DNA from: an uncultured Armatimonadota bacterium | Lineage (GTDB): Bacteria; Armatimonadota; Armatimonadia; Armatimonadales; Armatimonadaceae | Length of the DNA: 46,761 nt | Assembly: GCA_903910385.1 (NCBI GenBank) | Contig: CAIVZM010000072.1 | Span: forward strand, 1 to 46,761 | Reading direction: 5' to 3' | Part shown: piece by piece, positions 1 through 46,761 of the stretch | Layout of the letters: every line of letters begins with the position of its first letter | Position numbering within the stretch: the first letter of the stretch is position 1 | The notes under the pieces: model-generated | What the model was told of the DNA's origin: nothing | Seen by the model: only the letters and a program-made list of their open reading frames with translations | The model's database searches: none | Translations under genes and position numbers: made by a program

Positions 1-2
1 AG

Positions 3-311
3 ACCTGCGCTGCGCAGAATACATGGGTTGCGGTAGGGGCTATAGCGGGGCCGGTCCTGTCGGCAGGCCAGGGTTACTTCGCACCTTATGGCTTTCCTGG
101 CGAAAACAACACTGCCATCGTTTGGAATTCGGACAATACGGGGGCGTTCGCATGCACGCAGTTTGCCGCGCCTTACGCCATGACGCTGAATAAAGCGGGT
201 GTCATTCTCGGCACAGGTCCGGGGGCAGGGAAGGGCCTGATAATCGGGTACATGGACGCTAACATGAATACGCTCCTTCCGCCGCTTCAAAAGCGTTCTT
301 GGCATAGGTGA
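3..311 (+). CDS. Partial ORF, virion/surface-like fragment
   Basis: An open frame enters from the left edge and runs 102 codons to a TGA at 309-311. It is rich in Gly, Ala, Asn and aromatic residues. Around residues 55-88 it has a segment (QFAAPYAMTLNKAG, then GLIIGYMDAN) resembling the beta-sandwich pattern of many phage-tail-like or surface proteins (a short LPF-type strand followed later by a YDxNGN-type turn). That resemblance is from memory and I name no family. The last ~14 residues lie antisense to the 3' end of the dehydrogenase gene and are probably read-through past a junction near 268-277. The fragment may belong to a different locus from the rest of the window. Confidence 0.3.
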   Translation, partial: TCAAQNTWVAVGAIAGPVLSAGQGYFAPYGFPGENNTAIVWNSDNTGAFACTQFAAPYAMTLNKAGVILGTGPGAGKGLIIGYMDANMNTLLPPLQKRSWHR

Positions 312-1398
312 TATTCGGGAAGTATTTCTTGGCATTTTCGATAGCAATGGGGTCATAGGCGACAACAGTCGCGCCGCCCTCGGTCAGCGCCTTGATCACA
401 TCCAGACTCTTGGCGTCGCGCATATCGTCCGTGTTCGCCTTGAACGCCAGTCCCAGGACGGCGACCTTTTTACCGTTGAATCCGCCCAGCGCCTTTTCCA
501 TACGGTTGATAAAGCGCTGAGGCTGAAGATCATTGGTCTCGATGGTTGCGGCAAGCAGCGGGAACTCATAACCGACAGAGCGGGCGGTATGTAAAAGTGA
601 GGAGGAGTCTTTGGGGAAGCACGATCCGCCATAGCCCAGACCGGCGTTCAGGAAGGCGTGACCGATGCGGTGATCCAGTCCCATTCCCTTGACAACCTGA
701 GTGATATCTGCCTCTACTTCGTCGCAAATATTAGCGACCGCGTTCGCGAAAGAAATTTTCATCGCCAGAAAGGCATTGGAAGCGTACTTGATCATTTCCG
801 CTGAGGCGACATCGGTGATAATCATCGGGCGCTCCAGCGGAGCGTAGAGTTCCAGAATCTTCATCGCGACGATCTGGTTCGGGGCGCCGATAACGATGCG
901 GTCAGGATGCAGGGTATCCTGAATCGCTGAGCCTTCCCGCAGGAATTCGGGGTTCGAGACAACATCGAAATCCACATTGCGGCGCCGGTTCGTCTCGATA
1001 ACGTTACGCACAAAGTTACCCGTGCCAACCGGGACGGTGGACTTATTCACGATGACCTTGTAGCGATCCATCGCTGCGGCGACGCCTCGCGCCGCGCTTT
1101 CAACCTGTGACATATCGGTCGAACCATCGTCTTTAGGTGGCGTTCCCACACAGATAAAGACGACATCCGATTTTCGGACTGCCATTTCCAGGTCAGAGGT
1201 GAAGTTCAGGCGACCTTCATCCGCATTTCGGGCGACCATCTCTTCAAGTCCCGGTTCGTAAATGGGCATGACGCCCGCACGAAGCAACGCGACCTTTTCT
1301 TCGTTTTTGTCTACGCACGTGACCTCATTACCCAGGTCCGCAAAGACAACGCCCGTCACAAGACCTACATAACCTGTACCAATGACACAGATATTCAT
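259..1398 (-). CDS. ugd: UDP-glucose 6-dehydrogenase, C-terminally truncated
   Basis: This enzyme oxidises UDP-glucose to UDP-glucuronate with NAD+ for surface polysaccharide precursors, in the cytoplasm. The start ATG at 1398 opens directly on the Rossmann glycine motif (GTGYVG, residues 7-12) and has an AGGA ribosome site ~11 nt upstream; the open frame upstream of it has no family signal. NPEFLREG (149-156), the catalytic-domain Lys204 (MIKYASNAF) and the catalytic Cys260 in GYGGSCFPKD are present, as is the start of the UDP-binding domain (VLGLAFKANTDDMRDAKS). The protein then stops at 379 residues, just after AAEGA, with YSC and TAG. Family members are about 430-450 long, so roughly the last 55-65 residues of the UDP-binding domain are missing. 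The loss coincides with unrelated sequence at 1-275. The truncated enzyme is probably inactive, or the junction is an assembly artefact. Confidence 0.85.
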   Translation of the reverse strand: MNICVIGTGYVGLVTGVVFADLGNEVTCVDKNEEKVALLRAGVMPIYEPGLEEMVARNADEGRLNFTSDLEMAVRKSDVVFICVGTPPKDDGSTDMSQVESAARGVAAAMDRYKVIVNKSTVPVGTGNFVRNVIETNRRRNVDFDVVSNPEFLREGSAIQDTLHPDRIVIGAPNQIVAMKILELYAPLERPMIITDVASAEMIKYASNAFLAMKISFANAVANICDEVEADITQVVKGMGLDHRIGHAFLNAGLGYGGSCFPKDSSSLLHTARSVGYEFPLLAATIETNDLQPQRFINRMEKALGGFNGKKVAVLGLAFKANTDDMRDAKSLDVIKALTEGGATVVAYDPIAIENAKKYFPNITYAKNAFEAAEGAYSC

Positions 1399-1528
1399 GC
1401 TAAAATTTTCCTTTCGGAGAGGAGATGCGGCCAGAAGGGGAAAGAGGGTTCGAGAAAATTTCTGGCCGACAATATTAACGAATCGTGAACTACTGATCTC
1501 AGAGCAAGTGAATGACGCTTCTCCACAA

Positions 1529-2530
1529 TTACGGAAAAAGGCTCGCAATTTCCTCACGCGATGCGGTGACAACGCCTACTTTTCGCACTACAGCCCCACC
1601 GGAAGCGTTCCCAAGCGCGATTGCATCCTTTACCGAAGCGCCGGAAGCGAGCGCCAGAGTCAGAGCGGCGATAGTGGAATCGCCCGCTCCCGTCCCATCA
1701 AAAACCTCAACGCGGTGTGCGGGCATATCCGTATAAATATCCCCATTATGAAAGACAGTTAAACCTTCTCCACCCCGCGTGACCAAAAGATTCTTGACAG
1801 CGAGCGCGGCGCGAAGGCGCGTTCCCGCTTCGTGGAATGTCTGAGCGTCCGCCGATTCGAAGGGATCATTTCCCGGCAGCGCATACGCGAGAGCCGTCTG
1901 GTCAGCCTCAGTACGGTTGAACTGCGCGACATCGATTCCCTCATAGAACTTTGCGGAAGCGGGCTTGGGGTTCGCCGTAATGACAATGCCCTTTTCCTGA
2001 CCCGCTAAAGTCAGAGAGCGAACCGTATCCCGACTGAGAACGCCTTTCAGGTAATCGGAAAACAAAATAGCGTCGCACTTCTCCAGCAGTCGGGTCGCGC
2101 TCTGAACTAAACGGGATGCCGTAAAGTCCGGCAACGGGTCGCGTTTCTCCCGATCCACCCGTACTAACTGCTGGGTTCCGGCGACGATTCGGGTTTTCTG
2201 GGTCGTAGGGCGGTCATAGGTCGCGATTACCGCAGATATGTCCGCTCCCATTATACCCAATTTTTCCTTCAATCGTTCACCGGTGGAATCATTACCGATT
2301 ACGCCTGCAACCATGACCTCTGCGCCGAGTGTCAGTAGTTGCGCGGCGACATTCGCCGCTCCGCCAGGAACAAAAGATTCCCGCACCATATCCAGCACCA
2401 GAACGGGCGCTTCCGGGGAAACGCGGGACACGTTACCCCAAATATACTCGTCCGCCATCAAATCGCCGACCACAAGGACTCTTTTACCTTCGAACCGGGA
2501 CAGTATCTCTTCAGCCTGTTTTCGCGTCAT
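1529..2530 (-). CDS. hldA: D-glycero-beta-D-manno-heptose-7-phosphate kinase
   Basis: PfkB-family sugar kinase of the RfaE/HldE N-terminal type, which phosphorylates heptose 7-phosphate at C1 on the way to ADP-heptose for lipopolysaccharide. Of 333 residues, the N-terminal glycine signature PGGAANVA lies at 55-62. The C-terminal ATP/anion-hole motif DGTGAGD lies at 278-284, with Asp284 the expected catalytic base. The opening RFEGKRVLVVGDLMADEY is typical of this subgroup. There is no cytidylyltransferase domain after residue 333, so this is the kinase-only form and the HldC partner must be elsewhere. I chose ATG 2530 over the upstream GTG (2575) because conserved sequence starts there and a TAAAAT box lies only 7 nt upstream. 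The truncated dehydrogenase follows 130 nt downstream. Alternative: another PfkB kinase, less likely given the RfaE-type motifs. Confidence 0.85.
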   Translation of the reverse strand: MTRKQAEEILSRFEGKRVLVVGDLMADEYIWGNVSRVSPEAPVLVLDMVRESFVPGGAANVAAQLLTLGAEVMVAGVIGNDSTGERLKEKLGIMGADISAVIATYDRPTTQKTRIVAGTQQLVRVDREKRDPLPDFTASRLVQSATRLLEKCDAILFSDYLKGVLSRDTVRSLTLAGQEKGIVITANPKPASAKFYEGIDVAQFNRTEADQTALAYALPGNDPFESADAQTFHEAGTRLRAALAVKNLLVTRGGEGLTVFHNGDIYTDMPAHRVEVFDGTGAGDSTIAALTLALASGASVKDAIALGNASGGAVVRKVGVVTASREEIASLFP

Positions 2531-2537
2531 CGGCGGT

Positions 2538-2543
2538 ATTTTA
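2538..2543 (-). promoter_or_regulatory. -10 box abutting hldA start
   Basis: TAAAAT on the minus strand, separated from the hldA ATG by 7 nt. No Shine-Dalgarno sequence lies between. Transcription would begin at or within about 1 nt of the start codon, so the mRNA is likely leaderless. No good -35 is visible. Confidence 0.4.
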
Positions 2544-2628
2544 TCGCATGGACGCCTGTATTCCTGCCATCGCACCTCAGAGGGTCGGCTACGAAGGCGA
2601 TTACTGGGCGCAGGACGGGGAATTAGGA

Positions 2629-2634
2629 TAAAAT
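2629..2634 (+). promoter_or_regulatory. -10 box abutting prfA start
   Basis: TAAAAT 9 nt before the prfA ATG at 2644, divergent from the matching box of hldA. There is no ribosome site in the 9-nt gap, which fits a leaderless or very short-leader mRNA. No convincing -35 is seen. Confidence 0.4.
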
Positions 2635-2643
2635 CCTTGCGCT

Positions 2644-3702
2644 ATGTTTGAGAAGTTAGAGGAAGTCGAAAAACGTTTTGATTCGCTGGCGGCGCAAATG
2701 TACGATCCCAACACAGATTCGGGATCGTATCGGGATATTGCGCGGGAGCACTCCGCTCTGACGCCCTTGATTGAAAAATACCGGGAGTATAAACGTATCC
2801 GGCAGGCAATCGCGGACGCGGAAGAAATGGCTTCCGATCCGGAAATGCGCGAACTCGCTCAGGCGGAGATTGACGAACTCAAGCCCCGATTGCCTGATCT
2901 GGAGCGTGATCTTAAAATCATGCTTCTGCCCAAAGACCCGGCGGACGACAAGGACGTCATCATGGAATTTCGCCCCGGAACCGGCGGCGATGAAGCGGAA
3001 TTATTCACTGGCGAGTTGCTACGAATGTACATGCGCTACGCCGAGCGACGCGGTTGGCGTCCGGAACTGATCGCGATTCAGGAAACGGGTATCGGCGGCG
3101 TCAAGGATGCGCAACTCTCGATCCATGGTCAGGGAGCCTATTCACAGTTGAAGTTCGAGGGAGGCGTCCACCGGGTGCAACGCGTTCCTGCCACGGAATC
3201 CGGCGGTAGGATTCATACTTCCACTTCCACAGTTGCGGTCATGCCCGAAGTCGAAGAGGTCGAAGTTCATATTGACCCCAAAGACCTGGAGATGGACTAT
3301 TACCTCTCCGGCGGCGCGGGCGGGCAGAATGTCCAGAAGAACGAAACGGCGGTTCGCATCAAGCATAAACCTACTGGTCTGGTAGTCGCCTGTCAGGATC
3401 AACGTTCCCAGTTGCAGAACCGGGAACAGGCGCTACGCGTCCTCCGATCCCGCCTTTATGAACTGGAAGTCGAAAAGCAACGAAACAGCGAAGCGGCGGG
3501 GCGACGTCTACAGGTCGGTTCCGGAGACCGTTCCGACAAAATCCGCACCTACAACTTCAAAGATGACCGCGTCACCGATCATCGTATCGGGTTGACCATT
3601 CACGGTCTGCCGACGATTCTGGCAGGCGATATTCAGCACGTTATCGATTCGCTGGTGACTATCGATCAGGCGGATAAACTGGGTGAGGGCGAGGCGGATT
3701 AA
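2644..3702 (+). CDS. prfA: Peptide chain release factor 1
   Basis: RF1 reads UAA and UAG in the ribosomal A site and triggers hydrolysis of peptidyl-tRNA. At 352 residues it matches the family. The codon-recognition tripeptide PAT (182-184, in RVPATESGGRIHTS) identifies RF1 rather than RF2. The catalytic GGQ is at 226-228. The residues after it read NVQKNETAVR rather than the commoner HVNTTDSAVR, a variant shared in part with cyanobacterial-type RF1. The glutamine of GGQ is the usual target of a PrmC methyltransferase, which is not in this window. The gene stands alone: hldA diverges upstream and nuiA converges downstream across a hairpin. The start ATG has no ribosome site but a TAAAAT box 9 nt upstream. 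Confidence 0.96.
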   Translation: MFEKLEEVEKRFDSLAAQMYDPNTDSGSYRDIAREHSALTPLIEKYREYKRIRQAIADAEEMASDPEMRELAQAEIDELKPRLPDLERDLKIMLLPKDPADDKDVIMEFRPGTGGDEAELFTGELLRMYMRYAERRGWRPELIAIQETGIGGVKDAQLSIHGQGAYSQLKFEGGVHRVQRVPATESGGRIHTSTSTVAVMPEVEEVEVHIDPKDLEMDYYLSGGAGGQNVQKNETAVRIKHKPTGLVVACQDQRSQLQNREQALRVLRSRLYELEVEKQRNSEAAGRRLQVGSGDRSDKIRTYNFKDDRVTDHRIGLTIHGLPTILAGDIQHVIDSLVTIDQADKLGEGEAD

Positions 3703-3710
3703 AAGCGCAG

Positions 3711-3741
3711 GCGGGTAGTGGAATCAGGTTTCCACTACCGC
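3711..3741. terminator. Hairpin between convergent prfA and nuiA
   Basis: A 9-bp perfect stem (GTAGTGGAA / TTCCACTAC) with a further GC-rich extension and a 5-nt loop lies between the two converging genes. It includes the last codons and the stop of nuiA. On the minus strand it is followed by GCGCTTTTAAT, a short T run; on the plus strand there is no T tract. It is probably a weak terminator or 3'-end stabiliser serving nuiA, perhaps with Rho. Confidence 0.45.
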
Positions 3742-4197
3742 CGTCTTGATGCCAGACCATGTCCCTGAGGAGTCCCTACCCACGATATAGACGGGGATTT
3801 CCGGGTCGCCTTCGATGCGGAACGCCTCCGGATTTGTCAGATTTTCCCGAATCGCCTGAACCAGAGCGGTGAATTTCGCGCAGGTCTCTTTTTCGTCATC
3901 TCCCCACCAGTCTTTAGGCTGGGTCATCGGAGCGAAAAATTCTTCCACGGTAATCGTCTTGACCAGTGTCGGGTCTTTGGGTTGCAGGGCGTTCAGTAAG
4001 GCGTCATGAGCGCAGGAGGCGTCGCCCGTCTTTTTCCCGCTCCAGGAAAATGCTTTTATCGGTCGGTCGCTTTCGCTCATCATCAACAGACCATGCGCTA
4101 CATCATTGAGCGTATCCCGAACGGAGGCTTTTTCGGAAGTATTCTCCTTCTCCGAAGCGGATTGTTGGGCTTTCTGTATCGCACTGGCAGCATTCAT
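3724..4197 (-). CDS. nuiA: NuiA-type nuclease A inhibitor
   Basis: A 157-residue protein that aligns by eye with the Nostoc nuclease inhibitor NuiA along its last ~130 residues. Shared blocks are GLLMMSESDRP near the start, PKDWWGDDE in the middle, KFTALVQAIRENLTNPEAFR, then VYIVG and the closing GIKTAVVET. The free C-terminal Glu-Thr is notable because the terminal threonine of Nostoc NuiA reaches the catalytic metal of NucA. No signal peptide: it should stay in the cytoplasm and neutralise unexported nuclease. The first ~28 residues (Ala, Glu, Ser, Lys rich) are an added tail. ATG 4197 overlaps the nucA stop by one base (TGATG), and a GGAGG site sits six nt upstream inside the last nucA codons. 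This is clear translational coupling. The Nostoc residue roles are from memory of its structure. Confidence 0.85.
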   Translation of the reverse strand: MNAASAIQKAQQSASEKENTSEKASVRDTLNDVAHGLLMMSESDRPIKAFSWSGKKTGDASCAHDALLNALQPKDPTLVKTITVEEFFAPMTQPKDWWGDDEKETCAKFTALVQAIRENLTNPEAFRIEGDPEIPVYIVGRDSSGTWSGIKTAVVET

Positions 4198-5171
4198 CAA
4201 AAACCTCCGAAGGCGTTACTGGTTTTGCTACGCGATTTACGTGGGCGTTTGGCTTCGTGATTCTTCGCCTCCGGGTCTAGTTTCGTACGTAACGCGGCGG
4301 CGACAGGCGCGGGTAACGCCGTGAAAAATTTCAGATTCGTATCTCGCTCAATCTTCTCCGGGGTTGTCACAAATCCCTGCCAGCGTTCCTTACTGATCGT
4401 GCTGATATTGGGCATTTCCACCGCAACTACCCGTGCGGCGGCGGTGATAACACCCCCCACCGGAACAATGACGGCGATTTTCCAACCAAAATCGGGAACG
4501 GCTATTTCCGTTCGCCCAATACGCTTGAAGTTCTGGTCACGGAATCCGTGCCCGCAAATAATGTAGACATCCATACCGCTTTGCGCCTGCGAACGGCAAT
4601 ATTCTTCCAGATATTGCCAGGGTCCTGCGTTCATGCCATGCGCCTGAGGCGTGATATTGATCATCGTGAAGACGGCGTCATTATCCTCGGGGGTGGCGCT
4701 ACGATCTTTACTGGGGCAATTATGCCCCCGATCATAGCCAGAACGCGTATAATCCGCAGGCGTGACCCGTGTATACCCTGAAGGTAACTCCGGATCGGGG
4801 GAAAATTGCCCGCGAGACACATTCCCGATATCTTCTGCACGCAAGCGCCACGATACCCAGTTGGGAAAGCGGAGCGCATCATTATACGAAAGAGCAAACT
4901 GGGGGCGCACTACCAGGTACTTTGAGGAACTTGCCGGGTTACCATTGGCATTGTCGGGATTGCCCAGCTTCATTTGCTCTGGCGCAGCGCTTTCCGGCAT
5001 CGCAACGCCGGAAGGTTGACGATTTGGATTCTGGCTTGGGCCGGGAGGAGGAGGAGGCGTCGCATTGACTGTCACGGGTCCGGATATTAGGCTGCCGGGT
5101 TGTTCCGATGCATTACGACATCCAGTAAAGAGCGTAAACAAGCAACAAGCCGCCAGAGGCAAAAGCTTCAT
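4197..5171 (-). CDS. nucA: NucA-type exported DNA/RNA non-specific nuclease
   Basis: A sugar-non-specific beta-beta-alpha-metal endonuclease. The DRGH motif is at 147-150, with His150 the expected general base. NITPQ (172-176), N181 and the acidic LEEY helix (188-191) supply the metal asparagine and neighbouring residues in family order. The start at ATG 5171 gives a textbook lipoprotein signal (MKLLPLAACCLFTLFTGC, lipobox Cys18). An upstream GTG (5225) would only add 18 residues without signal character. Residues 19-82 form a Pro/Asn/Ser-rich linker, and the nuclease domain spans about 84-300, ending in a Lys/Arg-rich tail. The mature protein should be membrane-anchored outside the cytoplasm and degrade nucleic acid for nutrition, biofilm control or competition. 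Its inhibitor gene follows with a one-base overlap. Confidence 0.87.
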   Translation of the reverse strand: MKLLPLAACCLFTLFTGCRNASEQPGSLISGPVTVNATPPPPPGPSQNPNRQPSGVAMPESAAPEQMKLGNPDNANGNPASSSKYLVVRPQFALSYNDALRFPNWVSWRLRAEDIGNVSRGQFSPDPELPSGYTRVTPADYTRSGYDRGHNCPSKDRSATPEDNDAVFTMINITPQAHGMNAGPWQYLEEYCRSQAQSGMDVYIICGHGFRDQNFKRIGRTEIAVPDFGWKIAVIVPVGGVITAAARVVAVEMPNISTISKERWQGFVTTPEKIERDTNLKFFTALPAPVAAALRTKLDPEAKNHEAKRPRKSRSKTSNAFGGF

Positions 5172-5372
5172 TGCTAATGCCGATGGTCTCTCCCCCCGTA
5201 GTACCGCATAAAAAGTGGCGAACACGCTTCTAATTTCTCGGTACGACGATCAGATTCCTGCACTGTCAAAATCTAACGGACTACGACACAGGCAATGAAG
5301 GAGAACACAGGAACGACTCGTTGAAGGAAACATCCCCTGCTACGTCCAAAGACAGTGTGAAGGAATAATAAC

Positions 5373-6542
5373 GTGGAAATAGTCGCACCGCGTCGCGCCG
5401 CCATCTGGACGCACGCATTGACCGCTGCAGGTATTTTCGGGATGACCGCCGCCCTTGCTCTGGTAACGCCTATGAATGCTGAAGCTCAAAATAATAACGC
5501 GCCCTCTAAGTTGTTTTACGTGGGAACATACTCTCCCGCTGAAGCGGCAGGAATTTATGTATTCCGTCTGGATGACACGACCGGGTCTATCCAATTGGTT
5601 GGGTCTGTCGCCGGTATCGAAAACCCTTCTTTTCTGGCTTTTTCGACCGATAGAACCAAATTGTATTCCGTGAGTGAAACGTCCAACGGTGGCATCGCCT
5701 CATTCAAAATAGACCCGGAAACAAAGTTGCCAGTCTTGGTGAATAAGGAATCGTCCAAAGGTTCCTATCCGTGCCACCTGAGTGTGGACAAGACGGGCAA
5801 GATGCTGGTCGTGGCGAATTATGGCGATGGCGTCATCGCTTCATACCCGTTGAATTCCGATGGACAGATCGGGCCTGCCGCTTCGGTCATTAAGCAGGCG
5901 GGTACCGGGCCGAACAAAGCGAGGCAAGAAGGACCGCACGCGCACTTCGCTACCTTCGATACTGCAGGAACGCGGGTCTTTACCTGCGATCTGGGCGCAG
6001 ACAAAATCTTTATGTATCAGGCGACGCCGCTGGCAGGAACGCTCGCGCCGACGAAGCCAGCATTCGGCAGTGTGGTTCCTGGTTCCGGCCCCCGCCACCT
6101 GGTTTTCGATGCGACAGGTCGATACGCCTATGTTCTGAATGAAATGACCGCTACAGTCACCATATTCCGCTACGACCACCAAAGCGGCTTCTCTTCCCGA
6201 CAGAACGTATCCGCGTTACCGGCGGACTATAACGGCGAAAATTCCGGCGCAGAAATTGTCATGCATCCATCAGGCCGCTATCTTTTCACCTCGAACCGGG
6301 GGCATGATACGGTCGCCGTCTTCGCAATCAGTAAAGTGGATGGCAAGTTGATGCTCAAAGGTCATATTCCGGTGGGCAAAACGCCGCGCGGATTCGCCAT
6401 TGACCCAACCGGTCGCTGGCTGGTTATCGCCGGGCAGGACGATGGCTCTGTCCGTGTCTTCAAGTTTGATGCTGAGACCGGCAAGGCGACGGACACCACA
6501 TTCACAGCGACAATCTCGAAACCGGTTTGCGTCCTTTTCTAA
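5373..6542 (+). CDS. Exported 6-phosphogluconolactonase-type beta-propeller lactonase
   Basis: A 389-residue protein of the lactonase family (YbhE/Pgl-like seven-bladed propeller). It starts at GTG 5373 behind an AAGGA site 9 nt upstream. Residues 1-38 form a long Sec signal ending in AEA-Q. The propeller begins at LFYVGTYSPAEAAGIYVFRLD and repeats blades such as GPRHLVFDATGRYAYVLNE and FAIDPTGRWLVIAGQ. GPHAHFATFD and GAEIVMHPSGRYLFTSNRG are typical active-cavity strands. Cytosolic YbhE hydrolyses 6-phosphogluconolactone. An exported member cannot see that substrate, so it may act on other sugar lactones or as a muconate-cyclase-like enzyme; the substrate is not predictable. Its upstream intergenic region is shared with divergent nucA, and a strong terminator follows. 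Confidence 0.85.
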   Translation: MEIVAPRRAAIWTHALTAAGIFGMTAALALVTPMNAEAQNNNAPSKLFYVGTYSPAEAAGIYVFRLDDTTGSIQLVGSVAGIENPSFLAFSTDRTKLYSVSETSNGGIASFKIDPETKLPVLVNKESSKGSYPCHLSVDKTGKMLVVANYGDGVIASYPLNSDGQIGPAASVIKQAGTGPNKARQEGPHAHFATFDTAGTRVFTCDLGADKIFMYQATPLAGTLAPTKPAFGSVVPGSGPRHLVFDATGRYAYVLNEMTATVTIFRYDHQSGFSSRQNVSALPADYNGENSGAEIVMHPSGRYLFTSNRGHDTVAVFAISKVDGKLMLKGHIPVGKTPRGFAIDPTGRWLVIAGQDDGSVRVFKFDAETGKATDTTFTATISKPVCVLF

Positions 6543-6562
6543 GCGCAAGCCAACAAAAAACC

Positions 6563-6598
6563 CTCCGGGCGGCAACGTTGCCGCGCCGGAGATTTTTT
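6563..6598. terminator. Bidirectional Rho-independent terminator
   Basis: A GC-rich stem running CTCCGG...CCGGAG, with the inner palindrome CGGCAACGTTGCCG, is followed by ATTTTTT on the plus strand. It is preceded by AAAAAA, which gives a U tract in the minus direction. It ends the lactonase gene and the convergent esterase operon. Confidence 0.88.
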
Positions 6599-6624
6599 AA
6601 CTGTTCATGTAACCAAGAATCATC

Positions 6625-7353
6625 TTACAGATATAAACGCGCCATCTGACGCCAGTAGCGTGAGCGATGCGCCTCACCATGCCATACGGACAGATGATGC
6701 CAGATATCCTTCGACCAGAGAATGTCCGAAAACTCCCGATTGTTGGGAAGAAAGACATCATGTTCGCCCACTGCGAACGTAATATCCAGTTTCCGTATGT
6801 CTCTCAGTAGTTCCGAGTCTTCCAGACGCGGAATATAATGACTCGGTGTGTTATAGTACACCTTCTCGTCGTAGAAACCATCGAACAGATCCCGGAAAGA
6901 ACCGATAGGAATCGTCAGATCGTATCTGCCGGACAACGCCACCACTTTTCCAAAAGTCACCGGATTTCTGAGCGTGATATTCATCGCATGAAACGCCCCC
7001 ATGCTACAGCCGAATGTAATGACAAAAGGGTTATCGTTCAGCATCTCGGAAAAAGGCAGCAGTTCATATAGAACATAGGTCTCATACTCCTGATGACGGA
7101 TCAATCGCTCTTCCGGGGTTTTATGGGTTGCATACAGCGCTTCGCCGTCCACACTATCGAGGCAGAATACCTGCAGATACCCCGCTTCGATTTTGTCGCG
7201 CAGGGACTCGATAATGCGCCAGTTTTCGTAATCGAAAAACCTGCCTTCCCGTGTCGGGAAGGTGATGACACGCGCCCCGGTATGACCGAATACCAGAAAC
7301 TCTATGTCTTTTCTGAGAGCGTCACTGCGCCATTTGTAATATTCGCGCTTCAC
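6625..7353 (-). CDS. Putative alpha/beta-hydrolase esterase
   Basis: A 242-residue serine hydrolase of the putative-esterase (esterase D/PHB-depolymerase-like) group. The nucleophile elbow GCSMG (Ser117) follows the strand NPFVITF. The expected acid is Asp199 in VGEHDVFLPNN and the histidine is His229 in WHGEAHRSRYW. There is no signal peptide, so it is cytoplasmic. I start at GTG 7353, which has an AGGGGG site four to five nt upstream; a TTG three bases earlier would sit too close to that site. It lies 42 nt downstream of the SGNH hydrolase gene on the same strand, so the two probably form an operon for ester or acetyl removal, perhaps from glycans. The substrate is unknown. Confidence 0.8.
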   Translation of the reverse strand: MKREYYKWRSDALRKDIEFLVFGHTGARVITFPTREGRFFDYENWRIIESLRDKIEAGYLQVFCLDSVDGEALYATHKTPEERLIRHQEYETYVLYELLPFSEMLNDNPFVITFGCSMGAFHAMNITLRNPVTFGKVVALSGRYDLTIPIGSFRDLFDGFYDEKVYYNTPSHYIPRLEDSELLRDIRKLDITFAVGEHDVFLPNNREFSDILWSKDIWHHLSVWHGEAHRSRYWRQMARLYL

Positions 7354-7395
7354 CAATCCCCCTTTTGTGCGGGCGTATAAAATTGAAGTGACACA

Positions 7396-7998
7396 TCAAA
7401 AACCGATATCGCGACGGTGTACAGAAATAATCTGCCACCAGACACGATAGCCATCACGGGTCATATGAATCCCGTCCTCCGCCCACAACTCGCGGCGGGG
7501 ACGACCGTTATCGTTGAGCATTGGGGTATAGACATCAATGAAATGACTTTGTGGTCGTTTTGCAATTTCCCCGGCGATCCGTCCGTTGACCTCCTTGATA
7601 CGGTCAATGAAAGACCAGCGATTGGGGGATGGCTTGATCGAGAGGTAAACAAAGGGAATGTCGCCGGGCAGCGCTGCAACTTTCCCATGCAGTAGGTTGA
7701 AGTCCGTCATAATTTGATCCGGAGAGCGCCCGTCTCCGATATCATTCTCTCCGACGTAGCAGACCATAGCGCCGGGTTGACAGGGCGGCACCAGAGCGTC
7801 AAAGTAGAAAACGCAGGAACCGAGGGTCGAACCGCCGAAGCCCAGGTTTATCAAAGTCATATCCGGGAAGTCTTCCGGGAGCGACTCCCAGAGGCGAATG
7901 GAAGAACTGCCATAAAACGCCGTCACTCCCAGAGGAGGAGGATTTTCCTCACGACACTTTACCAGAATCGCTACTTCTTCTGAAAACCATTCATACAC
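7396..7998 (-). CDS. SGNH/GDSL-family hydrolase
   Basis: A 200-residue SGNH hydrolase. The four blocks are in order: Ser in FYGSSSIRLW (block I), Gly in NLGFGGSTL (II), Asn in YVGENDIGDG (III) and the Asp-His pair in AEDGIHMTRDGY (V). GDSL-like proteins of this size usually deacylate or deacetylate sugars and lipids. There is no signal peptide. The GTG start at 7998 has no ribosome site, but a perfect TATAAT lies 6 nt upstream, so this is probably a leaderless transcript. The esterase gene follows 42 nt downstream, suggesting joint action on related esters. Confidence 0.85.
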   Translation of the reverse strand: MYEWFSEEVAILVKCREENPPPLGVTAFYGSSSIRLWESLPEDFPDMTLINLGFGGSTLGSCVFYFDALVPPCQPGAMVCYVGENDIGDGRSPDQIMTDFNLLHGKVAALPGDIPFVYLSIKPSPNRWSFIDRIKEVNGRIAGEIAKRPQSHFIDVYTPMLNDNGRPRRELWAEDGIHMTRDGYRVWWQIISVHRRDIGF

Positions 7999-8004
7999 AT
8001 CCCG

Positions 8005-8010
8005 ATTATA
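8005..8010 (-). promoter_or_regulatory. Consensus -10 box of SGNH/esterase operon
   Basis: TATAAT on the minus strand, 6 nt before the GTG start at 7998. The transcription start is expected to coincide with that GTG. It is divergent from the equally placed sbcD box about 95 bp away. No strong -35 is visible. Confidence 0.55.
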
Positions 8011-8103
8011 GCAGGAAATGCCCTGAGGCTGTTAGACGACATAAGAGGATGTCTTTCCCTTTCTGACAGGACAATATGGCGAACGCCCGTATTCTCTCTG
8101 TGT

Positions 8104-8109
8104 TATAAT
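8104..8109 (+). promoter_or_regulatory. Extended -10 promoter of sbcD, leaderless
   Basis: TGTTATAAT is a perfect extended -10 element (TGnTATAAT). The hexamer ends 5 nt before the sbcD GTG at 8115, so the start codon falls at the expected +1. There is no Shine-Dalgarno sequence. This is the best single example of the leaderless pattern in the window. Confidence 0.6.
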
Positions 8110-8114
8110 ATAGC

Positions 8115-9704
8115 GTGATTTTCCCCACTCTTTTCGATACCCCGGACGACGATGCAGAAGACGAATCAGAATCAATTTCACCGACCCAGGAACCCGACCA
8201 ACCGCCCATTTCGCCTGAGCGCTCGCCGGTAGCCCGGGATAGCGATCATTCTCGCATTACGCCGGATCGATCAGTTTCCGGATCGGCTGCCCCTTCACTT
8301 CCTCCTGTAGAACCGGAGGTGAACGAGGAGATATACGAGGACGAAAGTGAAGAATGGGACAAAGAATTTCCCGACAATACAGATCGTTTGGATGAGGCTC
8401 TGACGGTATCTTCCTCCGGAGTTGCTCCCTCGTCTTTGATCACAGGGACACCGTCGAGTAGCGTTCGCCTGATGCATTTCGCCGATGTCCACCTCGGTAT
8501 CGAGACCCATGGAAAACCGAATCCGGAGACCGGAATCAATTCTCGCGTTGAAGATTTTACAATTTCCCTGCATCAATCCATCGATGTCGCCCTGACCGAA
8601 GGCGTGGATATCGCTATTTTCGCCGGGGATGCCTATAAAGTCCGCGACCCTAACCAGACACATCAGCGGGCGTTTGCGGGCGGACTTCGGCGCTTGACCG
8701 AAGCGGGCGTCCCGGTCGTCATGCTGGTAGGCAACCACGATCTGCCTAACTCGCGTGGGCGCGCCCATGCGCTGGAGATATACGGACTACTGAGCGGAGC
8801 GGGCGTATTCATCCTGCAAGACCCTGATATTATCGTTGTTCCGACGCGGAAGGGAGAAGTTCTGGTAGCGGGAATGCCGTATTTGACTCGTTCTCGTGTC
8901 GCTGCGCATGAAGATACGCGTGGCAAATCGGTAGAGGAAGTAGCCGGACTTATCAGTGACCGCTATGCCGCCGATATCGCCCGATTGGCGGAACAGGTGA
9001 CGGCGTTTCCACAGCACATTGCTATTCTTACCGGTCACTTTACGGTGGCGAACGCTCGTGTAGGAATCCAAGGTGCGCTGATCGCTCCCGCTGAGCCTCA
9101 GGTTCCCGTGGAGGCGCTCGCCCTGCCCCGCTTTTCCTATGTAGCGATGGGTCATATCCACAAGTATCAGGACATGAATCGTGGGTTGCAACCGCCGGTA
9201 GTGTACGCAGGTTCGATCGACCGAGTAGATTTCGGCGAAAAGGATGAGACCAAAGGCTTCGTCATCGCTGATCTTGCCTACGGACAGCCCACGATGTTCC
9301 GGCATATTACACTGGAGACACGGCCCTTTGTCGATATCAGCATCGATGTTGGCGATTCCGCTGACCCCACGGGCGATATTCTGCAAGCGATCCATAAACG
9401 CCGTATCGCCGGGGCGATTGTCCGTTTGACTTACCGGGCGTCCCCGGAGCGTTTCGCTCTTGTTCGTGTGGACGAAATAAAAAATGCGCTGGATGTCGCG
9501 CAGTCATTCCGCATTCACCGTGAGATTCCCCCAGCGGAAGCGTCCCCGATATCTCAGGAGTTTGCTCAGGCGTTAACACCAGAAAAGGCGCTTGCGCTTT
9601 ATCTGGAACATGAAACCCGCCTGACATCGCGTAAAGCGGAATTTCTGGCGGCGGCAGCCCCGCTCTTTGAAATTCTCGCGCATGAAGAAGCGGCGTTGGC
9701 GTGA
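8115..9704 (+). CDS. sbcD: SbcD nuclease subunit (Mre11 homologue) with acidic N-terminal extension
   Basis: The Mn-dependent nuclease subunit of the SbcCD complex, which trims hairpins and protein-blocked DNA ends. The calcineurin-like phosphoesterase motifs are in order: FADVHLG (D124), FAGDAY, GNHD (206-209), LTGHF and AMGHIHKYQ. The C-terminal capping/SbcC-binding region follows to residue 529. SbcD is usually about 380-410 residues. Here residues 1-118 are an extra, Pro/Ser/Glu/Asp-rich, presumably disordered tail with a run of acidic residues around 69-84. The GTG start at 8115 fits the -10 box, but an internal start nearer residue 118 cannot be excluded. sbcC follows 52 nt downstream. 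Confidence 0.92.
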   Translation: MIFPTLFDTPDDDAEDESESISPTQEPDQPPISPERSPVARDSDHSRITPDRSVSGSAAPSLPPVEPEVNEEIYEDESEEWDKEFPDNTDRLDEALTVSSSGVAPSSLITGTPSSSVRLMHFADVHLGIETHGKPNPETGINSRVEDFTISLHQSIDVALTEGVDIAIFAGDAYKVRDPNQTHQRAFAGGLRRLTEAGVPVVMLVGNHDLPNSRGRAHALEIYGLLSGAGVFILQDPDIIVVPTRKGEVLVAGMPYLTRSRVAAHEDTRGKSVEEVAGLISDRYAADIARLAEQVTAFPQHIAILTGHFTVANARVGIQGALIAPAEPQVPVEALALPRFSYVAMGHIHKYQDMNRGLQPPVVYAGSIDRVDFGEKDETKGFVIADLAYGQPTMFRHITLETRPFVDISIDVGDSADPTGDILQAIHKRRIAGAIVRLTYRASPERFALVRVDEIKNALDVAQSFRIHREIPPAEASPISQEFAQALTPEKALALYLEHETRLTSRKAEFLAAAAPLFEILAHEEAALA

Positions 9705-9756
9705 ATAATTCCGGACGAAACTCTATTTTCAGGACTAATTTTGAGGAGAGCGCAGA

Positions 9757-12315
9757 GTGATTCCCGTTCGTTTGCAGTTACAGAATTTTCTCAGTTATGG
9801 CGAGCGCGTGCCACCGCTGGATTTTACCGGGTTACGGCTCGCTGTCCTATCCGGAGATAACGGCAATGGTAAAACGGCGTTGCTGGATGCGATTACCTGG
9901 TCACTCTTCGGCAAAACGCGGGCATCTCTGGAGTATAATATCATCCGGCTAGGGGCGTCTGAGGCGCAGGTGATTTTCGATTTTATGGTGGACGGCATCT
10001 CGTATCGCGTCCATCGTCAGCGAGGTCGTCGGAACGGAGCGATGTGGGAATTCCAGATGCGCCTGTCCGACGGAACGTTCCAATCCCTGACCGGCGCGAA
10101 CGCACGGGAGACGCAGACAAAGATCGAAAGCGTTCTTCGGATGAACTATCAGACTTTCCTGACGACAGGCTATCTGGCGCAGGGAAAAGCGGATGAGTTC
10201 GCCCGTTCTACCGCCGCAGACCGTAAAAAAGCCCTTGCCGATATTCTGGATCTTTCCCGATATGAACGTCTCGAAGCCCTTGCAAAAGAGCGTCAAAAGG
10301 AAGCCGACGCTCGTGAAATCGACGCAGAACGAGAAATCCGTCAGATCGACGCCACTCTGGAGCGGGAAGATGAGTGGAAAACGAGGCGAGAGCAGGCGGA
10401 GGAAAAACGGAACGAATTTCTGACGCTTATCGAGTCGAAACGTCTCGAATACGAGCGTGTGTATGCGCTGGCGGAGAGCCAGGAGCGCGTTCGTGAGAGT
10501 GTCGAGACCACGCAGGCACGGATTCAGGAAGTGATGTCGGAAAATCGGGAAGCGATGCGACAGCGCGAGGAGATTCTTGAAAGGATTCGGCGCGCCGAAA
10601 CGATAACGGCGCGGCGGGATATCATTGAGGACGCCTATAACCGCTTTCATTCCCTCGGCGAACAGTTGAAACCGCTTCGCCGTCAGTATGAGGAAGCGTT
10701 AGAGTTACAGCGAAACGCCAGCGATCTGGAACGAATTATTTCCGCTGCTCGCGATACTATCGACCGGGAACGCTATCGGCTCTCTTGTCTGGTGGAGCAA
10801 TACGATAAAGAGGCGGAAGATATCGGGCAATTCGAAGCGGAGCAGGAAAAGCTGGAAGCGCAAATATCGGAATACGGCGATCTCGCCGCCCGCCAGAAGG
10901 AAAGCGAAAATCAGCTCGCCACCGCACAGGAAGCGATGAGTTCCTTACGCGAACAGTATGCCGCCCGCAAAAATCAGCAGGAAGCGCTGGGCAAGCGACG
11001 GGATGCCCTGCTAAATTCCGCATCAGCGGTCTGTGATTATTGCGGGCAACCGCTATCTCCCAGCAAGCGAGAAATCGCCATACAGGAGACCGAGGCGGAA
11101 ATTCAGGAGCTGACTTCTCAGGCGGATTCCCTGCGCCGACAGGCGACCCGAGCGAAAGAGGAGCAAAATCGCCGGGAACAGGAGTTGCGAACCCTGCATG
11201 AGGAGATGCGCTACGTCAGTTCGCTGATGACGCAGATGCGACAGGCGGAGCAGAATCGCTTCCGCTTGCTGGAACGCGCCCGTGAATTGCCCGGACTCCA
11301 GAAAAAGTGGCGCGAACTGGAACGCCGGATCGCGGAGAAAGACTACGCGCCTACCGAAACCGAGAAACTATTACGTGTCTCCCAGAAACTGGAGAAATCC
11401 GAGCGGGTGCAACAACAAATCCAGAGCATTCAGCGAGAAATTGACCGGTTTCAGGATGCAGACCGCGAAAAAATGGCGCTTGAGCAGGCTGATGAGATTC
11501 TCAAGATAGAACCTTCGCGTCTGGAAGAGTTGAACGGCGCGATCACACGCCGGGAAACAGGCATCGAAAAGGCTCGACTACAGGTCGCCAGAAATCTGGA
11601 AATCATCGCCCGTTTGCCAGAACTCCTTCAGCAACGCGACGAGCTTGCCATCGGCATTCGCACCGCAGACGCCGACAGGGCGACTCTGGAACGAGAAATC
11701 GGGCAGTGCGATTCCCAGCTCGCGTATTGCGCCAAACAGCGTGAGGAACGCATCAAGCGCCTGGCGGAGAGGCAGGAGTCCGTTCTGGAAAAAGAGCGGT
11801 ACCGCGAGTTGGCTGCCGCCTTTGGCAAAAACGGCGTTCAGAAACTGATTATCAGCAACGCACTCCCGGAAATTCAGAACGAAGCCAATAAGCTTCTGGG
11901 TCGCATGAGCGCCGGAGGCATGATGGTCGAACTGAAATTACAACGGGAAGCGAAGACCAAGAACGCCAATCCGATAGAGACCCTCGACATTCTGATTTCC
12001 GATGAAATGGGCGCCCGCCCGTATGAGATGTTCAGTGGCGGGGAAGCGTTCCGCATCAATCTCGCCCTGCGAGTAGCGCTTTCCCGTATGCTGGCGCATC
12101 GCGCCGGGGCGCCGTTACAGACCCTGATCCTCGATGAAGGATTCGGCACTCAGGACCCCCGGGGTAGAGAAGCGATTTCCGACTCACTGACAGCGATCGC
12201 CGATGATTTCGCCCTTGTCCTTGTGATAACCCATGTCGAAGAACTCAAGGATGCCTTCCCTACCCGTATAGAAGTGACGAAGAACGCGGAAGGCTCCAGG
12301 TTCTTCGTCGTTTAG
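9757..12315 (+). CDS. sbcC: SbcC ATPase subunit (Rad50 homologue)
   Basis: The SMC-like ATPase partner of SbcD. The Walker A motif GDNGNGKT is at 33-40. Two long heptad coiled-coil arms (about 170-415 and 440-690) flank the zinc hook Cys-Asp-Tyr-Cys at 426-429. The ABC signature FSGGEAFRINLALR is near 759 and Walker B LILDEGFGTQD contains Asp793. At 852 residues it is shorter than E. coli SbcC (about 1050) but normal for many phyla. GTG 9757 is preceded by GGAGAG at a good distance. It is cotranscribed with sbcD. The gene converges on the nucleoside hydrolase, leaving about 51 nt between the stops. Confidence 0.95.
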   Translation: MIPVRLQLQNFLSYGERVPPLDFTGLRLAVLSGDNGNGKTALLDAITWSLFGKTRASLEYNIIRLGASEAQVIFDFMVDGISYRVHRQRGRRNGAMWEFQMRLSDGTFQSLTGANARETQTKIESVLRMNYQTFLTTGYLAQGKADEFARSTAADRKKALADILDLSRYERLEALAKERQKEADAREIDAEREIRQIDATLEREDEWKTRREQAEEKRNEFLTLIESKRLEYERVYALAESQERVRESVETTQARIQEVMSENREAMRQREEILERIRRAETITARRDIIEDAYNRFHSLGEQLKPLRRQYEEALELQRNASDLERIISAARDTIDRERYRLSCLVEQYDKEAEDIGQFEAEQEKLEAQISEYGDLAARQKESENQLATAQEAMSSLREQYAARKNQQEALGKRRDALLNSASAVCDYCGQPLSPSKREIAIQETEAEIQELTSQADSLRRQATRAKEEQNRREQELRTLHEEMRYVSSLMTQMRQAEQNRFRLLERARELPGLQKKWRELERRIAEKDYAPTETEKLLRVSQKLEKSERVQQQIQSIQREIDRFQDADREKMALEQADEILKIEPSRLEELNGAITRRETGIEKARLQVARNLEIIARLPELLQQRDELAIGIRTADADRATLEREIGQCDSQLAYCAKQREERIKRLAERQESVLEKERYRELAAAFGKNGVQKLIISNALPEIQNEANKLLGRMSAGGMMVELKLQREAKTKNANPIETLDILISDEMGARPYEMFSGGEAFRINLALRVALSRMLAHRAGAPLQTLILDEGFGTQDPRGREAISDSLTAIADDFALVLVITHVEELKDAFPTRIEVTKNAEGSRFFVV

Positions 12316-12316
12316 C

Positions 12317-12346
12317 GTCAACGTCCGAATATGGTCAACGTCCGAA
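12317..12346. repeat. Short direct repeat between convergent genes
   Basis: GTCAACGTCCGAA occurs twice, 17 nt apart (12317-12329 and 12334-12346), immediately after the sbcC stop and before the convergent nucleoside-hydrolase stop. There is no hairpin or T tract. Function unknown; it could be a replication-slippage duplication. Confidence 0.5.
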
Positions 12347-12366
12347 GATTGCGTCTCGATAAATCC

Positions 12367-13254
12367 CTATCCACCACATATCTCGAAGTAATGCGAAAGG
12401 AACCGGGGCGCGTCTACCTTCACGGCGATTGTGTGCGCGCCGGACTCATCCGCTTGCCATTCCGTCTTTCCGGCGGAAGGCGTATTGTCCGTATGAATGT
12501 GCGCCGCTCCCTGCGCGTAATGGCATAAATCGGGTTCAAAGATCAGTGTGGCGGCAAGCGGATCATGGAAAGTGATTCGGTCGGAGTGTTTGAACCAGAC
12601 CTCCGCCGCATCGCCGACTACACCCAGAGCGCCCCCGGCAGCGGTAAACCGCTGACGGCATTCCTCGGCAGGCAAAGTAACCTGTAAAGTGACATCCAGA
12701 CCGACACCAAGCAACTTTTCCTTGTAGACGATACCAGTCGCAATCGGATCGACCAGAGCGTTCCACTCCCGTTCCACGCTGTCCGATTGCTGACCGTGTC
12801 GGTAGACGCCGCACATCAGGACAATGCGCTTCAACAGGGACGGAATCTCGGGATCAGACACAAACAAAGCGGCGATATTGGTCATCGGACCGACTGCCAG
12901 AAGCGTGATCTCACCGGGACGTGAGCGAATGGTCTCCCGAAGATAATCAACCGCATCAATAGCGTAATCCGTCCGATGTGGCAAATGCTTTATGGCATCG
13001 AACTGAGGAACGGCAGGTTGCCCCGGCCCATGCAAAAAGGGCTCGGTCAGTCCTGCATGAATCGGGATATCTTCCCGTCCTCCTGCACGACAGACAATTT
13101 CCGCCATCGCTGCACGTTGCACGGTATCCCCGGTGACGGTGGTAATGCCCACGAGTTCGCATCTCTCTTGCTTCAGTAGATACGCCAGCGCAACAGCATC
13201 ATCGATATCAGACCCAATATCGGTATCAAAAAGAACCGGGATAGTTTCGCTCAT
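12367..13254 (-). CDS. Inosine/uridine-preferring nucleoside hydrolase
   Basis: Hydrolyses the N-glycosidic bond of (deoxy)ribonucleosides to base and ribose for salvage. The calcium-binding signature DTDIGSDIDDA is at residues 9-19, near the N-terminus as in the family. TGDTVQRA and a LLAVGPMTNIA segment follow, with HDPLAA near 225 as the late active-site histidine region. It has 295 residues, slightly shorter than the usual 310-330, and no signal peptide. ATG 13254 is the first in-frame start next to conserved sequence and has no clear ribosome site. The gene stands alone. Specificity (purine, pyrimidine or mixed) cannot be read from the sequence. Confidence 0.9.
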   Translation of the reverse strand: MSETIPVLFDTDIGSDIDDAVALAYLLKQERCELVGITTVTGDTVQRAAMAEIVCRAGGREDIPIHAGLTEPFLHGPGQPAVPQFDAIKHLPHRTDYAIDAVDYLRETIRSRPGEITLLAVGPMTNIAALFVSDPEIPSLLKRIVLMCGVYRHGQQSDSVEREWNALVDPIATGIVYKEKLLGVGLDVTLQVTLPAEECRQRFTAAGGALGVVGDAAEVWFKHSDRITFHDPLAATLIFEPDLCHYAQGAAHIHTDNTPSAGKTEWQADESGAHTIAVKVDAPRFLSHYFEICGG

Positions 13255-13357
13255 AAAGAGCGGTTCGCGTTAGACGCCTGAATTTCCTTCCCTGCTCGTG
13301 CGTTATCTCCGGTCATATCCTCTGGCTAACAATACACATAAATTGAGGACACAAAAT

Positions 13358-13377
13358 ATGAGAGCAAAAGCTCTCAT
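13358..13377. terminator. Small hairpin upstream of nucleoside hydrolase
   Basis: ATGAGAGC-AAAA-GCTCTCAT, an 8-bp perfect stem with a 4-nt loop. On the minus strand it is followed by ATTTTGTG, so it may terminate the rho/DUF151 transcript. The rest of 13255-13414 shows no gene or other motif. Confidence 0.4.
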
Positions 13378-13414
13378 CTATCAATACTCTGCACGATTAT
13401 TTTTTTCCGGGAAT

Positions 13415-13720
13415 TCAAGTAGGATTCAACGGAAACGAATAGAGCCCGCCTTCCACGAAATAAAGCGAGAGGCACGAAGACTTCGATAGCATCTCCTGCG
13501 TGATTCCCGCTTTTGTCAGTGAGCGATGCATCGCGCAACACGGAGAAACTCTCCGGGGTGCGCTCGACACTAACATAACCGCGCCCGAAAGACGACAGAC
13601 CAGACGGGAAGGAGTCGGGGTTACCAGAGCGGACGCCAGAATGACAAATGCCGTCAGCAAAGAAGCAAGACGAATAGGTATCGTCTTGCTGTTTATCACG
13701 GATGCTTTGCTGGCGAACAT
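13415..13720 (-). CDS. Doubtful small membrane protein
   Basis: An ATG four bases after the DUF151 stop opens a 101-codon frame. It has one hydrophobic stretch (about residues 17-35, LASLLTAFVILASALV) followed by a Ser/Arg/Cys-rich tail with no family likeness. The ribosome site is weak (AAGAG, too close). Its support is only its position behind DUF151 and a plausible signal or TM segment. An overlapping plus-strand frame (13500-13772) is no better. Treat as hypothetical or non-coding. Confidence 0.25.
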   Translation of the reverse strand: MFASKASVINSKTIPIRLASLLTAFVILASALVTPTPSRLVCRLSGAVMLVSSAPRRVSPCCAMHRSLTKAGITQEMLSKSSCLSLYFVEGGLYSFPLNPT

Positions 13721-13723
13721 CTC

Positions 13724-14305
13724 TTATTCATCTTCTTTGGCTGCCGCTTCGATGACATCTTCCGCCATATAGATAGGGGCTCGGGTACGAATTGCGATTG
13801 CAATGGCGTCCGAAGGACGACAGTCCAGGTCTATCGATGTGTTATCTTTATAGTTGACCGTGATCTTTGCGTAAAAAGTACCCTGCCATAAATCATCAAT
13901 CGTGATTCGTTCGACTTTTCCGCCCATTCGCTCAATGGTTATTTTGAGCAAGTCATGCGTCAAAGGCCGCTCCGGGGTGACATTTTCCAGAGCCATCTGA
14001 ATTGCCATGGTTTCGAAGGCGCCGATAAAAATCGGAGCTTTGCGTCCCTGGTTATCCTGCAAAAGAACGAAAGTCTGTTTCGGCGGCGCATCCGGGCGAT
14101 TGGGGTCTTGCGATCCCCAGATACCGCGTACCTTCACTTCCTTTTCATTGAGGGAGCGCGGCATACGATTTTCGCGCTCGGATGTATCTTCGTAAGGGTT
14201 GGCGTCGGGATTGGCTTTACGTTCCTGAATCTCGTCGCGTTCATCACCCGGTGAGTCGCCTTCCGGCTTCCAGTATTTGAAAAGATCGCGCAAATCGTCC
14301 GCCAT
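13724..14305 (-). CDS. DUF151 bifunctional nuclease-domain protein
   Basis: A member of the BFN/DUF151 family (PF02577). The domain covers about residues 56-185: EVKVRGIWGSQ, FVLLQDNQGRKAPIFIGAFETMAI and LDCRPSDAIAIAIRTRAPIYM are its hallmark strands. In plants and Thermotoga such proteins have been linked to DNase/RNase activity or stress roles; the bacterial function is not settled. Residues 1-55 are a charged extension (DERDEIQERKANPD) absent from minimal members. ATG 14305 has an AAGGA site 7 nt upstream. It lies 78 nt downstream of rho on the same strand, so it is likely cotranscribed. No signal peptide. Confidence 0.88.
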   Translation of the reverse strand: MADDLRDLFKYWKPEGDSPGDERDEIQERKANPDANPYEDTSERENRMPRSLNEKEVKVRGIWGSQDPNRPDAPPKQTFVLLQDNQGRKAPIFIGAFETMAIQMALENVTPERPLTHDLLKITIERMGGKVERITIDDLWQGTFYAKITVNYKDNTSIDLDCRPSDAIAIAIRTRAPIYMAEDVIEAAAKEDE

Positions 14306-14383
14306 CGTTTTTCCTTCAGGCGAGCATGGGGACGCAGGACATCGATCCTTTACGCTATACGCCCTGCGCCCCTGCGCTACGCC

Positions 14384-16024
14384 CTAATCATTATCCTTCG
14401 CTCCGGTCGAGCGGTTTATCATTGTCAAGAAGTCTTTATTTGATTTGGTAGCTTCAAGACGGTTGATGAGTAATTCCGTCGCTTCTTTAGTGCCGAGACC
14501 CGCCAGGACACGATGGAGTTGCCAGATTTTCTTCAATTCCTCATCCGGGTACAGCAATTCATCATGCCGTGTACCGGATGCCTTGATATCGATAGCGGGA
14601 TAGATACGCTGTTCTGCAACGGATCGGTCAAGTTTGAGTTCCATGTTACTGGTTCCCTTGAACTCTTCGAAGATAATGTCGTCCATCCTCGAACCCGTCT
14701 CTACCAACGCCGTCGCCACAATCGTCAACGAACCGCCCTGTTCAATATTACGGGCGGCGCCCAGGAAACGTTTCGGGCGATAAATCGCCGCCGGGTCCAG
14801 ACCACCCTGCAACGTGCGACCGGACGGGTTCACCGTCAGGTTGGATGCACGGGTCAGACGCGTGATGGAATCCAGAAGCACCAGCACGTCACGTCCCATT
14901 TCGACCAGACGCTTCGCTTTTTCCAGCACCATATCCGCAACACGCATATGGTTTTCTGGCATCTCATCGAACGTCGATGCCACCACTTCGCCCTGCACCG
15001 AGCGCTTGATATCGGTGACTTCTTCCGGACGTTCGTCGATCAGCAAGACCATCAGGTAGATTTCCGGGTGGTTAGTCGTTATCGAGTTCGCAATCGTTTT
15101 CAGGATCGTGGTCTTACCTGCCTTGGGAGGCGCGACGATCAGACCACGTTGTCCCTTACCGATAGGCGCTATCAGGTCGATAAATCGCGCTGCCAGATTT
15201 TTCGGTTCGGTCTCCAGATTCAGGCGTTCATTGGGATAAAGGGGGGTCAGTTCATCGAACTGCGGTCGGTTCCGCGCCGTCTCCGGGTCAACCCCATTGA
15301 CCTGCTCAACACGCAACAGGCCATAATACTTTTCCTGATCCTTCGGCGGTCGGATTTGACCGACGACCGAATCGCCCGTTTTTAATCCGAATCGCTTGAT
15401 CTGGGTCTGGGAGACATAGATATCTTCGCCATTGGCGGCAAAGTTGTTATGGCGCAGGAAGCCAAAACCTTCCGAAGTGATTTCCAGTACGCCTTGCCCG
15501 GTCAGAGCGTCTTCCAGGCTATCGGCTTCCATCTGTTGCTGGAAACGCTCCTGGCGATCACGGTCTCGTCGATCACGGGGCAGATACGGATTCTGACCAC
15601 GTGCGGGGCGCATTTCGTATCCGGGTCGGTCGCTCCTCTCGCCACGTTCGAGCCGTTCGCCCCTCTCCGGTCTTTCCGGGCGTTCCTGACGCTCGGGGCG
15701 TTCTGGGCGTTCCTGACGCGGGGCGACCGTTTCGACGCGCTCAACGCGGTCGATACGCTCCGGCAAATCGGGCAATGCTGCAGGGTCAATTGTCGGGGCA
15801 AGCGCAATGATCGGCGGCAATAAAGTTTCATCCGGCACAGTCGCCCTTGCGCGTGATGTACGACCAGTCGTCGTTCGCTCCTGTCGAGCGGCAGTTCGAG
15901 CGACCGCACGACGGCGTACAGCGGAGCGCCCCGCCGCATCGTTATCGCCGTTCAGATCGCCCAATGGGTCGGTATTAGTCGTAGTTGGAGGAAGTTCGAA
16001 GTTCTCGTTATCAGGAGATTCCAT
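14384..16024 (-). CDS. rho: Transcription termination factor Rho with long disordered N-terminus
   Basis: Hexameric RNA helicase that ends transcription. The cold-shock-like RNA-binding domain (about 175-260) carries GFGFLR (186-191). The ATPase domain has Walker [10 protein letters not shown] (298-306), DERPEEVTD (330-338), the Q-loop region [10 protein letters not shown] (386-395) and the R-loop FKGTSNMEL (455-463). Residues 1-165 are an insertion relative to the 420-residue E. coli protein. It is acidic and Ser/Thr-rich at first, then Pro-Glu-Arg repeats ([19 protein letters not shown], about 106-124). Such charged Rho extensions occur in several phyla and have been tied to RNA binding or condensation. 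ATG 16024 lacks a ribosome site but has TAGGAT 11 nt upstream. DUF151 follows. Confidence 0.96.
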
Positions 16025-16035
16025 GAGATAGTTTA

Positions 16036-16041
16036 ATCCTA
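16036..16041 (-). promoter_or_regulatory. Possible -10 box close to rho start
   Basis: TAGGAT on the minus strand, 11 nt before the rho ATG. This fits the short-leader pattern of other genes here but is a weaker match. No -35 is recognised. Confidence 0.3.
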
Positions 16042-16472
16042 AAGCGTTGCCACCGCGTGCAGTGCGGATCAGAAGAGCTTAGTCCGCCGCTCTGTCACCG
16101 AAGGCAGGGGTTGAATGAAGGTTGTCAGTTGTATCAGGAGAGGCAGTCGCGTCGTTCTCAGTTAGTCATACAACGCTGAATCCGCTTCCGCTTCCAAAAT
16201 TTTTGCAATTGCCAGAAAAAATCGCCCTTACAGACGAAAATACCGGGTGAATAGCCCTCGCTACAGCGTTCGACGACCGTCTGCGGTCAGTAGAGACGAA
16301 AATCCGAGCGGAAACGAAACGCTACAAAGGCAGGAGAAGTCAGGGCCGTTTTCGGCCTGGTAAAGGTATCCCTCGTTTTGTGTACTCAGGAACAAAACCA
16401 GTATACCACACAAACGAACCAGCAGGCAAGAGACGCGACAAACAAGATGAATTCGTTCCATATCACGTCCGA
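16042..16472. other. Intergenic region between rho and the giant ATPase
   Basis: About 430 bp of the 595-bp divergent gap before the regulatory sites. I see no open frame with coding character, no tRNA arms and no strong terminator. Several short inverted repeats (for example ACCGTCTGCGGT near 16275) are too small to interpret. It may hold an extended rho leader, since many rho genes have long autoregulated leaders. Confidence 0.3.
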
Positions 16473-16490
16473 ATGTGATCGTGATCACAT
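16473..16490 (+). promoter_or_regulatory. CRP/FNR-type operator palindrome
   Basis: ATGTGATCGTGATCACAT is an 18-bp palindrome (8+2+8) matching the CRP consensus TGTGA-N6-TCACA exactly. Its centre lies about 43 bp before the start expected from the first downstream -10 box. That is close to the class II activator position (-41.5). No -35 hexamer is visible in the promoter, as expected for an activator-dependent promoter. Confidence 0.65.
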
Positions 16491-16503
16491 CTCTTTCTTC
16501 CTT

Positions 16504-16549
16504 TAAATGATGTATAATTAAGCGACTAAATGATGTATAATTAAGCGAC
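16504..16549 (+). repeat. Tandem 23-bp duplication carrying two -10 boxes
   Basis: A 23-bp unit (16504-16526) is repeated exactly at 16527-16549. Each copy contains TATAAT (16513-16518 and 16536-16541) preceded by ATG. The duplication gives two possible start points about 23 bp apart, roughly two helical turns, downstream of the CRP-like site. Confidence 0.85.
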
Positions 16550-16619
16550 TCGGTAAGTAGCGGAAATCACACAATAGTAGTCAAATGCGCCACCGATAGA
16601 CACATCAGGAAACTCGTTC

Positions 16620-19600
16620 ATGTCAATAGCGCCGACACCCGTCGGGGATCGACAGATGCCGGACAACCGTCCAACACGAGCGGTCGAACGCCCGTTTTAT
16701 ATTACGGGCGGCACCTTGCCGCCAGACGCATCCTCCTATGTCCCCCGCCATGCCGATCAGGATTTGTATGATGGCCTTTTGACAGGGGAATACTGCTATA
16801 TCCTGAACACACGGCAGATGGGGAAATCCTCCCTGATGGTCCGCACCGCGCAACGATTGCGGGATGCAGGTTGCATCGTCGCCGTGCTGGATCTGACCGC
16901 TATCGGGCAAAATCTGACCGTCGAGCAGTGGTATGACGGTCTTCTTGTCTCGCTTGCCGAACAATCCGGAATGGAAGATGAACTGGAGGACTTCTGGGAG
17001 GACAATCCACAACTTGGTCCGATGCAACGCTTTCTGTCCGCGATTCGCCAGGTGCTCCTGCCCAGACTCAACGGGCGAAATCTGATCATTTTCGTCGATG
17101 AGATCGATGCAGTCCGTTCCCTGCCCTTCTCCGTCAACGAGTTTTTTGGAGGAATCCGGGAGTGCTATAATCGCCGTGCTCAGGATCCCACATTTGAACA
17201 CTTGACTTTCTGCCTGCTCGGAGTCGCTACCCCTGCCGATCTGATCGACGACACCCGAATTTCGCCATTCAATGTCGGGCGTCGAATTATGCTACTGGAT
17301 TTCACGCCATCCGAAGCCGCCCCTCTGAGTCAGGGAATGAGACCTCAGGGCAATGCCCTGATCTCTCGTGTCCTGTACTGGACGAACGGGCATCCGTACA
17401 TGACCCAACGCCTGTGCCGATCCGTGGCGGAAGCGGGTCTCGCCGGTAACGTTTCTGAGACAGATGTCGATCATCTTTGCAACAATCTCTTCCTTTCCAA
17501 AGCGGCTCGCGATGGTGATGACAACCTGGCTTTTGTTCGCACGCGCCTGCTCCGAAGTGACGCCGACCTCGCCAGCCTTTTAGACCTTTATCAAAAGGTG
17601 CAGACAGGGAAGCGAGTTCCCGATGACGAAACCAACCCCCTCTGCTCAGTCTTACGTCTTTCCGGCGTCGTCCGTGTCGATAAAAACGGGCTTTTTCAGG
17701 TTCGGAATCGCATTTATGACCGCGTCTTTGATAAAGAGTGGGTAGTCGCTCATATGCCGGACGCGGAATTGCGACGGCAGAAAGCGGCTTACCGACGCGG
17801 TCTTTTCCGGGCGGCGGCTATCGGCGGCGGGTTCGCCGGCGCAATGGGAGCGCTGGCGATTTACGCATTTGTGCAACAGTCACAGGCGAAAACGGAGTGG
17901 CAACGGGCGGAAAGCAACTTCAAAATCGCCACGCAGGAGAAAAAGCGAGCGCAGAGCGAGCAACAGAAAGCCGAAGAGCAAAAAAGGGTTGCGGAAGAGC
18001 AGAAGACCCTCGCAGAAACTCGAAAGGGAATTGCGGACAAGGCTCGCGAAGAAGCTGAGCGCCAGAAAACGGCAGCGCAACAGGCTAACCAGAAGTTGGT
18101 AGTATCTCTGGATGAAGTCAAAAAACAACAACAAAGAGCCGACGATGAAGCGAAAAAGGCGCGGTTAGCCCAGAGCATCGCGGAAGAGGCGAAAAACGAA
18201 GCGTTTAAGCAAAGAAACATAGCCGTAAACCAGAGGCGTGAGGCAATTCGGCGGCGCGAAGAAGCGCGGCGCAGTCTGGCGCGTCTGGCGGAAGACAAGG
18301 GGCGGCGGTTGGCGCAAGACGGCGATTACTATGGATCGTCGCTTTATCTATCGGAAGCGTTGCGTCTGGGAACCAGTGATCCTCAGCAGAATCAGGCAGC
18401 CAAAGTTCGCTTTTCGGAGGTTGTTTCGCGGTTACCGCGCCTTGTTAACCAGTGGTCAATCCTGGGTACATCGATGCGCTCCTGCTACCCGGTAGGCTTC
18501 ACTGCCAGCGGCGCTACCGTATTTGAGGTAGGAGGTCTTTTCAACACCGTCCAGCGACAGTCAGAACCGATCAGCCAGAGCGCAAGACGCGAAGGGGCGA
18601 CGGTTGCTTTCTGGAAGCCGGATGTCGGGCGGATGAATCAGGATATCGTCCCACTACCGTTCGCAGAATCGACGCCGAACCATCTGATATGGCTGTCAGA
18701 GGATGGTCGAATGGCGCTCTCACAGATGCCCGCTTCCCGGCAGGGTTATGTCCGGTTGCAACTATGGTCTATTGCCGAAGCGGGAAAACGCCCAGCGACG
18801 CCGCTGTATCGAGCGTGTGAGACGACAACGCTAAAGAGTTCTTCCTCTGTTGATGTCTCTCAAAATGGTTCCCGGATCGCAATGATAGATTATCGCGGAA
18901 TCATTTCCGTCTGCGATTTGCCGTCCGGGAAAGTAATTCTGGAGCGTGCCAGCTTGCTATCTGCGCCGCGGCCGGCGATCAGTCCCGATGGCAGTATCGT
19001 CGTGTATCAGGAACAACGTACCGATTCGTCCCCAAATAATGTCTATATGGTGAGTTTGAGTGACGGAGCCACACTGCAAAAAGTGAATCCCACCAATAAA
19101 ACCATCAAAGATCTGCAAATCAGTCCGGATGGACGTCGGCTTCTGATAGTGGCTCCCTATTTCACCACCCTCTATAAAATTGTACGCGAGGGTGATGAAC
19201 GATCACTCAAGATAGCGTCACCGACAGAAATCGGCGTCCAGTATGCGATAAAAGGTAAATTTTCGTCCGATAGTAAACTCCTTGCGCTGGGAAGTGGTAG
19301 CGAGGTCATCGTCTGCAACGCGGAAAATGGTCAACGTATCGCCGTTTTGCATCCTAATATAGGGGGAATCAGTCTGCTTTGTTTCAGCCCGAACGGTCGT
19401 ATTCTGGCGGTTGGCGGACAGAATCAAACGCTTACCCTCTGGAATACGGACGATTTTAGCGCTCCCCCTACAAAGATACGCCATACATCGCCGATCTGGC
19501 GTTGTAATTTCAGTCCGGACAGCAGGCTTCTTCTTACAATGGATGCAGGTTCGTCCGCGCGTCTCTGGGATTTGCAACAGAGTATTCCTGAAGGACGAAC

Positions 19601-21626
19601 CCTTTTACGCGTCCACGGTATAGAAAATATCAATGAACTGGAAGCCAGCCCGGATGGTCGATGGTGCGCAGCGCTTCGGGTTAACGGCACAATTACTGTT
19701 GTTAACGCCCGAACAGGGATTCCTCCATTCGCTCCCTTCCCCGTACAACCGACCTATTTTATAGGACGCTCACATCGTCGCATGCAGTTCAGTAGCGATG
19801 GAAATTACCTCGTATTTCAGGGCGATGATACGGTAAGCGTTTTTGATATGCGCTCCGGCAAACTCCTGTGGAAAATGAGTGCAAACGCCGGTAAGAACGC
19901 CAATACCCGCCTGGTTCGCGCCATATTTCTTCCGGGTTCCTCACACCTTGTTACGGCGGATGCCAGTGGAACCGTCAAATTCTGGGAGCAGGCTACCGGG
20001 AAGCCAATCGGGAAACCATTCCGCCGAAGCGCATCCGCCGACGCCGGATTATCCGATATCGCCATACATCCGGACGGCGACCGTATCGCCCTCCTCTTTC
20101 AACGCGAAACGATCTCCTGGAATTGGAAGACAGGTCGAATCGTACCGATGGAAGGAACCACAGACTGGCGTCCCGGCGACAAGCTAGACTTTAGCCCAGA
20201 TGGCAAGACACTGATCTGCTACGGGTCTTCCAATGCGATTCCACGAACGAGTGCGCAACCGGGAGCGAAACGCCCTGAACCGCATCAGGTAAACCTCTGG
20301 AACGCGGATACCGGAAAAATCCAGACTCGCCTGCTACATACCGAGGATGCACATGCGGTAGCATTTTCGCCGGATAGTAAAAGAGTGATGACAGCCGCCG
20401 GTACGAACGCTTATCTGTGGAACGCTACGACCGGCCAGACGCTCTCTTCACCTTTACCGCATCCCGATTCCGTGACCAATGTGGCGTTCACCCGCGATGG
20501 AGTCATGGGAATTACTGGATGCATGGACTCGACACTCCGTATCTGGGATGGTTCCGGAGAGATGATTTTTCAGCGCACGGGGAAAAATCGAAACGCCGGG
20601 GCGGTAGTTGGACTTACCCTGTCGCCCGATGGGCATGAAATATGGGGCGGCGGTTGGATAGGAGCCGCAGCATGGGAAATTCCGCGTCCCTACGGTATCC
20701 CTGACGAACTGGTCAGGACTGCCAATTTGCTGGCTTGCGAAGAAGTCACTTCTGAAGGCGGTTCCGCCCTGAGTCAGGCTCGTCTGGATGTCACCTGGAA
20801 ACAGATGTCTCAGAATCCGCTGATTGGCGGCTTGAACGAAACCAGCCCTCAAATCCTACGCCGTCAGGCAATCACTTATCTTGATTCCCAGCAGTGGAAA
20901 GAGGCGGAGCGTCTGGCGACAGCGACGCTCGATCACTGGCCCGCCGATGCCGAAGCGTTGACCGCTCGTATGGTCGCTCGTACCTTTCAGGGACACTTTA
21001 AGGAAGCGCTGGAAGACTCGAAGCGTCTTCAGGTTCAGGGCGACCCGAGTTGGTTGCCGGTGGATGTCGGAATATTGCTCTGCAATACGAATGACATGGA
21101 ACAATATCGCCAACTTTGCCGCAATCGGCTGGAAATTATGCCTCCTGTAGAGTCCCTGTCTCCGGATGATTTTAGTCCCTTACGCGTATTGACGCTCGCG
21201 CCTGGCGGGCTGGATAATTACGACTCCACCATACAGATTGCGGAACGGGGCATCGCGCGTTACCCTACCGCACAGGCGCCGCAATATTTGCTCATCGGTT
21301 TGCTTTACCGGGCAGGACGTTATGAGGAAGCGTTGAATCGATACGAAAATTTTCCGACCAATCGTGGCTCGGAATGGCCTTTGCTGGAGTGCGGAGCCAG
21401 ATACTATGCCGCATTCGCTAACGCCCGTCTTAATAGTATGGATAGAGCCAGAGAATTATTCACTCAGGCGCGACAGTTACGTTCCAAATTGATGAATGTG
21501 TGGCGTTACCGGTTGGAGACCAATGTCATCGACCGTGAGGGGGAACAGATTCTGGGGAAAACATCGGTGGCGCGGCAGGGAAGTTTCACTGCGCCACCAT
21601 TACCCAAACGGCTCAGGAGTCTGTGA
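16620..21626 (+). CDS. Giant AAA_35-type ATPase with TM, coiled coil, WD40-like propeller and TPR tail
   Basis: 1668 residues. The N-terminal ATPase (about 20-380) is of the AAA-like type common in cyanobacteria. FYITGGTLPPDASSYVPR opens it, Walker A is RQMGKSS (65-71) and Walker B is LIIFVDE (155-161). A single TM helix lies near 395-415. A Lys/Glu/Gln-rich coiled coil with EEQKRVAEEQK-type repeats spans about 420-570. WD40/TolB-like blades (FSPDSRLL, SPDGRRLL, LWNTDD, LWNATTG) fill about 610-1360. TPR-like helices (about 1400-1640) end the protein. No signal peptide; the ATPase is probably cytoplasmic and the propeller across the membrane or on the inner face, depending on topology. The architecture is that of STAND-like signal hubs; ligand and output are unknown. 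ATG 16620 has AGGA 11 nt upstream. It is monocistronic, behind a CRP-like site and doubled -10. Confidence 0.85.
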   Translation: MSIAPTPVGDRQMPDNRPTRAVERPFYITGGTLPPDASSYVPRHADQDLYDGLLTGEYCYILNTRQMGKSSLMVRTAQRLRDAGCIVAVLDLTAIGQNLTVEQWYDGLLVSLAEQSGMEDELEDFWEDNPQLGPMQRFLSAIRQVLLPRLNGRNLIIFVDEIDAVRSLPFSVNEFFGGIRECYNRRAQDPTFEHLTFCLLGVATPADLIDDTRISPFNVGRRIMLLDFTPSEAAPLSQGMRPQGNALISRVLYWTNGHPYMTQRLCRSVAEAGLAGNVSETDVDHLCNNLFLSKAARDGDDNLAFVRTRLLRSDADLASLLDLYQKVQTGKRVPDDETNPLCSVLRLSGVVRVDKNGLFQVRNRIYDRVFDKEWVVAHMPDAELRRQKAAYRRGLFRAAAIGGGFAGAMGALAIYAFVQQSQAKTEWQRAESNFKIATQEKKRAQSEQQKAEEQKRVAEEQKTLAETRKGIADKAREEAERQKTAAQQANQKLVVSLDEVKKQQQRADDEAKKARLAQSIAEEAKNEAFKQRNIAVNQRREAIRRREEARRSLARLAEDKGRRLAQDGDYYGSSLYLSEALRLGTSDPQQNQAAKVRFSEVVSRLPRLVNQWSILGTSMRSCYPVGFTASGATVFEVGGLFNTVQRQSEPISQSARREGATVAFWKPDVGRMNQDIVPLPFAESTPNHLIWLSEDGRMALSQMPASRQGYVRLQLWSIAEAGKRPATPLYRACETTTLKSSSSVDVSQNGSRIAMIDYRGIISVCDLPSGKVILERASLLSAPRPAISPDGSIVVYQEQRTDSSPNNVYMVSLSDGATLQKVNPTNKTIKDLQISPDGRRLLIVAPYFTTLYKIVREGDERSLKIASPTEIGVQYAIKGKFSSDSKLLALGSGSEVIVCNAENGQRIAVLHPNIGGISLLCFSPNGRILAVGGQNQTLTLWNTDDFSAPPTKIRHTSPIWRCNFSPDSRLLLTMDAGSSARLWDLQQSIPEGRTLLRVHGIENINELEASPDGRWCAALRVNGTITVVNARTGIPPFAPFPVQPTYFIGRSHRRMQFSSDGNYLVFQGDDTVSVFDMRSGKLLWKMSANAGKNANTRLVRAIFLPGSSHLVTADASGTVKFWEQATGKPIGKPFRRSASADAGLSDIAIHPDGDRIALLFQRETISWNWKTGRIVPMEGTTDWRPGDKLDFSPDGKTLICYGSSNAIPRTSAQPGAKRPEPHQVNLWNADTGKIQTRLLHTEDAHAVAFSPDSKRVMTAAGTNAYLWNATTGQTLSSPLPHPDSVTNVAFTRDGVMGITGCMDSTLRIWDGSGEMIFQRTGKNRNAGAVVGLTLSPDGHEIWGGGWIGAAAWEIPRPYGIPDELVRTANLLACEEVTSEGGSALSQARLDVTWKQMSQNPLIGGLNETSPQILRRQAITYLDSQQWKEAERLATATLDHWPADAEALTARMVARTFQGHFKEALEDSKRLQVQGDPSWLPVDVGILLCNTNDMEQYRQLCRNRLEIMPPVESLSPDDFSPLRVLTLAPGGLDNYDSTIQIAERGIARYPTAQAPQYLLIGLLYRAGRYEEALNRYENFPTNRGSEWPLLECGARYYAAFANARLNSMDRARELFTQARQLRSKLMNVWRYRLETNVIDREGEQILGKTSVARQGSFTAPPLPKRLRSL

Positions 21627-21690
21627 GTAAGTGTCAGTCAAGTAAGCCATTGACGAACTTTTACGCGCCCCTGATTTCCCGACTCTCAGA

Positions 21691-22317
21691 TTACAGAGAA
21701 AGCGGACCGACAAGGAACGCGAAGATAGCATCTCGCGCCGGGCCAATGATACGACCGAGAACGCCCGTCAGCGCCAGCCCCAGAAAAAGAATGACGCCAT
21801 ATTGCCGGGCGAACTGCTGATATTTGAAAGCCAGGTTCGTCGGCAACGCACTGGTTAGTAGATGTGATCCGTCCAAAGGGTAAATCGGCAACAGATTGAA
21901 CAGGGCAAGCGAAATGTTGATTAAGACAAATAGCCCCCCGACAATCTGGGTTTCCCCATGACCGAAAAGCCCGAATCGTAGCGCCATCGCCCCGCCGACC
22001 GCCATGATGATGTTGGAAAGCGGCCCGGCAAAAGCCACAATCGCCATTCCCAATCGAGGATTCACGGTAAAATTCGCCGGGTTTGTCTGAACCGGCTTAC
22101 CCCATCCGATTCCAAATCCGGAAAGCGTCGTAACGACGATCATTATCGCGCCGAGTGGATCGAAGTGCGCCCAGGGGGCGGCGGTAATCCTTCCCTGTAA
22201 TCGCGGGGTGTCATCCCCCAGTGCATCGGCGGCGATTGCATGCGCCAGTTCATGCACCGTAATACAGAGAATCAGGATAACCAGAATAATCAGCGATTGA
22301 GCAAAATCAATGTTCAC
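21691..22317 (-). CDS. Site-2 protease family (M50) membrane protein
   Basis: 208 residues, almost entirely membrane-embedded. The zinc motif HELAH (His22, Glu23, His26) sits in the first TM helix, and the third metal ligand is the Asp in NLLPIYPLDGSHLL (about 145). GWGKPVQTNPANF is typical of this short M50 branch, which lacks PDZ and CBS domains. Members cleave within the membrane, but the substrates of this short type are mostly unknown. GTG 22317 is the only start before the catalytic helix, and the ribosome site is weak. A close paralogue lies just upstream on the same strand, separated by a strong hairpin. Confidence 0.88.
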   Translation of the reverse strand: MNIDFAQSLIILVILILCITVHELAHAIAADALGDDTPRLQGRITAAPWAHFDPLGAIMIVVTTLSGFGIGWGKPVQTNPANFTVNPRLGMAIVAFAGPLSNIIMAVGGAMALRFGLFGHGETQIVGGLFVLINISLALFNLLPIYPLDGSHLLTSALPTNLAFKYQQFARQYGVILFLGLALTGVLGRIIGPARDAIFAFLVGPLSL

Positions 22318-22344
22318 GCTTCTAATACCGCCAACCAGACAAAC

Positions 22345-22380
22345 AAATTCCCGACGCCGCGATAACAGCGTCGGGAATTT
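22345..22380. terminator. Strong hairpin between the two M50 genes
   Basis: A 13-bp perfect stem (AAATTCCCGACGC / GCGTCGGGAATTT) with a 10-nt loop. The A/T ends give short U runs in either direction. It would terminate or process the transcript of the upstream paralogue before the downstream one. Confidence 0.7.
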
Positions 22381-22405
22381 ACCTGTTAGGAGTCACCGGA
22401 TAGCG

Positions 22406-23107
22406 TTACTGACCGATTAACCAGCGGAACAGATTCAGAATGATCGGCGCGATGAACTCCCCCAGTTTGCCGCTATACATCAGACCCAGCAACAGGAAGA
22501 CGCCAAATTTCTGCATGAACAATCGGTAAGGCTTTGCCAGTTCTTCCGGCAACAGACTCGCCATGATATGAGAACCGTCCAGCGGGTGAATCGGCACCAG
22601 ATTAAAGCAGAAAAGCGATAGATTGATGATCATGACAATTGCAATCGTGATAATCGCCATCTGAGCGAATTCGCTGTATCCCAGGCCGCCTGCGATAATG
22701 AAGCGGGCGATGGGGGCAAGAACCATCGCTGTCAGCAGATTCATTGCCGGACCTGCCGCCGCCACCAGTGCGATGCCGCGATTTGCGCCGCCGCGATACT
22801 TTGTCGGGTCGGTCTTGACCGGCTTCCCCCAACCAATCGGGAAACCGATGAGCATCGTTACCACCAGCAACAGGAAGCCAAGAGCGTCGAAATGCTTGAA
22901 AGGGTTCAGGGTAATGCGTCCCGCTTCTCGCGGCCCCGGATCGCCGAGTCGGTCTGCCATCCAGGCATGACCGAACTCATGCACTGAGGTAGCAATCACC
23001 ACTGCCAGAAGCAAAAGAGCATAGAGCCAGAGCGGAGGCGCCTCAAGAGGCGTCGCCATCGCCGACGAAAGCGGGTTGAAGACTTCCCGCTGCAGAATAT
23101 CCATCAT
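22406..23107 (-). CDS. Site-2 protease family (M50) membrane protein, paralogue
   Basis: 233 residues. HEFGH (His43, Glu44, His47) lies in the second hydrophobic segment and the Asp ligand in NLVPIHPLDGSHIM (about 175). GWGKPVKTDPTKY parallels the neighbour. It has a 20-residue N-terminal extension compared with the 208-residue paralogue. ATG 23107 is behind GGAGGA at 9 nt, so unlike the paralogue it is well set for initiation. The two genes look like a tandem duplication that diverged, and the hairpin between them suggests they are expressed at different levels. The substrate is unknown. The plus-strand neighbour (GH13) diverges. Confidence 0.88.
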   Translation of the reverse strand: MMDILQREVFNPLSSAMATPLEAPPLWLYALLLLAVVIATSVHEFGHAWMADRLGDPGPREAGRITLNPFKHFDALGFLLLVVTMLIGFPIGWGKPVKTDPTKYRGGANRGIALVAAAGPAMNLLTAMVLAPIARFIIAGGLGYSEFAQMAIITIAIVMIINLSLFCFNLVPIHPLDGSHIMASLLPEELAKPYRLFMQKFGVFLLLGLMYSGKLGEFIAPIILNLFRWLIGQ

Positions 23108-23360
23108 CGCCGCATTCCTCCGAAGGAACCACCGGGTAATGCAGTATTATACGCGAGTTTCCCCATTTTTGTTGCGTGTGTACCGCTGTCTGTCTTATGC
23201 CAATTTTGGCGGGGCGCAGGAGTCGTTTTCTTCCAGAATGGTAGATGGCGACAGGACTGCGTAAGAGCATCTTGTAATAAGAGTCTGTATCAGCGCTGAC
23301 AGCGCCGACAGGGAGAATCCGAAACCGGAAAGAGTCTGCAAGTTTTGCGAGAGCTTCTGG

Positions 23361-23402
23361 GTATATATGTCCATGTATATATGTCCATGTATATGTGTCT
23401 AT
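23361..23402 (+). repeat. Triple 14-bp tandem repeat upstream of GH13
   Basis: The 14-bp unit GTATATATGTCCAT occurs at 23361-23374 and 23375-23388. A third copy with two changes lies at 23389-23402. It ends 25 bp before the amylase start, in the promoter region. It could be an operator array or phase-variable spacer; 14 bp is not a whole helical turn. Confidence 0.8.
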
Positions 23403-23410
23403 GAAAATGG

Positions 23411-23416
23411 TAGAAT
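23411..23416 (+). promoter_or_regulatory. -10 box near GH13 start
   Basis: TAGAAT 10 nt before the chosen ATG, directly after the tandem repeat. There is no ribosome site in between. The -35 region would fall within the repeat and matches no consensus. Confidence 0.3.
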
Positions 23417-23426
23417 CGGTCATATT

Positions 23427-25340
23427 ATGCCGCCTCTGTTTCGCATCGTGTTTTTTCGCTTCCTGCTGGCGCTAGTAGCCAGCATCGCCTTTCGCCTCCC
23501 TCTTTATGCAGATCCTCCGGCAGTCGAAAAAGTGGAACCGCCTCACTGGTGGATCGGTTCTTCCATGCGTTCGGTGCGGTTGCTGGTACGCGGTTCTCAT
23601 CTCAATGGAGCCCAAGTTCGGAAAAATAGCGCGGGCGTTTCGGCAGGCAAAGCGAAGGTGAGTGCAGATGGTCGATATCTCTTTATAGATCTGACCATCG
23701 CCAGTAATGCAACAATCGGCGAACATCCGCTGATCATTCAGACAGTTGAAGGACAGACGACAGCGCCGTTCCGCCTCGAAGAATCTCTCCCTCGCGCCGG
23801 TCGCTTTCAGGGTTTCAGCGCCGATGATGTCATTTATCTGGCTCTCCCAGACCGTTTCAGCGATGGCGACTCGGGCAACAACGATCCGGCAAAATCGCGC
23901 GGACTATATAATCCCGCTAAAACGCGTTCGTATCATGGCGGAGACTTCGCCGGGATTCACAAGCGGCTTCCCTATCTGAAATCGCTGGGTATCACCGCCC
24001 TCTGGATGACACCGATTTACGACAATGCAGACCATGCAAATCCGGCGCGTGTGTATGATAACCAGCAAAATATCGATTACCACGGCTACGCCGCAATCGA
24101 TTATTATGGGGCTGAGGAGCATTTCGGGACAATTTCCGAACTTAAGGCACTCGTAGACGCCGCACACGCTCTCGGCATCAAAGTCATTCAGGATCAGGTC
24201 TGCAATCATGTCGGCGAGTTTCATCCCTGGGCGGCATCGGCTCCCACTCCGACATGGCTGAACGGGACGAAATCCAACCACATCGATTGTGACTGGAACA
24301 TCACCAACCTGATGAACCCGGACGCCGCGCCGCAGACGCAAACGGCAACGCTGGACGGGTGGTTCGCCGGAATACTGCCCGATATGAACCAGAATGATCC
24401 AGAAGTAGCACGATACCTTATACAAAACTCCCTCTGGTGGATCGGAACGATAGGCTTCGATGGTATCCGACAGGACACCATCCCCTATGTCTCGCGCCGA
24501 TTCTGGCGCTCCTGGACAGAGGCATTGAAGCGGGAATATCCGCGCCTGACAATATTAGGCGAAGTTCTGGATGGCAACCCTGCCCTGACCGCTTTTTATC
24601 AGGGAGGACGAAAAGGTTTCGACGGGATCAATACCGGTATAGATACCGTCTTCGATTATCCCTCCTACTTCGCTCTGCGAAACGCGTTCGCCGGGGATAA
24701 TCCGAATTTGAGTTCGATCCAGAAAATCCTCGCCAGCGACTGGCTGTATCCCCGTCCCGAGATTCTGGTCAACTTTATGAGCTTGCACGACCAGCCCTGC
24801 TTTATGAGCTTGCCGGGAGCGACTTACGCCCGTCTGCAAGTGGCGCAGACGTATATGTTCACCGTGCGCGGCATCCCCATGCTTTATTACGGCGATGAAA
24901 TCGGTCTTCCGGGAAGTGATGACCCGCACAATCGGCGCCATTTTCCCGGCGGATTCCCCGGCGATACGCGGGATGCCTATACATCTGCAGGACGAACGCC
25001 CGACGAACAACGTATCTTCGACCATGTCCGCCGACTCACGACACTACACGCCGAACTTCCCGCCCTGCGACGCGGCAAAATGGTGACGCTCTATCAACGC
25101 GACCAACAGTTTGTCTACGCCCGCACCCTCCCCGGCCAAAAGCCCGTCCTTATCGCCCTGAACCTCTCCAACAAGCCCGCCACTATAGAAGTGCCGGTTG
25201 GGGTTATGGGACTCACTTCCGGTGATAAACTACGTCCTTCGCTATCGTCAATGTCGTCAGATAGAGATGTAACAATTGTCGGCGGAGTCATAAAACTGAT
25301 ACTAACACCAACGAGTAGTGACATTTTCGTAGCATTATGA
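23427..25340 (+). CDS. Exported cyclomaltodextrinase/neopullulanase-type GH13 enzyme
   Basis: Hydrolyses cyclodextrins or short alpha-glucans outside the cytoplasm. The start at ATG 23427 places a Sec signal (FRFLLALVASIAFRLPLYA-D) at the N-terminus; upstream frame codons (from 23367) lie in tandem-repeat DNA and are not coding. Residues ~28-115 form the cyclomaltodextrinase N-domain (VEKVEPPHWWIGS). The barrel carries DQVCNHVGEF (region I), nucleophile Asp350 in GFDGIRQDT (II), acid Glu379 in LGEVLDG (III) and Asp455 in LHDQP (IV, where NHD is usual). The barrel is interrupted by a 50-residue segment before the nucleophile. A C-terminal beta domain (about 550-637) ends it. 637 residues is normal. 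It could supply maltodextrins for uptake; no transporter is in view. Confidence 0.9.
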   Translation: MPPLFRIVFFRFLLALVASIAFRLPLYADPPAVEKVEPPHWWIGSSMRSVRLLVRGSHLNGAQVRKNSAGVSAGKAKVSADGRYLFIDLTIASNATIGEHPLIIQTVEGQTTAPFRLEESLPRAGRFQGFSADDVIYLALPDRFSDGDSGNNDPAKSRGLYNPAKTRSYHGGDFAGIHKRLPYLKSLGITALWMTPIYDNADHANPARVYDNQQNIDYHGYAAIDYYGAEEHFGTISELKALVDAAHALGIKVIQDQVCNHVGEFHPWAASAPTPTWLNGTKSNHIDCDWNITNLMNPDAAPQTQTATLDGWFAGILPDMNQNDPEVARYLIQNSLWWIGTIGFDGIRQDTIPYVSRRFWRSWTEALKREYPRLTILGEVLDGNPALTAFYQGGRKGFDGINTGIDTVFDYPSYFALRNAFAGDNPNLSSIQKILASDWLYPRPEILVNFMSLHDQPCFMSLPGATYARLQVAQTYMFTVRGIPMLYYGDEIGLPGSDDPHNRRHFPGGFPGDTRDAYTSAGRTPDEQRIFDHVRRLTTLHAELPALRRGKMVTLYQRDQQFVYARTLPGQKPVLIALNLSNKPATIEVPVGVMGLTSGDKLRPSLSSMSSDRDVTIVGGVIKLILTPTSSDIFVAL

Positions 25341-25421
25341 TCTGAACCTGTCGCAGATTTCCGACACTAATTTTCAGGCGACATCGGTTCCCTGTTTCAG
25401 GGAGCAGAGTTAGTCAGATGA

Positions 25422-25427
25422 TATACT
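25422..25427 (+). promoter_or_regulatory. Possible -10 box of the prfB operon
   Basis: TATACT about 108 nt before the prfB GTG start, in the 195-nt gap after GH13. No consensus -35 is recognisable. A small hairpin (TCCCTG-TTT-CAGGGA) precedes it and may separate the two transcription units. Confidence 0.3.
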
Positions 25428-25535
25428 GTATTCAAGTGGAGCGGGGAGGCTAAACGTCGACCCGCTCTTATTGCGTCTCTGTACCTTCTGTTCAAGAAAT
25501 ATGGAGAAATCTGCTGTGAAAGGGTGTGAAACGTC

Positions 25536-26679
25536 GTGTTGAACGAAATCTCTAAAGAGATAGAACGGCTTCGCGAACGTCTGCTCGAATTGAGGGGTCA
25601 TCTTTGACCTCACCAGACGTGAGAAAGAATTAGCGGAATTAGAAGCGGCGGGAGCCAACCCTGATTTATGGAACGACGCCGCAAAAGCCCAGCAGGTAAT
25701 GCGGGACACGGCAGCGGTACGCGATTTTGTCGCGCCTTACCACGAAATGTCGCGGAAGGTATCGGACGCGCAAACGCTTCTGGAAATGGCAGACGCTGAA
25801 GGCGAAGTCGAAGCATACGCAGGGGAAATTCATAGCGAACTGTCCGGCATCGAAGAGAAGGTGGCGGCGCTGGAAATCAAGGCGTTGCTTTCCGGCCCAC
25901 ATGATCGTGCGTCCGCCATTATCGAACTAAAGCCAGGCGCAGGCGGTACAGATGCCTGTGACTGGGCGCAGATGCTGGAGCGCATGTATTTACGCTGGGC
26001 GGACGAACAGGGCTACAAGGCGGAAATCGCCTCCGAACAACCGGGAGATGTGGCGGGAATCTCCTCCGCAACTATTTTTGTTGAAGGAGTGAACGCCTAC
26101 GGAATGTTACGCTCCGAACATGGCGTACACAGGTTGGTGCGTATCTCGCCGTTCAATGCGAACGGGAAGCGGCAAACATCCTTTGCAGCAGTCGAAATTA
26201 TGCCGCAACTGGAAGGGCCGGGCGAGATTCAAATCGACCCGAAGGATATTGAGATCGATACGTTCCGGGCGTCCGGCGCGGGTGGGCAACACGTCAACAA
26301 GACAAGTTCCGCCGTCCGTGTACGACATCTACCATCGGGTATTGTCGTGGAATGTCAGAACGAACGGTCACAGTTCCAGAATAAGGAAGTCGCGCTCAAA
26401 GTGCTTGCCGGACGCCTTGCCGAACGGAAAGCGCGAGAGGAAGAAGCGAAGTTGTCCGCGATACGCGGCGACCAACGCGCTATCGAATGGGGTAGTCAAA
26501 TTCGCTCATACGTGTTTCAGCCGTACACGCTGGTCAAAGACCATCGAACAAAAGCGGAGGCGAGCGATATCAATAAAGTGATGGACGGTCATATCGAACC
26601 ATTTATCACCGGTTACCTGCGCTGGCGCGCCGGCGACGGAGAAACAGGAGCGGAGCATGGAAACGACGATTTGGAATAA
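25536..26679 (+). CDS. prfB: Peptide chain release factor 2, expressed by programmed +1 frameshift
   Basis: RF2 reads UGA and UAA. The gene is in two frames. Codons from GTG 25536 give 23 residues ending ...RGHL at CTT (25602-25604), followed by an in-frame TGA (25605-25607). Shifting +1 past the first T resumes at GAC 25606 (DLTRREKELAELEAAG...). The slippery CTTTGAC and the upstream AGGGG (25593-25597) match the classic E. coli site. Low RF2 stalls at its own UGA and favours the shift, so the gene is autoregulated. The product has about 380 residues. SPF (in ISPFNANGKRQTS) is the UGA/UAA recognition motif and AGGQHVNKTSSAVR holds catalytic GGQ. A caller without frameshift handling would begin it wrongly at 25699. 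The next gene starts within its 3' end. Confidence 0.95.
25593..25608 (+). promoter_or_regulatory. prfB programmed frameshift site
   Basis: An internal Shine-Dalgarno-like AGGGG, a 4-nt spacer, then CTT TGA C. The in-frame UGA followed by C is the poorest termination context. The arrangement is the conserved recoding signal of bacterial prfB. Confidence 0.95.
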
Positions 26680-27409
26680 GGATGGTCAGCCTCGACTGAA
26701 CCGCAAAGGCGTCACGCAGGCAATCGCAGTCTCATTGAGTCTGCTGGGTCTGGCGGTCATTCTGTCCGCCGCGTCGCCTCGCACCGTCTCAGCAGATGCG
26801 GGGCGCACTGCTACGGAAGGCATTGAAACCGAAGGAGCGATCCTTCAGGAAGTTTCCACGGCGGATGTTCGCACTGCCGAGACGGATGCCGGAAATCTGG
26901 TAGCGGACGCCGTGCGCCTCATTGCCGGAGCGGATGTCGGGTTCGTCCCCGCCGCCGCATTCAAGCCGGGAACCACAGCGCCACGTCCCGCAACAGCGGA
27001 ACAGATCGCAACTCTGGTCGAGCCTTCTTCCGATATTATCGTCGTCATGAACCTCAAGGGAGATCAGATACTGGCGGCTCTGGAGCGCTCCGTCTCCTAC
27101 GCGCCGCAACCGTCGGCGGGATTCCTACAAGTATCGGGGATTACTTTTTCCTATGATGCCAAAAAGCAGAGTCAGAGCAGAGTCAGCAATGTCACGATTG
27201 GCGGCAGGAATCTAGACCGTAACTCCACCTATAAGGTCGCTACGACACGCCCACTGGGAAACGGTCAACAGGGCTATTATCAGGTCTGGAACCGGAACGC
27301 TATCGCTTCCGATACCAATAAAAGCCTTGCCGCTGCCATTTCGGAATATGCAAGCCGTCAGGGAGGTTCCCTGTCCGGGCGCATTGATGGGCGCGTGAAA
27401 GCGTTATAG
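26657..27409 (+). CDS. Stand-alone 5'-nucleotidase C-terminal domain protein
   Basis: 250 residues. Residues 20-40 are a hydrophobic signal or anchor (AIAVSLSLLGLAVILSAASP). Residues 60-245 match the C-terminal substrate-binding domain of UshA-type 5'-nucleotidases: ETDAGNLVADAVRLIAGADVGFVPAAAF, then GFLQVSGITFSYD and YKVATTRPLGNGQQGYYQVW. The N-terminal metallophosphoesterase domain that carries the metals is absent, so it cannot hydrolyse nucleotides in the usual way. It may bind nucleotides or form a split enzyme with a separate phosphatase. ATG 26657 overlaps prfB by 23 nt with a purine-rich GGAGCGGAGC site, implying cotranslation. The M28 gene follows 28 nt downstream. Confidence 0.75.
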   Translation: METTIWNKDGQPRLNRKGVTQAIAVSLSLLGLAVILSAASPRTVSADAGRTATEGIETEGAILQEVSTADVRTAETDAGNLVADAVRLIAGADVGFVPAAAFKPGTTAPRPATAEQIATLVEPSSDIIVVMNLKGDQILAALERSVSYAPQPSAGFLQVSGITFSYDAKKQSQSRVSNVTIGGRNLDRNSTYKVATTRPLGNGQQGYYQVWNRNAIASDTNKSLAAAISEYASRQGGSLSGRIDGRVKAL

Positions 27410-27437
27410 GGCATTCTCGCCCTGTTAAGGTGGAATC

Positions 27438-28433
27438 TTGTTTCTTCCTGAAGTGATCTTCCGAAAGACTCAGAACGAACATCGACCGCAGCGAAAATGG
27501 AGGGTGACGCTCTCCGCTGCGCTGGCGATACCGGTTCTGGGCATCCTGTCCTTTTGCGTACTGTCGGCTTACAGTCAACCGCCGGAAAGCGCAACTACTC
27601 CCCCACCGTCGTTCAATGCGACCCGAGCCTTCTCCTATCTCGAGAAACAGGTGACGTTCGGTCCTCGAGTCCCGGGAACGCCAGCACATCAGCAATGCCG
27701 GGACTGGTTGATCGCGGAGTTGCAGAAATCGGCTCATTCGGTCGCCCGTCAGGATTTTATTTTTCGTCCCTCCAGCGAGGAAACGATAAAAATGACCAAT
27801 ATCGTCGCCCAGTTCAACCCGGACGCCAAAAAACAGGTTTTTCTGTGCGCTCACTGGGACACTCGACCAACCGCAGATCAGGAGAACGACCCCGAAAAAC
27901 GTACGTTGCCTATTCCCGGCGCGAACGATGGCGCATCGGGCGTCGCGGTTCTTCTGGAACTGGCGAAACTGTTCGCCGCGAAGCCGTTGCCTCCCAATGT
28001 CGGTGTGCAAATCGCGCTTTTCGATGGCGAGGATTATGGACCGAACGACCGACGCATGTATCTGGGAGCGAAAGCGTACGCTCGCCGCCCCTTGCTGCCC
28101 CGACCAGACTATGCGATCCTGATCGACATGATCGGCGATAAAGAGCTTTCGATTTCCCGCGAAGGATACAGCCAGGCGATGGCGCCGGAAATCAACAATA
28201 AAATCTGGAAAGCAGCGTCAGAACTGGGAATAAAGCAGTTCGTAGAGGAACCCGGCATTGAAATCACCGACGATCATTTACCCTTGCAACAGGCAGGATG
28301 GAAAGCGGTAGATTTGATTGATTTCGATTACCCTTACTGGCACACACTGGCAGACATTCCCGATAAATGCTCCCCAAATTCCCTGAAGGCGGTGGGCGAT
28401 GTACTGGCGAGAGTGGTCTATTCTGAACGGTAA
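27438..28433 (+). CDS. M28-family peptidase / glutaminyl-peptide cyclotransferase-like enzyme
   Basis: 331 residues with an N-terminal hydrophobic signal (VTLSAALAIPVLGILSFCVLSAYS, about 25-48). The zinc and catalytic residues of the M28/QC fold appear in order: LCAHWDTRP, GANDGASGVA, FDGEDYG, ITDDHLPL and the late YWHTLADIPDKC. This set is close to animal and bacterial glutaminyl cyclases, which form pyroglutamate at protein N-termini; an aminopeptidase is the alternative. It should act in the periplasm or at the membrane. The start is TTG 27438, chosen because AAGGTGG lies 5-6 nt upstream and no other start fits before the signal. It is last in the prfB operon. Confidence 0.85.
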   Translation: MFLPEVIFRKTQNEHRPQRKWRVTLSAALAIPVLGILSFCVLSAYSQPPESATTPPPSFNATRAFSYLEKQVTFGPRVPGTPAHQQCRDWLIAELQKSAHSVARQDFIFRPSSEETIKMTNIVAQFNPDAKKQVFLCAHWDTRPTADQENDPEKRTLPIPGANDGASGVAVLLELAKLFAAKPLPPNVGVQIALFDGEDYGPNDRRMYLGAKAYARRPLLPRPDYAILIDMIGDKELSISREGYSQAMAPEINNKIWKAASELGIKQFVEEPGIEITDDHLPLQQAGWKAVDLIDFDYPYWHTLADIPDKCSPNSLKAVGDVLARVVYSER

Positions 28434-28460
28434 AACTTTCCCGATTATGACAAAGTCACC

Positions 28461-28490
28461 TTGACTATTTGGCTAATCTTTTGGTATATT
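28461..28490 (+). promoter_or_regulatory. Sigma-70-type promoter of a small RNA
   Basis: TTGACT (28461-28466), an 18-bp spacer and TATATT (28485-28490). This is the best two-box promoter on the plus strand in the window. No protein-coding gene follows on this strand; a terminator does, within about 70 nt. Confidence 0.7.
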
Positions 28491-28496
28491 ATGACT

Positions 28497-28563
28497 GTGT
28501 GATCTCCTTTTCTCTCTCCGTGCTGGGGAAGCGTCGGGTTCTATATGGATCCGACGCTTTTTT
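28497..28563 (+). ncRNA. Candidate ~67-nt small RNA
   Basis: A promoter upstream and a Rho-independent terminator define a short transcript with no open frame. The 5' half is pyrimidine-rich (GATCTCCTTTTCTCTCTCC), able to pair with purine-rich ribosome-binding sites. The 3' half is the terminator stem AGCGTCGG...CCGACGCT with six T. It lies between the M28 gene and the convergent Xer gene and is independent of both. This layout is typical of trans-acting seed-plus-terminator sRNAs. Start and end are estimates from the boxes. Confidence 0.6.
28530..28563 (+). terminator. Rho-independent terminator of the small RNA
   Basis: An 8-bp perfect stem AGCGTCGG / CCGACGCT with a 13-nt loop, followed by a run of six T (28558-28563). 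Canonical. Confidence 0.85.
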
Positions 28564-28656
28564 ATATACAGCCTTTAGATTGTGGAGATGCGGCACGGTA
28601 AAGAGTCACAAACCATCTTGATATGTTTTCCCCCAATGCGGGCAATCCCATCGAAA

Positions 28657-29604
28657 TCAGGGATTGGGAGCGGGAGTCGGTTCTATTTTATCGTGCGAAG
28701 CTGCAGGATGAGCGGAATTATAGACATCCTTTAACCGCTTTACCGAGACATGCGTGTAGATTTGTGTCGTCGCCAGATCGGCGTGACCGAGAAGTTCCTG
28801 AACCACTCTCAGATCCGCACCGTGATCTAGTAAATGGGTTGCAAAAGAATGGCGCAACGTGTGCGGAGTCACCTTATGGCTTTCGGAAACCGTCAGGCAA
28901 TACTTATCGAATAACCGACGCACCCCTCTATCGGACAAGCGACCGCCAAACCGATTGAGAAAAAGAGCGGGAACGGGTTTCTTCGCGGCAGACTGCTGGA
29001 TCGGACGACCCTTTTCCTGATACTCCTTCAGAGCGGCGACGGCGGAGCGTCCCAGCAGAGCGATTCGTTCCTTTCCGCCTTTTCCCTGCCGGACACGAAC
29101 AGTCCCCTCTTCTAAAGAGGTAAATGACACATCAGTCGTCTCCAGGGCAACGAGTTCGCCCGCCCGCAGACCAGAAGCGTAAAGCGTCTCCAGGATCGCC
29201 CGATCCCGCAAGCCATCTGGCGTAGATGAATCTGGCGCGTAGAGCAAGGCAGTCACGGCATCCTCACCAATAGCTTTTGGTAGAGCGGGCTTCTGGCGAG
29301 GCGTCACGATATTTTGCGCCGGAGAACGCTCTACCGCGCCACGTCGCACCAAAAACCGGAAAAACGCCCGCAGAGATGCCGCCTTTCGAGCGACGCTGGC
29401 GCGGGCTAGCCCTTTATCCGTCGTTAAATCCGCTATAAAGGCTCGAAGAAGCGGCGCATCCACCCTACCCGGCGTCAGAACCCCTTGCTCTCGCCCGAAT
29501 GCGGCAAATTGCGCAAGATCTTCGGCGTAAGCGCGAATCGTATGTATGCTCGCCCCTCGAACCGATGCGAGATGTTCGGTAAAACGATCGATCCATTCTT
29601 CCAT
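28657..29604 (-). CDS. Tyrosine recombinase XerC/XerD
   Basis: Site-specific recombinase of 315 residues, the size of chromosomal Xer proteins. It has an N-terminal SAM-like core-binding domain (1-95) and a catalytic domain with Arg147 (SGLRAGE), Lys in RQGKGGKER, His248 and Arg251 (HTLRHSFATHLLDHG), His274 (LLGHADL) and nucleophile Tyr283 (IYTHV). It probably resolves chromosome dimers at dif. XerC and XerD cannot be told apart here, and no second copy is in view. ATG 29604 is the start nearest the conserved MEEWIDRF. The frame extends upstream to 29664 into a 40-bp palindrome, so longer starts (29652, 29649) are possible. The C-terminal ~20 residues (SAHPAASHDKIEPTPAPNP) are a Pro-rich tail. 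Confidence 0.9.
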   Translation of the reverse strand: MEEWIDRFTEHLASVRGASIHTIRAYAEDLAQFAAFGREQGVLTPGRVDAPLLRAFIADLTTDKGLARASVARKAASLRAFFRFLVRRGAVERSPAQNIVTPRQKPALPKAIGEDAVTALLYAPDSSTPDGLRDRAILETLYASGLRAGELVALETTDVSFTSLEEGTVRVRQGKGGKERIALLGRSAVAALKEYQEKGRPIQQSAAKKPVPALFLNRFGGRLSDRGVRRLFDKYCLTVSESHKVTPHTLRHSFATHLLDHGADLRVVQELLGHADLATTQIYTHVSVKRLKDVYNSAHPAASHDKIEPTPAPNP

Positions 29605-29637
29605 AGCTTCTCTATTAGACCTCTTGCCTAAGTCCGC

Positions 29638-29677
29638 ATCTTGCCCCATCATACGCCAGCGCATGATGGGGCAAGAT
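29638..29677. repeat. 40-bp palindrome at the 5' end of the Xer gene
   Basis: Perfect 15-bp arms (ATCTTGCCCCATCAT and its complement) flank a 10-nt centre that itself pairs CGC with GCG. There is no T tract on either strand, so it is not an intrinsic terminator. It lies 34 bp upstream of the chosen Xer start, where an operator or leader hairpin would act. Confidence 0.85.
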
Positions 29678-29742
29678 ACACGGTTTGCATAATGACTTAT
29701 GAAATTGGTCTATTCCAGCGGAAAGCGGTGACGCCAATCAGT

Positions 29743-29775
29743 AAAAACGCCGGACGCCGTGAACGGCGTCCAGCG
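29743..29775 (-). terminator. Rho-independent terminator of the HNH gene
   Basis: On the minus strand CGCTGGACGCCGT-TC-ACGGCGTCCGGCG folds into a ~12-bp stem with one mismatch, followed by TTTTT. It ends the HNH transcript before the Xer gene. The remaining bases of 29678-29890 show no other feature. Confidence 0.85.
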
Positions 29776-29890
29776 TATAAACTTCTGGCGTCTTTTTGCG
29801 GATCACGTTTCTGATCATCCCGCTCGCCAGAAATCCGCTTCAGCTTTTCCTACTATGCCCTCTTAATAGAGCTTTGCATTCTTTGGCGGT

Positions 29891-30451
29891 TTAGTTGGCA
29901 GTCTCAGTAACCCCACCGACATCCGTGAAAATCGGCAGATAATCACGCCAGACGGCGTGCTTGGTTCCTGCCACATACTTATTCAGCGAGATATAAGGCG
30001 TGTAGCGCGGACGCCGGGGCGTTCGCACCAGTTTCATGCCGACCTTTTCCGCCAGCTTATCGCCTTTTTTCGTGTTGCAGCGCCGACAACATGCCACCAG
30101 ATTATCCCACGACATCGGTCCGCCCATTCGCTTGGGAATGACATGGTCGATTGTCAAATCTTTGCCGGTCGCGCCACAATACTGGCACGTATAATTGTCT
30201 CGTGCAAAAATGGAACGACGGGACAACCGGAGTTCCGGCAACGGTCGCCGGACATGACTCCGCAACTTGACCACCGACGGCGACGAAAACTGCTCGCCCT
30301 CGGCGGAGCGCATAGTTCCCGACTCCTGCGCCATTTCGCGCTCATGCAGAACATCGGCCTTGCCCAGATACACCAGAACAATAGCCCGACGCAAGTTACA
30401 GACGTTCAGCGGCTCGTAGTCGCTGTTCAGAACCAAAACTTCCTGGCTCAT
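29891..30451 (-). CDS. HNH endonuclease-domain protein
   Basis: 186 residues. The N-terminal part (SQEVLVLNSDYEPLNVCNLRRAIVLVYLGKADVL) and the HNH core define a conserved family found in cyanobacteria, Deinococcus and others. The zinc cysteines are C89/C92 (CQYC) and C122/C125 (CRRC), with Asp102-His103 (TIDHVIP) and Asn117 forming the beta-beta-metal site. It is cytoplasmic. Its role is unknown; DNA repair or a housekeeping nuclease is suggested by its breadth. ATG 30451 has GGGAGGG at an ideal distance, and the upstream frame to 30517 is not conserved. A terminator and a structured RNA lie upstream on the same strand, so it may have a riboregulated leader. Confidence 0.85.
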   Translation of the reverse strand: MSQEVLVLNSDYEPLNVCNLRRAIVLVYLGKADVLHEREMAQESGTMRSAEGEQFSSPSVVKLRSHVRRPLPELRLSRRSIFARDNYTCQYCGATGKDLTIDHVIPKRMGGPMSWDNLVACCRRCNTKKGDKLAEKVGMKLVRTPRRPRYTPYISLNKYVAGTKHAVWRDYLPIFTDVGGVTETAN

Positions 30452-30538
30452 TCGCCCTCCCAGCCCCTTTCCGCAAAACCCAATCCCACCCGTCGCTTTC
30501 ACACAGCGGGCGGACAATTTCGACTAACGCTCTCCTCC

Positions 30539-30559
30539 GAGTCATCCTTTCCATGACTC
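30539..30559 (-). other. Leader hairpin upstream of HNH gene
   Basis: GAGTCAT-GGAAAGG-ATGACTC on the minus strand, a 7-bp perfect stem exposing a purine-rich loop. It lies just downstream of the structured-RNA terminator and about 90 nt before the HNH start. Confidence 0.4.
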
Positions 30560-30562
30560 TAA

Positions 30563-30818
30563 TAAAAAGACCCGCTTGCCAGTGAATGGCAGGCGGGTCT
30601 TTAAACAAAACCGTTCGCGCACGTGTATAGTACGTGCCGATGAACGAGTAGCGCTCTACATAGCAACGCCGCCCTTCTCCCACTTAGAGGAGAACCCTGC
30701 CCCGGAAGATGGCATGACCATTTCTCCGACCCCGACGTCTGCCGGTTGCAGACATTCGGTCTCCGTTGCGGATATTCAGGAAAGCGGTTCAAACTAGGCA
30801 TGACGTACTCGCGTCTCT
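30563..30818 (-). ncRNA. Candidate ~256-nt structured RNA
   Basis: A consensus promoter and a strong intrinsic terminator bracket this minus-strand stretch. Hand folding gives a closing helix: AGTACG (30809-30804) with CGTACT (30634-30629), TGCC (30800-30797) with GGCA (30638-30635), and TGAACCGC (30791-30784) partly with GTTCA (30645-30641). A bubble of ~14 and ~8 nt follows, then GCAACG (30769-30764) with CGTTGC (30668-30663) enclosing three hairpins (GTCTGC/GCAGAC, a CCAT/ATGG stem, TTCTCC/GGAGAA). The outline recalls 6S RNA (closing stem, bubble) but the branched top does not. SRP, RNase P and tmRNA signatures are absent. A 66-codon frame inside (30801-30601) has no ribosome site or family likeness. 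It could instead be an attenuating leader of the HNH gene. Confidence 0.55.
30566..30602. terminator. Strong terminator of the structured RNA
   Basis: A 16-bp stem (AAAGACCCGCTTGCCA / TGGCAGGCGGGTCTTT, one G-T pair) with a 5-nt loop. In the minus direction it is followed by TTTATTAG, extending a U tract of five. It would end the RNA transcribed from 30818. Confidence 0.88.
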
Positions 30819-30824
30819 ATCGCT

Positions 30825-30853
30825 ATGATAGCCCACTTCGCTAAACTCGTCAA
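30825..30853 (-). promoter_or_regulatory. Sigma-70-type promoter of the structured RNA
   Basis: On the minus strand TTGACG (30853-30848), a 17-bp spacer and TATCAT (30830-30825). The start is expected near 30818. It is the best -35/-10 pair in the window. Confidence 0.72.
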
Positions 30854-30907
30854 GTAAACTAAATGCGAGTCCCGTACATACTGTATCAATTATCGAGCGA
30901 TACCGAA

Positions 30908-30948
30908 ACAATGAGACGCAACAGGAATATCCCGTTGCGTCTCATTGT
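30908..30948. terminator. Long hairpin after trxB
   Basis: A 15-bp perfect stem (ACAATGAGACGCAAC / GTTGCGTCTCATTGT) with an 11-nt loop, 46 bp beyond the trxB stop. It is followed on the minus strand by TTCGG, so there is little U tract; it probably serves as 3' protection or a weak terminator for the operon that ends with trxB. Confidence 0.6.
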
Positions 30949-30994
30949 CATAAATCAGTTCAGGGGACGCTTCCCATTGAAGCGCTCTCTTCGA

Positions 30995-32098
30995 TCAGGT
31001 GGTCACAAGAACCGGAGCGAACGAGGGTGCAGCATGATGATGGGTCGCTTCTTCCGCTTCCAGAAAACGGATAGCATCCATCGCCGCCATACAGCCCATT
31101 CCGGCAGCGGTAATCGCCTGACGATACACCGTATCATGGACATCGCCCGCCGCGAAAACGCCCGGGATACCGGTCCGCATGCCGTTGGTGACACAGATAT
31201 AGCCGTTGTCATCCAGATCCAACTGCCCTTTGAAAAGCGACGTATTCGGCTGGTGACCGATGGCGATAAAGACTCCCGCCGCAGGAACCTCGGAAACCTG
31301 AGCATTTTTCAGGTTGCGAATGCGGACGCCGGTAACTTCGCCTTTAGAGACATCGAGAATCTCCTCCACTACAGAGTCCCAGATAAAACGCATCTTCTCA
31401 TTTTGCATCGCACGATCCGCCATGATTTTGGAGGCGCGAAGGGAATCGCGTCGATGAATCAGCGTCACCGAATTGCATAAACGGGTCAGGTACAGAGCTT
31501 CCTCGACTGCCGTGTCGCCTCCACCTATGACGATGACATCTTTTCCCCGGTAGAAAAAGCCATCACAGGTAGCGCAGGCGGAAACGCCCCGGTTGGCAAG
31601 CGCCGCTTCGGAAGGCAGCCCCAGCCATTTTGCGGATGCGCCGGTCGAAATGATCAGCGTCTTCGCATGGTAGGTATTTCCTTCATGGGAGCGCAACGTA
31701 AAGGGACGGTGCGACAGATCCACTTCACTGACCCAGTCCTGCTTTACGTCTGTCCCCACACGAATCGCCTGCTTCCGCATTGCTTCCATCAATTCCGGAC
31801 CTTCGATAGGGTCCTCGAAACCGGGAAAGTTTTCTACATCGGTCGTGATCGTCAATTGCCCACCGGGTTGCGGGCCTTCCAGCACTAGGGGGTTCAGGTT
31901 TGCACGAGCGGCATAAATGGCAGCGGTCAACCCTGCCGGACCGCTTCCCAGAATAATGATATCCCGTATCCCATCATCGATGCCGTGCGCTTCGGAAGCC
32001 CCATTCTTGCTATCCGGGTGATAGCCGTTGACCCCGGTCAGCTCATTTAAATTGGAATTAATCGGCATTCCATCCGCACCCAGTATTTCCCCGCTCAT
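30995..32098 (-). CDS. trxB: Thioredoxin-disulfide reductase
   Basis: An FAD enzyme that passes electrons from NADPH to thioredoxin. The FAD-binding GSGPAG is at 51-56, the redox-active CATC at 175-178, NADPH-binding IGGGDTAVEEA at about 190, and the second FAD motif GVFAAGDVHD near the end. The ATG 32098 start has AAAGGA 7 nt upstream; the frame continues to 32158 but without a site. Compared with the ~315-residue standard, this 367-residue protein has an extra 44 residues before the Rossmann fold and a His/Pro-rich tail. It is the last gene of the minus-strand series, 72 nt after yggU. Confidence 0.94.
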   Translation of the reverse strand: MSGEILGADGMPINSNLNELTGVNGYHPDSKNGASEAHGIDDGIRDIIILGSGPAGLTAAIYAARANLNPLVLEGPQPGGQLTITTDVENFPGFEDPIEGPELMEAMRKQAIRVGTDVKQDWVSEVDLSHRPFTLRSHEGNTYHAKTLIISTGASAKWLGLPSEAALANRGVSACATCDGFFYRGKDVIVIGGGDTAVEEALYLTRLCNSVTLIHRRDSLRASKIMADRAMQNEKMRFIWDSVVEEILDVSKGEVTGVRIRNLKNAQVSEVPAAGVFIAIGHQPNTSLFKGQLDLDDNGYICVTNGMRTGIPGVFAAGDVHDTVYRQAITAAGMGCMAAMDAIRFLEAEEATHHHAAPSFAPVLVTT

Positions 32099-32170
32099 TG
32101 AAAAATCCTTTCTAAAACAACGAAATGTCAGGAGCGAAATAGCGAGAGTGACTCGCATCTCCTTGCCCTC

Positions 32171-32473
32171 TTACTTCGCTTCTCCCTTTTCGCCTTGCGT
32201 CTTCCTCAGAATCGCGTCACGCTCCGCTTCTGTCAACGTTTCAATCAGGAAACGTTTATCGCGCCCGGTCGCCCCACCGGTCAGTTGGATCCGGCTACGC
32301 GGGGTTCCGAGAAAATCGGACAATAAAGCGATGCAAGATCGATTCGCCGCGCCATCTACCGGCGCAGCGGCGACGCGCAACAATAAAACGCCATCCTCAC
32401 GCATGCCTATTATAGCGTCACGCCCACCTCTCGGCGTCACACGCACCGATAGGGATACAGACAGGGTCGCCAT
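32171..32473 (-). CDS. yggU: YggU/DUF167 family protein
   Basis: 100 residues matching the small DUF167 family: VSLSVRVTPRGGRDAIIG at the start, DGVLLLRVAAAPVDGAANRSCIALLSDFLG in the middle, and RIQLTGGATGRDKRFLIE. The PxxGxAN segment is the family hallmark. The function is not established; the fold is known from structural genomics. GGAGGAGA lies upstream of ATG 32473, and the CPBP protease gene ends 18 nt before it, so the two are cotranscribed. Confidence 0.9.
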   Translation of the reverse strand: MATLSVSLSVRVTPRGGRDAIIGMREDGVLLLRVAAAPVDGAANRSCIALLSDFLGTPRSRIQLTGGATGRDKRFLIETLTEAERDAILRKTQGEKGEAK

Positions 32474-32491
32474 GAAGTTCCGGTCTCCTCC

Positions 32492-34108
32492 TCACTGAGA
32501 AAACAGGGTTGTCAAAGCGAAAAATGTCAGACTATTCTGAATGAAATGCGCGACGATACCGGGCACGAGGCTTTGACGTAACTCACGCAGCGTACCGAAA
32601 GCGATTCCCAGACCCAGAATCGGTATCCAGTCCTGCATAGGATGCCCCAGAGCGAAAACAATGGCGGAAAGGAAGATCGCCCACAAAATACCGAACCGTT
32701 GTCGAAGTCCGGTCTGCAGAACCCCACGAAAGAAAATTTCTTCCACCAACGGCGCGGCAACCGAAACAAGCAGGAAAAGCAAAAGACGCCCTTCCCAACC
32801 ACGTTCGGCGGTAATCAACGGCATGATCGGATTCGGCGTCACATCCGGGTTATCATGGAAAATGGCGCAGGTGATTAGAGCCAGAACGGAGATCAATGGC
32901 AGCGCAGCGCAGTAACCCAGAATGCCATAGACAATGTTCATTCCCAGATTTTTGCTCGTTAATCCGATTCCGCTCAGGGTCGCGCCTTCGCGCCGCGCCA
33001 TGACAGAAAGGTAGGAGATAGCCAGTATCGCAGGAATCAGATAGCCTGCCACCGACAGAAACAAAATGGCGGTGACATTCGGATTCTTGAATATCGTTGC
33101 CGTGATAATCGAGAAGACGACGCGTGTGGTCATCAAAGCGGCAAAGAAGCAGGCGAAAGCGTCTACCAGTGTTCCCCAGGAAGGTTCGACAGCAGGCGGT
33201 TCCTGAATACGCCCCAGATCGGACCAGTTGCGTAACAACACAGCCCGTAATGTCCACGCAAGAACGCCAAGTCCGATGGCGAACGCCAACAGGATCAAGA
33301 TTCCGGAGACGCCTTCTTTCAGACGATACGAAATCGCTTCCTCATCGAACTTCCGCTGGGCGATTAGCGCTTTGTCTTTTTCGCCATACGCCACATAAAG
33401 ATCGGCGAGGCAGCGATTATGAAGAAAATGCAAATCGAAGTCACGGACGCGCTTTTCCTGCTCGGCAAGCGGCTCAGATCGGGACTTTGGCTTTTCCTCA
33501 CCGTAGAGCGTGCGCCAGAAATCCAGTTCTGCATCGATTTCCAGCGGGTTTTTCGACACTTCCAGTAAAGCCTTCGTGAGCGAACCTTTCAACCGCGATT
33601 CATTCAGAGGATGCCCTTCGGAGTGTTCCAGAATCAGTAGTGTGCGCGAAATATTAGGAACTGCGGCGGTTTTTTCCAGACTCTCGTACAGAGTGATTGC
33701 AGTCGCCAATGATTTCGCCCGTCGTTTGGCAGTATCCAGATTCGCCGTGGGGAGGTCTTTCTTTTGTAGTCCCTCCAAAATGGCCGTATCTGCGAAAGCG
33801 CTCCGTATATTCTGGGACGCTTCCACATACTTTTTGAATTCCGTGTCTGTCAGGGCTTCTTTAACTGGACGCCCACGTTCCATCGTCCATCCGAGGCCGC
33901 CCGCAATGCGCGGTATCAGAATGGCGATCAAAATGATACCCAGCCAGAGATAGACAGTCCAGGGCAGATTACTTGCGGACAGAGGGTTCGCCAGAGATGT
34001 CGCAGGAGAAACCGGTTCCTCCCCGTTGGAGTTCTCCCCGGTCAAATCGACTACCGGTAAAGCGGCAGACGCTGAATCGTTATTCTCAGAAGGAACGGTA
34101 GGATTCAC
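32492..34108 (-). CDS. CPBP-family intramembrane metalloprotease
   Basis: 538 residues. TM helices are predicted at about 50-68, 270-290 and several from about 325 to the end. The C-terminal CAAX-protease (Rce1-like) core has EEIFFRG (motif 1, the glutamate pair and arginine), FALGHPMQD (His) and IVAHFIQNSL (His), the expected metal-site order. Between the first TM and the second lies a ~190-residue soluble Glu/Lys-rich domain, absent from minimal CPBP proteins. Members process prenylated proteins in eukaryotes; in bacteria they often mature or give immunity to peptides. The GTG 34108 start overlaps the TPR gene stop (GTGA), so the two are translationally coupled and may act together. Confidence 0.85.
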   Translation of the reverse strand: MNPTVPSENNDSASAALPVVDLTGENSNGEEPVSPATSLANPLSASNLPWTVYLWLGIILIAILIPRIAGGLGWTMERGRPVKEALTDTEFKKYVEASQNIRSAFADTAILEGLQKKDLPTANLDTAKRRAKSLATAITLYESLEKTAAVPNISRTLLILEHSEGHPLNESRLKGSLTKALLEVSKNPLEIDAELDFWRTLYGEEKPKSRSEPLAEQEKRVRDFDLHFLHNRCLADLYVAYGEKDKALIAQRKFDEEAISYRLKEGVSGILILLAFAIGLGVLAWTLRAVLLRNWSDLGRIQEPPAVEPSWGTLVDAFACFFAALMTTRVVFSIITATIFKNPNVTAILFLSVAGYLIPAILAISYLSVMARREGATLSGIGLTSKNLGMNIVYGILGYCAALPLISVLALITCAIFHDNPDVTPNPIMPLITAERGWEGRLLLFLLVSVAAPLVEEIFFRGVLQTGLRQRFGILWAIFLSAIVFALGHPMQDWIPILGLGIAFGTLRELRQSLVPGIVAHFIQNSLTFFALTTLFSQ

Positions 34109-34755
34109 GGCTTAGTTTCAGCGGAGGAACTTGCGGCAAGGGCTTTCGCAGACGCCAGATTCGGCGGACCGGAAGGAAAACCCGGAAATTTCTTCACGAC
34201 CGCTTCCCACGTCGCCACCAGTTGCGGGTACTTCTTCTGATTCTTATAGGAATAGGCAAGTTGCGAGTAAGCCAGAGGCCCGGCGTCCGGACGGGACGTG
34301 GCGATTCTCAGGTACTTTTCAGCGGCTTCATAACGCTTGGTTGCATTGAAATGCCGACCCAGATCCTGATAAAGCGCCGTTTTTTGCGTCGTATGGTCAA
34401 TTCCGTAGGAAAGGAAGTCATCCGCGCCGACCGCATCACCCAGACTCCAGATCAGGTAAGCGCCGCCTGTGTAAGCCTCGTTGAACGACGGATCCGCCTC
34501 GACGCTCAAGCGGCACAGAGCAATGATCCGGTAATAATCGCCATGATGCCAGTACTGATCGGTTTCCTTCCACAAATCATCTACAACTGCGCTGACAATC
34601 CCTTCAACCTGTAATTTAGATTCGGTGGCAGTCCGTGGTTCTGTCGTGGACTTTTGTTCCTTTGCCGCAGGTTTTTGCGTCTGTGCGAAGGCGAAAGAGC
34701 AACTTAGCAGTCCGCAAACGGCTGTCAGGACAGAAATCATGCTACGAATCATCAT
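34105..34755 (-). CDS. Exported TPR-like protein
   Basis: 216 residues. A signal peptide (MISVLTAVCGLLSCSFAFAQ) precedes a Lys/Thr/Glu linker. A tetratricopeptide-like helical domain (about 75-195) contains YRIIALCRLSVEADPSFNEAYTGGAYLIW and YEAAEKYLRIATSRPDAGPLAYSQLAYSY. The start is ATG 34755 (or the adjacent ATG 34752) with AAGGA ~11 nt upstream; the longer frame to 34875 has no signal character. TPR proteins scaffold complexes. The four-base overlap with the CPBP protease gene suggests it presents or regulates that enzyme at the membrane. Its own partner is unknown. Confidence 0.7.
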   Translation of the reverse strand: MMIRSMISVLTAVCGLLSCSFAFAQTQKPAAKEQKSTTEPRTATESKLQVEGIVSAVVDDLWKETDQYWHHGDYYRIIALCRLSVEADPSFNEAYTGGAYLIWSLGDAVGADDFLSYGIDHTTQKTALYQDLGRHFNATKRYEAAEKYLRIATSRPDAGPLAYSQLAYSYKNQKKYPQLVATWEAVVKKFPGFPSGPPNLASAKALAASSSAETKP

Positions 34756-34864
34756 AGAGCGCCGAATCCTTGTTGTACTGAAGCGGCGGAAGAGCCGTTC
34801 TCTGTCATTGTAGCACGAAACCGGCAGGATTGTTGCGCGTTTCCTGCCCTTTCGCCTCAGCGAA

Positions 34865-35602
34865 TCACCCCTCACGCCAACGGGGGCGAGGACCGACAGG
34901 TAGTCTCCCGAGTTGCGGTTGACCGCTGTGGAGCGGTCGCATCACGAACGTGTACCCATCCGGCGGCGGCGCTAAACCATAGACAGCGCTAGAGCACCCG
35001 GTGCGAACAGACCATGCGGAATCGCCATACGACCAGTGCCACCATTCGTCCCGACAGTTTGAGAATCCGGCGGAGGAAAGCGCTTCTATGATCATTATCC
35101 GGTTACGTTTGGCATCCGGACCGATCAGGTCAGACCAAGTATAGGCGGCCTCCCATCCTTTCGTCGGAGCGATCATATCCAGATTATGAAAGTCAGGATC
35201 GACCAGGCCGACATCGACCGCACCGCCGGTCGTGTGTCCCGGTGGGGCTTTGGCGTCCGGCGCAGCAAAGTATTTGTTCGTAATGCGACGCAGAGCGGAA
35301 GTTGGCAAATGGGGCTTTTCGTTCTTGAGACGGTTATAATTGCGCCAGTACATTTCGCTTTGCATATCGAGCGTTCGCAACGCGGTATGCACCGTAAAAC
35401 GATGCCCTACCGGGAGAGAGTCCTGCGCCCGGTTCAGCATTGCAGCGACCGTCCGCCGCAGATAGGGAAGAGTCCCCGGTCGCAAAATGACGCGAGGGCA
35501 GGCATCTCTTATATCGACCAGAGGTTCGCCGCATTCATGGATCGGAATACGGTTCAGAGCGGCAAAGGGTTCGGGACTGCCCTGTAATTCCACTCGCGCC
35601 AT
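34865..35602 (-). CDS. VanX-like D-alanyl-D-alanine dipeptidase (M15)
   Basis: About 245 residues of the M15 zinc peptidase fold. The metal ligands read GHTTGGAVDVGL (His...Asp, as SxHxxGxAxD in VanX) and EWWHWSYGD (catalytic Glu and third His). HTALRTLDMQ supplies the conserved Arg region. VanX-type enzymes cleave free D-Ala-D-Ala; in non-resistant bacteria (DdpX) they recycle it as nutrient. No signal peptide is seen from ATG 35602, so it is probably cytoplasmic. Eight more codons upstream (TTG 35626) are possible. With dapF 86 nt upstream, a peptidoglycan-precursor context is plausible. No vanH or vanA partner is present, so vancomycin resistance is not implied. Confidence 0.8.
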   Translation of the reverse strand: MARVELQGSPEPFAALNRIPIHECGEPLVDIRDACPRVILRPGTLPYLRRTVAAMLNRAQDSLPVGHRFTVHTALRTLDMQSEMYWRNYNRLKNEKPHLPTSALRRITNKYFAAPDAKAPPGHTTGGAVDVGLVDPDFHNLDMIAPTKGWEAAYTWSDLIGPDAKRNRIMIIEALSSAGFSNCRDEWWHWSYGDSAWSVRTGCSSAVYGLAPPPDGYTFVMRPLHSGQPQLGRLPVGPRPRWREG

Positions 35603-35688
35603 CTTGATAAATCTTTCCTGTGCCAATCATTCCGACGGTTCGACCGCCGTTTCGCCGTTATATCATTCAGACATTAAGAATGCAGACC

Positions 35689-36591
35689 TCATGTCATGCG
35701 AGGAATGAATCGATTCCAGACACTTTCATAAACGGTTTCTGCCGATCCTGTGAGATAAATCTCCTCATCGAGATTTCCTCCCCATTGAACGTCCAATCGA
35801 CCACCTTTGGAAAAGACGGGTATGTTGCCCTGTGGTGAAATTTTGTTCGTCAACCGCGCTATAGCGGCGGCGGCGCAAGCCCCGCTCCCACAGCCTAACG
35901 TCTCGCCGACGCCCCGCTCCCAGATACGCAACAGCAGTTCGTTCGGATCGCCGATCATGAACGTCTTCATCGTCCACAGGACAGAGGTGCGCTCTGGAAA
36001 GATTGGGTGATTCTCGATAAGCGGTGACAGTCGTAGAAACCGCTCCTCAGAAATCAGGTCATCCGTCCAGATGATGGTGTGGGTAGTTCCGGTAGAGACA
36101 ACAGAGATCGGGATCGTCTCATCGCCCACCGGTAACAGATAATCGATGACCGGGGATAGGTAATGATACATGGGCAGTTGTTCTGGAGCGAACTGCGGAA
36201 CGCCCATCGAAAGGGTAGCGGACTGAAAAATGCCGTTTTCATTCCGATGGATGCGGGCATGACGAATTCCCGCTTTTGTCTCCACGGAAACGTCGACATT
36301 TTCAGGAGTCAGCGGATGGAGGCGCTTTTCACTGACGAAACGCAACAGACAGCGTGTCCCATTCCCGCAAAAATCTTCTGTGCCATCCGGATTGAACATT
36401 CGAGCGCGAAAGTCAGCCACGGTAGAGAGGGCAAAAACCATCAAGCCATCCGCCCCCGCGCCAAAATGACGGTCGCAGATTTCGCTGGCGAACGCCGCAT
36501 AATCGACATCCGAGGGCAGGTCACGGGCGTCTACGACCACAAAATCATTGCCGACGCCCTGCATTTTGGTGAATGGGACAGGTTCAGGCAT
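35689..36591 (-). CDS. dapF: Diaminopimelate epimerase
   Basis: Converts LL- to meso-diaminopimelate for lysine and peptidoglycan. The two catalytic cysteines are Cys75 in DFCGNGTRC and Cys234 in TLGCGSGACA. The opening FTKMQGVGNDFVVVD and the GNGxR turn are family hallmarks. It has 300 residues, somewhat above the usual 275. It has a long insert around 140-160 (MYHYLSPVIDYLLPVGDETI). ATG 36591 lies 5 nt after the stop of the upstream unknown gene, with only weak purines before it, so its translation may depend on that gene. Confidence 0.93.
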   Translation of the reverse strand: MPEPVPFTKMQGVGNDFVVVDARDLPSDVDYAAFASEICDRHFGAGADGLMVFALSTVADFRARMFNPDGTEDFCGNGTRCLLRFVSEKRLHPLTPENVDVSVETKAGIRHARIHRNENGIFQSATLSMGVPQFAPEQLPMYHYLSPVIDYLLPVGDETIPISVVSTGTTHTIIWTDDLISEERFLRLSPLIENHPIFPERTSVLWTMKTFMIGDPNELLLRIWERGVGETLGCGSGACAAAAIARLTNKISPQGNIPVFSKGGRLDVQWGGNLDEEIYLTGSAETVYESVWNRFIPRMT

Positions 36592-36596
36592 TTTCT

Positions 36597-38648
36597 TCAG
36601 GCTTCTTCGGAAAGCGGTTCCAGGTATAGCTCAGCGGTTTCCGTCAGGCGGCGGAACCAGGCGCCGGAGGGATCAACGGCAGGAAACCACCATGAGGAAG
36701 GTCGATAACAGGTATGCGGGAGTCCATTGACGGTCTGTAAAGCGTTCCGCGCCAGTATCGCCTTATCTCGCTCCGCTTGAGACTCTATTCGGCGCAGAAT
36801 CGTACGAGCGCGGATCGCTTCCGTTCCCCGTTCCAGCGCATGACGTTCCTGCTTTAAGCGACGCAGTTCAAGTTTTGCCTGCCGGGCGATGGCTAAAGCA
36901 TTCTCAAACGGCGCATCGAACCGGTACGCCCGCTCCGTTTCTATCTCACTGATTTCTGCGGGAGACAGCATAGAAAGCCGGGGGTAGATTCGGTTTCGGA
37001 AGTCCTCGCCTTTTTCCTTCGCCAGACGCTCCATCTCACGCTTCGCCGTATCGGCGGTCATTTTTACCCGTTCCTCCCCGGCGCGAAGATGCTGCGCTTG
37101 CTCCTGAATATTACCAAGGCTTGTGGCGACGGTCTCATATTCGGCGCAACGCGCCTTCCAGCTTTCGCCGTCGATACGGGAGAGGTAGGTCATCAAAGCG
37201 CGGGGGGAACACAAACTCCGTAGTTCTTCCAGACGGGCGTTTTCCCACTGGACGGCGTTTCGCCAGCAATATGCGAAATCATCGAATGCGATCTGGTCAC
37301 GCCCCTTCGCCTGCTGTAAAAAAGCGGGCAGTTTCAAGTTATCACGAGTTGCATCCTCTACCGGCACAGCGCCCAGCGCATCCCATGTGGCATATTTGAT
37401 ACGAAGTATCGGGCGTAATTCAGGCAGTGGCAACTTTCGTTTCGCCATACGCCCTACCATTGCACGTGTCCGATGCGTATAGTTCGAAGCTCCTTCATGG
37501 AATACCAGCGTAAACTCAGCGGCGAGCATCGGTAAAAGGGATATCGCTTTACCTACCAGGACGACATTGGTTCCCAGTTCGCGCTCCACCAGATCCGCCA
37601 ACGCTTCGATACTGGAAATATCGCAGTCCTCACTACACAGATAGAGGGGACGCGGCGTATCTACAAAAATGGTTCCGTCCCCCGGAACCCGTAATGTGCC
37701 TCGTCCGATACCCGGAATCACCAGATCGAACGGTAACGCGCCTTCGCCAAACCGATCAAGGGTATAGATTTCCGTACCTACCGAGAGATTATAGGCATCC
37801 AGCGCCGCTCGACGCGTAATAGGATTCAGGAAGAGTTCCACAAAAGCGAACCGGGGCAATCGACAGGTAGACCGATTGAAACGCAGGAGTTCCTGCGTCG
37901 TCGTCGTCGTCAGGTGACGAGGGGAAGCCCCCGAAGTCAGTTCATACAAACGCGGCAACAGGTCACGATAGAGGTCTGGAAGGGTTGCACCGGGATTTTC
38001 TCGATTGAAGGATGAAATCCATCCCTTAATCGTCTCACCGACGAAGACGACGGAGGAAGTTCGTTCAGGGGAAAGACATTGAGCGCTACCCTGTATCGCC
38101 CAGTCAATTTGCTGGTGAAGCGCCGGTAAAATCTCGGACAATGAGACATCTGCCGCCGTTTTACGATCCCAATCCGTGTAGATAATCCCGGTCCATCCCC
38201 ATGCGGTCGTGATTTCCGAGAGAAGTTGCGCCGGATTATCCACAAAGTCGAGCGCCTTCGCCAGCGAAACGCCCGCCTTTTGTTTCAGAAAATCCCTTGT
38301 CGCTACATCTTCCGATCCCAGTAGCTGACTCATTTCCCCTGCCGCCGACCAGAGACCGCGAGTGGCTCCATCGTCATGAGTCACCAGAGCGTATTTACCG
38401 TCGTGCATGCCATGACCGGGAAGTTTGGCGAAGTAGTCCGTGTCATGAACGCCAGCAATCATGCGCGCCTCAGGCCACTGTTTATCCAGCAATAACCGCA
38501 GGGAAGCCTTCGTCGGCTCATCCCATAGGGCGGTTTGCCCCAACGCAAGGAACGGCGAATCCGGAAAGCGTTCACGGAGTGTCGTCAAAGCGTCAGACGC
38601 CGTCGCGCCATTGCGTTCTGTTTCAGGGGGAATCGTGTTACAGTCCAT
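36597..38648 (-). CDS. Large protein of unknown function upstream of dapF
   Basis: 683 residues from ATG 38648; the open frame to 38786 adds 46 residues that look non-coding. No family is recognised. Visible features: a globular N-terminal half with motifs such as VHDTDYFAKLPGHG and GWTGIIYTDWDRKT, a central alpha/beta region (DLVIPGIGRGTLRVPGDGTIFVD), then a long Arg/Glu/Ala-rich helical section about 480-640 (REMERLAKEKGEDF, ARQAKLELRRLKQERHALERGTEAI) likely to be coiled coil, and a short Trp-rich tail. No signal peptide or TM helix is seen. It heads the series that contains dapF, 5 nt before it. A TATACT box 42 bp upstream of the start may be its promoter. Confidence 0.7.
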   Translation of the reverse strand: MDCNTIPPETERNGATASDALTTLRERFPDSPFLALGQTALWDEPTKASLRLLLDKQWPEARMIAGVHDTDYFAKLPGHGMHDGKYALVTHDDGATRGLWSAAGEMSQLLGSEDVATRDFLKQKAGVSLAKALDFVDNPAQLLSEITTAWGWTGIIYTDWDRKTAADVSLSEILPALHQQIDWAIQGSAQCLSPERTSSVVFVGETIKGWISSFNRENPGATLPDLYRDLLPRLYELTSGASPRHLTTTTTQELLRFNRSTCRLPRFAFVELFLNPITRRAALDAYNLSVGTEIYTLDRFGEGALPFDLVIPGIGRGTLRVPGDGTIFVDTPRPLYLCSEDCDISSIEALADLVERELGTNVVLVGKAISLLPMLAAEFTLVFHEGASNYTHRTRAMVGRMAKRKLPLPELRPILRIKYATWDALGAVPVEDATRDNLKLPAFLQQAKGRDQIAFDDFAYCWRNAVQWENARLEELRSLCSPRALMTYLSRIDGESWKARCAEYETVATSLGNIQEQAQHLRAGEERVKMTADTAKREMERLAKEKGEDFRNRIYPRLSMLSPAEISEIETERAYRFDAPFENALAIARQAKLELRRLKQERHALERGTEAIRARTILRRIESQAERDKAILARNALQTVNGLPHTCYRPSSWWFPAVDPSGAWFRRLTETAELYLEPLSEEA

Positions 38649-38790
38649 AATCCGTGTGAGCAGGCGAACGGGCTTTGTCACCACTAACGACAGTATACCC
38701 TCTTCATGCAGGAACGTCTTTGTCGGGACACGCCGCGACAAAGGAGGTACAAAGTGATATGACAGAAAGTTCCTGCCGTCCGGCAAATTT

Positions 38791-38833
38791 TGGCGAATAA
38801 GTTTAGCGAATAAGGGTGGCGAATGAGCGAAAA
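38791..38833 (+). repeat. Imperfect GCGAATAAG repeats upstream of the SelB-like gene
   Basis: GGCGAATAAG, AGCGAATAAG, GGCGAATGAG and a decayed AGCGAAAAT follow one another at 12-15-bp spacing, ending just before ATG 38845. No Shine-Dalgarno site is seen. It may be an operator array; the gene product has winged helices that could bind it. Confidence 0.6.
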
Positions 38834-38844
38834 TAACAACACTT

Positions 38845-39603
38845 ATGATAATCGAAGCAATCTATAAGATTCTATCGGAGACGAACGCCGAATATACTCC
38901 CGAAGAAATTCGGAAAGCGCTGGAATTATCCCCGGCGGAAATGGACGAGGCTCTGACCCGCCTTGTTAAAGATCAACGCGCTTTCGTTCTCGCAAACGGC
39001 GCATATATTTCCGACAGAACAGCCACCCGTCTCATAGATACGGCGCGGCGCGTTTTGACAGCCTACCATCGCAAGAACCCCTACAAAAACACGATGCCGA
39101 TAGTGGATTTGAACGCCTCCCTCACACGCGCGGCGACAATGAAAGATTTCACTTTCATCGCCGATTTTCTGCAAGTGCAAGGCATCGCCGTTCGTGCGGA
39201 GGACGGCATTCGTCTGCCCGAACATCAGGTGACGCTCCCGGAACCCTGGCTCCAACCGGCGGAGGAAATCCTGGCGGTCTATCAGGCGGCGCGATTCGAT
39301 CCGCCGATGCCGGGCAACTTTCAGGCGAATTATCCGCGCGATATCAACGTCATGGCAATCCTCAAAATTCTTTCAGAAATAAAGAAACTGGTAGAGTTGA
39401 CGGATCAGGTTTATATCAGCTATGAGGCGTTCGAGGAAGCGTTCGCCTGCGTCAAGCAGTTAGCGGGAACGCCGGAAGGCGTTACAATAGCCACTCTTCG
39501 GGACGCTACACAATCCACGCGCAAGATTTCGACTCCCCTACTGGAGTATATGGATGCAAAAGGCTTGACGCGCCGGATCGGCGACAAAAGACTACCTGTG
39601 TAA
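38845..39603 (+). CDS. Orphan SelB C-terminal winged-helix protein
   Basis: 252 residues of tandem winged helices. From about residue 70 it resembles the C-terminal region of the selenocysteine elongation factor SelB. YHRKNPYKNTMPIVDL corresponds to the conserved FHxxxPxxxGMP segment, and ADFLQVQGIAVRAEDGIRLPEHQVTL follows. The end, TIATLRDATQSTRKISTPLLEYMDAKGLTRRIGDKRLPV, is nearly the SelB terminal domain (RDxxxTSRKxxLPLLExxDxxGxTRRxGDxRxL). The first 65 residues are another winged helix (YTPEEIRKALELSPAEMDEALTRL). The GTPase and EF-Tu-like domains are wholly absent and no selA, selD or selC gene is nearby. It may bind RNA or DNA as a regulator, or be a separately encoded SelB half. No ribosome site is apparent. 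Confidence 0.7.
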   Translation: MIIEAIYKILSETNAEYTPEEIRKALELSPAEMDEALTRLVKDQRAFVLANGAYISDRTATRLIDTARRVLTAYHRKNPYKNTMPIVDLNASLTRAATMKDFTFIADFLQVQGIAVRAEDGIRLPEHQVTLPEPWLQPAEEILAVYQAARFDPPMPGNFQANYPRDINVMAILKILSEIKKLVELTDQVYISYEAFEEAFACVKQLAGTPEGVTIATLRDATQSTRKISTPLLEYMDAKGLTRRIGDKRLPV

Positions 39604-39781
39604 AGCCGTGTTGTTCACACGAAAATGCTATCGGTCAAAGAAATACCTATTGAAGCGTAGAACCATTCTCTGGTACGATTCGTCCAAGATAAGGAAACGT
39701 CCGCATAGTATGGAAAATGTCTTTGGACAAAATTCCTAATACCGTACTTCTTTCCTGATTTCGCTACCGGAGGATATCTCT

Positions 39782-40405
39782 ATGAATCGTATGATCCGTT
39801 GTATATCGTTGCTGTCCCTGACCATCGCTCTTGCCTTACCGGGTCTCGCCCAGGTTCCGACACCACCGGTGGCGCCTCCTGCTAACGCTCCAGGCGTTCC
39901 CGCCCCTCCCGTTGCCCCGCCGACTCCCAAAGCCAAAAAAGCGAAGGCTAAAAAAGAAAAGAAAAGCAAAAAGCAGGAAGGAACGACAAAGTCAGCTACC
40001 GACAAGGAAAAGCCGACTGACGCCGCAAATGCTACGCCAGGCGCTACAGTAACGCCGACTACGACAACGCCTGCTGTTGCGCCATCTGCTGCGCCATCTG
40101 CCGCGACGACCGTCGCCACTCCATCCCGGGTCGCTCAGCCAGCAGCGGCAGGGACGACGGCGACCGCCGTCAAAACGCCGAAAACGCGAGAAGCTAAATC
40201 CGGCAAAGGTCGGACGAAGTCCGACAAGCCTGCCGTGATTGTCCGTTCGACGCCGTTACCGGGCGATGTCTGGGTAAACACAGATACCGGAATCTACCAC
40301 GGTGCAAAGTCGAAATGGTATGGCAAAACCAAAGAAGGAACCTACATGAGCGAGTCCGAGGCGAAATCCCGAGGCTACCGCGTGTCCAAATCCAAAACCG
40401 AATAA
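39782..40405 (+). CDS. Exported low-complexity protein with C-terminal conserved motif
   Basis: 207 residues, ATG 39782 behind GGAGGA at 8 nt. A signal peptide ([16 protein letters not shown]) is followed by Pro/Ala/Val repeats, a Lys-rich stretch ([15 protein letters not shown], about 50-64) and Thr/Ala/Pro linker. The last ~45 residues form a short conserved domain: [40 protein letters not shown]. That C-terminal pattern (VWVNTxSGxYH...YGxTKxGxYMxExxAxxxGYR) recurs at the ends of many small exported proteins; its function is unknown to me. The basic segment could bind DNA or acidic polymers at the surface. Confidence 0.7.
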
Positions 40406-40428
40406 CACGGCTTGCAGGGTAATCCTGC

Positions 40429-40938
40429 TCAGGGAGTCGGCAGAGCATCGTTGTCGATGCTCTGCCGACTTCGAAAAAAATCTTCCGCCAGAATCACCGC
40501 CGCGTAATCGTCCACCGGGCAAGGCGGAACCAGTAAACCGAGCGTATGTAAAATAGCTTTAGCGTATCGCGGCGGATTCTCCTGAAAGTACCGCTCCCGG
40601 GCGCGTTCAGTGGTGAACTTTTCGGAAACGATGATGAGCGGCGTGGATTCGGAGAGGCTCTCTTTAAGGACAGCCTGTAACGCTTTGCTTCCGGTCGCAT
40701 CGCCCAGTACAACAAAAGAAATCGCATATCCCTGTAGTAATTCGCCGACACGCGCAAAAACGTTCAACGTCGGCGTTATCTCTCGGGTAAGAGTTTTATA
40801 CTTTATAGTATTTTCCGGCAAGGATACGGAGCGGCGCACTACCGCCAGACCACACTTCTGTGAACCGGGATCAATCGCGAGCGTGGTCAACTCCGTAGAG
40901 GAGATGCTACCGTAAACCGCCGCGTTCATACTCCTCAC
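40429..40938 (-). CDS. RNase H-fold protein, YqgF/RuvX-like
   Basis: 169 residues. LAIDPGSQKCGLAVV (about 21-35) is the first strand of an RNase H fold with its acidic residue. VVLGDATGSKAL (about 76-87) and DDYAAVILAEDFF (about 142-154) place the remaining acidic residues. It is longer and more divergent than RuvX itself and resembles the second YqgF-like protein of cyanobacteria. It is likely a structure-specific nuclease or Holliday-junction-type enzyme. GTG 40938 has GAGG ~10 nt upstream; an ATG three codons later has AGGAG too close. It follows the DUF3084 gene after 79 nt on the same strand, a pairing I recall from cyanobacterial genomes. Confidence 0.7.
   Translation of the reverse strand: MRSMNAAVYGSISSTELTTLAIDPGSQKCGLAVVRRSVSLPENTIKYKTLTREITPTLNVFARVGELLQGYAISFVVLGDATGSKALQAVLKESLSESTPLIIVSEKFTTERARERYFQENPPRYAKAILHTLGLLVPPCPVDDYAAVILAEDFFRSRQSIDNDALPTP
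40435..40470. terminator. Hairpin between convergent genes, within the coding end of the RNase-H-fold gene
   Basis: A 15-bp perfect stem (AGTCGGCAGAGCATC / GATGCTCTGCCGACT) with a 6-nt loop, 29 bp past the stop of the secreted-protein gene. It encodes most of the last 14 residues of the minus-strand gene. There is no T tract on either strand. Confidence 0.5.
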
Positions 40939-41017
40939 ATCGCGTCCGCCTCAAATAACGACGCATCCTTCCTCCTGGTCTGACTTTGCGATCTCATGGC
41001 GATGATCGTCGAAACGA

Positions 41018-42688
41018 TCATTTCTGCGCTTGTTCGTTCGGTTGTCCACGGACAGTGAATTTCAGGGCGACAGGATCGCCAGCCCGCATATCTCTCGCGG
41101 CGAAGACTTGCACCTTTGCGGCGGAACCGGCGCGACGCACATCTTCGACGAGCTTTAGCCAATCCTCGCCATTGAGCGTAAATTCGTCCGAGGACATGCC
41201 CCCGGTGTTCAGGTCGCCCGTCGTTTCGCCGCCGCGTGAAACGGGAAGCATTCCTGCCCCCATCAGTTTTATATGAACCTCACGGCTCATGTACATTGCC
41301 AGCGCATCGGCGACTTCCTGACGGGTTCCATCACTTCGGACTACTCCTTCGCTGATCTTCTGACCTTCGAACAGCACGACCGGGTTTCGGAAGATACGGA
41401 GGTCTACCGCAACGGGTTCGCCAACGACGGCATTTGTGCGAGCGACCGCCAGCACAACCACTTCCTGATTGAGCTTACGAATCACTTCAGCGGCGGCGCG
41501 TATCGCATTATCTTCATCCTGCTTCCCACTGATGGATACCGGGTCGCCATTGGCGAATACGCCATTGGTAGCGATATCGACCGCTCTATCCTCACTGCCC
41601 TTGGCGGCGCCGCGTCGCTCCGCCTTTTTCGCGGCGTTTCCCAGGAACGCCCTGAGCATCCCCTGCAGTCGCCAGGTATTGTAGCCGCCGCGCAGGGAAA
41701 CGCGCCCAACTTCCTCGCCAACCTGAAAAGTGATCTGACGGCGACGCAAAGCGTCGGTCGCGGCGACCAGTTGATTGTATTCGGAACGTCGTTGCGCCAA
41801 CTGGGTATTCAGGGAGTCCAGTTCGGAACGTTGCTGTTCGGTCTTGGTCTTCAGCTCATCCAGAGTTTTATTCTGATCTTCCAGGCGATTGGTGACTCGT
41901 GTAATCTGACCATTCAGTTCGCTTGCCTGATCCTTGAGGATTCGCAGGGCATTTTGTGTCACCTTTTGCGTTTCCTGCCGCGCCGCCACAACATCCGCTC
42001 GTGCATTGTTACGATCTTTGATGGCGGTCTGATACTGGTCTTCCGCCTGTGACGCTTTGAGTTGGGCGGTCTTAACCTTTTCCGATGCTATACGCAACCG
42101 CTTCTGCGCTTCCTGAATGCGTACCACGTTGGTCTTCAACTCACCTTGCACTTCGTCGAGCCGGGTTTTTGCCGAGTTAAAGTCCTTCAGAGCCAGTTCA
42201 CGTCCCGAATTCGCCTTCTCGTAGTTTTGCTGCGCCTCCGCCGCTCTTTTTTCCGCTAGTTGCAGCTCTTTTAAGATAACATTGCGTGATTTTTCTGCTG
42301 CTGCTCGCTCCTGATTGTAGCGTTGAGTTTCCTGCTGGGCTCTGGTTGCCAGTTCTCGCGTTGATTGCAACAGAACAGCCTGATGGTTGTTTTCCGATTT
42401 CAGCTGGATATTGTGGCGATACAGTTCCGCGCCATCTCGCACGACGACCCGGAATGTTTGACTGAGGGCATAGAAGAGACCAAAGGAGACCAGCGCAATC
42501 GCCATACCGGAGCCGATGGTGAATATCATGGCGGTATGGCGTGGACGAAGGCCGAGTAAACTCTGTCGGCGTTTACCCGTTTTATGCCCGATGCGGTCGC
42601 CCGCCCAGGCGATAAACCCGGCGAGCGGAATCAGCAACAAGAAAAAGAGGAGCGTGACGTTGGTAAACACAATCGCCTTCATTTCCAT
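41018..42688 (-). CDS. DUF3084 family coiled-coil membrane protein
   Basis: 556 residues. Two TM helices (about 12-30 and 53-75) enclose the basic loop GDRIGHKTGKRRQSLLGLRPRHT, the signature of DUF3084. A long coiled coil (about 85-320, with NYEKANSGRELALKDFNSAKTRL and repeated QxE heptads) follows. The C-terminal domain (about 330-556) is globular. Function unknown; membrane topology leaves the coiled coil on one face of the inner membrane. Start ATG 42688 or the ATG two codons later (42682): TACAAT overlaps the first, leaving the second 4 nt downstream, so the message may be leaderless from the second. An RNase-H-fold gene follows. Confidence 0.82.
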   Translation of the reverse strand: MEMKAIVFTNVTLLFFLLLIPLAGFIAWAGDRIGHKTGKRRQSLLGLRPRHTAMIFTIGSGMAIALVSFGLFYALSQTFRVVVRDGAELYRHNIQLKSENNHQAVLLQSTRELATRAQQETQRYNQERAAAEKSRNVILKELQLAEKRAAEAQQNYEKANSGRELALKDFNSAKTRLDEVQGELKTNVVRIQEAQKRLRIASEKVKTAQLKASQAEDQYQTAIKDRNNARADVVAARQETQKVTQNALRILKDQASELNGQITRVTNRLEDQNKTLDELKTKTEQQRSELDSLNTQLAQRRSEYNQLVAATDALRRRQITFQVGEEVGRVSLRGGYNTWRLQGMLRAFLGNAAKKAERRGAAKGSEDRAVDIATNGVFANGDPVSISGKQDEDNAIRAAAEVIRKLNQEVVVLAVARTNAVVGEPVAVDLRIFRNPVVLFEGQKISEGVVRSDGTRQEVADALAMYMSREVHIKLMGAGMLPVSRGGETTGDLNTGGMSSDEFTLNGEDWLKLVEDVRRAGSAAKVQVFAARDMRAGDPVALKFTVRGQPNEQAQK

Positions 42689-42879
42689 TGTACCGTGAAT
42701 TGGCGCAGTACATTAGAACATACGCGTCTTTGACGCCATATATCTCCAACATCTATCCACGGCATGGCCGGCGGAAATTCATCCGCAAAGCGTTTGCGGT
42801 GACGAATTCGGCTACAGTAACAGTATATAAAAGCCTGTCAGCAGCTTTTAAAGATACAATTTCCTTAACCTAAAAGGTA

Positions 42880-42925
42880 TATAATCAGCCGCTAAACAGT
42901 ACAAGAGGGTATCACATGATATAAT
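42880..42925 (+). promoter_or_regulatory. Two TATAAT boxes upstream of the metalloprotease gene
   Basis: TATAAT at 42880-42885 and at 42920-42925, 40 bp apart, without clear -35 hexamers. The second would give a leader of about 100 nt with a small GGGG/CCCC hairpin (near 42952-42972). The rest of 42689-43029 shows no gene. Confidence 0.45.
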
Positions 42926-43029
42926 TTTCTCACCGTTTTGTCCTCAACGCAGGGGTTGATGAACGCCCCACCCTCACGGAGAGAATGGTCTTCCGTCGCT
43001 TGTTTTAGTTAGGAGTACCCATCGACACC

Positions 43030-46000
43030 ATGCTGGCGCCTTACGGTTTCCGTTATTTATATTTTCTTACGCTTGCCGCCGCCGTCGCTTTCGGAGCTAG
43101 CGCAACACAACCTACCCTCGCTCAAACGTCGGGCGCAAAGCCTCCGACGAAAGCAGAGAAGTCGGAAGTAAAACCTGATAGCAAAATTGCGGACAAAGTA
43201 ACCCTCATCTATAAAGCGCAGGCGGGTCAGAGCCGACGCTCCCGTGCGCAAGCTACTCTGAACCTGACCGATCCAACAGGTGCGAAACATATCGTCGAGG
43301 TCAAGGAAACGGGCAAGACACGATACACCAGCATCAGCGCTTCTGGCGATATCACCTACGAAGATAGCGTGGAAACGTCGGAAACAACTTTCGACGGGCG
43401 TAAAGACCCTTCGGAAGACAAAAAAGAGACCAATATCTCGGTCATCCGACCTAACGGCGTCCTCGTTTCTTATAAGAATTCAGAAGGCGATAAGGACAAG
43501 GAAAAGTTCTCCGCCCGCCTCTACAACGCGACGACGCCTATTTTCCCGGCGAAGCCTGTCAGTTTAGGTGATAAATGGTCTTTCGACTTCAAAGCGGACG
43601 ATGCACTGGGTACACGCAATGGGAGAGCGGACTATGAGATCGTCAATGCGGATGCCGATACGGTCAAAGTGTCGTTTTCCTATCTGGAGTCCGGTGATCA
43701 TGGTATCACCGCGAAAGGCTTCTTCGTCCTCGAAAAATCTTCGGGTGATAAGCTCTCGGAAGACTACAAATTCGACAATGTCCCGCTTGGCGAAGAACCC
43801 GATATCGCGTACGCTTCCGGTTCCTCATCCAGTGTCCGTATAGAAGGCGGCCCCTTGCCTTCTTCAAAAAACGCCGTAGTCGTCGAGAAGAAGGAAGAGC
43901 CCAAAAAAGACAAAACGATCGATGAGGTTGTCAAGGACTACGAAAAACTTCCCGGTTTCCTGACGCTTTACCGAAAAAAAGAGACGGGCAAAGACACGAT
44001 CTACGCGGAAGTCAAAGAAGATCAGATTGGCAAGTTGATGCTCCTGCAGACAACTGCCAGCACCGGTAATGGCGATGAAGTTATTGCAGGTGACCCGATC
44101 AATGACATCGTTTTCAAATTAACACGCTTGCAGGATGATCGGTTAGTCATCACCATCCCGAACTGGAACTATCAGGCGGATGCAAAAACTCCTATGGGAA
44201 AAGCGGTCAAACGCTCTTTCCCCGACGGTTATCTTTCGACATTTCGTATCGAGGCTCGTCAGACAGACCGTAAATCGATGCTGATCGACGTTTCTGACTT
44301 CTTCCGGGGAGACTTCGCACAGATTTCTCAGGCTCTCAACGGCGGAGGGGGCGGTTCTCTTCTAGGTTTGCCTGTTGGAGCCATGTATAGCATTGACCGT
44401 GAAAAGACCTATATCGCGATGGTCAAGAGTTTCCCGGAGAATGTTGTCGTCTATACGCAGTATCACTTCTTGCGCGGCGGCAGGTCGGGTGGTTCCGCCC
44501 TTGCTGATCCCCGCAGTCTGCCGTTGACTGTGGTTTACAACCTTTTCGCCCTTCCCAATGATTCGGTCACGTACAAGCCAACCAATGGCTTTATGCCACG
44601 TAGGGCGGATGGTCGTGTCGGTTACTTCACGACGGAATTCACCAATCTGGATGATGACAGCAAGGAAGATCCTACCGTTCGCTATATCCAGCGATGGGAT
44701 CTCAAGAAAAAAGACCCGAATGCGTCATTGTCCGACCCGGTCAAACCGATTGTCTTCTGGCTGGACAATGCGATTCCGCTGGAGTACCGGGATGCCGTGA
44801 AAAAGGGAGTTCTGAACTGGAATAAAGGTTTTGAGAAGATCGGCATCAAGAACGCCCTCGAAGTCAAGCAGATGCCCGATGATGCGGATTGGGATCATGC
44901 TGATGGAAGGTACAACATCGTTCGCTGGGTTGTTACCCCGGAAGACTCCTCCCGCTTTACGGTAGCGATCGCTTTAGCGCGAACGAACCCCCTTACGGGG
45001 CAGATTCTCTCTGCCAGTGTTTCCGTAGATGCCGGTTGGACACGCTTCAGCAAGCTGGAACGCCGTCGCTTGATTGCCCCGGCGGTCTCCTATGCGAAGG
45101 GAGCCGAAATCGGCGCCGACATCTTCGAAGAAGCCAGAGAACGGGGCGAGAACGTCGATGAGGCGCTCAAGCAATTACAACACGGCGCTTTCCGTTGTGA
45201 AATTGGCGGAGATGGTCAGTATCAGCGGGCCTGGATGGGCGACCTTGCCCGACGAATGATCCACGACGGCGAAAACCCTATCTCGGATCTGGCATATACA
45301 AACCAAATGCTGGTTGAGACAGTGACTCATGAAATGGGCCACATTATGGGATTGCGCCATAACTTTGTCGGTTCGACACAGTTCACGCTGGAGCAATTGA
45401 AGAACCCAACGCTGGTAGCTCAACATGGTATCGGCGCCTCCGTAATGGACTACAACAACTTCAATATTTCCGCAGTGAAGGCGAAGGGCGTCGACTTCTA
45501 TTCCCAGACTATCGGAGTCTACGACGAGTGGGCGATCGATTACGGTTATCGCACCTTCTCCAACTCGGTGGAAGAAGCGTCCCGCCTCAAAGAAATTGCC
45601 AGTCTGAGCAACATGCCCGGTCACCAGTACCAGAGCGATGAGCAGGCGATTGTCGGCATCGATCCCCGCGTTACGCGATTCGATATGTCGGCGCAGACTC
45701 TGGATTACTGGGAGAAGATGTTGCAACTCTCACGCTACCTGATGCTGAACCTGGACAAGAGAGAGCCAAAGCGTGGAGAGTCTTACTGGGAATTTACCCG
45801 CAATCTCAATGGTCTGATCAATCAGTACGCGAACGCCGCCGGCAATGCCAGCCGACATATCGGCGGGGTGGAACTCAACCGTAACTATAAGGGCGATGCA
45901 AACGAACGCCCCACGTTGTTGCCGGTCGCTCCTACGAAACAGAAACAGGCGTTGAGACTCCTTAATTCTTATATCTTTGCGCCGGACGCACTGACTCTGC

Positions 46001-46551
46001 CGGAGCGTTACTACGACCGTCAGACGACAGACCCGTTCAGTTTCAGTCTGTCTCAGGACTTCCCGGTCGGCGACCAAATCGCCGCGATCAAGCGCGTGGC
46101 GCTCACTCGCCTTTTTTCACCGGGCGTTCTTCGTCGAATCTCCAATGCAGAGTATAAAAGCGGGGGCAATCCTACCCAGACATTGACGTTACCGGAACTG
46201 TTCAGCAGTGTTACAGGAAATATCTGGGCGGAACTGCAACAGCGCAAAAATATCTCCTCGCAACGGCGACAACTGCAACGTGTCTACGCGGATACCATGA
46301 CCGACATGATTACGAAATCGTCTTCTGTGCCCGATGATGCCAAGATGCTGGCGCGGGAAACGTTACGTGATCTGAAGACAACGCTCGTCGTCGCTCGTGG
46401 CAACGCGACGCTGGATACGTATACGAAACTGCATATAGCCGATACACTAATCAAGATAGATCGCGCTCTGAACGCGCAATTGACACTCGGCGGTAGCGGC
46501 GGCGGTGCACAACCCAATCTTCTGCAAATGCTGATGGGTGGAAAACAGTGA
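43030..46551 (+). CDS. Exported zinc metalloprotease of the DUF5117/DUF4953 type
   Basis: 1173 residues. A Sec signal (YFLTLAAAVAFGASATQPTLAQ) is followed by a ~250-residue beta-rich N-domain (about 50-290). DUF5117-like sequence (about 300-560: DYEKLPGFLTLYRKKETGKDTIYAEV, VVYNLFALPNDS) and the catalytic domain follow. HEMGHIMGLRHNF (His767 onward) is the HExxHxxGxxH zinc site and VMDYNNF (about 807) resembles the Met-turn. DUF5117 proteins of this kind are usually ~800-900 long, so the N-domain is the extra part. It should degrade proteins outside the cytoplasm. AGGAG lies about 14 nt before ATG 43030. The TGA stop (46549-46551) coincides with the predicted end of an IS200/IS605-type element. 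Confidence 0.87.
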   Translation: MLAPYGFRYLYFLTLAAAVAFGASATQPTLAQTSGAKPPTKAEKSEVKPDSKIADKVTLIYKAQAGQSRRSRAQATLNLTDPTGAKHIVEVKETGKTRYTSISASGDITYEDSVETSETTFDGRKDPSEDKKETNISVIRPNGVLVSYKNSEGDKDKEKFSARLYNATTPIFPAKPVSLGDKWSFDFKADDALGTRNGRADYEIVNADADTVKVSFSYLESGDHGITAKGFFVLEKSSGDKLSEDYKFDNVPLGEEPDIAYASGSSSSVRIEGGPLPSSKNAVVVEKKEEPKKDKTIDEVVKDYEKLPGFLTLYRKKETGKDTIYAEVKEDQIGKLMLLQTTASTGNGDEVIAGDPINDIVFKLTRLQDDRLVITIPNWNYQADAKTPMGKAVKRSFPDGYLSTFRIEARQTDRKSMLIDVSDFFRGDFAQISQALNGGGGGSLLGLPVGAMYSIDREKTYIAMVKSFPENVVVYTQYHFLRGGRSGGSALADPRSLPLTVVYNLFALPNDSVTYKPTNGFMPRRADGRVGYFTTEFTNLDDDSKEDPTVRYIQRWDLKKKDPNASLSDPVKPIVFWLDNAIPLEYRDAVKKGVLNWNKGFEKIGIKNALEVKQMPDDADWDHADGRYNIVRWVVTPEDSSRFTVAIALARTNPLTGQILSASVSVDAGWTRFSKLERRRLIAPAVSYAKGAEIGADIFEEARERGENVDEALKQLQHGAFRCEIGGDGQYQRAWMGDLARRMIHDGENPISDLAYTNQMLVETVTHEMGHIMGLRHNFVGSTQFTLEQLKNPTLVAQHGIGASVMDYNNFNISAVKAKGVDFYSQTIGVYDEWAIDYGYRTFSNSVEEASRLKEIASLSNMPGHQYQSDEQAIVGIDPRVTRFDMSAQTLDYWEKMLQLSRYLMLNLDKREPKRGESYWEFTRNLNGLINQYANAAGNASRHIGGVELNRNYKGDANERPTLLPVAPTKQKQALRLLNSYIFAPDALTLPERYYDRQTTDPFSFSLSQDFPVGDQIAAIKRVALTRLFSPGVLRRISNAEYKSGGNPTQTLTLPELFSSVTGNIWAELQQRKNISSQRRQLQRVYADTMTDMITKSSSVPDDAKMLARETLRDLKTTLVVARGNATLDTYTKLHIADTLIKIDRALNAQLTLGGSGGGAQPNLLQMLMGGKQ

Positions 46552-46556
46552 CTACT

Positions 46557-46577
46557 CCGCACGAATAAATTCGGCGG
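46557..46577 (-). mobile_element. IS200/IS605 right-end hairpin
   Basis: On the tnpB strand CCGCCGAAT-TT-ATTCGTGCGG folds into a 9-bp stem with one bulged T and a 2-nt loop, the signature of IS200/IS605 end hairpins recognised by TnpA. It is followed by AGTAGTCAC. TCAC fits the tetranucleotide at which such right ends are cut. Confidence 0.7.
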
Positions 46578-46583
46578 CTTCTA

Positions 46584-46620
46584 TGCAGGCTAGCCTGCAA
46601 CGCTCTGTAGTCCCAGAGCG
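46584..46620 (-). ncRNA. Two stem-loops at the 3' end of tnpB, candidate omega-RNA scaffold
   Basis: On the tnpB strand CGCTCTG-GGACTA-CAGAGCG (46620-46601, 7-bp stem) is followed by the 16-bp perfect palindrome TGCAGGCTAGCCTGCA (46599-46584), which contains the tnpB stop codon. The right-end hairpin follows 6 nt later. Stacked hairpins overlapping the tnpB 3' end and running to the element end are the layout of the guide RNA (omega RNA) of TnpB nucleases. Confidence 0.5.
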
Positions 46621-46761
46621 AGAATATTGAAAGCGGGGTTGGTGTCTCTGTCTAACGACAACGAACATATTGGACAGAAATGCCAGCGCTGCTTCAATGG
46701 TTTTTTGGCGATATTGCCACAACGGCAACAAATTTGACTGGTATAGGCAGGGTTTACTTCC
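46590..46761 (-). CDS. tnpB: TnpB (OrfB) transposon nuclease, C-terminal fragment
   Basis: Fifty-six codons enter from the right edge and end at TAG (46592-46590). The sequence opens VNPAYTSQICCRCG and continues to HFCPICSLSLDRDTNPAFNIL. These are the paired-Cys zinc finger (C11 or C12, C14, C29, C32) and the final RuvC acidic residue (DRD-N-A), both hallmarks of IS200/IS605 TnpB. The usual TSQxCSxCG appears here as TSQICCRCG. TnpB is an RNA-guided DNA nuclease that helps retain the transposon at its donor site. The body, any tnpA and the left end are beyond the window; whether the full gene is intact cannot be seen. Confidence 0.9.
   Translation of the reverse strand, partial: EVNPAYTSQICCRCGNIAKKPLKQRWHFCPICSLSLDRDTNPAFNILALGLQSVAG

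What the first reader, a model, noticed from the sequence alone, without database searches (positions are those of the whole stretch)
3724..5171. NucA-NuiA nuclease/inhibitor pair encoded as one coupled unit
A lipoprotein DRGH nuclease and a NuiA-like inhibitor overlap by one base (TGATG), with the inhibitor's GGAGG site inside the nuclease's last codons. The inhibitor keeps the C-terminal Glu-Thr used by Nostoc NuiA to reach the metal. The order (effector then immunity), with the effector exported and the inhibitor kept inside, resembles an effector-immunity module or a safeguard against premature folding. I do not recall this coupled arrangement being described outside cyanobacteria.
Basis: partly seen in the sequence, partly recalled or inferred. 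Interest (0 to 1): 0.75.

Follow-up and report, generated by a model that had tools for sequence, protein, structure and literature searches.

The report
Exported nuclease with translationally coupled inhibitor
This bacterium makes an exported DNA/RNA-cutting enzyme and, from the very next overlapping gene, the protein expected to block it; the pair is a known cyanobacterial type, but the joined 'cutter then blocker' gene order seems to have arisen once in this bacterial family, since neighbouring pairs elsewhere face each other tail to tail.

Summary
On the minus strand a NucA-type nuclease (PF01223, E 3e-45) with an apparent lipoprotein signal overlaps a NuiA-type inhibitor (PF07924, E 7e-36) by one base (TGATG); GGAGG lies six bases before the inhibitor ATG, inside the nuclease's last codons. 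Models of both match the two chains of the Anabaena NucA-NuiA complex (2O3B), and the inhibitor's Glu24 and C-terminal Thr equivalents are invariant. It is the genome's only such pair.

New here: neighbouring pairs elsewhere in the phylum and in cyanobacteria are convergent (7 of 7 within 1.3 kb; 17 of 17 genome loci; 19 of 19 plasmids). Only four genomes of the window's own family have nuclease then inhibitor, overlapping, each with GGAGG exactly six bases upstream; their nucleases form one clade (100/99). The coupled order thus looks like one retained rearrangement and is not the cyanobacterial arrangement.

Most likely the inhibitor, made from the same mRNA and kept inside, neutralises nuclease that folds before export. 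Effector-immunity is poorly supported; the closest logic is B. subtilis nucA-nin. Known kind, new gene arrangement, moderate-to-low interest. Binding and inhibition were not tested; no complex was modelled.

The parts
4197..5171 (-). NucA-type DNA/RNA non-specific endonuclease (DRGH, beta-beta-alpha-metal), 324 aa: lipoprotein-like N-terminus (LFTGC), disordered linker ~20-65, nuclease domain ~66-300, basic low-confidence C-terminal tail ~301-324
   Evidence: Pfam PF01223 E 3.3e-45; PDB 1ZM8/2O3B_A E 1.3e-45; model pLDDT >90 over the domain, Foldseek best hit 2O3B_A E 2.3e-27, TMt 0.91; R148, H150, N172, N181, E189 invariant in alignment A2
3724..4197 (-). NuiA-type nuclease inhibitor, 157 aa, no evident export signal, ending VVET
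   Evidence: Pfam PF07924 E 6.8e-36; PDB 1J57/2O3B_B E ~2e-23; model mean pLDDT 87.8, only significant Foldseek hit 2O3B_B E 9.4e-14, TMt 0.87; E42 and E156-T157 invariant
4195..4199 (-). TGATG stop/start overlap joining the two genes
   Evidence: sequence; ATGA or ATGATG in three relatives
4204..4208 (-). GGAGG Shine-Dalgarno-like site of the inhibitor, inside the nuclease's C-terminal Gly-Gly codons, six bases before the ATG
   Evidence: same motif and same six-base spacing in all four family pairs
3714..3739 (.). 10-bp perfect inverted repeat spanning the inhibitor's last codons and stop, between the convergent prfA and inhibitor genes; possible bidirectional terminator without a clear T-run
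   Evidence: hairpin -14.7 kcal/mol for the core

Best explanation
The two genes are a NucA-NuiA nuclease/inhibitor pair organised as a two-gene operon. The nuclease is made as a lipoprotein precursor and exported unfolded; outside the cytoplasm it folds, binds a divalent metal and degrades DNA and RNA, for scavenging or for handling incoming DNA. Ribosomes finishing the nuclease restart at the overlapping ATG, helped by the GGAGG site in the nuclease's last codons, so the inhibitor is made from every nuclease-translating message. The inhibitor stays inside and binds any nuclease molecule that folds before export: its Glu42 and C-terminal Thr157 (equivalents of Anabaena Glu24 and Thr135) enter the active site at the metal. 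Shown here: families, folds, overlap, conservation of the coupling in four genomes and of the key residues. Inferred: one transcript, translational restart, cytoplasmic location, binding and inhibition. The coupled order probably arose once in this bacterial family from a tail-to-tail pair.
For: Families and folds. The only NuiA and the only Endonuclease_NS gene of the genome are this pair. All 13 genomes of the phylum with NuiA also have the nuclease. The two other high-scoring nucleases, in G193 and G252, read as EndoG/Serratia-like rather than NucA-like. Overlap with GGAGG at exactly six bases in four genomes including the window, although the inhibitors of G008 and G009 share only 35-39% with the window's. 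Glu24 equivalent invariant in all 33 inhibitors of the larger set, and ...ET at the end of all 32 complete ones. Nuclease catalytic residues invariant. Nuclease and inhibitor distances covary (r 0.85; 0.53 within the phylum), though this does not remove shared ancestry. Published: NucA kept in the cytoplasm by removing its signal peptide kills Synechocystis, and inhibitor was expressed to protect uninduced cells (PMC4890671); experimental pKd of the pair 11.49 (PMC5374557).
Against: No RNA or protein data, and no complex was modelled. The second contact patch of NuiA (Asp75-Trp76; role from memory of the 2007 crystal paper) is kept in the window but lost in two coupled relatives (G008, G009) and in G017, so binding details must vary. 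Some genomes keep the two genes apart (G017, one G001 copy, G051), so coupling is not needed everywhere. NucA-like nucleases of two Bacteroidota plasmids have no annotated NuiA next to them, so an inhibitor is not universally required. No sigma-70-like promoter stands out.
Confidence: 0.75

Rival explanations
1. Effector-immunity module: the nuclease is delivered to competing cells and the inhibitor protects the producer and its kin.
For: Order toxin then immunity, overlapping genes; NucA-type domains are known polymorphic-toxin warheads (Tox-NucA, PMC3482391).
Against: No delivery or repeat domain: signal-like N-terminus, linker, nuclease, short tail. No secretion-system gene was recognised around it by reading the ORFs. 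Immunity partners listed for Tox-NucA are Imm36, SUKH and NTF2; NuiA is not mentioned. The inhibitor is conserved with one invariant mechanism and there are no extra orphan copies in this genome.
Confidence: 0.08
2. DNA-uptake module like B. subtilis nucA-nin: the anchored nuclease cuts bound DNA to help uptake, and the inhibitor controls its activity.
For: Same layout as B. subtilis: membrane-anchored nuclease facing outward, inhibitor gene downstream (PMC8262900; PMC5758888). The genome has a ComEC-type competence protein.
Against: ComEC is widespread and matched 10 of 14 control genomes. No competence genes were recognised beside the pair. Nuclease and inhibitor belong to other families than B. 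subtilis NucA and Nin. Compatible with the safeguard reading; only the purpose differs.
Confidence: 0.12
3. The overlap carries no regulatory meaning: a compact operon without translational coupling.
For: Small overlaps are common in bacteria; another ORF pair in this window overlaps by 4 bases.
Against: The overlap and the exact GGAGG spacing are kept in four genomes although the proteins have diverged strongly, and an inhibitor translated in step with a lethal enzyme has an evident benefit.
Confidence: 0.05

Closest known systems
Anabaena (Nostoc) PCC 7120 NucA-NuiA (structures 1ZM8, 1J57, 1KTU, complex 2O3B)
   Same: Both proteins by sequence and fold; catalytic residues; Glu24 and C-terminal Thr equivalents; Asp75-Trp76 pair; exported nuclease with an inhibitor lacking an export signal.
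   Different: In cyanobacteria the two genes are convergent on opposite strands; here they are codirectional, overlapping and apparently translationally coupled, and the nuclease has an extra basic C-terminal tail whose codons carry the inhibitor's ribosome-binding site.
Bacillus subtilis NucA-Nin (ComI-ComJ) competence nuclease and inhibitor
   Same: Layout and logic: anchored outward-facing nuclease followed by its inhibitor gene.
   Different: Different protein families on both sides; Nin shares no meaningful sequence and little structural similarity with NuiA (PMC5758888); a role in DNA uptake is shown there and not here.
Barnase-barstar
   Same: Secreted nuclease with a very tight cytoplasmic inhibitor that protects the producer (own knowledge).
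   Different: RNase of unrelated fold; inhibitor unrelated.
Tox-NucA polymorphic toxins with Imm36/SUKH/NTF2 immunity
   Same: Nuclease superfamily and toxin-then-immunity order.
   Different: Those nucleases are domains of larger delivered proteins and use other immunity families (PMC3482391).

Membership tests
NucA-type DNA/RNA non-specific endonuclease (PF01223) | profile match over the curated cut-off across the domain | tested here: met
   154.9 bits against cut-off 23, profile 6-221 of 223
NucA-type DNA/RNA non-specific endonuclease (PF01223) | DRGH motif and metal-binding Asn/Glu | tested here: met
   R148, H150, N181, E189 invariant in 20 aligned nucleases
NucA-type DNA/RNA non-specific endonuclease (PF01223) | fold of Anabaena NucA | tested here: met
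   Foldseek best hit 2O3B_A, E 2.3e-27, TMt 0.91
NucA-type DNA/RNA non-specific endonuclease (PF01223) | metal-dependent nuclease activity | not testable with these tools
   needs purified protein
NuiA inhibitor (PF07924) | profile match over the curated cut-off | tested here: met
   123.9 bits against cut-off 22.1, profile 3-130 of 130
NuiA inhibitor (PF07924) | active-site residues Glu24 and C-terminal Thr135 | tested here: met
   E42 and T157 align with them and are invariant
NuiA inhibitor (PF07924) | second contact patch Asp75-Trp76 | tested here: met
   DW kept in the window protein; absent in the coupled relatives G008 and G009
NuiA inhibitor (PF07924) | binding and inhibition of the partner nuclease | not testable with these tools
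   no complex prediction possible with the tools given; needs an assay
Cyanobacterial nucA-nuiA locus | convergent tail-to-tail gene order | tested here: not met
   window pair is codirectional; 17 of 17 cyanobacterial genome loci with both genes close by and 19 of 19 plasmids are convergent
Polymorphic-toxin effector-immunity module | delivery or repeat domains fused to the nuclease, or a secretion locus | tested here: not met
   only a nuclease domain plus signal-like N-terminus, linker and tail; none recognised among neighbouring ORFs
B. subtilis-type competence nuclease and Nin | homology to the B. subtilis NucA/NucB and Nin (ComJ) families | tested here: not met
   hmmscan of Pfam reports no such family for either protein at E up to 1; PF01223 and PF07924 are the matches over cut-off

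The most novel reading that the evidence does not exclude
The nuclease gene's C-terminal tail is a regulatory coding element: it evolved, or was kept, to carry the inhibitor's ribosome-binding site, so that a lethal exported enzyme cannot be translated to its end without its antidote being started. A gene order that arose once, by inversion of one gene, turned two independently expressed genes into an automatically balanced enzyme-antidote message.
Probability: 0.4. Interest if true: 0.5.

Novelty: new variant of a known kind. Interest (0 to 1): 0.36.

Why it matters
NucA-NuiA is a well-studied, very tight nuclease/inhibitor pair known from cyanobacteria. Finding it across a second phylum, with one family in which the two genes have become coupled, gives a natural comparison between separately expressed and obligately co-translated antidotes. 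It makes directly testable the idea that the inhibitor exists to neutralise nuclease that folds before export. It also supplies divergent pairs, including some that lack the second contact patch, for studying which contacts set the affinity.

Tried and rejected
Effector-immunity: rejected as leading reading for lack of a delivery domain and of immunity variation. Phage origin or carriage: no NuiA in 50,697 phage records nor in viral contigs with two queries. Recent transfer from cyanobacteria: not supported by the nuclease tree, where cyanobacteria form their own clade (100/99); the inhibitor tree is too poorly resolved to add to this. Nucleases without inhibitor in G193 and G252 looked like exceptions but read as EndoG/Serratia-like and lie near contig ends. 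Modelling the complex was not possible with single-chain prediction. The 2007 crystal-structure paper is not held, so the roles of Glu24, Asp75, Trp76 and Thr135 rest on memory, with positions checked by alignment to the 2O3B chain. Promoter and terminator scans gave nothing above shuffles. The phylum could not be named by the tools; Armatimonadota is a guess.

Full report
WHAT IS THERE. On the minus strand lie two overlapping genes. The upstream gene, ATG 5171 to TGA 4197, encodes a 324-residue nuclease with an apparent lipoprotein signal (MKLLPLAACCLFTLFTGC), a Pro-rich linker, an Endonuclease_NS domain (PF01223, E 3.3e-45) and a short basic tail. The downstream gene, ATG 4197 to TGA 3724, encodes a 157-residue NuiA-family inhibitor (PF07924, E 6.8e-36). 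The ATG shares its A with the nuclease TGA (TGATG), and GGAGG at 4208-4204 sits six bases before it, in the codons of the nuclease's C-terminal Gly-Gly. The nuclease start is uncertain because the frame stays open to GTG 5225.

HOW SURE THE FAMILIES ARE. The closest solved proteins are the two chains of the Anabaena NucA-NuiA complex. AlphaFold2 models gave pLDDT above 90 over the nuclease domain and 87.8 on average for the inhibitor. Foldseek put 2O3B_A first for the nuclease (E 2.3e-27, TMt 0.91). For the inhibitor 2O3B_B was the only match at or below E 0.001 (E 9.4e-14, TMt 0.87).

MECHANISTIC RESIDUES. By the alignment, Glu24, Asp75, Trp76 and Thr135 of Anabaena NuiA correspond to Glu42, Asp96, Trp97 and Thr157 here. 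That these residues contact the active site and metal is from memory of the 2007 crystal-structure paper, which the library does not hold. The Glu24 equivalent is invariant in 33 inhibitors, and all 32 complete ones end in Glu-Thr. The Asp-Trp patch is kept here but replaced in G008, G009 and G017. In the nuclease Arg148, His150, Asn172, Asn181 and Glu189 are invariant.

DISTRIBUTION. The genome has one NuiA and one Endonuclease_NS gene, this pair. In 291 genomes of the phylum, 13 have NuiA (14 genes), and all 13 also have the nuclease; 24 have some Endonuclease_NS gene. The nucleases found without NuiA are low-scoring or, in G193 and G252, EndoG/Serratia-like when read. About 106 further genomes outside the phylum, labelled 'same domain' and, in the part listed, each from a different family, had no NuiA. 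In 72,556 plasmids the inhibitor was found only in cyanobacteria (23 records); in phages it was not found.

GENE ORDER. Of the 14 NuiA genes in the phylum, four (window, G008, G009, G015, all of the window's family) follow the nuclease on the same strand with overlapping stop and start. Five are immediately convergent (G001 C12, G003, G030, G174, G208), two are convergent with about 1.2 kb, room for one gene, between (G002, G036), one is 4.7 kb away (G051) and two are on other contigs. In 386 cyanobacterial genomes, 33 have NuiA; of 30 loci read, 17 have the nuclease within 1.5 kb, all convergent. Among the 20 plasmid records listed, 19 have the nuclease close by, all convergent. Codirectional 4 of 4 against 0 of 24 gives p about 5e-5 by Fisher's test, ignoring shared ancestry. 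One Tolypothrix plasmid has a second nuclease about 139 bp upstream on the inhibitor's strand, without overlap.

CONSERVED COUPLING. In all four family pairs GGAGG lies exactly six bases before the inhibitor ATG (window GGAGG-TTTTTG-ATG; G008 and G009 GGAGG-GCGACG-ATG; G015 GGAGG-ACAGCA-ATG), with a 1-base or 4-base overlap; the G015 inhibitor runs off its contig. These nucleases carry a C-terminal extension that most convergent ones lack; exceptions are G003 and one G001 copy. The four nucleases form one clade (100/99), as do the cyanobacterial ones (100/99). The simplest history is one change from a convergent to a codirectional pair in this family. The inhibitor tree is poorly resolved and does not test this.

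WHAT IT MOST LIKELY DOES. An exported nuclease is dangerous to its maker mainly while inside. Published work shows that Anabaena NucA without its signal peptide kills Synechocystis, with inhibitor expressed to protect uninduced cells (PMC4890671), and that the complex is extremely tight (pKd 11.49, PMC5374557). A cytoplasmic inhibitor translated from the same message by terminating ribosomes would cover every nuclease chain made. I put this at 0.75. Steps not shown: common transcript, translational restart, location, binding, inhibition. What the nuclease does outside (scavenging or DNA uptake) is open; the genome has ComEC, which is not informative because most control genomes match too.

RIVALS. 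Effector-immunity lacks delivery features, and NuiA is not mentioned in the polymorphic-toxin survey that lists Tox-NucA with other immunity families (PMC3482391). The same paper notes that the B. subtilis competence nuclease and its inhibitor have toxin-immunity-like order, and PMC8262900 places nin downstream of nucA, so the layout has a precedent with unrelated proteins. An overlap without meaning is unlikely given its conservation.

LIMITS. The search of other phyla sampled few genomes each. Orientation counts include related species. The phylum is unnamed in the tools; Armatimonadota is my guess only. Two NucA-like Bacteroidota plasmid nucleases have no annotated NuiA beside them, so the inhibitor is not universal.

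VERDICT. Real, and a member of the NucA-NuiA kind in a new, conserved, overlapping gene arrangement. Moderate-to-low interest, 0.36.

Noticed in passing
window 38845-39603 (+): 252-aa ORF whose only Pfam matches are SelB winged-helix domains 2 and 3 (PF09107 E 1.7e-16, PF09106 E 1.5e-4), without a SelB GTPase part in the same ORF.
   Followed up: partly
window 25590-25615 (+): prfB appears to use the usual programmed +1 frameshift (GGGGTCATCTTTGAC) upstream of the listed ORF 25699-26679.
   Followed up: partly
window 39782-40405; L037 and L044 nucleases: A C-terminal motif of about 40 residues (VWVNTxSGxYHxPGxxWYGxTKxGxYMxEAEAxxxG) is shared by a window protein and by two NucA-type nucleases; no Pfam family matches the window protein or that part of the nucleases.
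   Followed up: partly
L079, L083, L084 (cyanobacteria): Two NuiA-like stretches in tandem within one long open frame (295-678 aa), with no NucA-type nuclease detected within the 1.5 kb held on either side.
   Followed up: no
L043:6401-6940 (-), genome G002: NuiA with an N-terminal extension resembling a signal peptide (MRPFFALFGLILASLTPANA), which would put this inhibitor outside the cytoplasm if the upstream start is used.
   Followed up: partly
L055:549-2402 (Tolypothrix sp. PCC 7910 plasmid): A second, larger nuclease lies about 139 bp upstream of NuiA on the same strand, in addition to the convergent partner.
   Followed up: no
window 3714-3739: Perfect 10-bp inverted repeat that includes the inhibitor's VVE codons, with Thr and stop codons in the loop, between convergent prfA and the inhibitor.
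   Followed up: partly
window 16620-21626 (+): 1668-aa protein with an AAA-like domain (PF14516) and WD40 repeats.
   Followed up: no

Follow-up and report, generated by a model that had tools for sequence, protein, structure and literature searches.

The tna operon carries a TnaC-type arrest leader peptide. The IshB-like architecture, in which a PLMP domain is joined to an HNH domain in the absence of RuvC, was reportedly defined by Altae-Tran et al. in 2021. The name IshB is used in PMC12477157. The terminal hairpins of the omega RNA are contacted by the PLMP domain in both IsrB and IscB, and those of IsrB contain the Shine-Dalgarno sequence (PMC9581776, PMC9640706). Experiments on pil1 of Streptococcus gallolyticus demonstrated that leader peptides ending within or near a hairpin let ribosomes block this hairpin and raise transcription (PMC3894217). 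Among the papers searched, none joined an HNH endonuclease with a leader peptide and attenuation, and none joined Armatimonadota with a leader peptide.

The window, i.e., the whole stretch of 46,761 nucleotides analysed here, carries on its minus strand a candidate flanked by trxB on one side and the gene of an HNH nuclease on the other, both in the same orientation. Its sequence and that of its relatives indicate that the candidate is probably the HNH gene's own 5′ leader, working as a translation-dependent transcription attenuator. The promoter scan confirmed the sigma-70 promoter TTGACG-17-TATCAT proposed in an earlier sequence-only reading of this DNA; it lies at 30853 to 30825 (minus strand), agrees with the consensus at 10 of 12 positions and has an equivalent site in relatives. 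Three promoter-like sites were found in the 650-base region of the window, against 0.5 expected in shuffles. Downstream, the ORF list contains a leader peptide ORF of 66 codons on the minus strand (30801-30601; ATG...VHRHVLYTCANGFV-TAA), the internal frame already mentioned in that reading. The codons of its conserved motif HRHVLYTC (30619..30642, minus strand), located by the leader alignment and codon comparison, are covered by a weak local hairpin, GCACGT/ACGTGC (30608..30655, minus strand; folding z -1.4), which is only partly kept in relatives. The leader stop codon TAA (30603-30601) is located at the base of an intrinsic terminator (30602-30566, minus strand). This is the 16-bp terminator of the earlier reading, a near-perfect inverted repeat (94% complementary) followed by a T-run and folding at -25.2 kcal/mol (z -7.95), and it is further identified by equivalents in relatives and by the stop-to-stem geometry. 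A 5′ untranslated stretch without a promoter-like site (30452..30565, minus strand; promoter scan) separates it from the HNH gene (29891..30451, minus strand), which encodes 186 aa. A gene for a xerC-type tyrosine recombinase (28657..29664, minus strand; taken from the ORF list and identified by inspection) comes after HNH. The xerC-type gene follows HNH in the window and five relatives; in several Fimbriimonadia, the gene after HNH is murA-like instead. Elsewhere in the window, a 19-bp hairpin at 30908-30948 is presumably the trxB terminator, and short tandem repeats were observed at 16504-16550 and 23361-23403 (a perfect 23-mer in two copies and GTATATATGTCCAT in three).

A nucleotide search with the candidate RNA in 60 relatives returned only the candidate itself. 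As no homologue was found among them at the DNA level, the downstream HNH gene was used as the anchor. Orthologues of it are present in all 19 of the order's genomes and in 174 of the 201 that make up the phylum sample; among the named records, the HNH-locus group belongs to Armatimonadota, and the nearest members are Armatimonadaceae and Capsulimonas relatives. The comparison set comprised 88 distinct loci, namely the window and 87 other Armatimonadota loci. The succession of promoter, short ORF, intrinsic terminator and PLMP-HNH gene recurs in both the order and the phylum. Near-consensus promoters (10-12 of 12 positions) occupied the corresponding site in 57 of the 88 loci, window included, and terminators with a score of at least 24 stood on the gene strand in 53 loci versus 7 on the other strand. 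Between the terminator and the HNH start, a gap often shorter than 40 nt, no sigma-70-like site was found in any of the 88 loci. The genes farther upstream show no relationship to one another (59 clusters in 81 loci), while the short ORF stays beside HNH. Because of this phylum-wide synteny and the lack of a promoter-like site past the terminator, the second option of the sequence-only reading, a leader for the HNH gene, is well supported. Preservation of the unit beside HNH across most of Armatimonadota suggests that ribosomes on the small ORF may decide nuclease production. In loci L006, L007, L012, L113 and L114, the leader ORF starts 7-8 nt past the -10 box, which gives their transcripts a leaderless appearance.

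The C-terminus of the window ORF, VHRHVLYTCANGFV, ranked first among 1241 stop-anchored window peptides compared with the leaders of relatives (score 19.0, the next being 6.75; z 6.0), the reference consisting of four leaders from three other genera. Removal of the nucleotide-similar relatives L006 and L007 lowered it to rank 2, tied (z 3.9). For the window ORF, this comparison replaced a general leader-peptide profile HMM, which separated its seeds well in a six-frame search and scored the window ORF at no more than 5.9 bits. When close relatives were compared pairwise, 100, 109 and 174 substitutions fell on codon positions 1, 2 and 3, counts which are not fully independent since two of the pairs share one sequence. 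The HRH motif shows synonymous codon variation between genera. The Armatimonadia and Chthonomonadia leaders ending at the terminator have the common motif (R/H)xLRxxEDG(L/F)CxxRH; conservation is restricted to such a short motif, and the leaders range between about 38 and 70 codons in length. Histidine accounts for 11.6% of the final 30 residues in 27 leaders, compared with 1.5% in other frames and 1.8% in long ORFs, and His codons are enriched about 6-fold near the leader end. The genus of the window is represented by one genome, and we therefore infer selection on the peptide in the window itself from other genera. Overall, the 66-codon frame behaves as a conserved peptide, with the protein-like substitution that the sequence-only reading had set against its own proposal of an independent RNA. 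The predicted coding function of the leader ORF and the read-through layout are both well supported.

The leader stop codon lies 0-2 nt from the first terminator stem pair in 14 of 20 motif-bearing leaders (0 nt in the window). Of 51 other genes in these sequences that have a strong terminator, none ends within 2 nt of the stem; their typical distance is 10-30 nt. The motif core is found at a median of 56 nt upstream of the terminator stem, and the conserved motif precedes the leader stop by some 12-20 residues. This distance, about one tunnel length, suggests a nascent-peptide effect. In the proposed attenuator, RNA polymerase would start at the strong promoter, and ribosomes would translate the short leader ORF. 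With no ribosome at the ORF end, the hairpin would form and transcription would stop, producing an RNA of roughly 256 nt. A ribosome staying at the ORF end during polymerase passage would mask the 5′ arm of the terminator and allow read-through into the HNH gene. Its presence there could be due to tight coupling or to the nascent peptide slowing translation termination. From this arrangement we infer that read-through is regulated, that the ribosome is its agent and that some signal is answered to.

The leader stop lies inside the terminator in L026 and L069 and beyond it in Fimbriimonadia, so one mechanism may not fit all lineages. In one genus (L017-L020), the leader frame extends across the terminator and ends in a TAA directly adjoining the HNH ATG. 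The Fimbriimonadia loci (L085-L118) possess a WxDTIIR motif whose position relative to the terminator base is nearly fixed (-42 to -46 nt); in L106, for example, the motif site is about 121 nt upstream of HNH. This leader motif lacks His, and the frame runs past the terminator. The WxDTIIR region is conserved at the DNA level as well (GACACGATAATACG), and the DNA coding for it could be a promoter element instead. The Fimbriimonadia leaders differ, and they may not have the mechanism in common with the others. L086, filed as a Methanoregulaceae archaeon, has an HNH locus very similar to that of Fimbriimonadaceae L085; the record is probably mis-binned.

A conserved small protein encoded ahead of a leaky terminator would look similar to an attenuator. 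The short ORF could be an ordinary gene whose His/Cys-rich product acts alone, e.g., in metal binding or as an HNH partner, the terminator ending its message and HNH being expressed through leaky read-through. This alternative is consistent with the strong promoter and terminator framing the ORF, with selection on the peptide and with its His/Arg-rich composition. However, conservation limited to a short motif in leaders of such variable length, a stop codon abutting the terminator stem as in none of the 51 ordinary genes, and an ORF remaining next to HNH while the upstream genes change make it unlikely.

The HNH protein itself offers another alternative to attenuation by ribosomes. It matched the Pfam families HNH_5 (60.3 bits) and HNH (57.2 bits); the domain search found no RuvC domain in it, and defence-system models matched mainly the HNH domain. 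Its AlphaFold model was aligned to the IscB PLMP and Cas9 HNH domains. Model residues 3-70 aligned with the HfmIscB PLMP (Z 8.0, rmsd 1.4, 49 residues) and also with TbaIscB, DtIsrB and OgeuIscB, the PLMP Z values being 8.0, 7.0 and 6.2; values below 8 may reflect common arrangements, but the hits to several IscB/IsrB chains coincide at one N-terminal position. By the model, the N-terminal domain is PLMP-like. Together with the domain search, the model points to a standalone IshB-like protein (PLMP and HNH, no RuvC), present in 174 of the 201 Armatimonadota genomes. Since PLMP contacts omega-RNA terminal hairpins in IsrB and IscB (PMC9581776, PMC9640706), a rival reading deserves attention in which the HNH protein itself binds the leader RNA or the hairpin at its end, either for autogenous control or because the RNA is a remnant or precursor of an omega-RNA guide. 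A GC-rich hairpin does precede the HNH start in most loci. Against such binding, Rfam at the gathering score returned only two unrelated tRNAs in the window and 20 relatives, no fold outside the terminator was conserved across the aligned relatives, and the protein lacks RuvC. The Rfam models of HEARO/omega RNA gave no match, either at the gathering score or, within the candidate region, with E allowed to reach 10. The probability of this alternative is low. Just as low is that of a broader combination, in which an arrest-peptide attenuator would act phylum-wide on the IshB-like PLMP-HNH nuclease and couple the state of the ribosome to a Cas9/IscB-related nuclease, the same leader hairpin being bound by the PLMP domain, so that it could plausibly be a remnant or precursor of the omega RNA found at this position in IscB/IsrB.

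The roughly 6-fold excess of His codons near the leader end would fit classical amino-acid attenuation, with histidyl-tRNA sensed through these codons and an alternative antiterminator helix. However, pairing between the 5′ arm of the terminator and the leader did not exceed that in shuffled controls (mean z -0.01, 24 loci), so an antiterminator of the hisL type is not seen. Furthermore, no his genes were seen downstream, where the recurring cases are xerC or murA, and the Fimbriimonadia leaders carry their other motif without His. Classical attenuation of this kind is very unlikely.

The sequence-only reading had described a structured RNA with a 6S-like lower half, possibly of a new class. 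As to structure, the whole transcript (about 256 nt) is indeed more stably folded than its shuffles (z -4.15), but once the terminator is removed, the remaining leader reaches only z -1.77; most of the folding signal comes from the terminator. Base pairs of the leader are kept in 45-52% and those of the terminator in 86-100% of cases in the aligned relatives, although leader RNAs of relatives align poorly and weak covariation could escape. The two helices folded by hand in that reading, AGTACG/CGTACT and GCAACG/CGTTGC, can form on paper yet occur in neither the MFE nor the centroid structure, and both are inconsistently kept in the aligned relatives. The Rfam check it had called for gave, at E up to 10 in the candidate region, only chance-level matches driven by the terminator, e.g., sX13 with 26 bits against a cut-off of 50. 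The 6S resemblance found no backing, 6S RNA (RF00013) having no match in the window or in its own genome. Matches to 6S occur at other loci in three sister-family genomes (L021, L022 and L023) and in 0 of 12 genomes of the window's family, where 6S is lost or too divergent. A new RNA class is not supported, given that no fold is conserved, Rfam is silent and the 66-codon frame is peptide-like. A stand-alone structured non-coding RNA, be it a new class or a 6S analogue, is highly improbable despite its own promoter and terminator and the folding of the whole RNA, as the signal is mostly that of the terminator, leader pairs are poorly kept, codon-position bias and peptide rank speak for coding, and 6S lies elsewhere in relatives.

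If the translation-dependent attenuator is real, it would provide a handle on the role of widespread, uncharacterised PLMP-HNH nucleases, and a simple attenuator design without an antiterminator would join the known set. Like hisL-type attenuators, the unit has a His-rich leader peptide before a terminator; it differs from them in that neither his genes downstream nor an alternative antiterminator helix were seen. The HEARO/omega RNAs of IscB/IsrB resemble it as RNAs of about 200-300 nt upstream of a PLMP gene (with HNH in IscB). In contrast to them, the leader here has no Rfam match and no conserved fold, its gene is without RuvC, and the presence of this HNH gene in 174 of 201 genomes is unlike a mobile element. 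The layout of TnaC-type and drug-sensing arrest leaders, such as the Bacillus tylosin leader (PMC6851288), is alike: a short ORF with a motif about one tunnel length before the halt site controls the next gene. The Armatimonadota unit differs in having no detectable antiterminator or known inducer and in being followed by an HNH nuclease gene rather than a catabolic or resistance gene. In the pil1 locus of S. gallolyticus (PMC3894217), too, a premature intrinsic terminator comes after the ORF of a leader peptide, whose stop codon falls in the hairpin or near it. Unlike pil1, which is switched by the number of GCAGA repeats, the window shows no such repeat, and it is the peptide motif and the stop position that are conserved here across genera.
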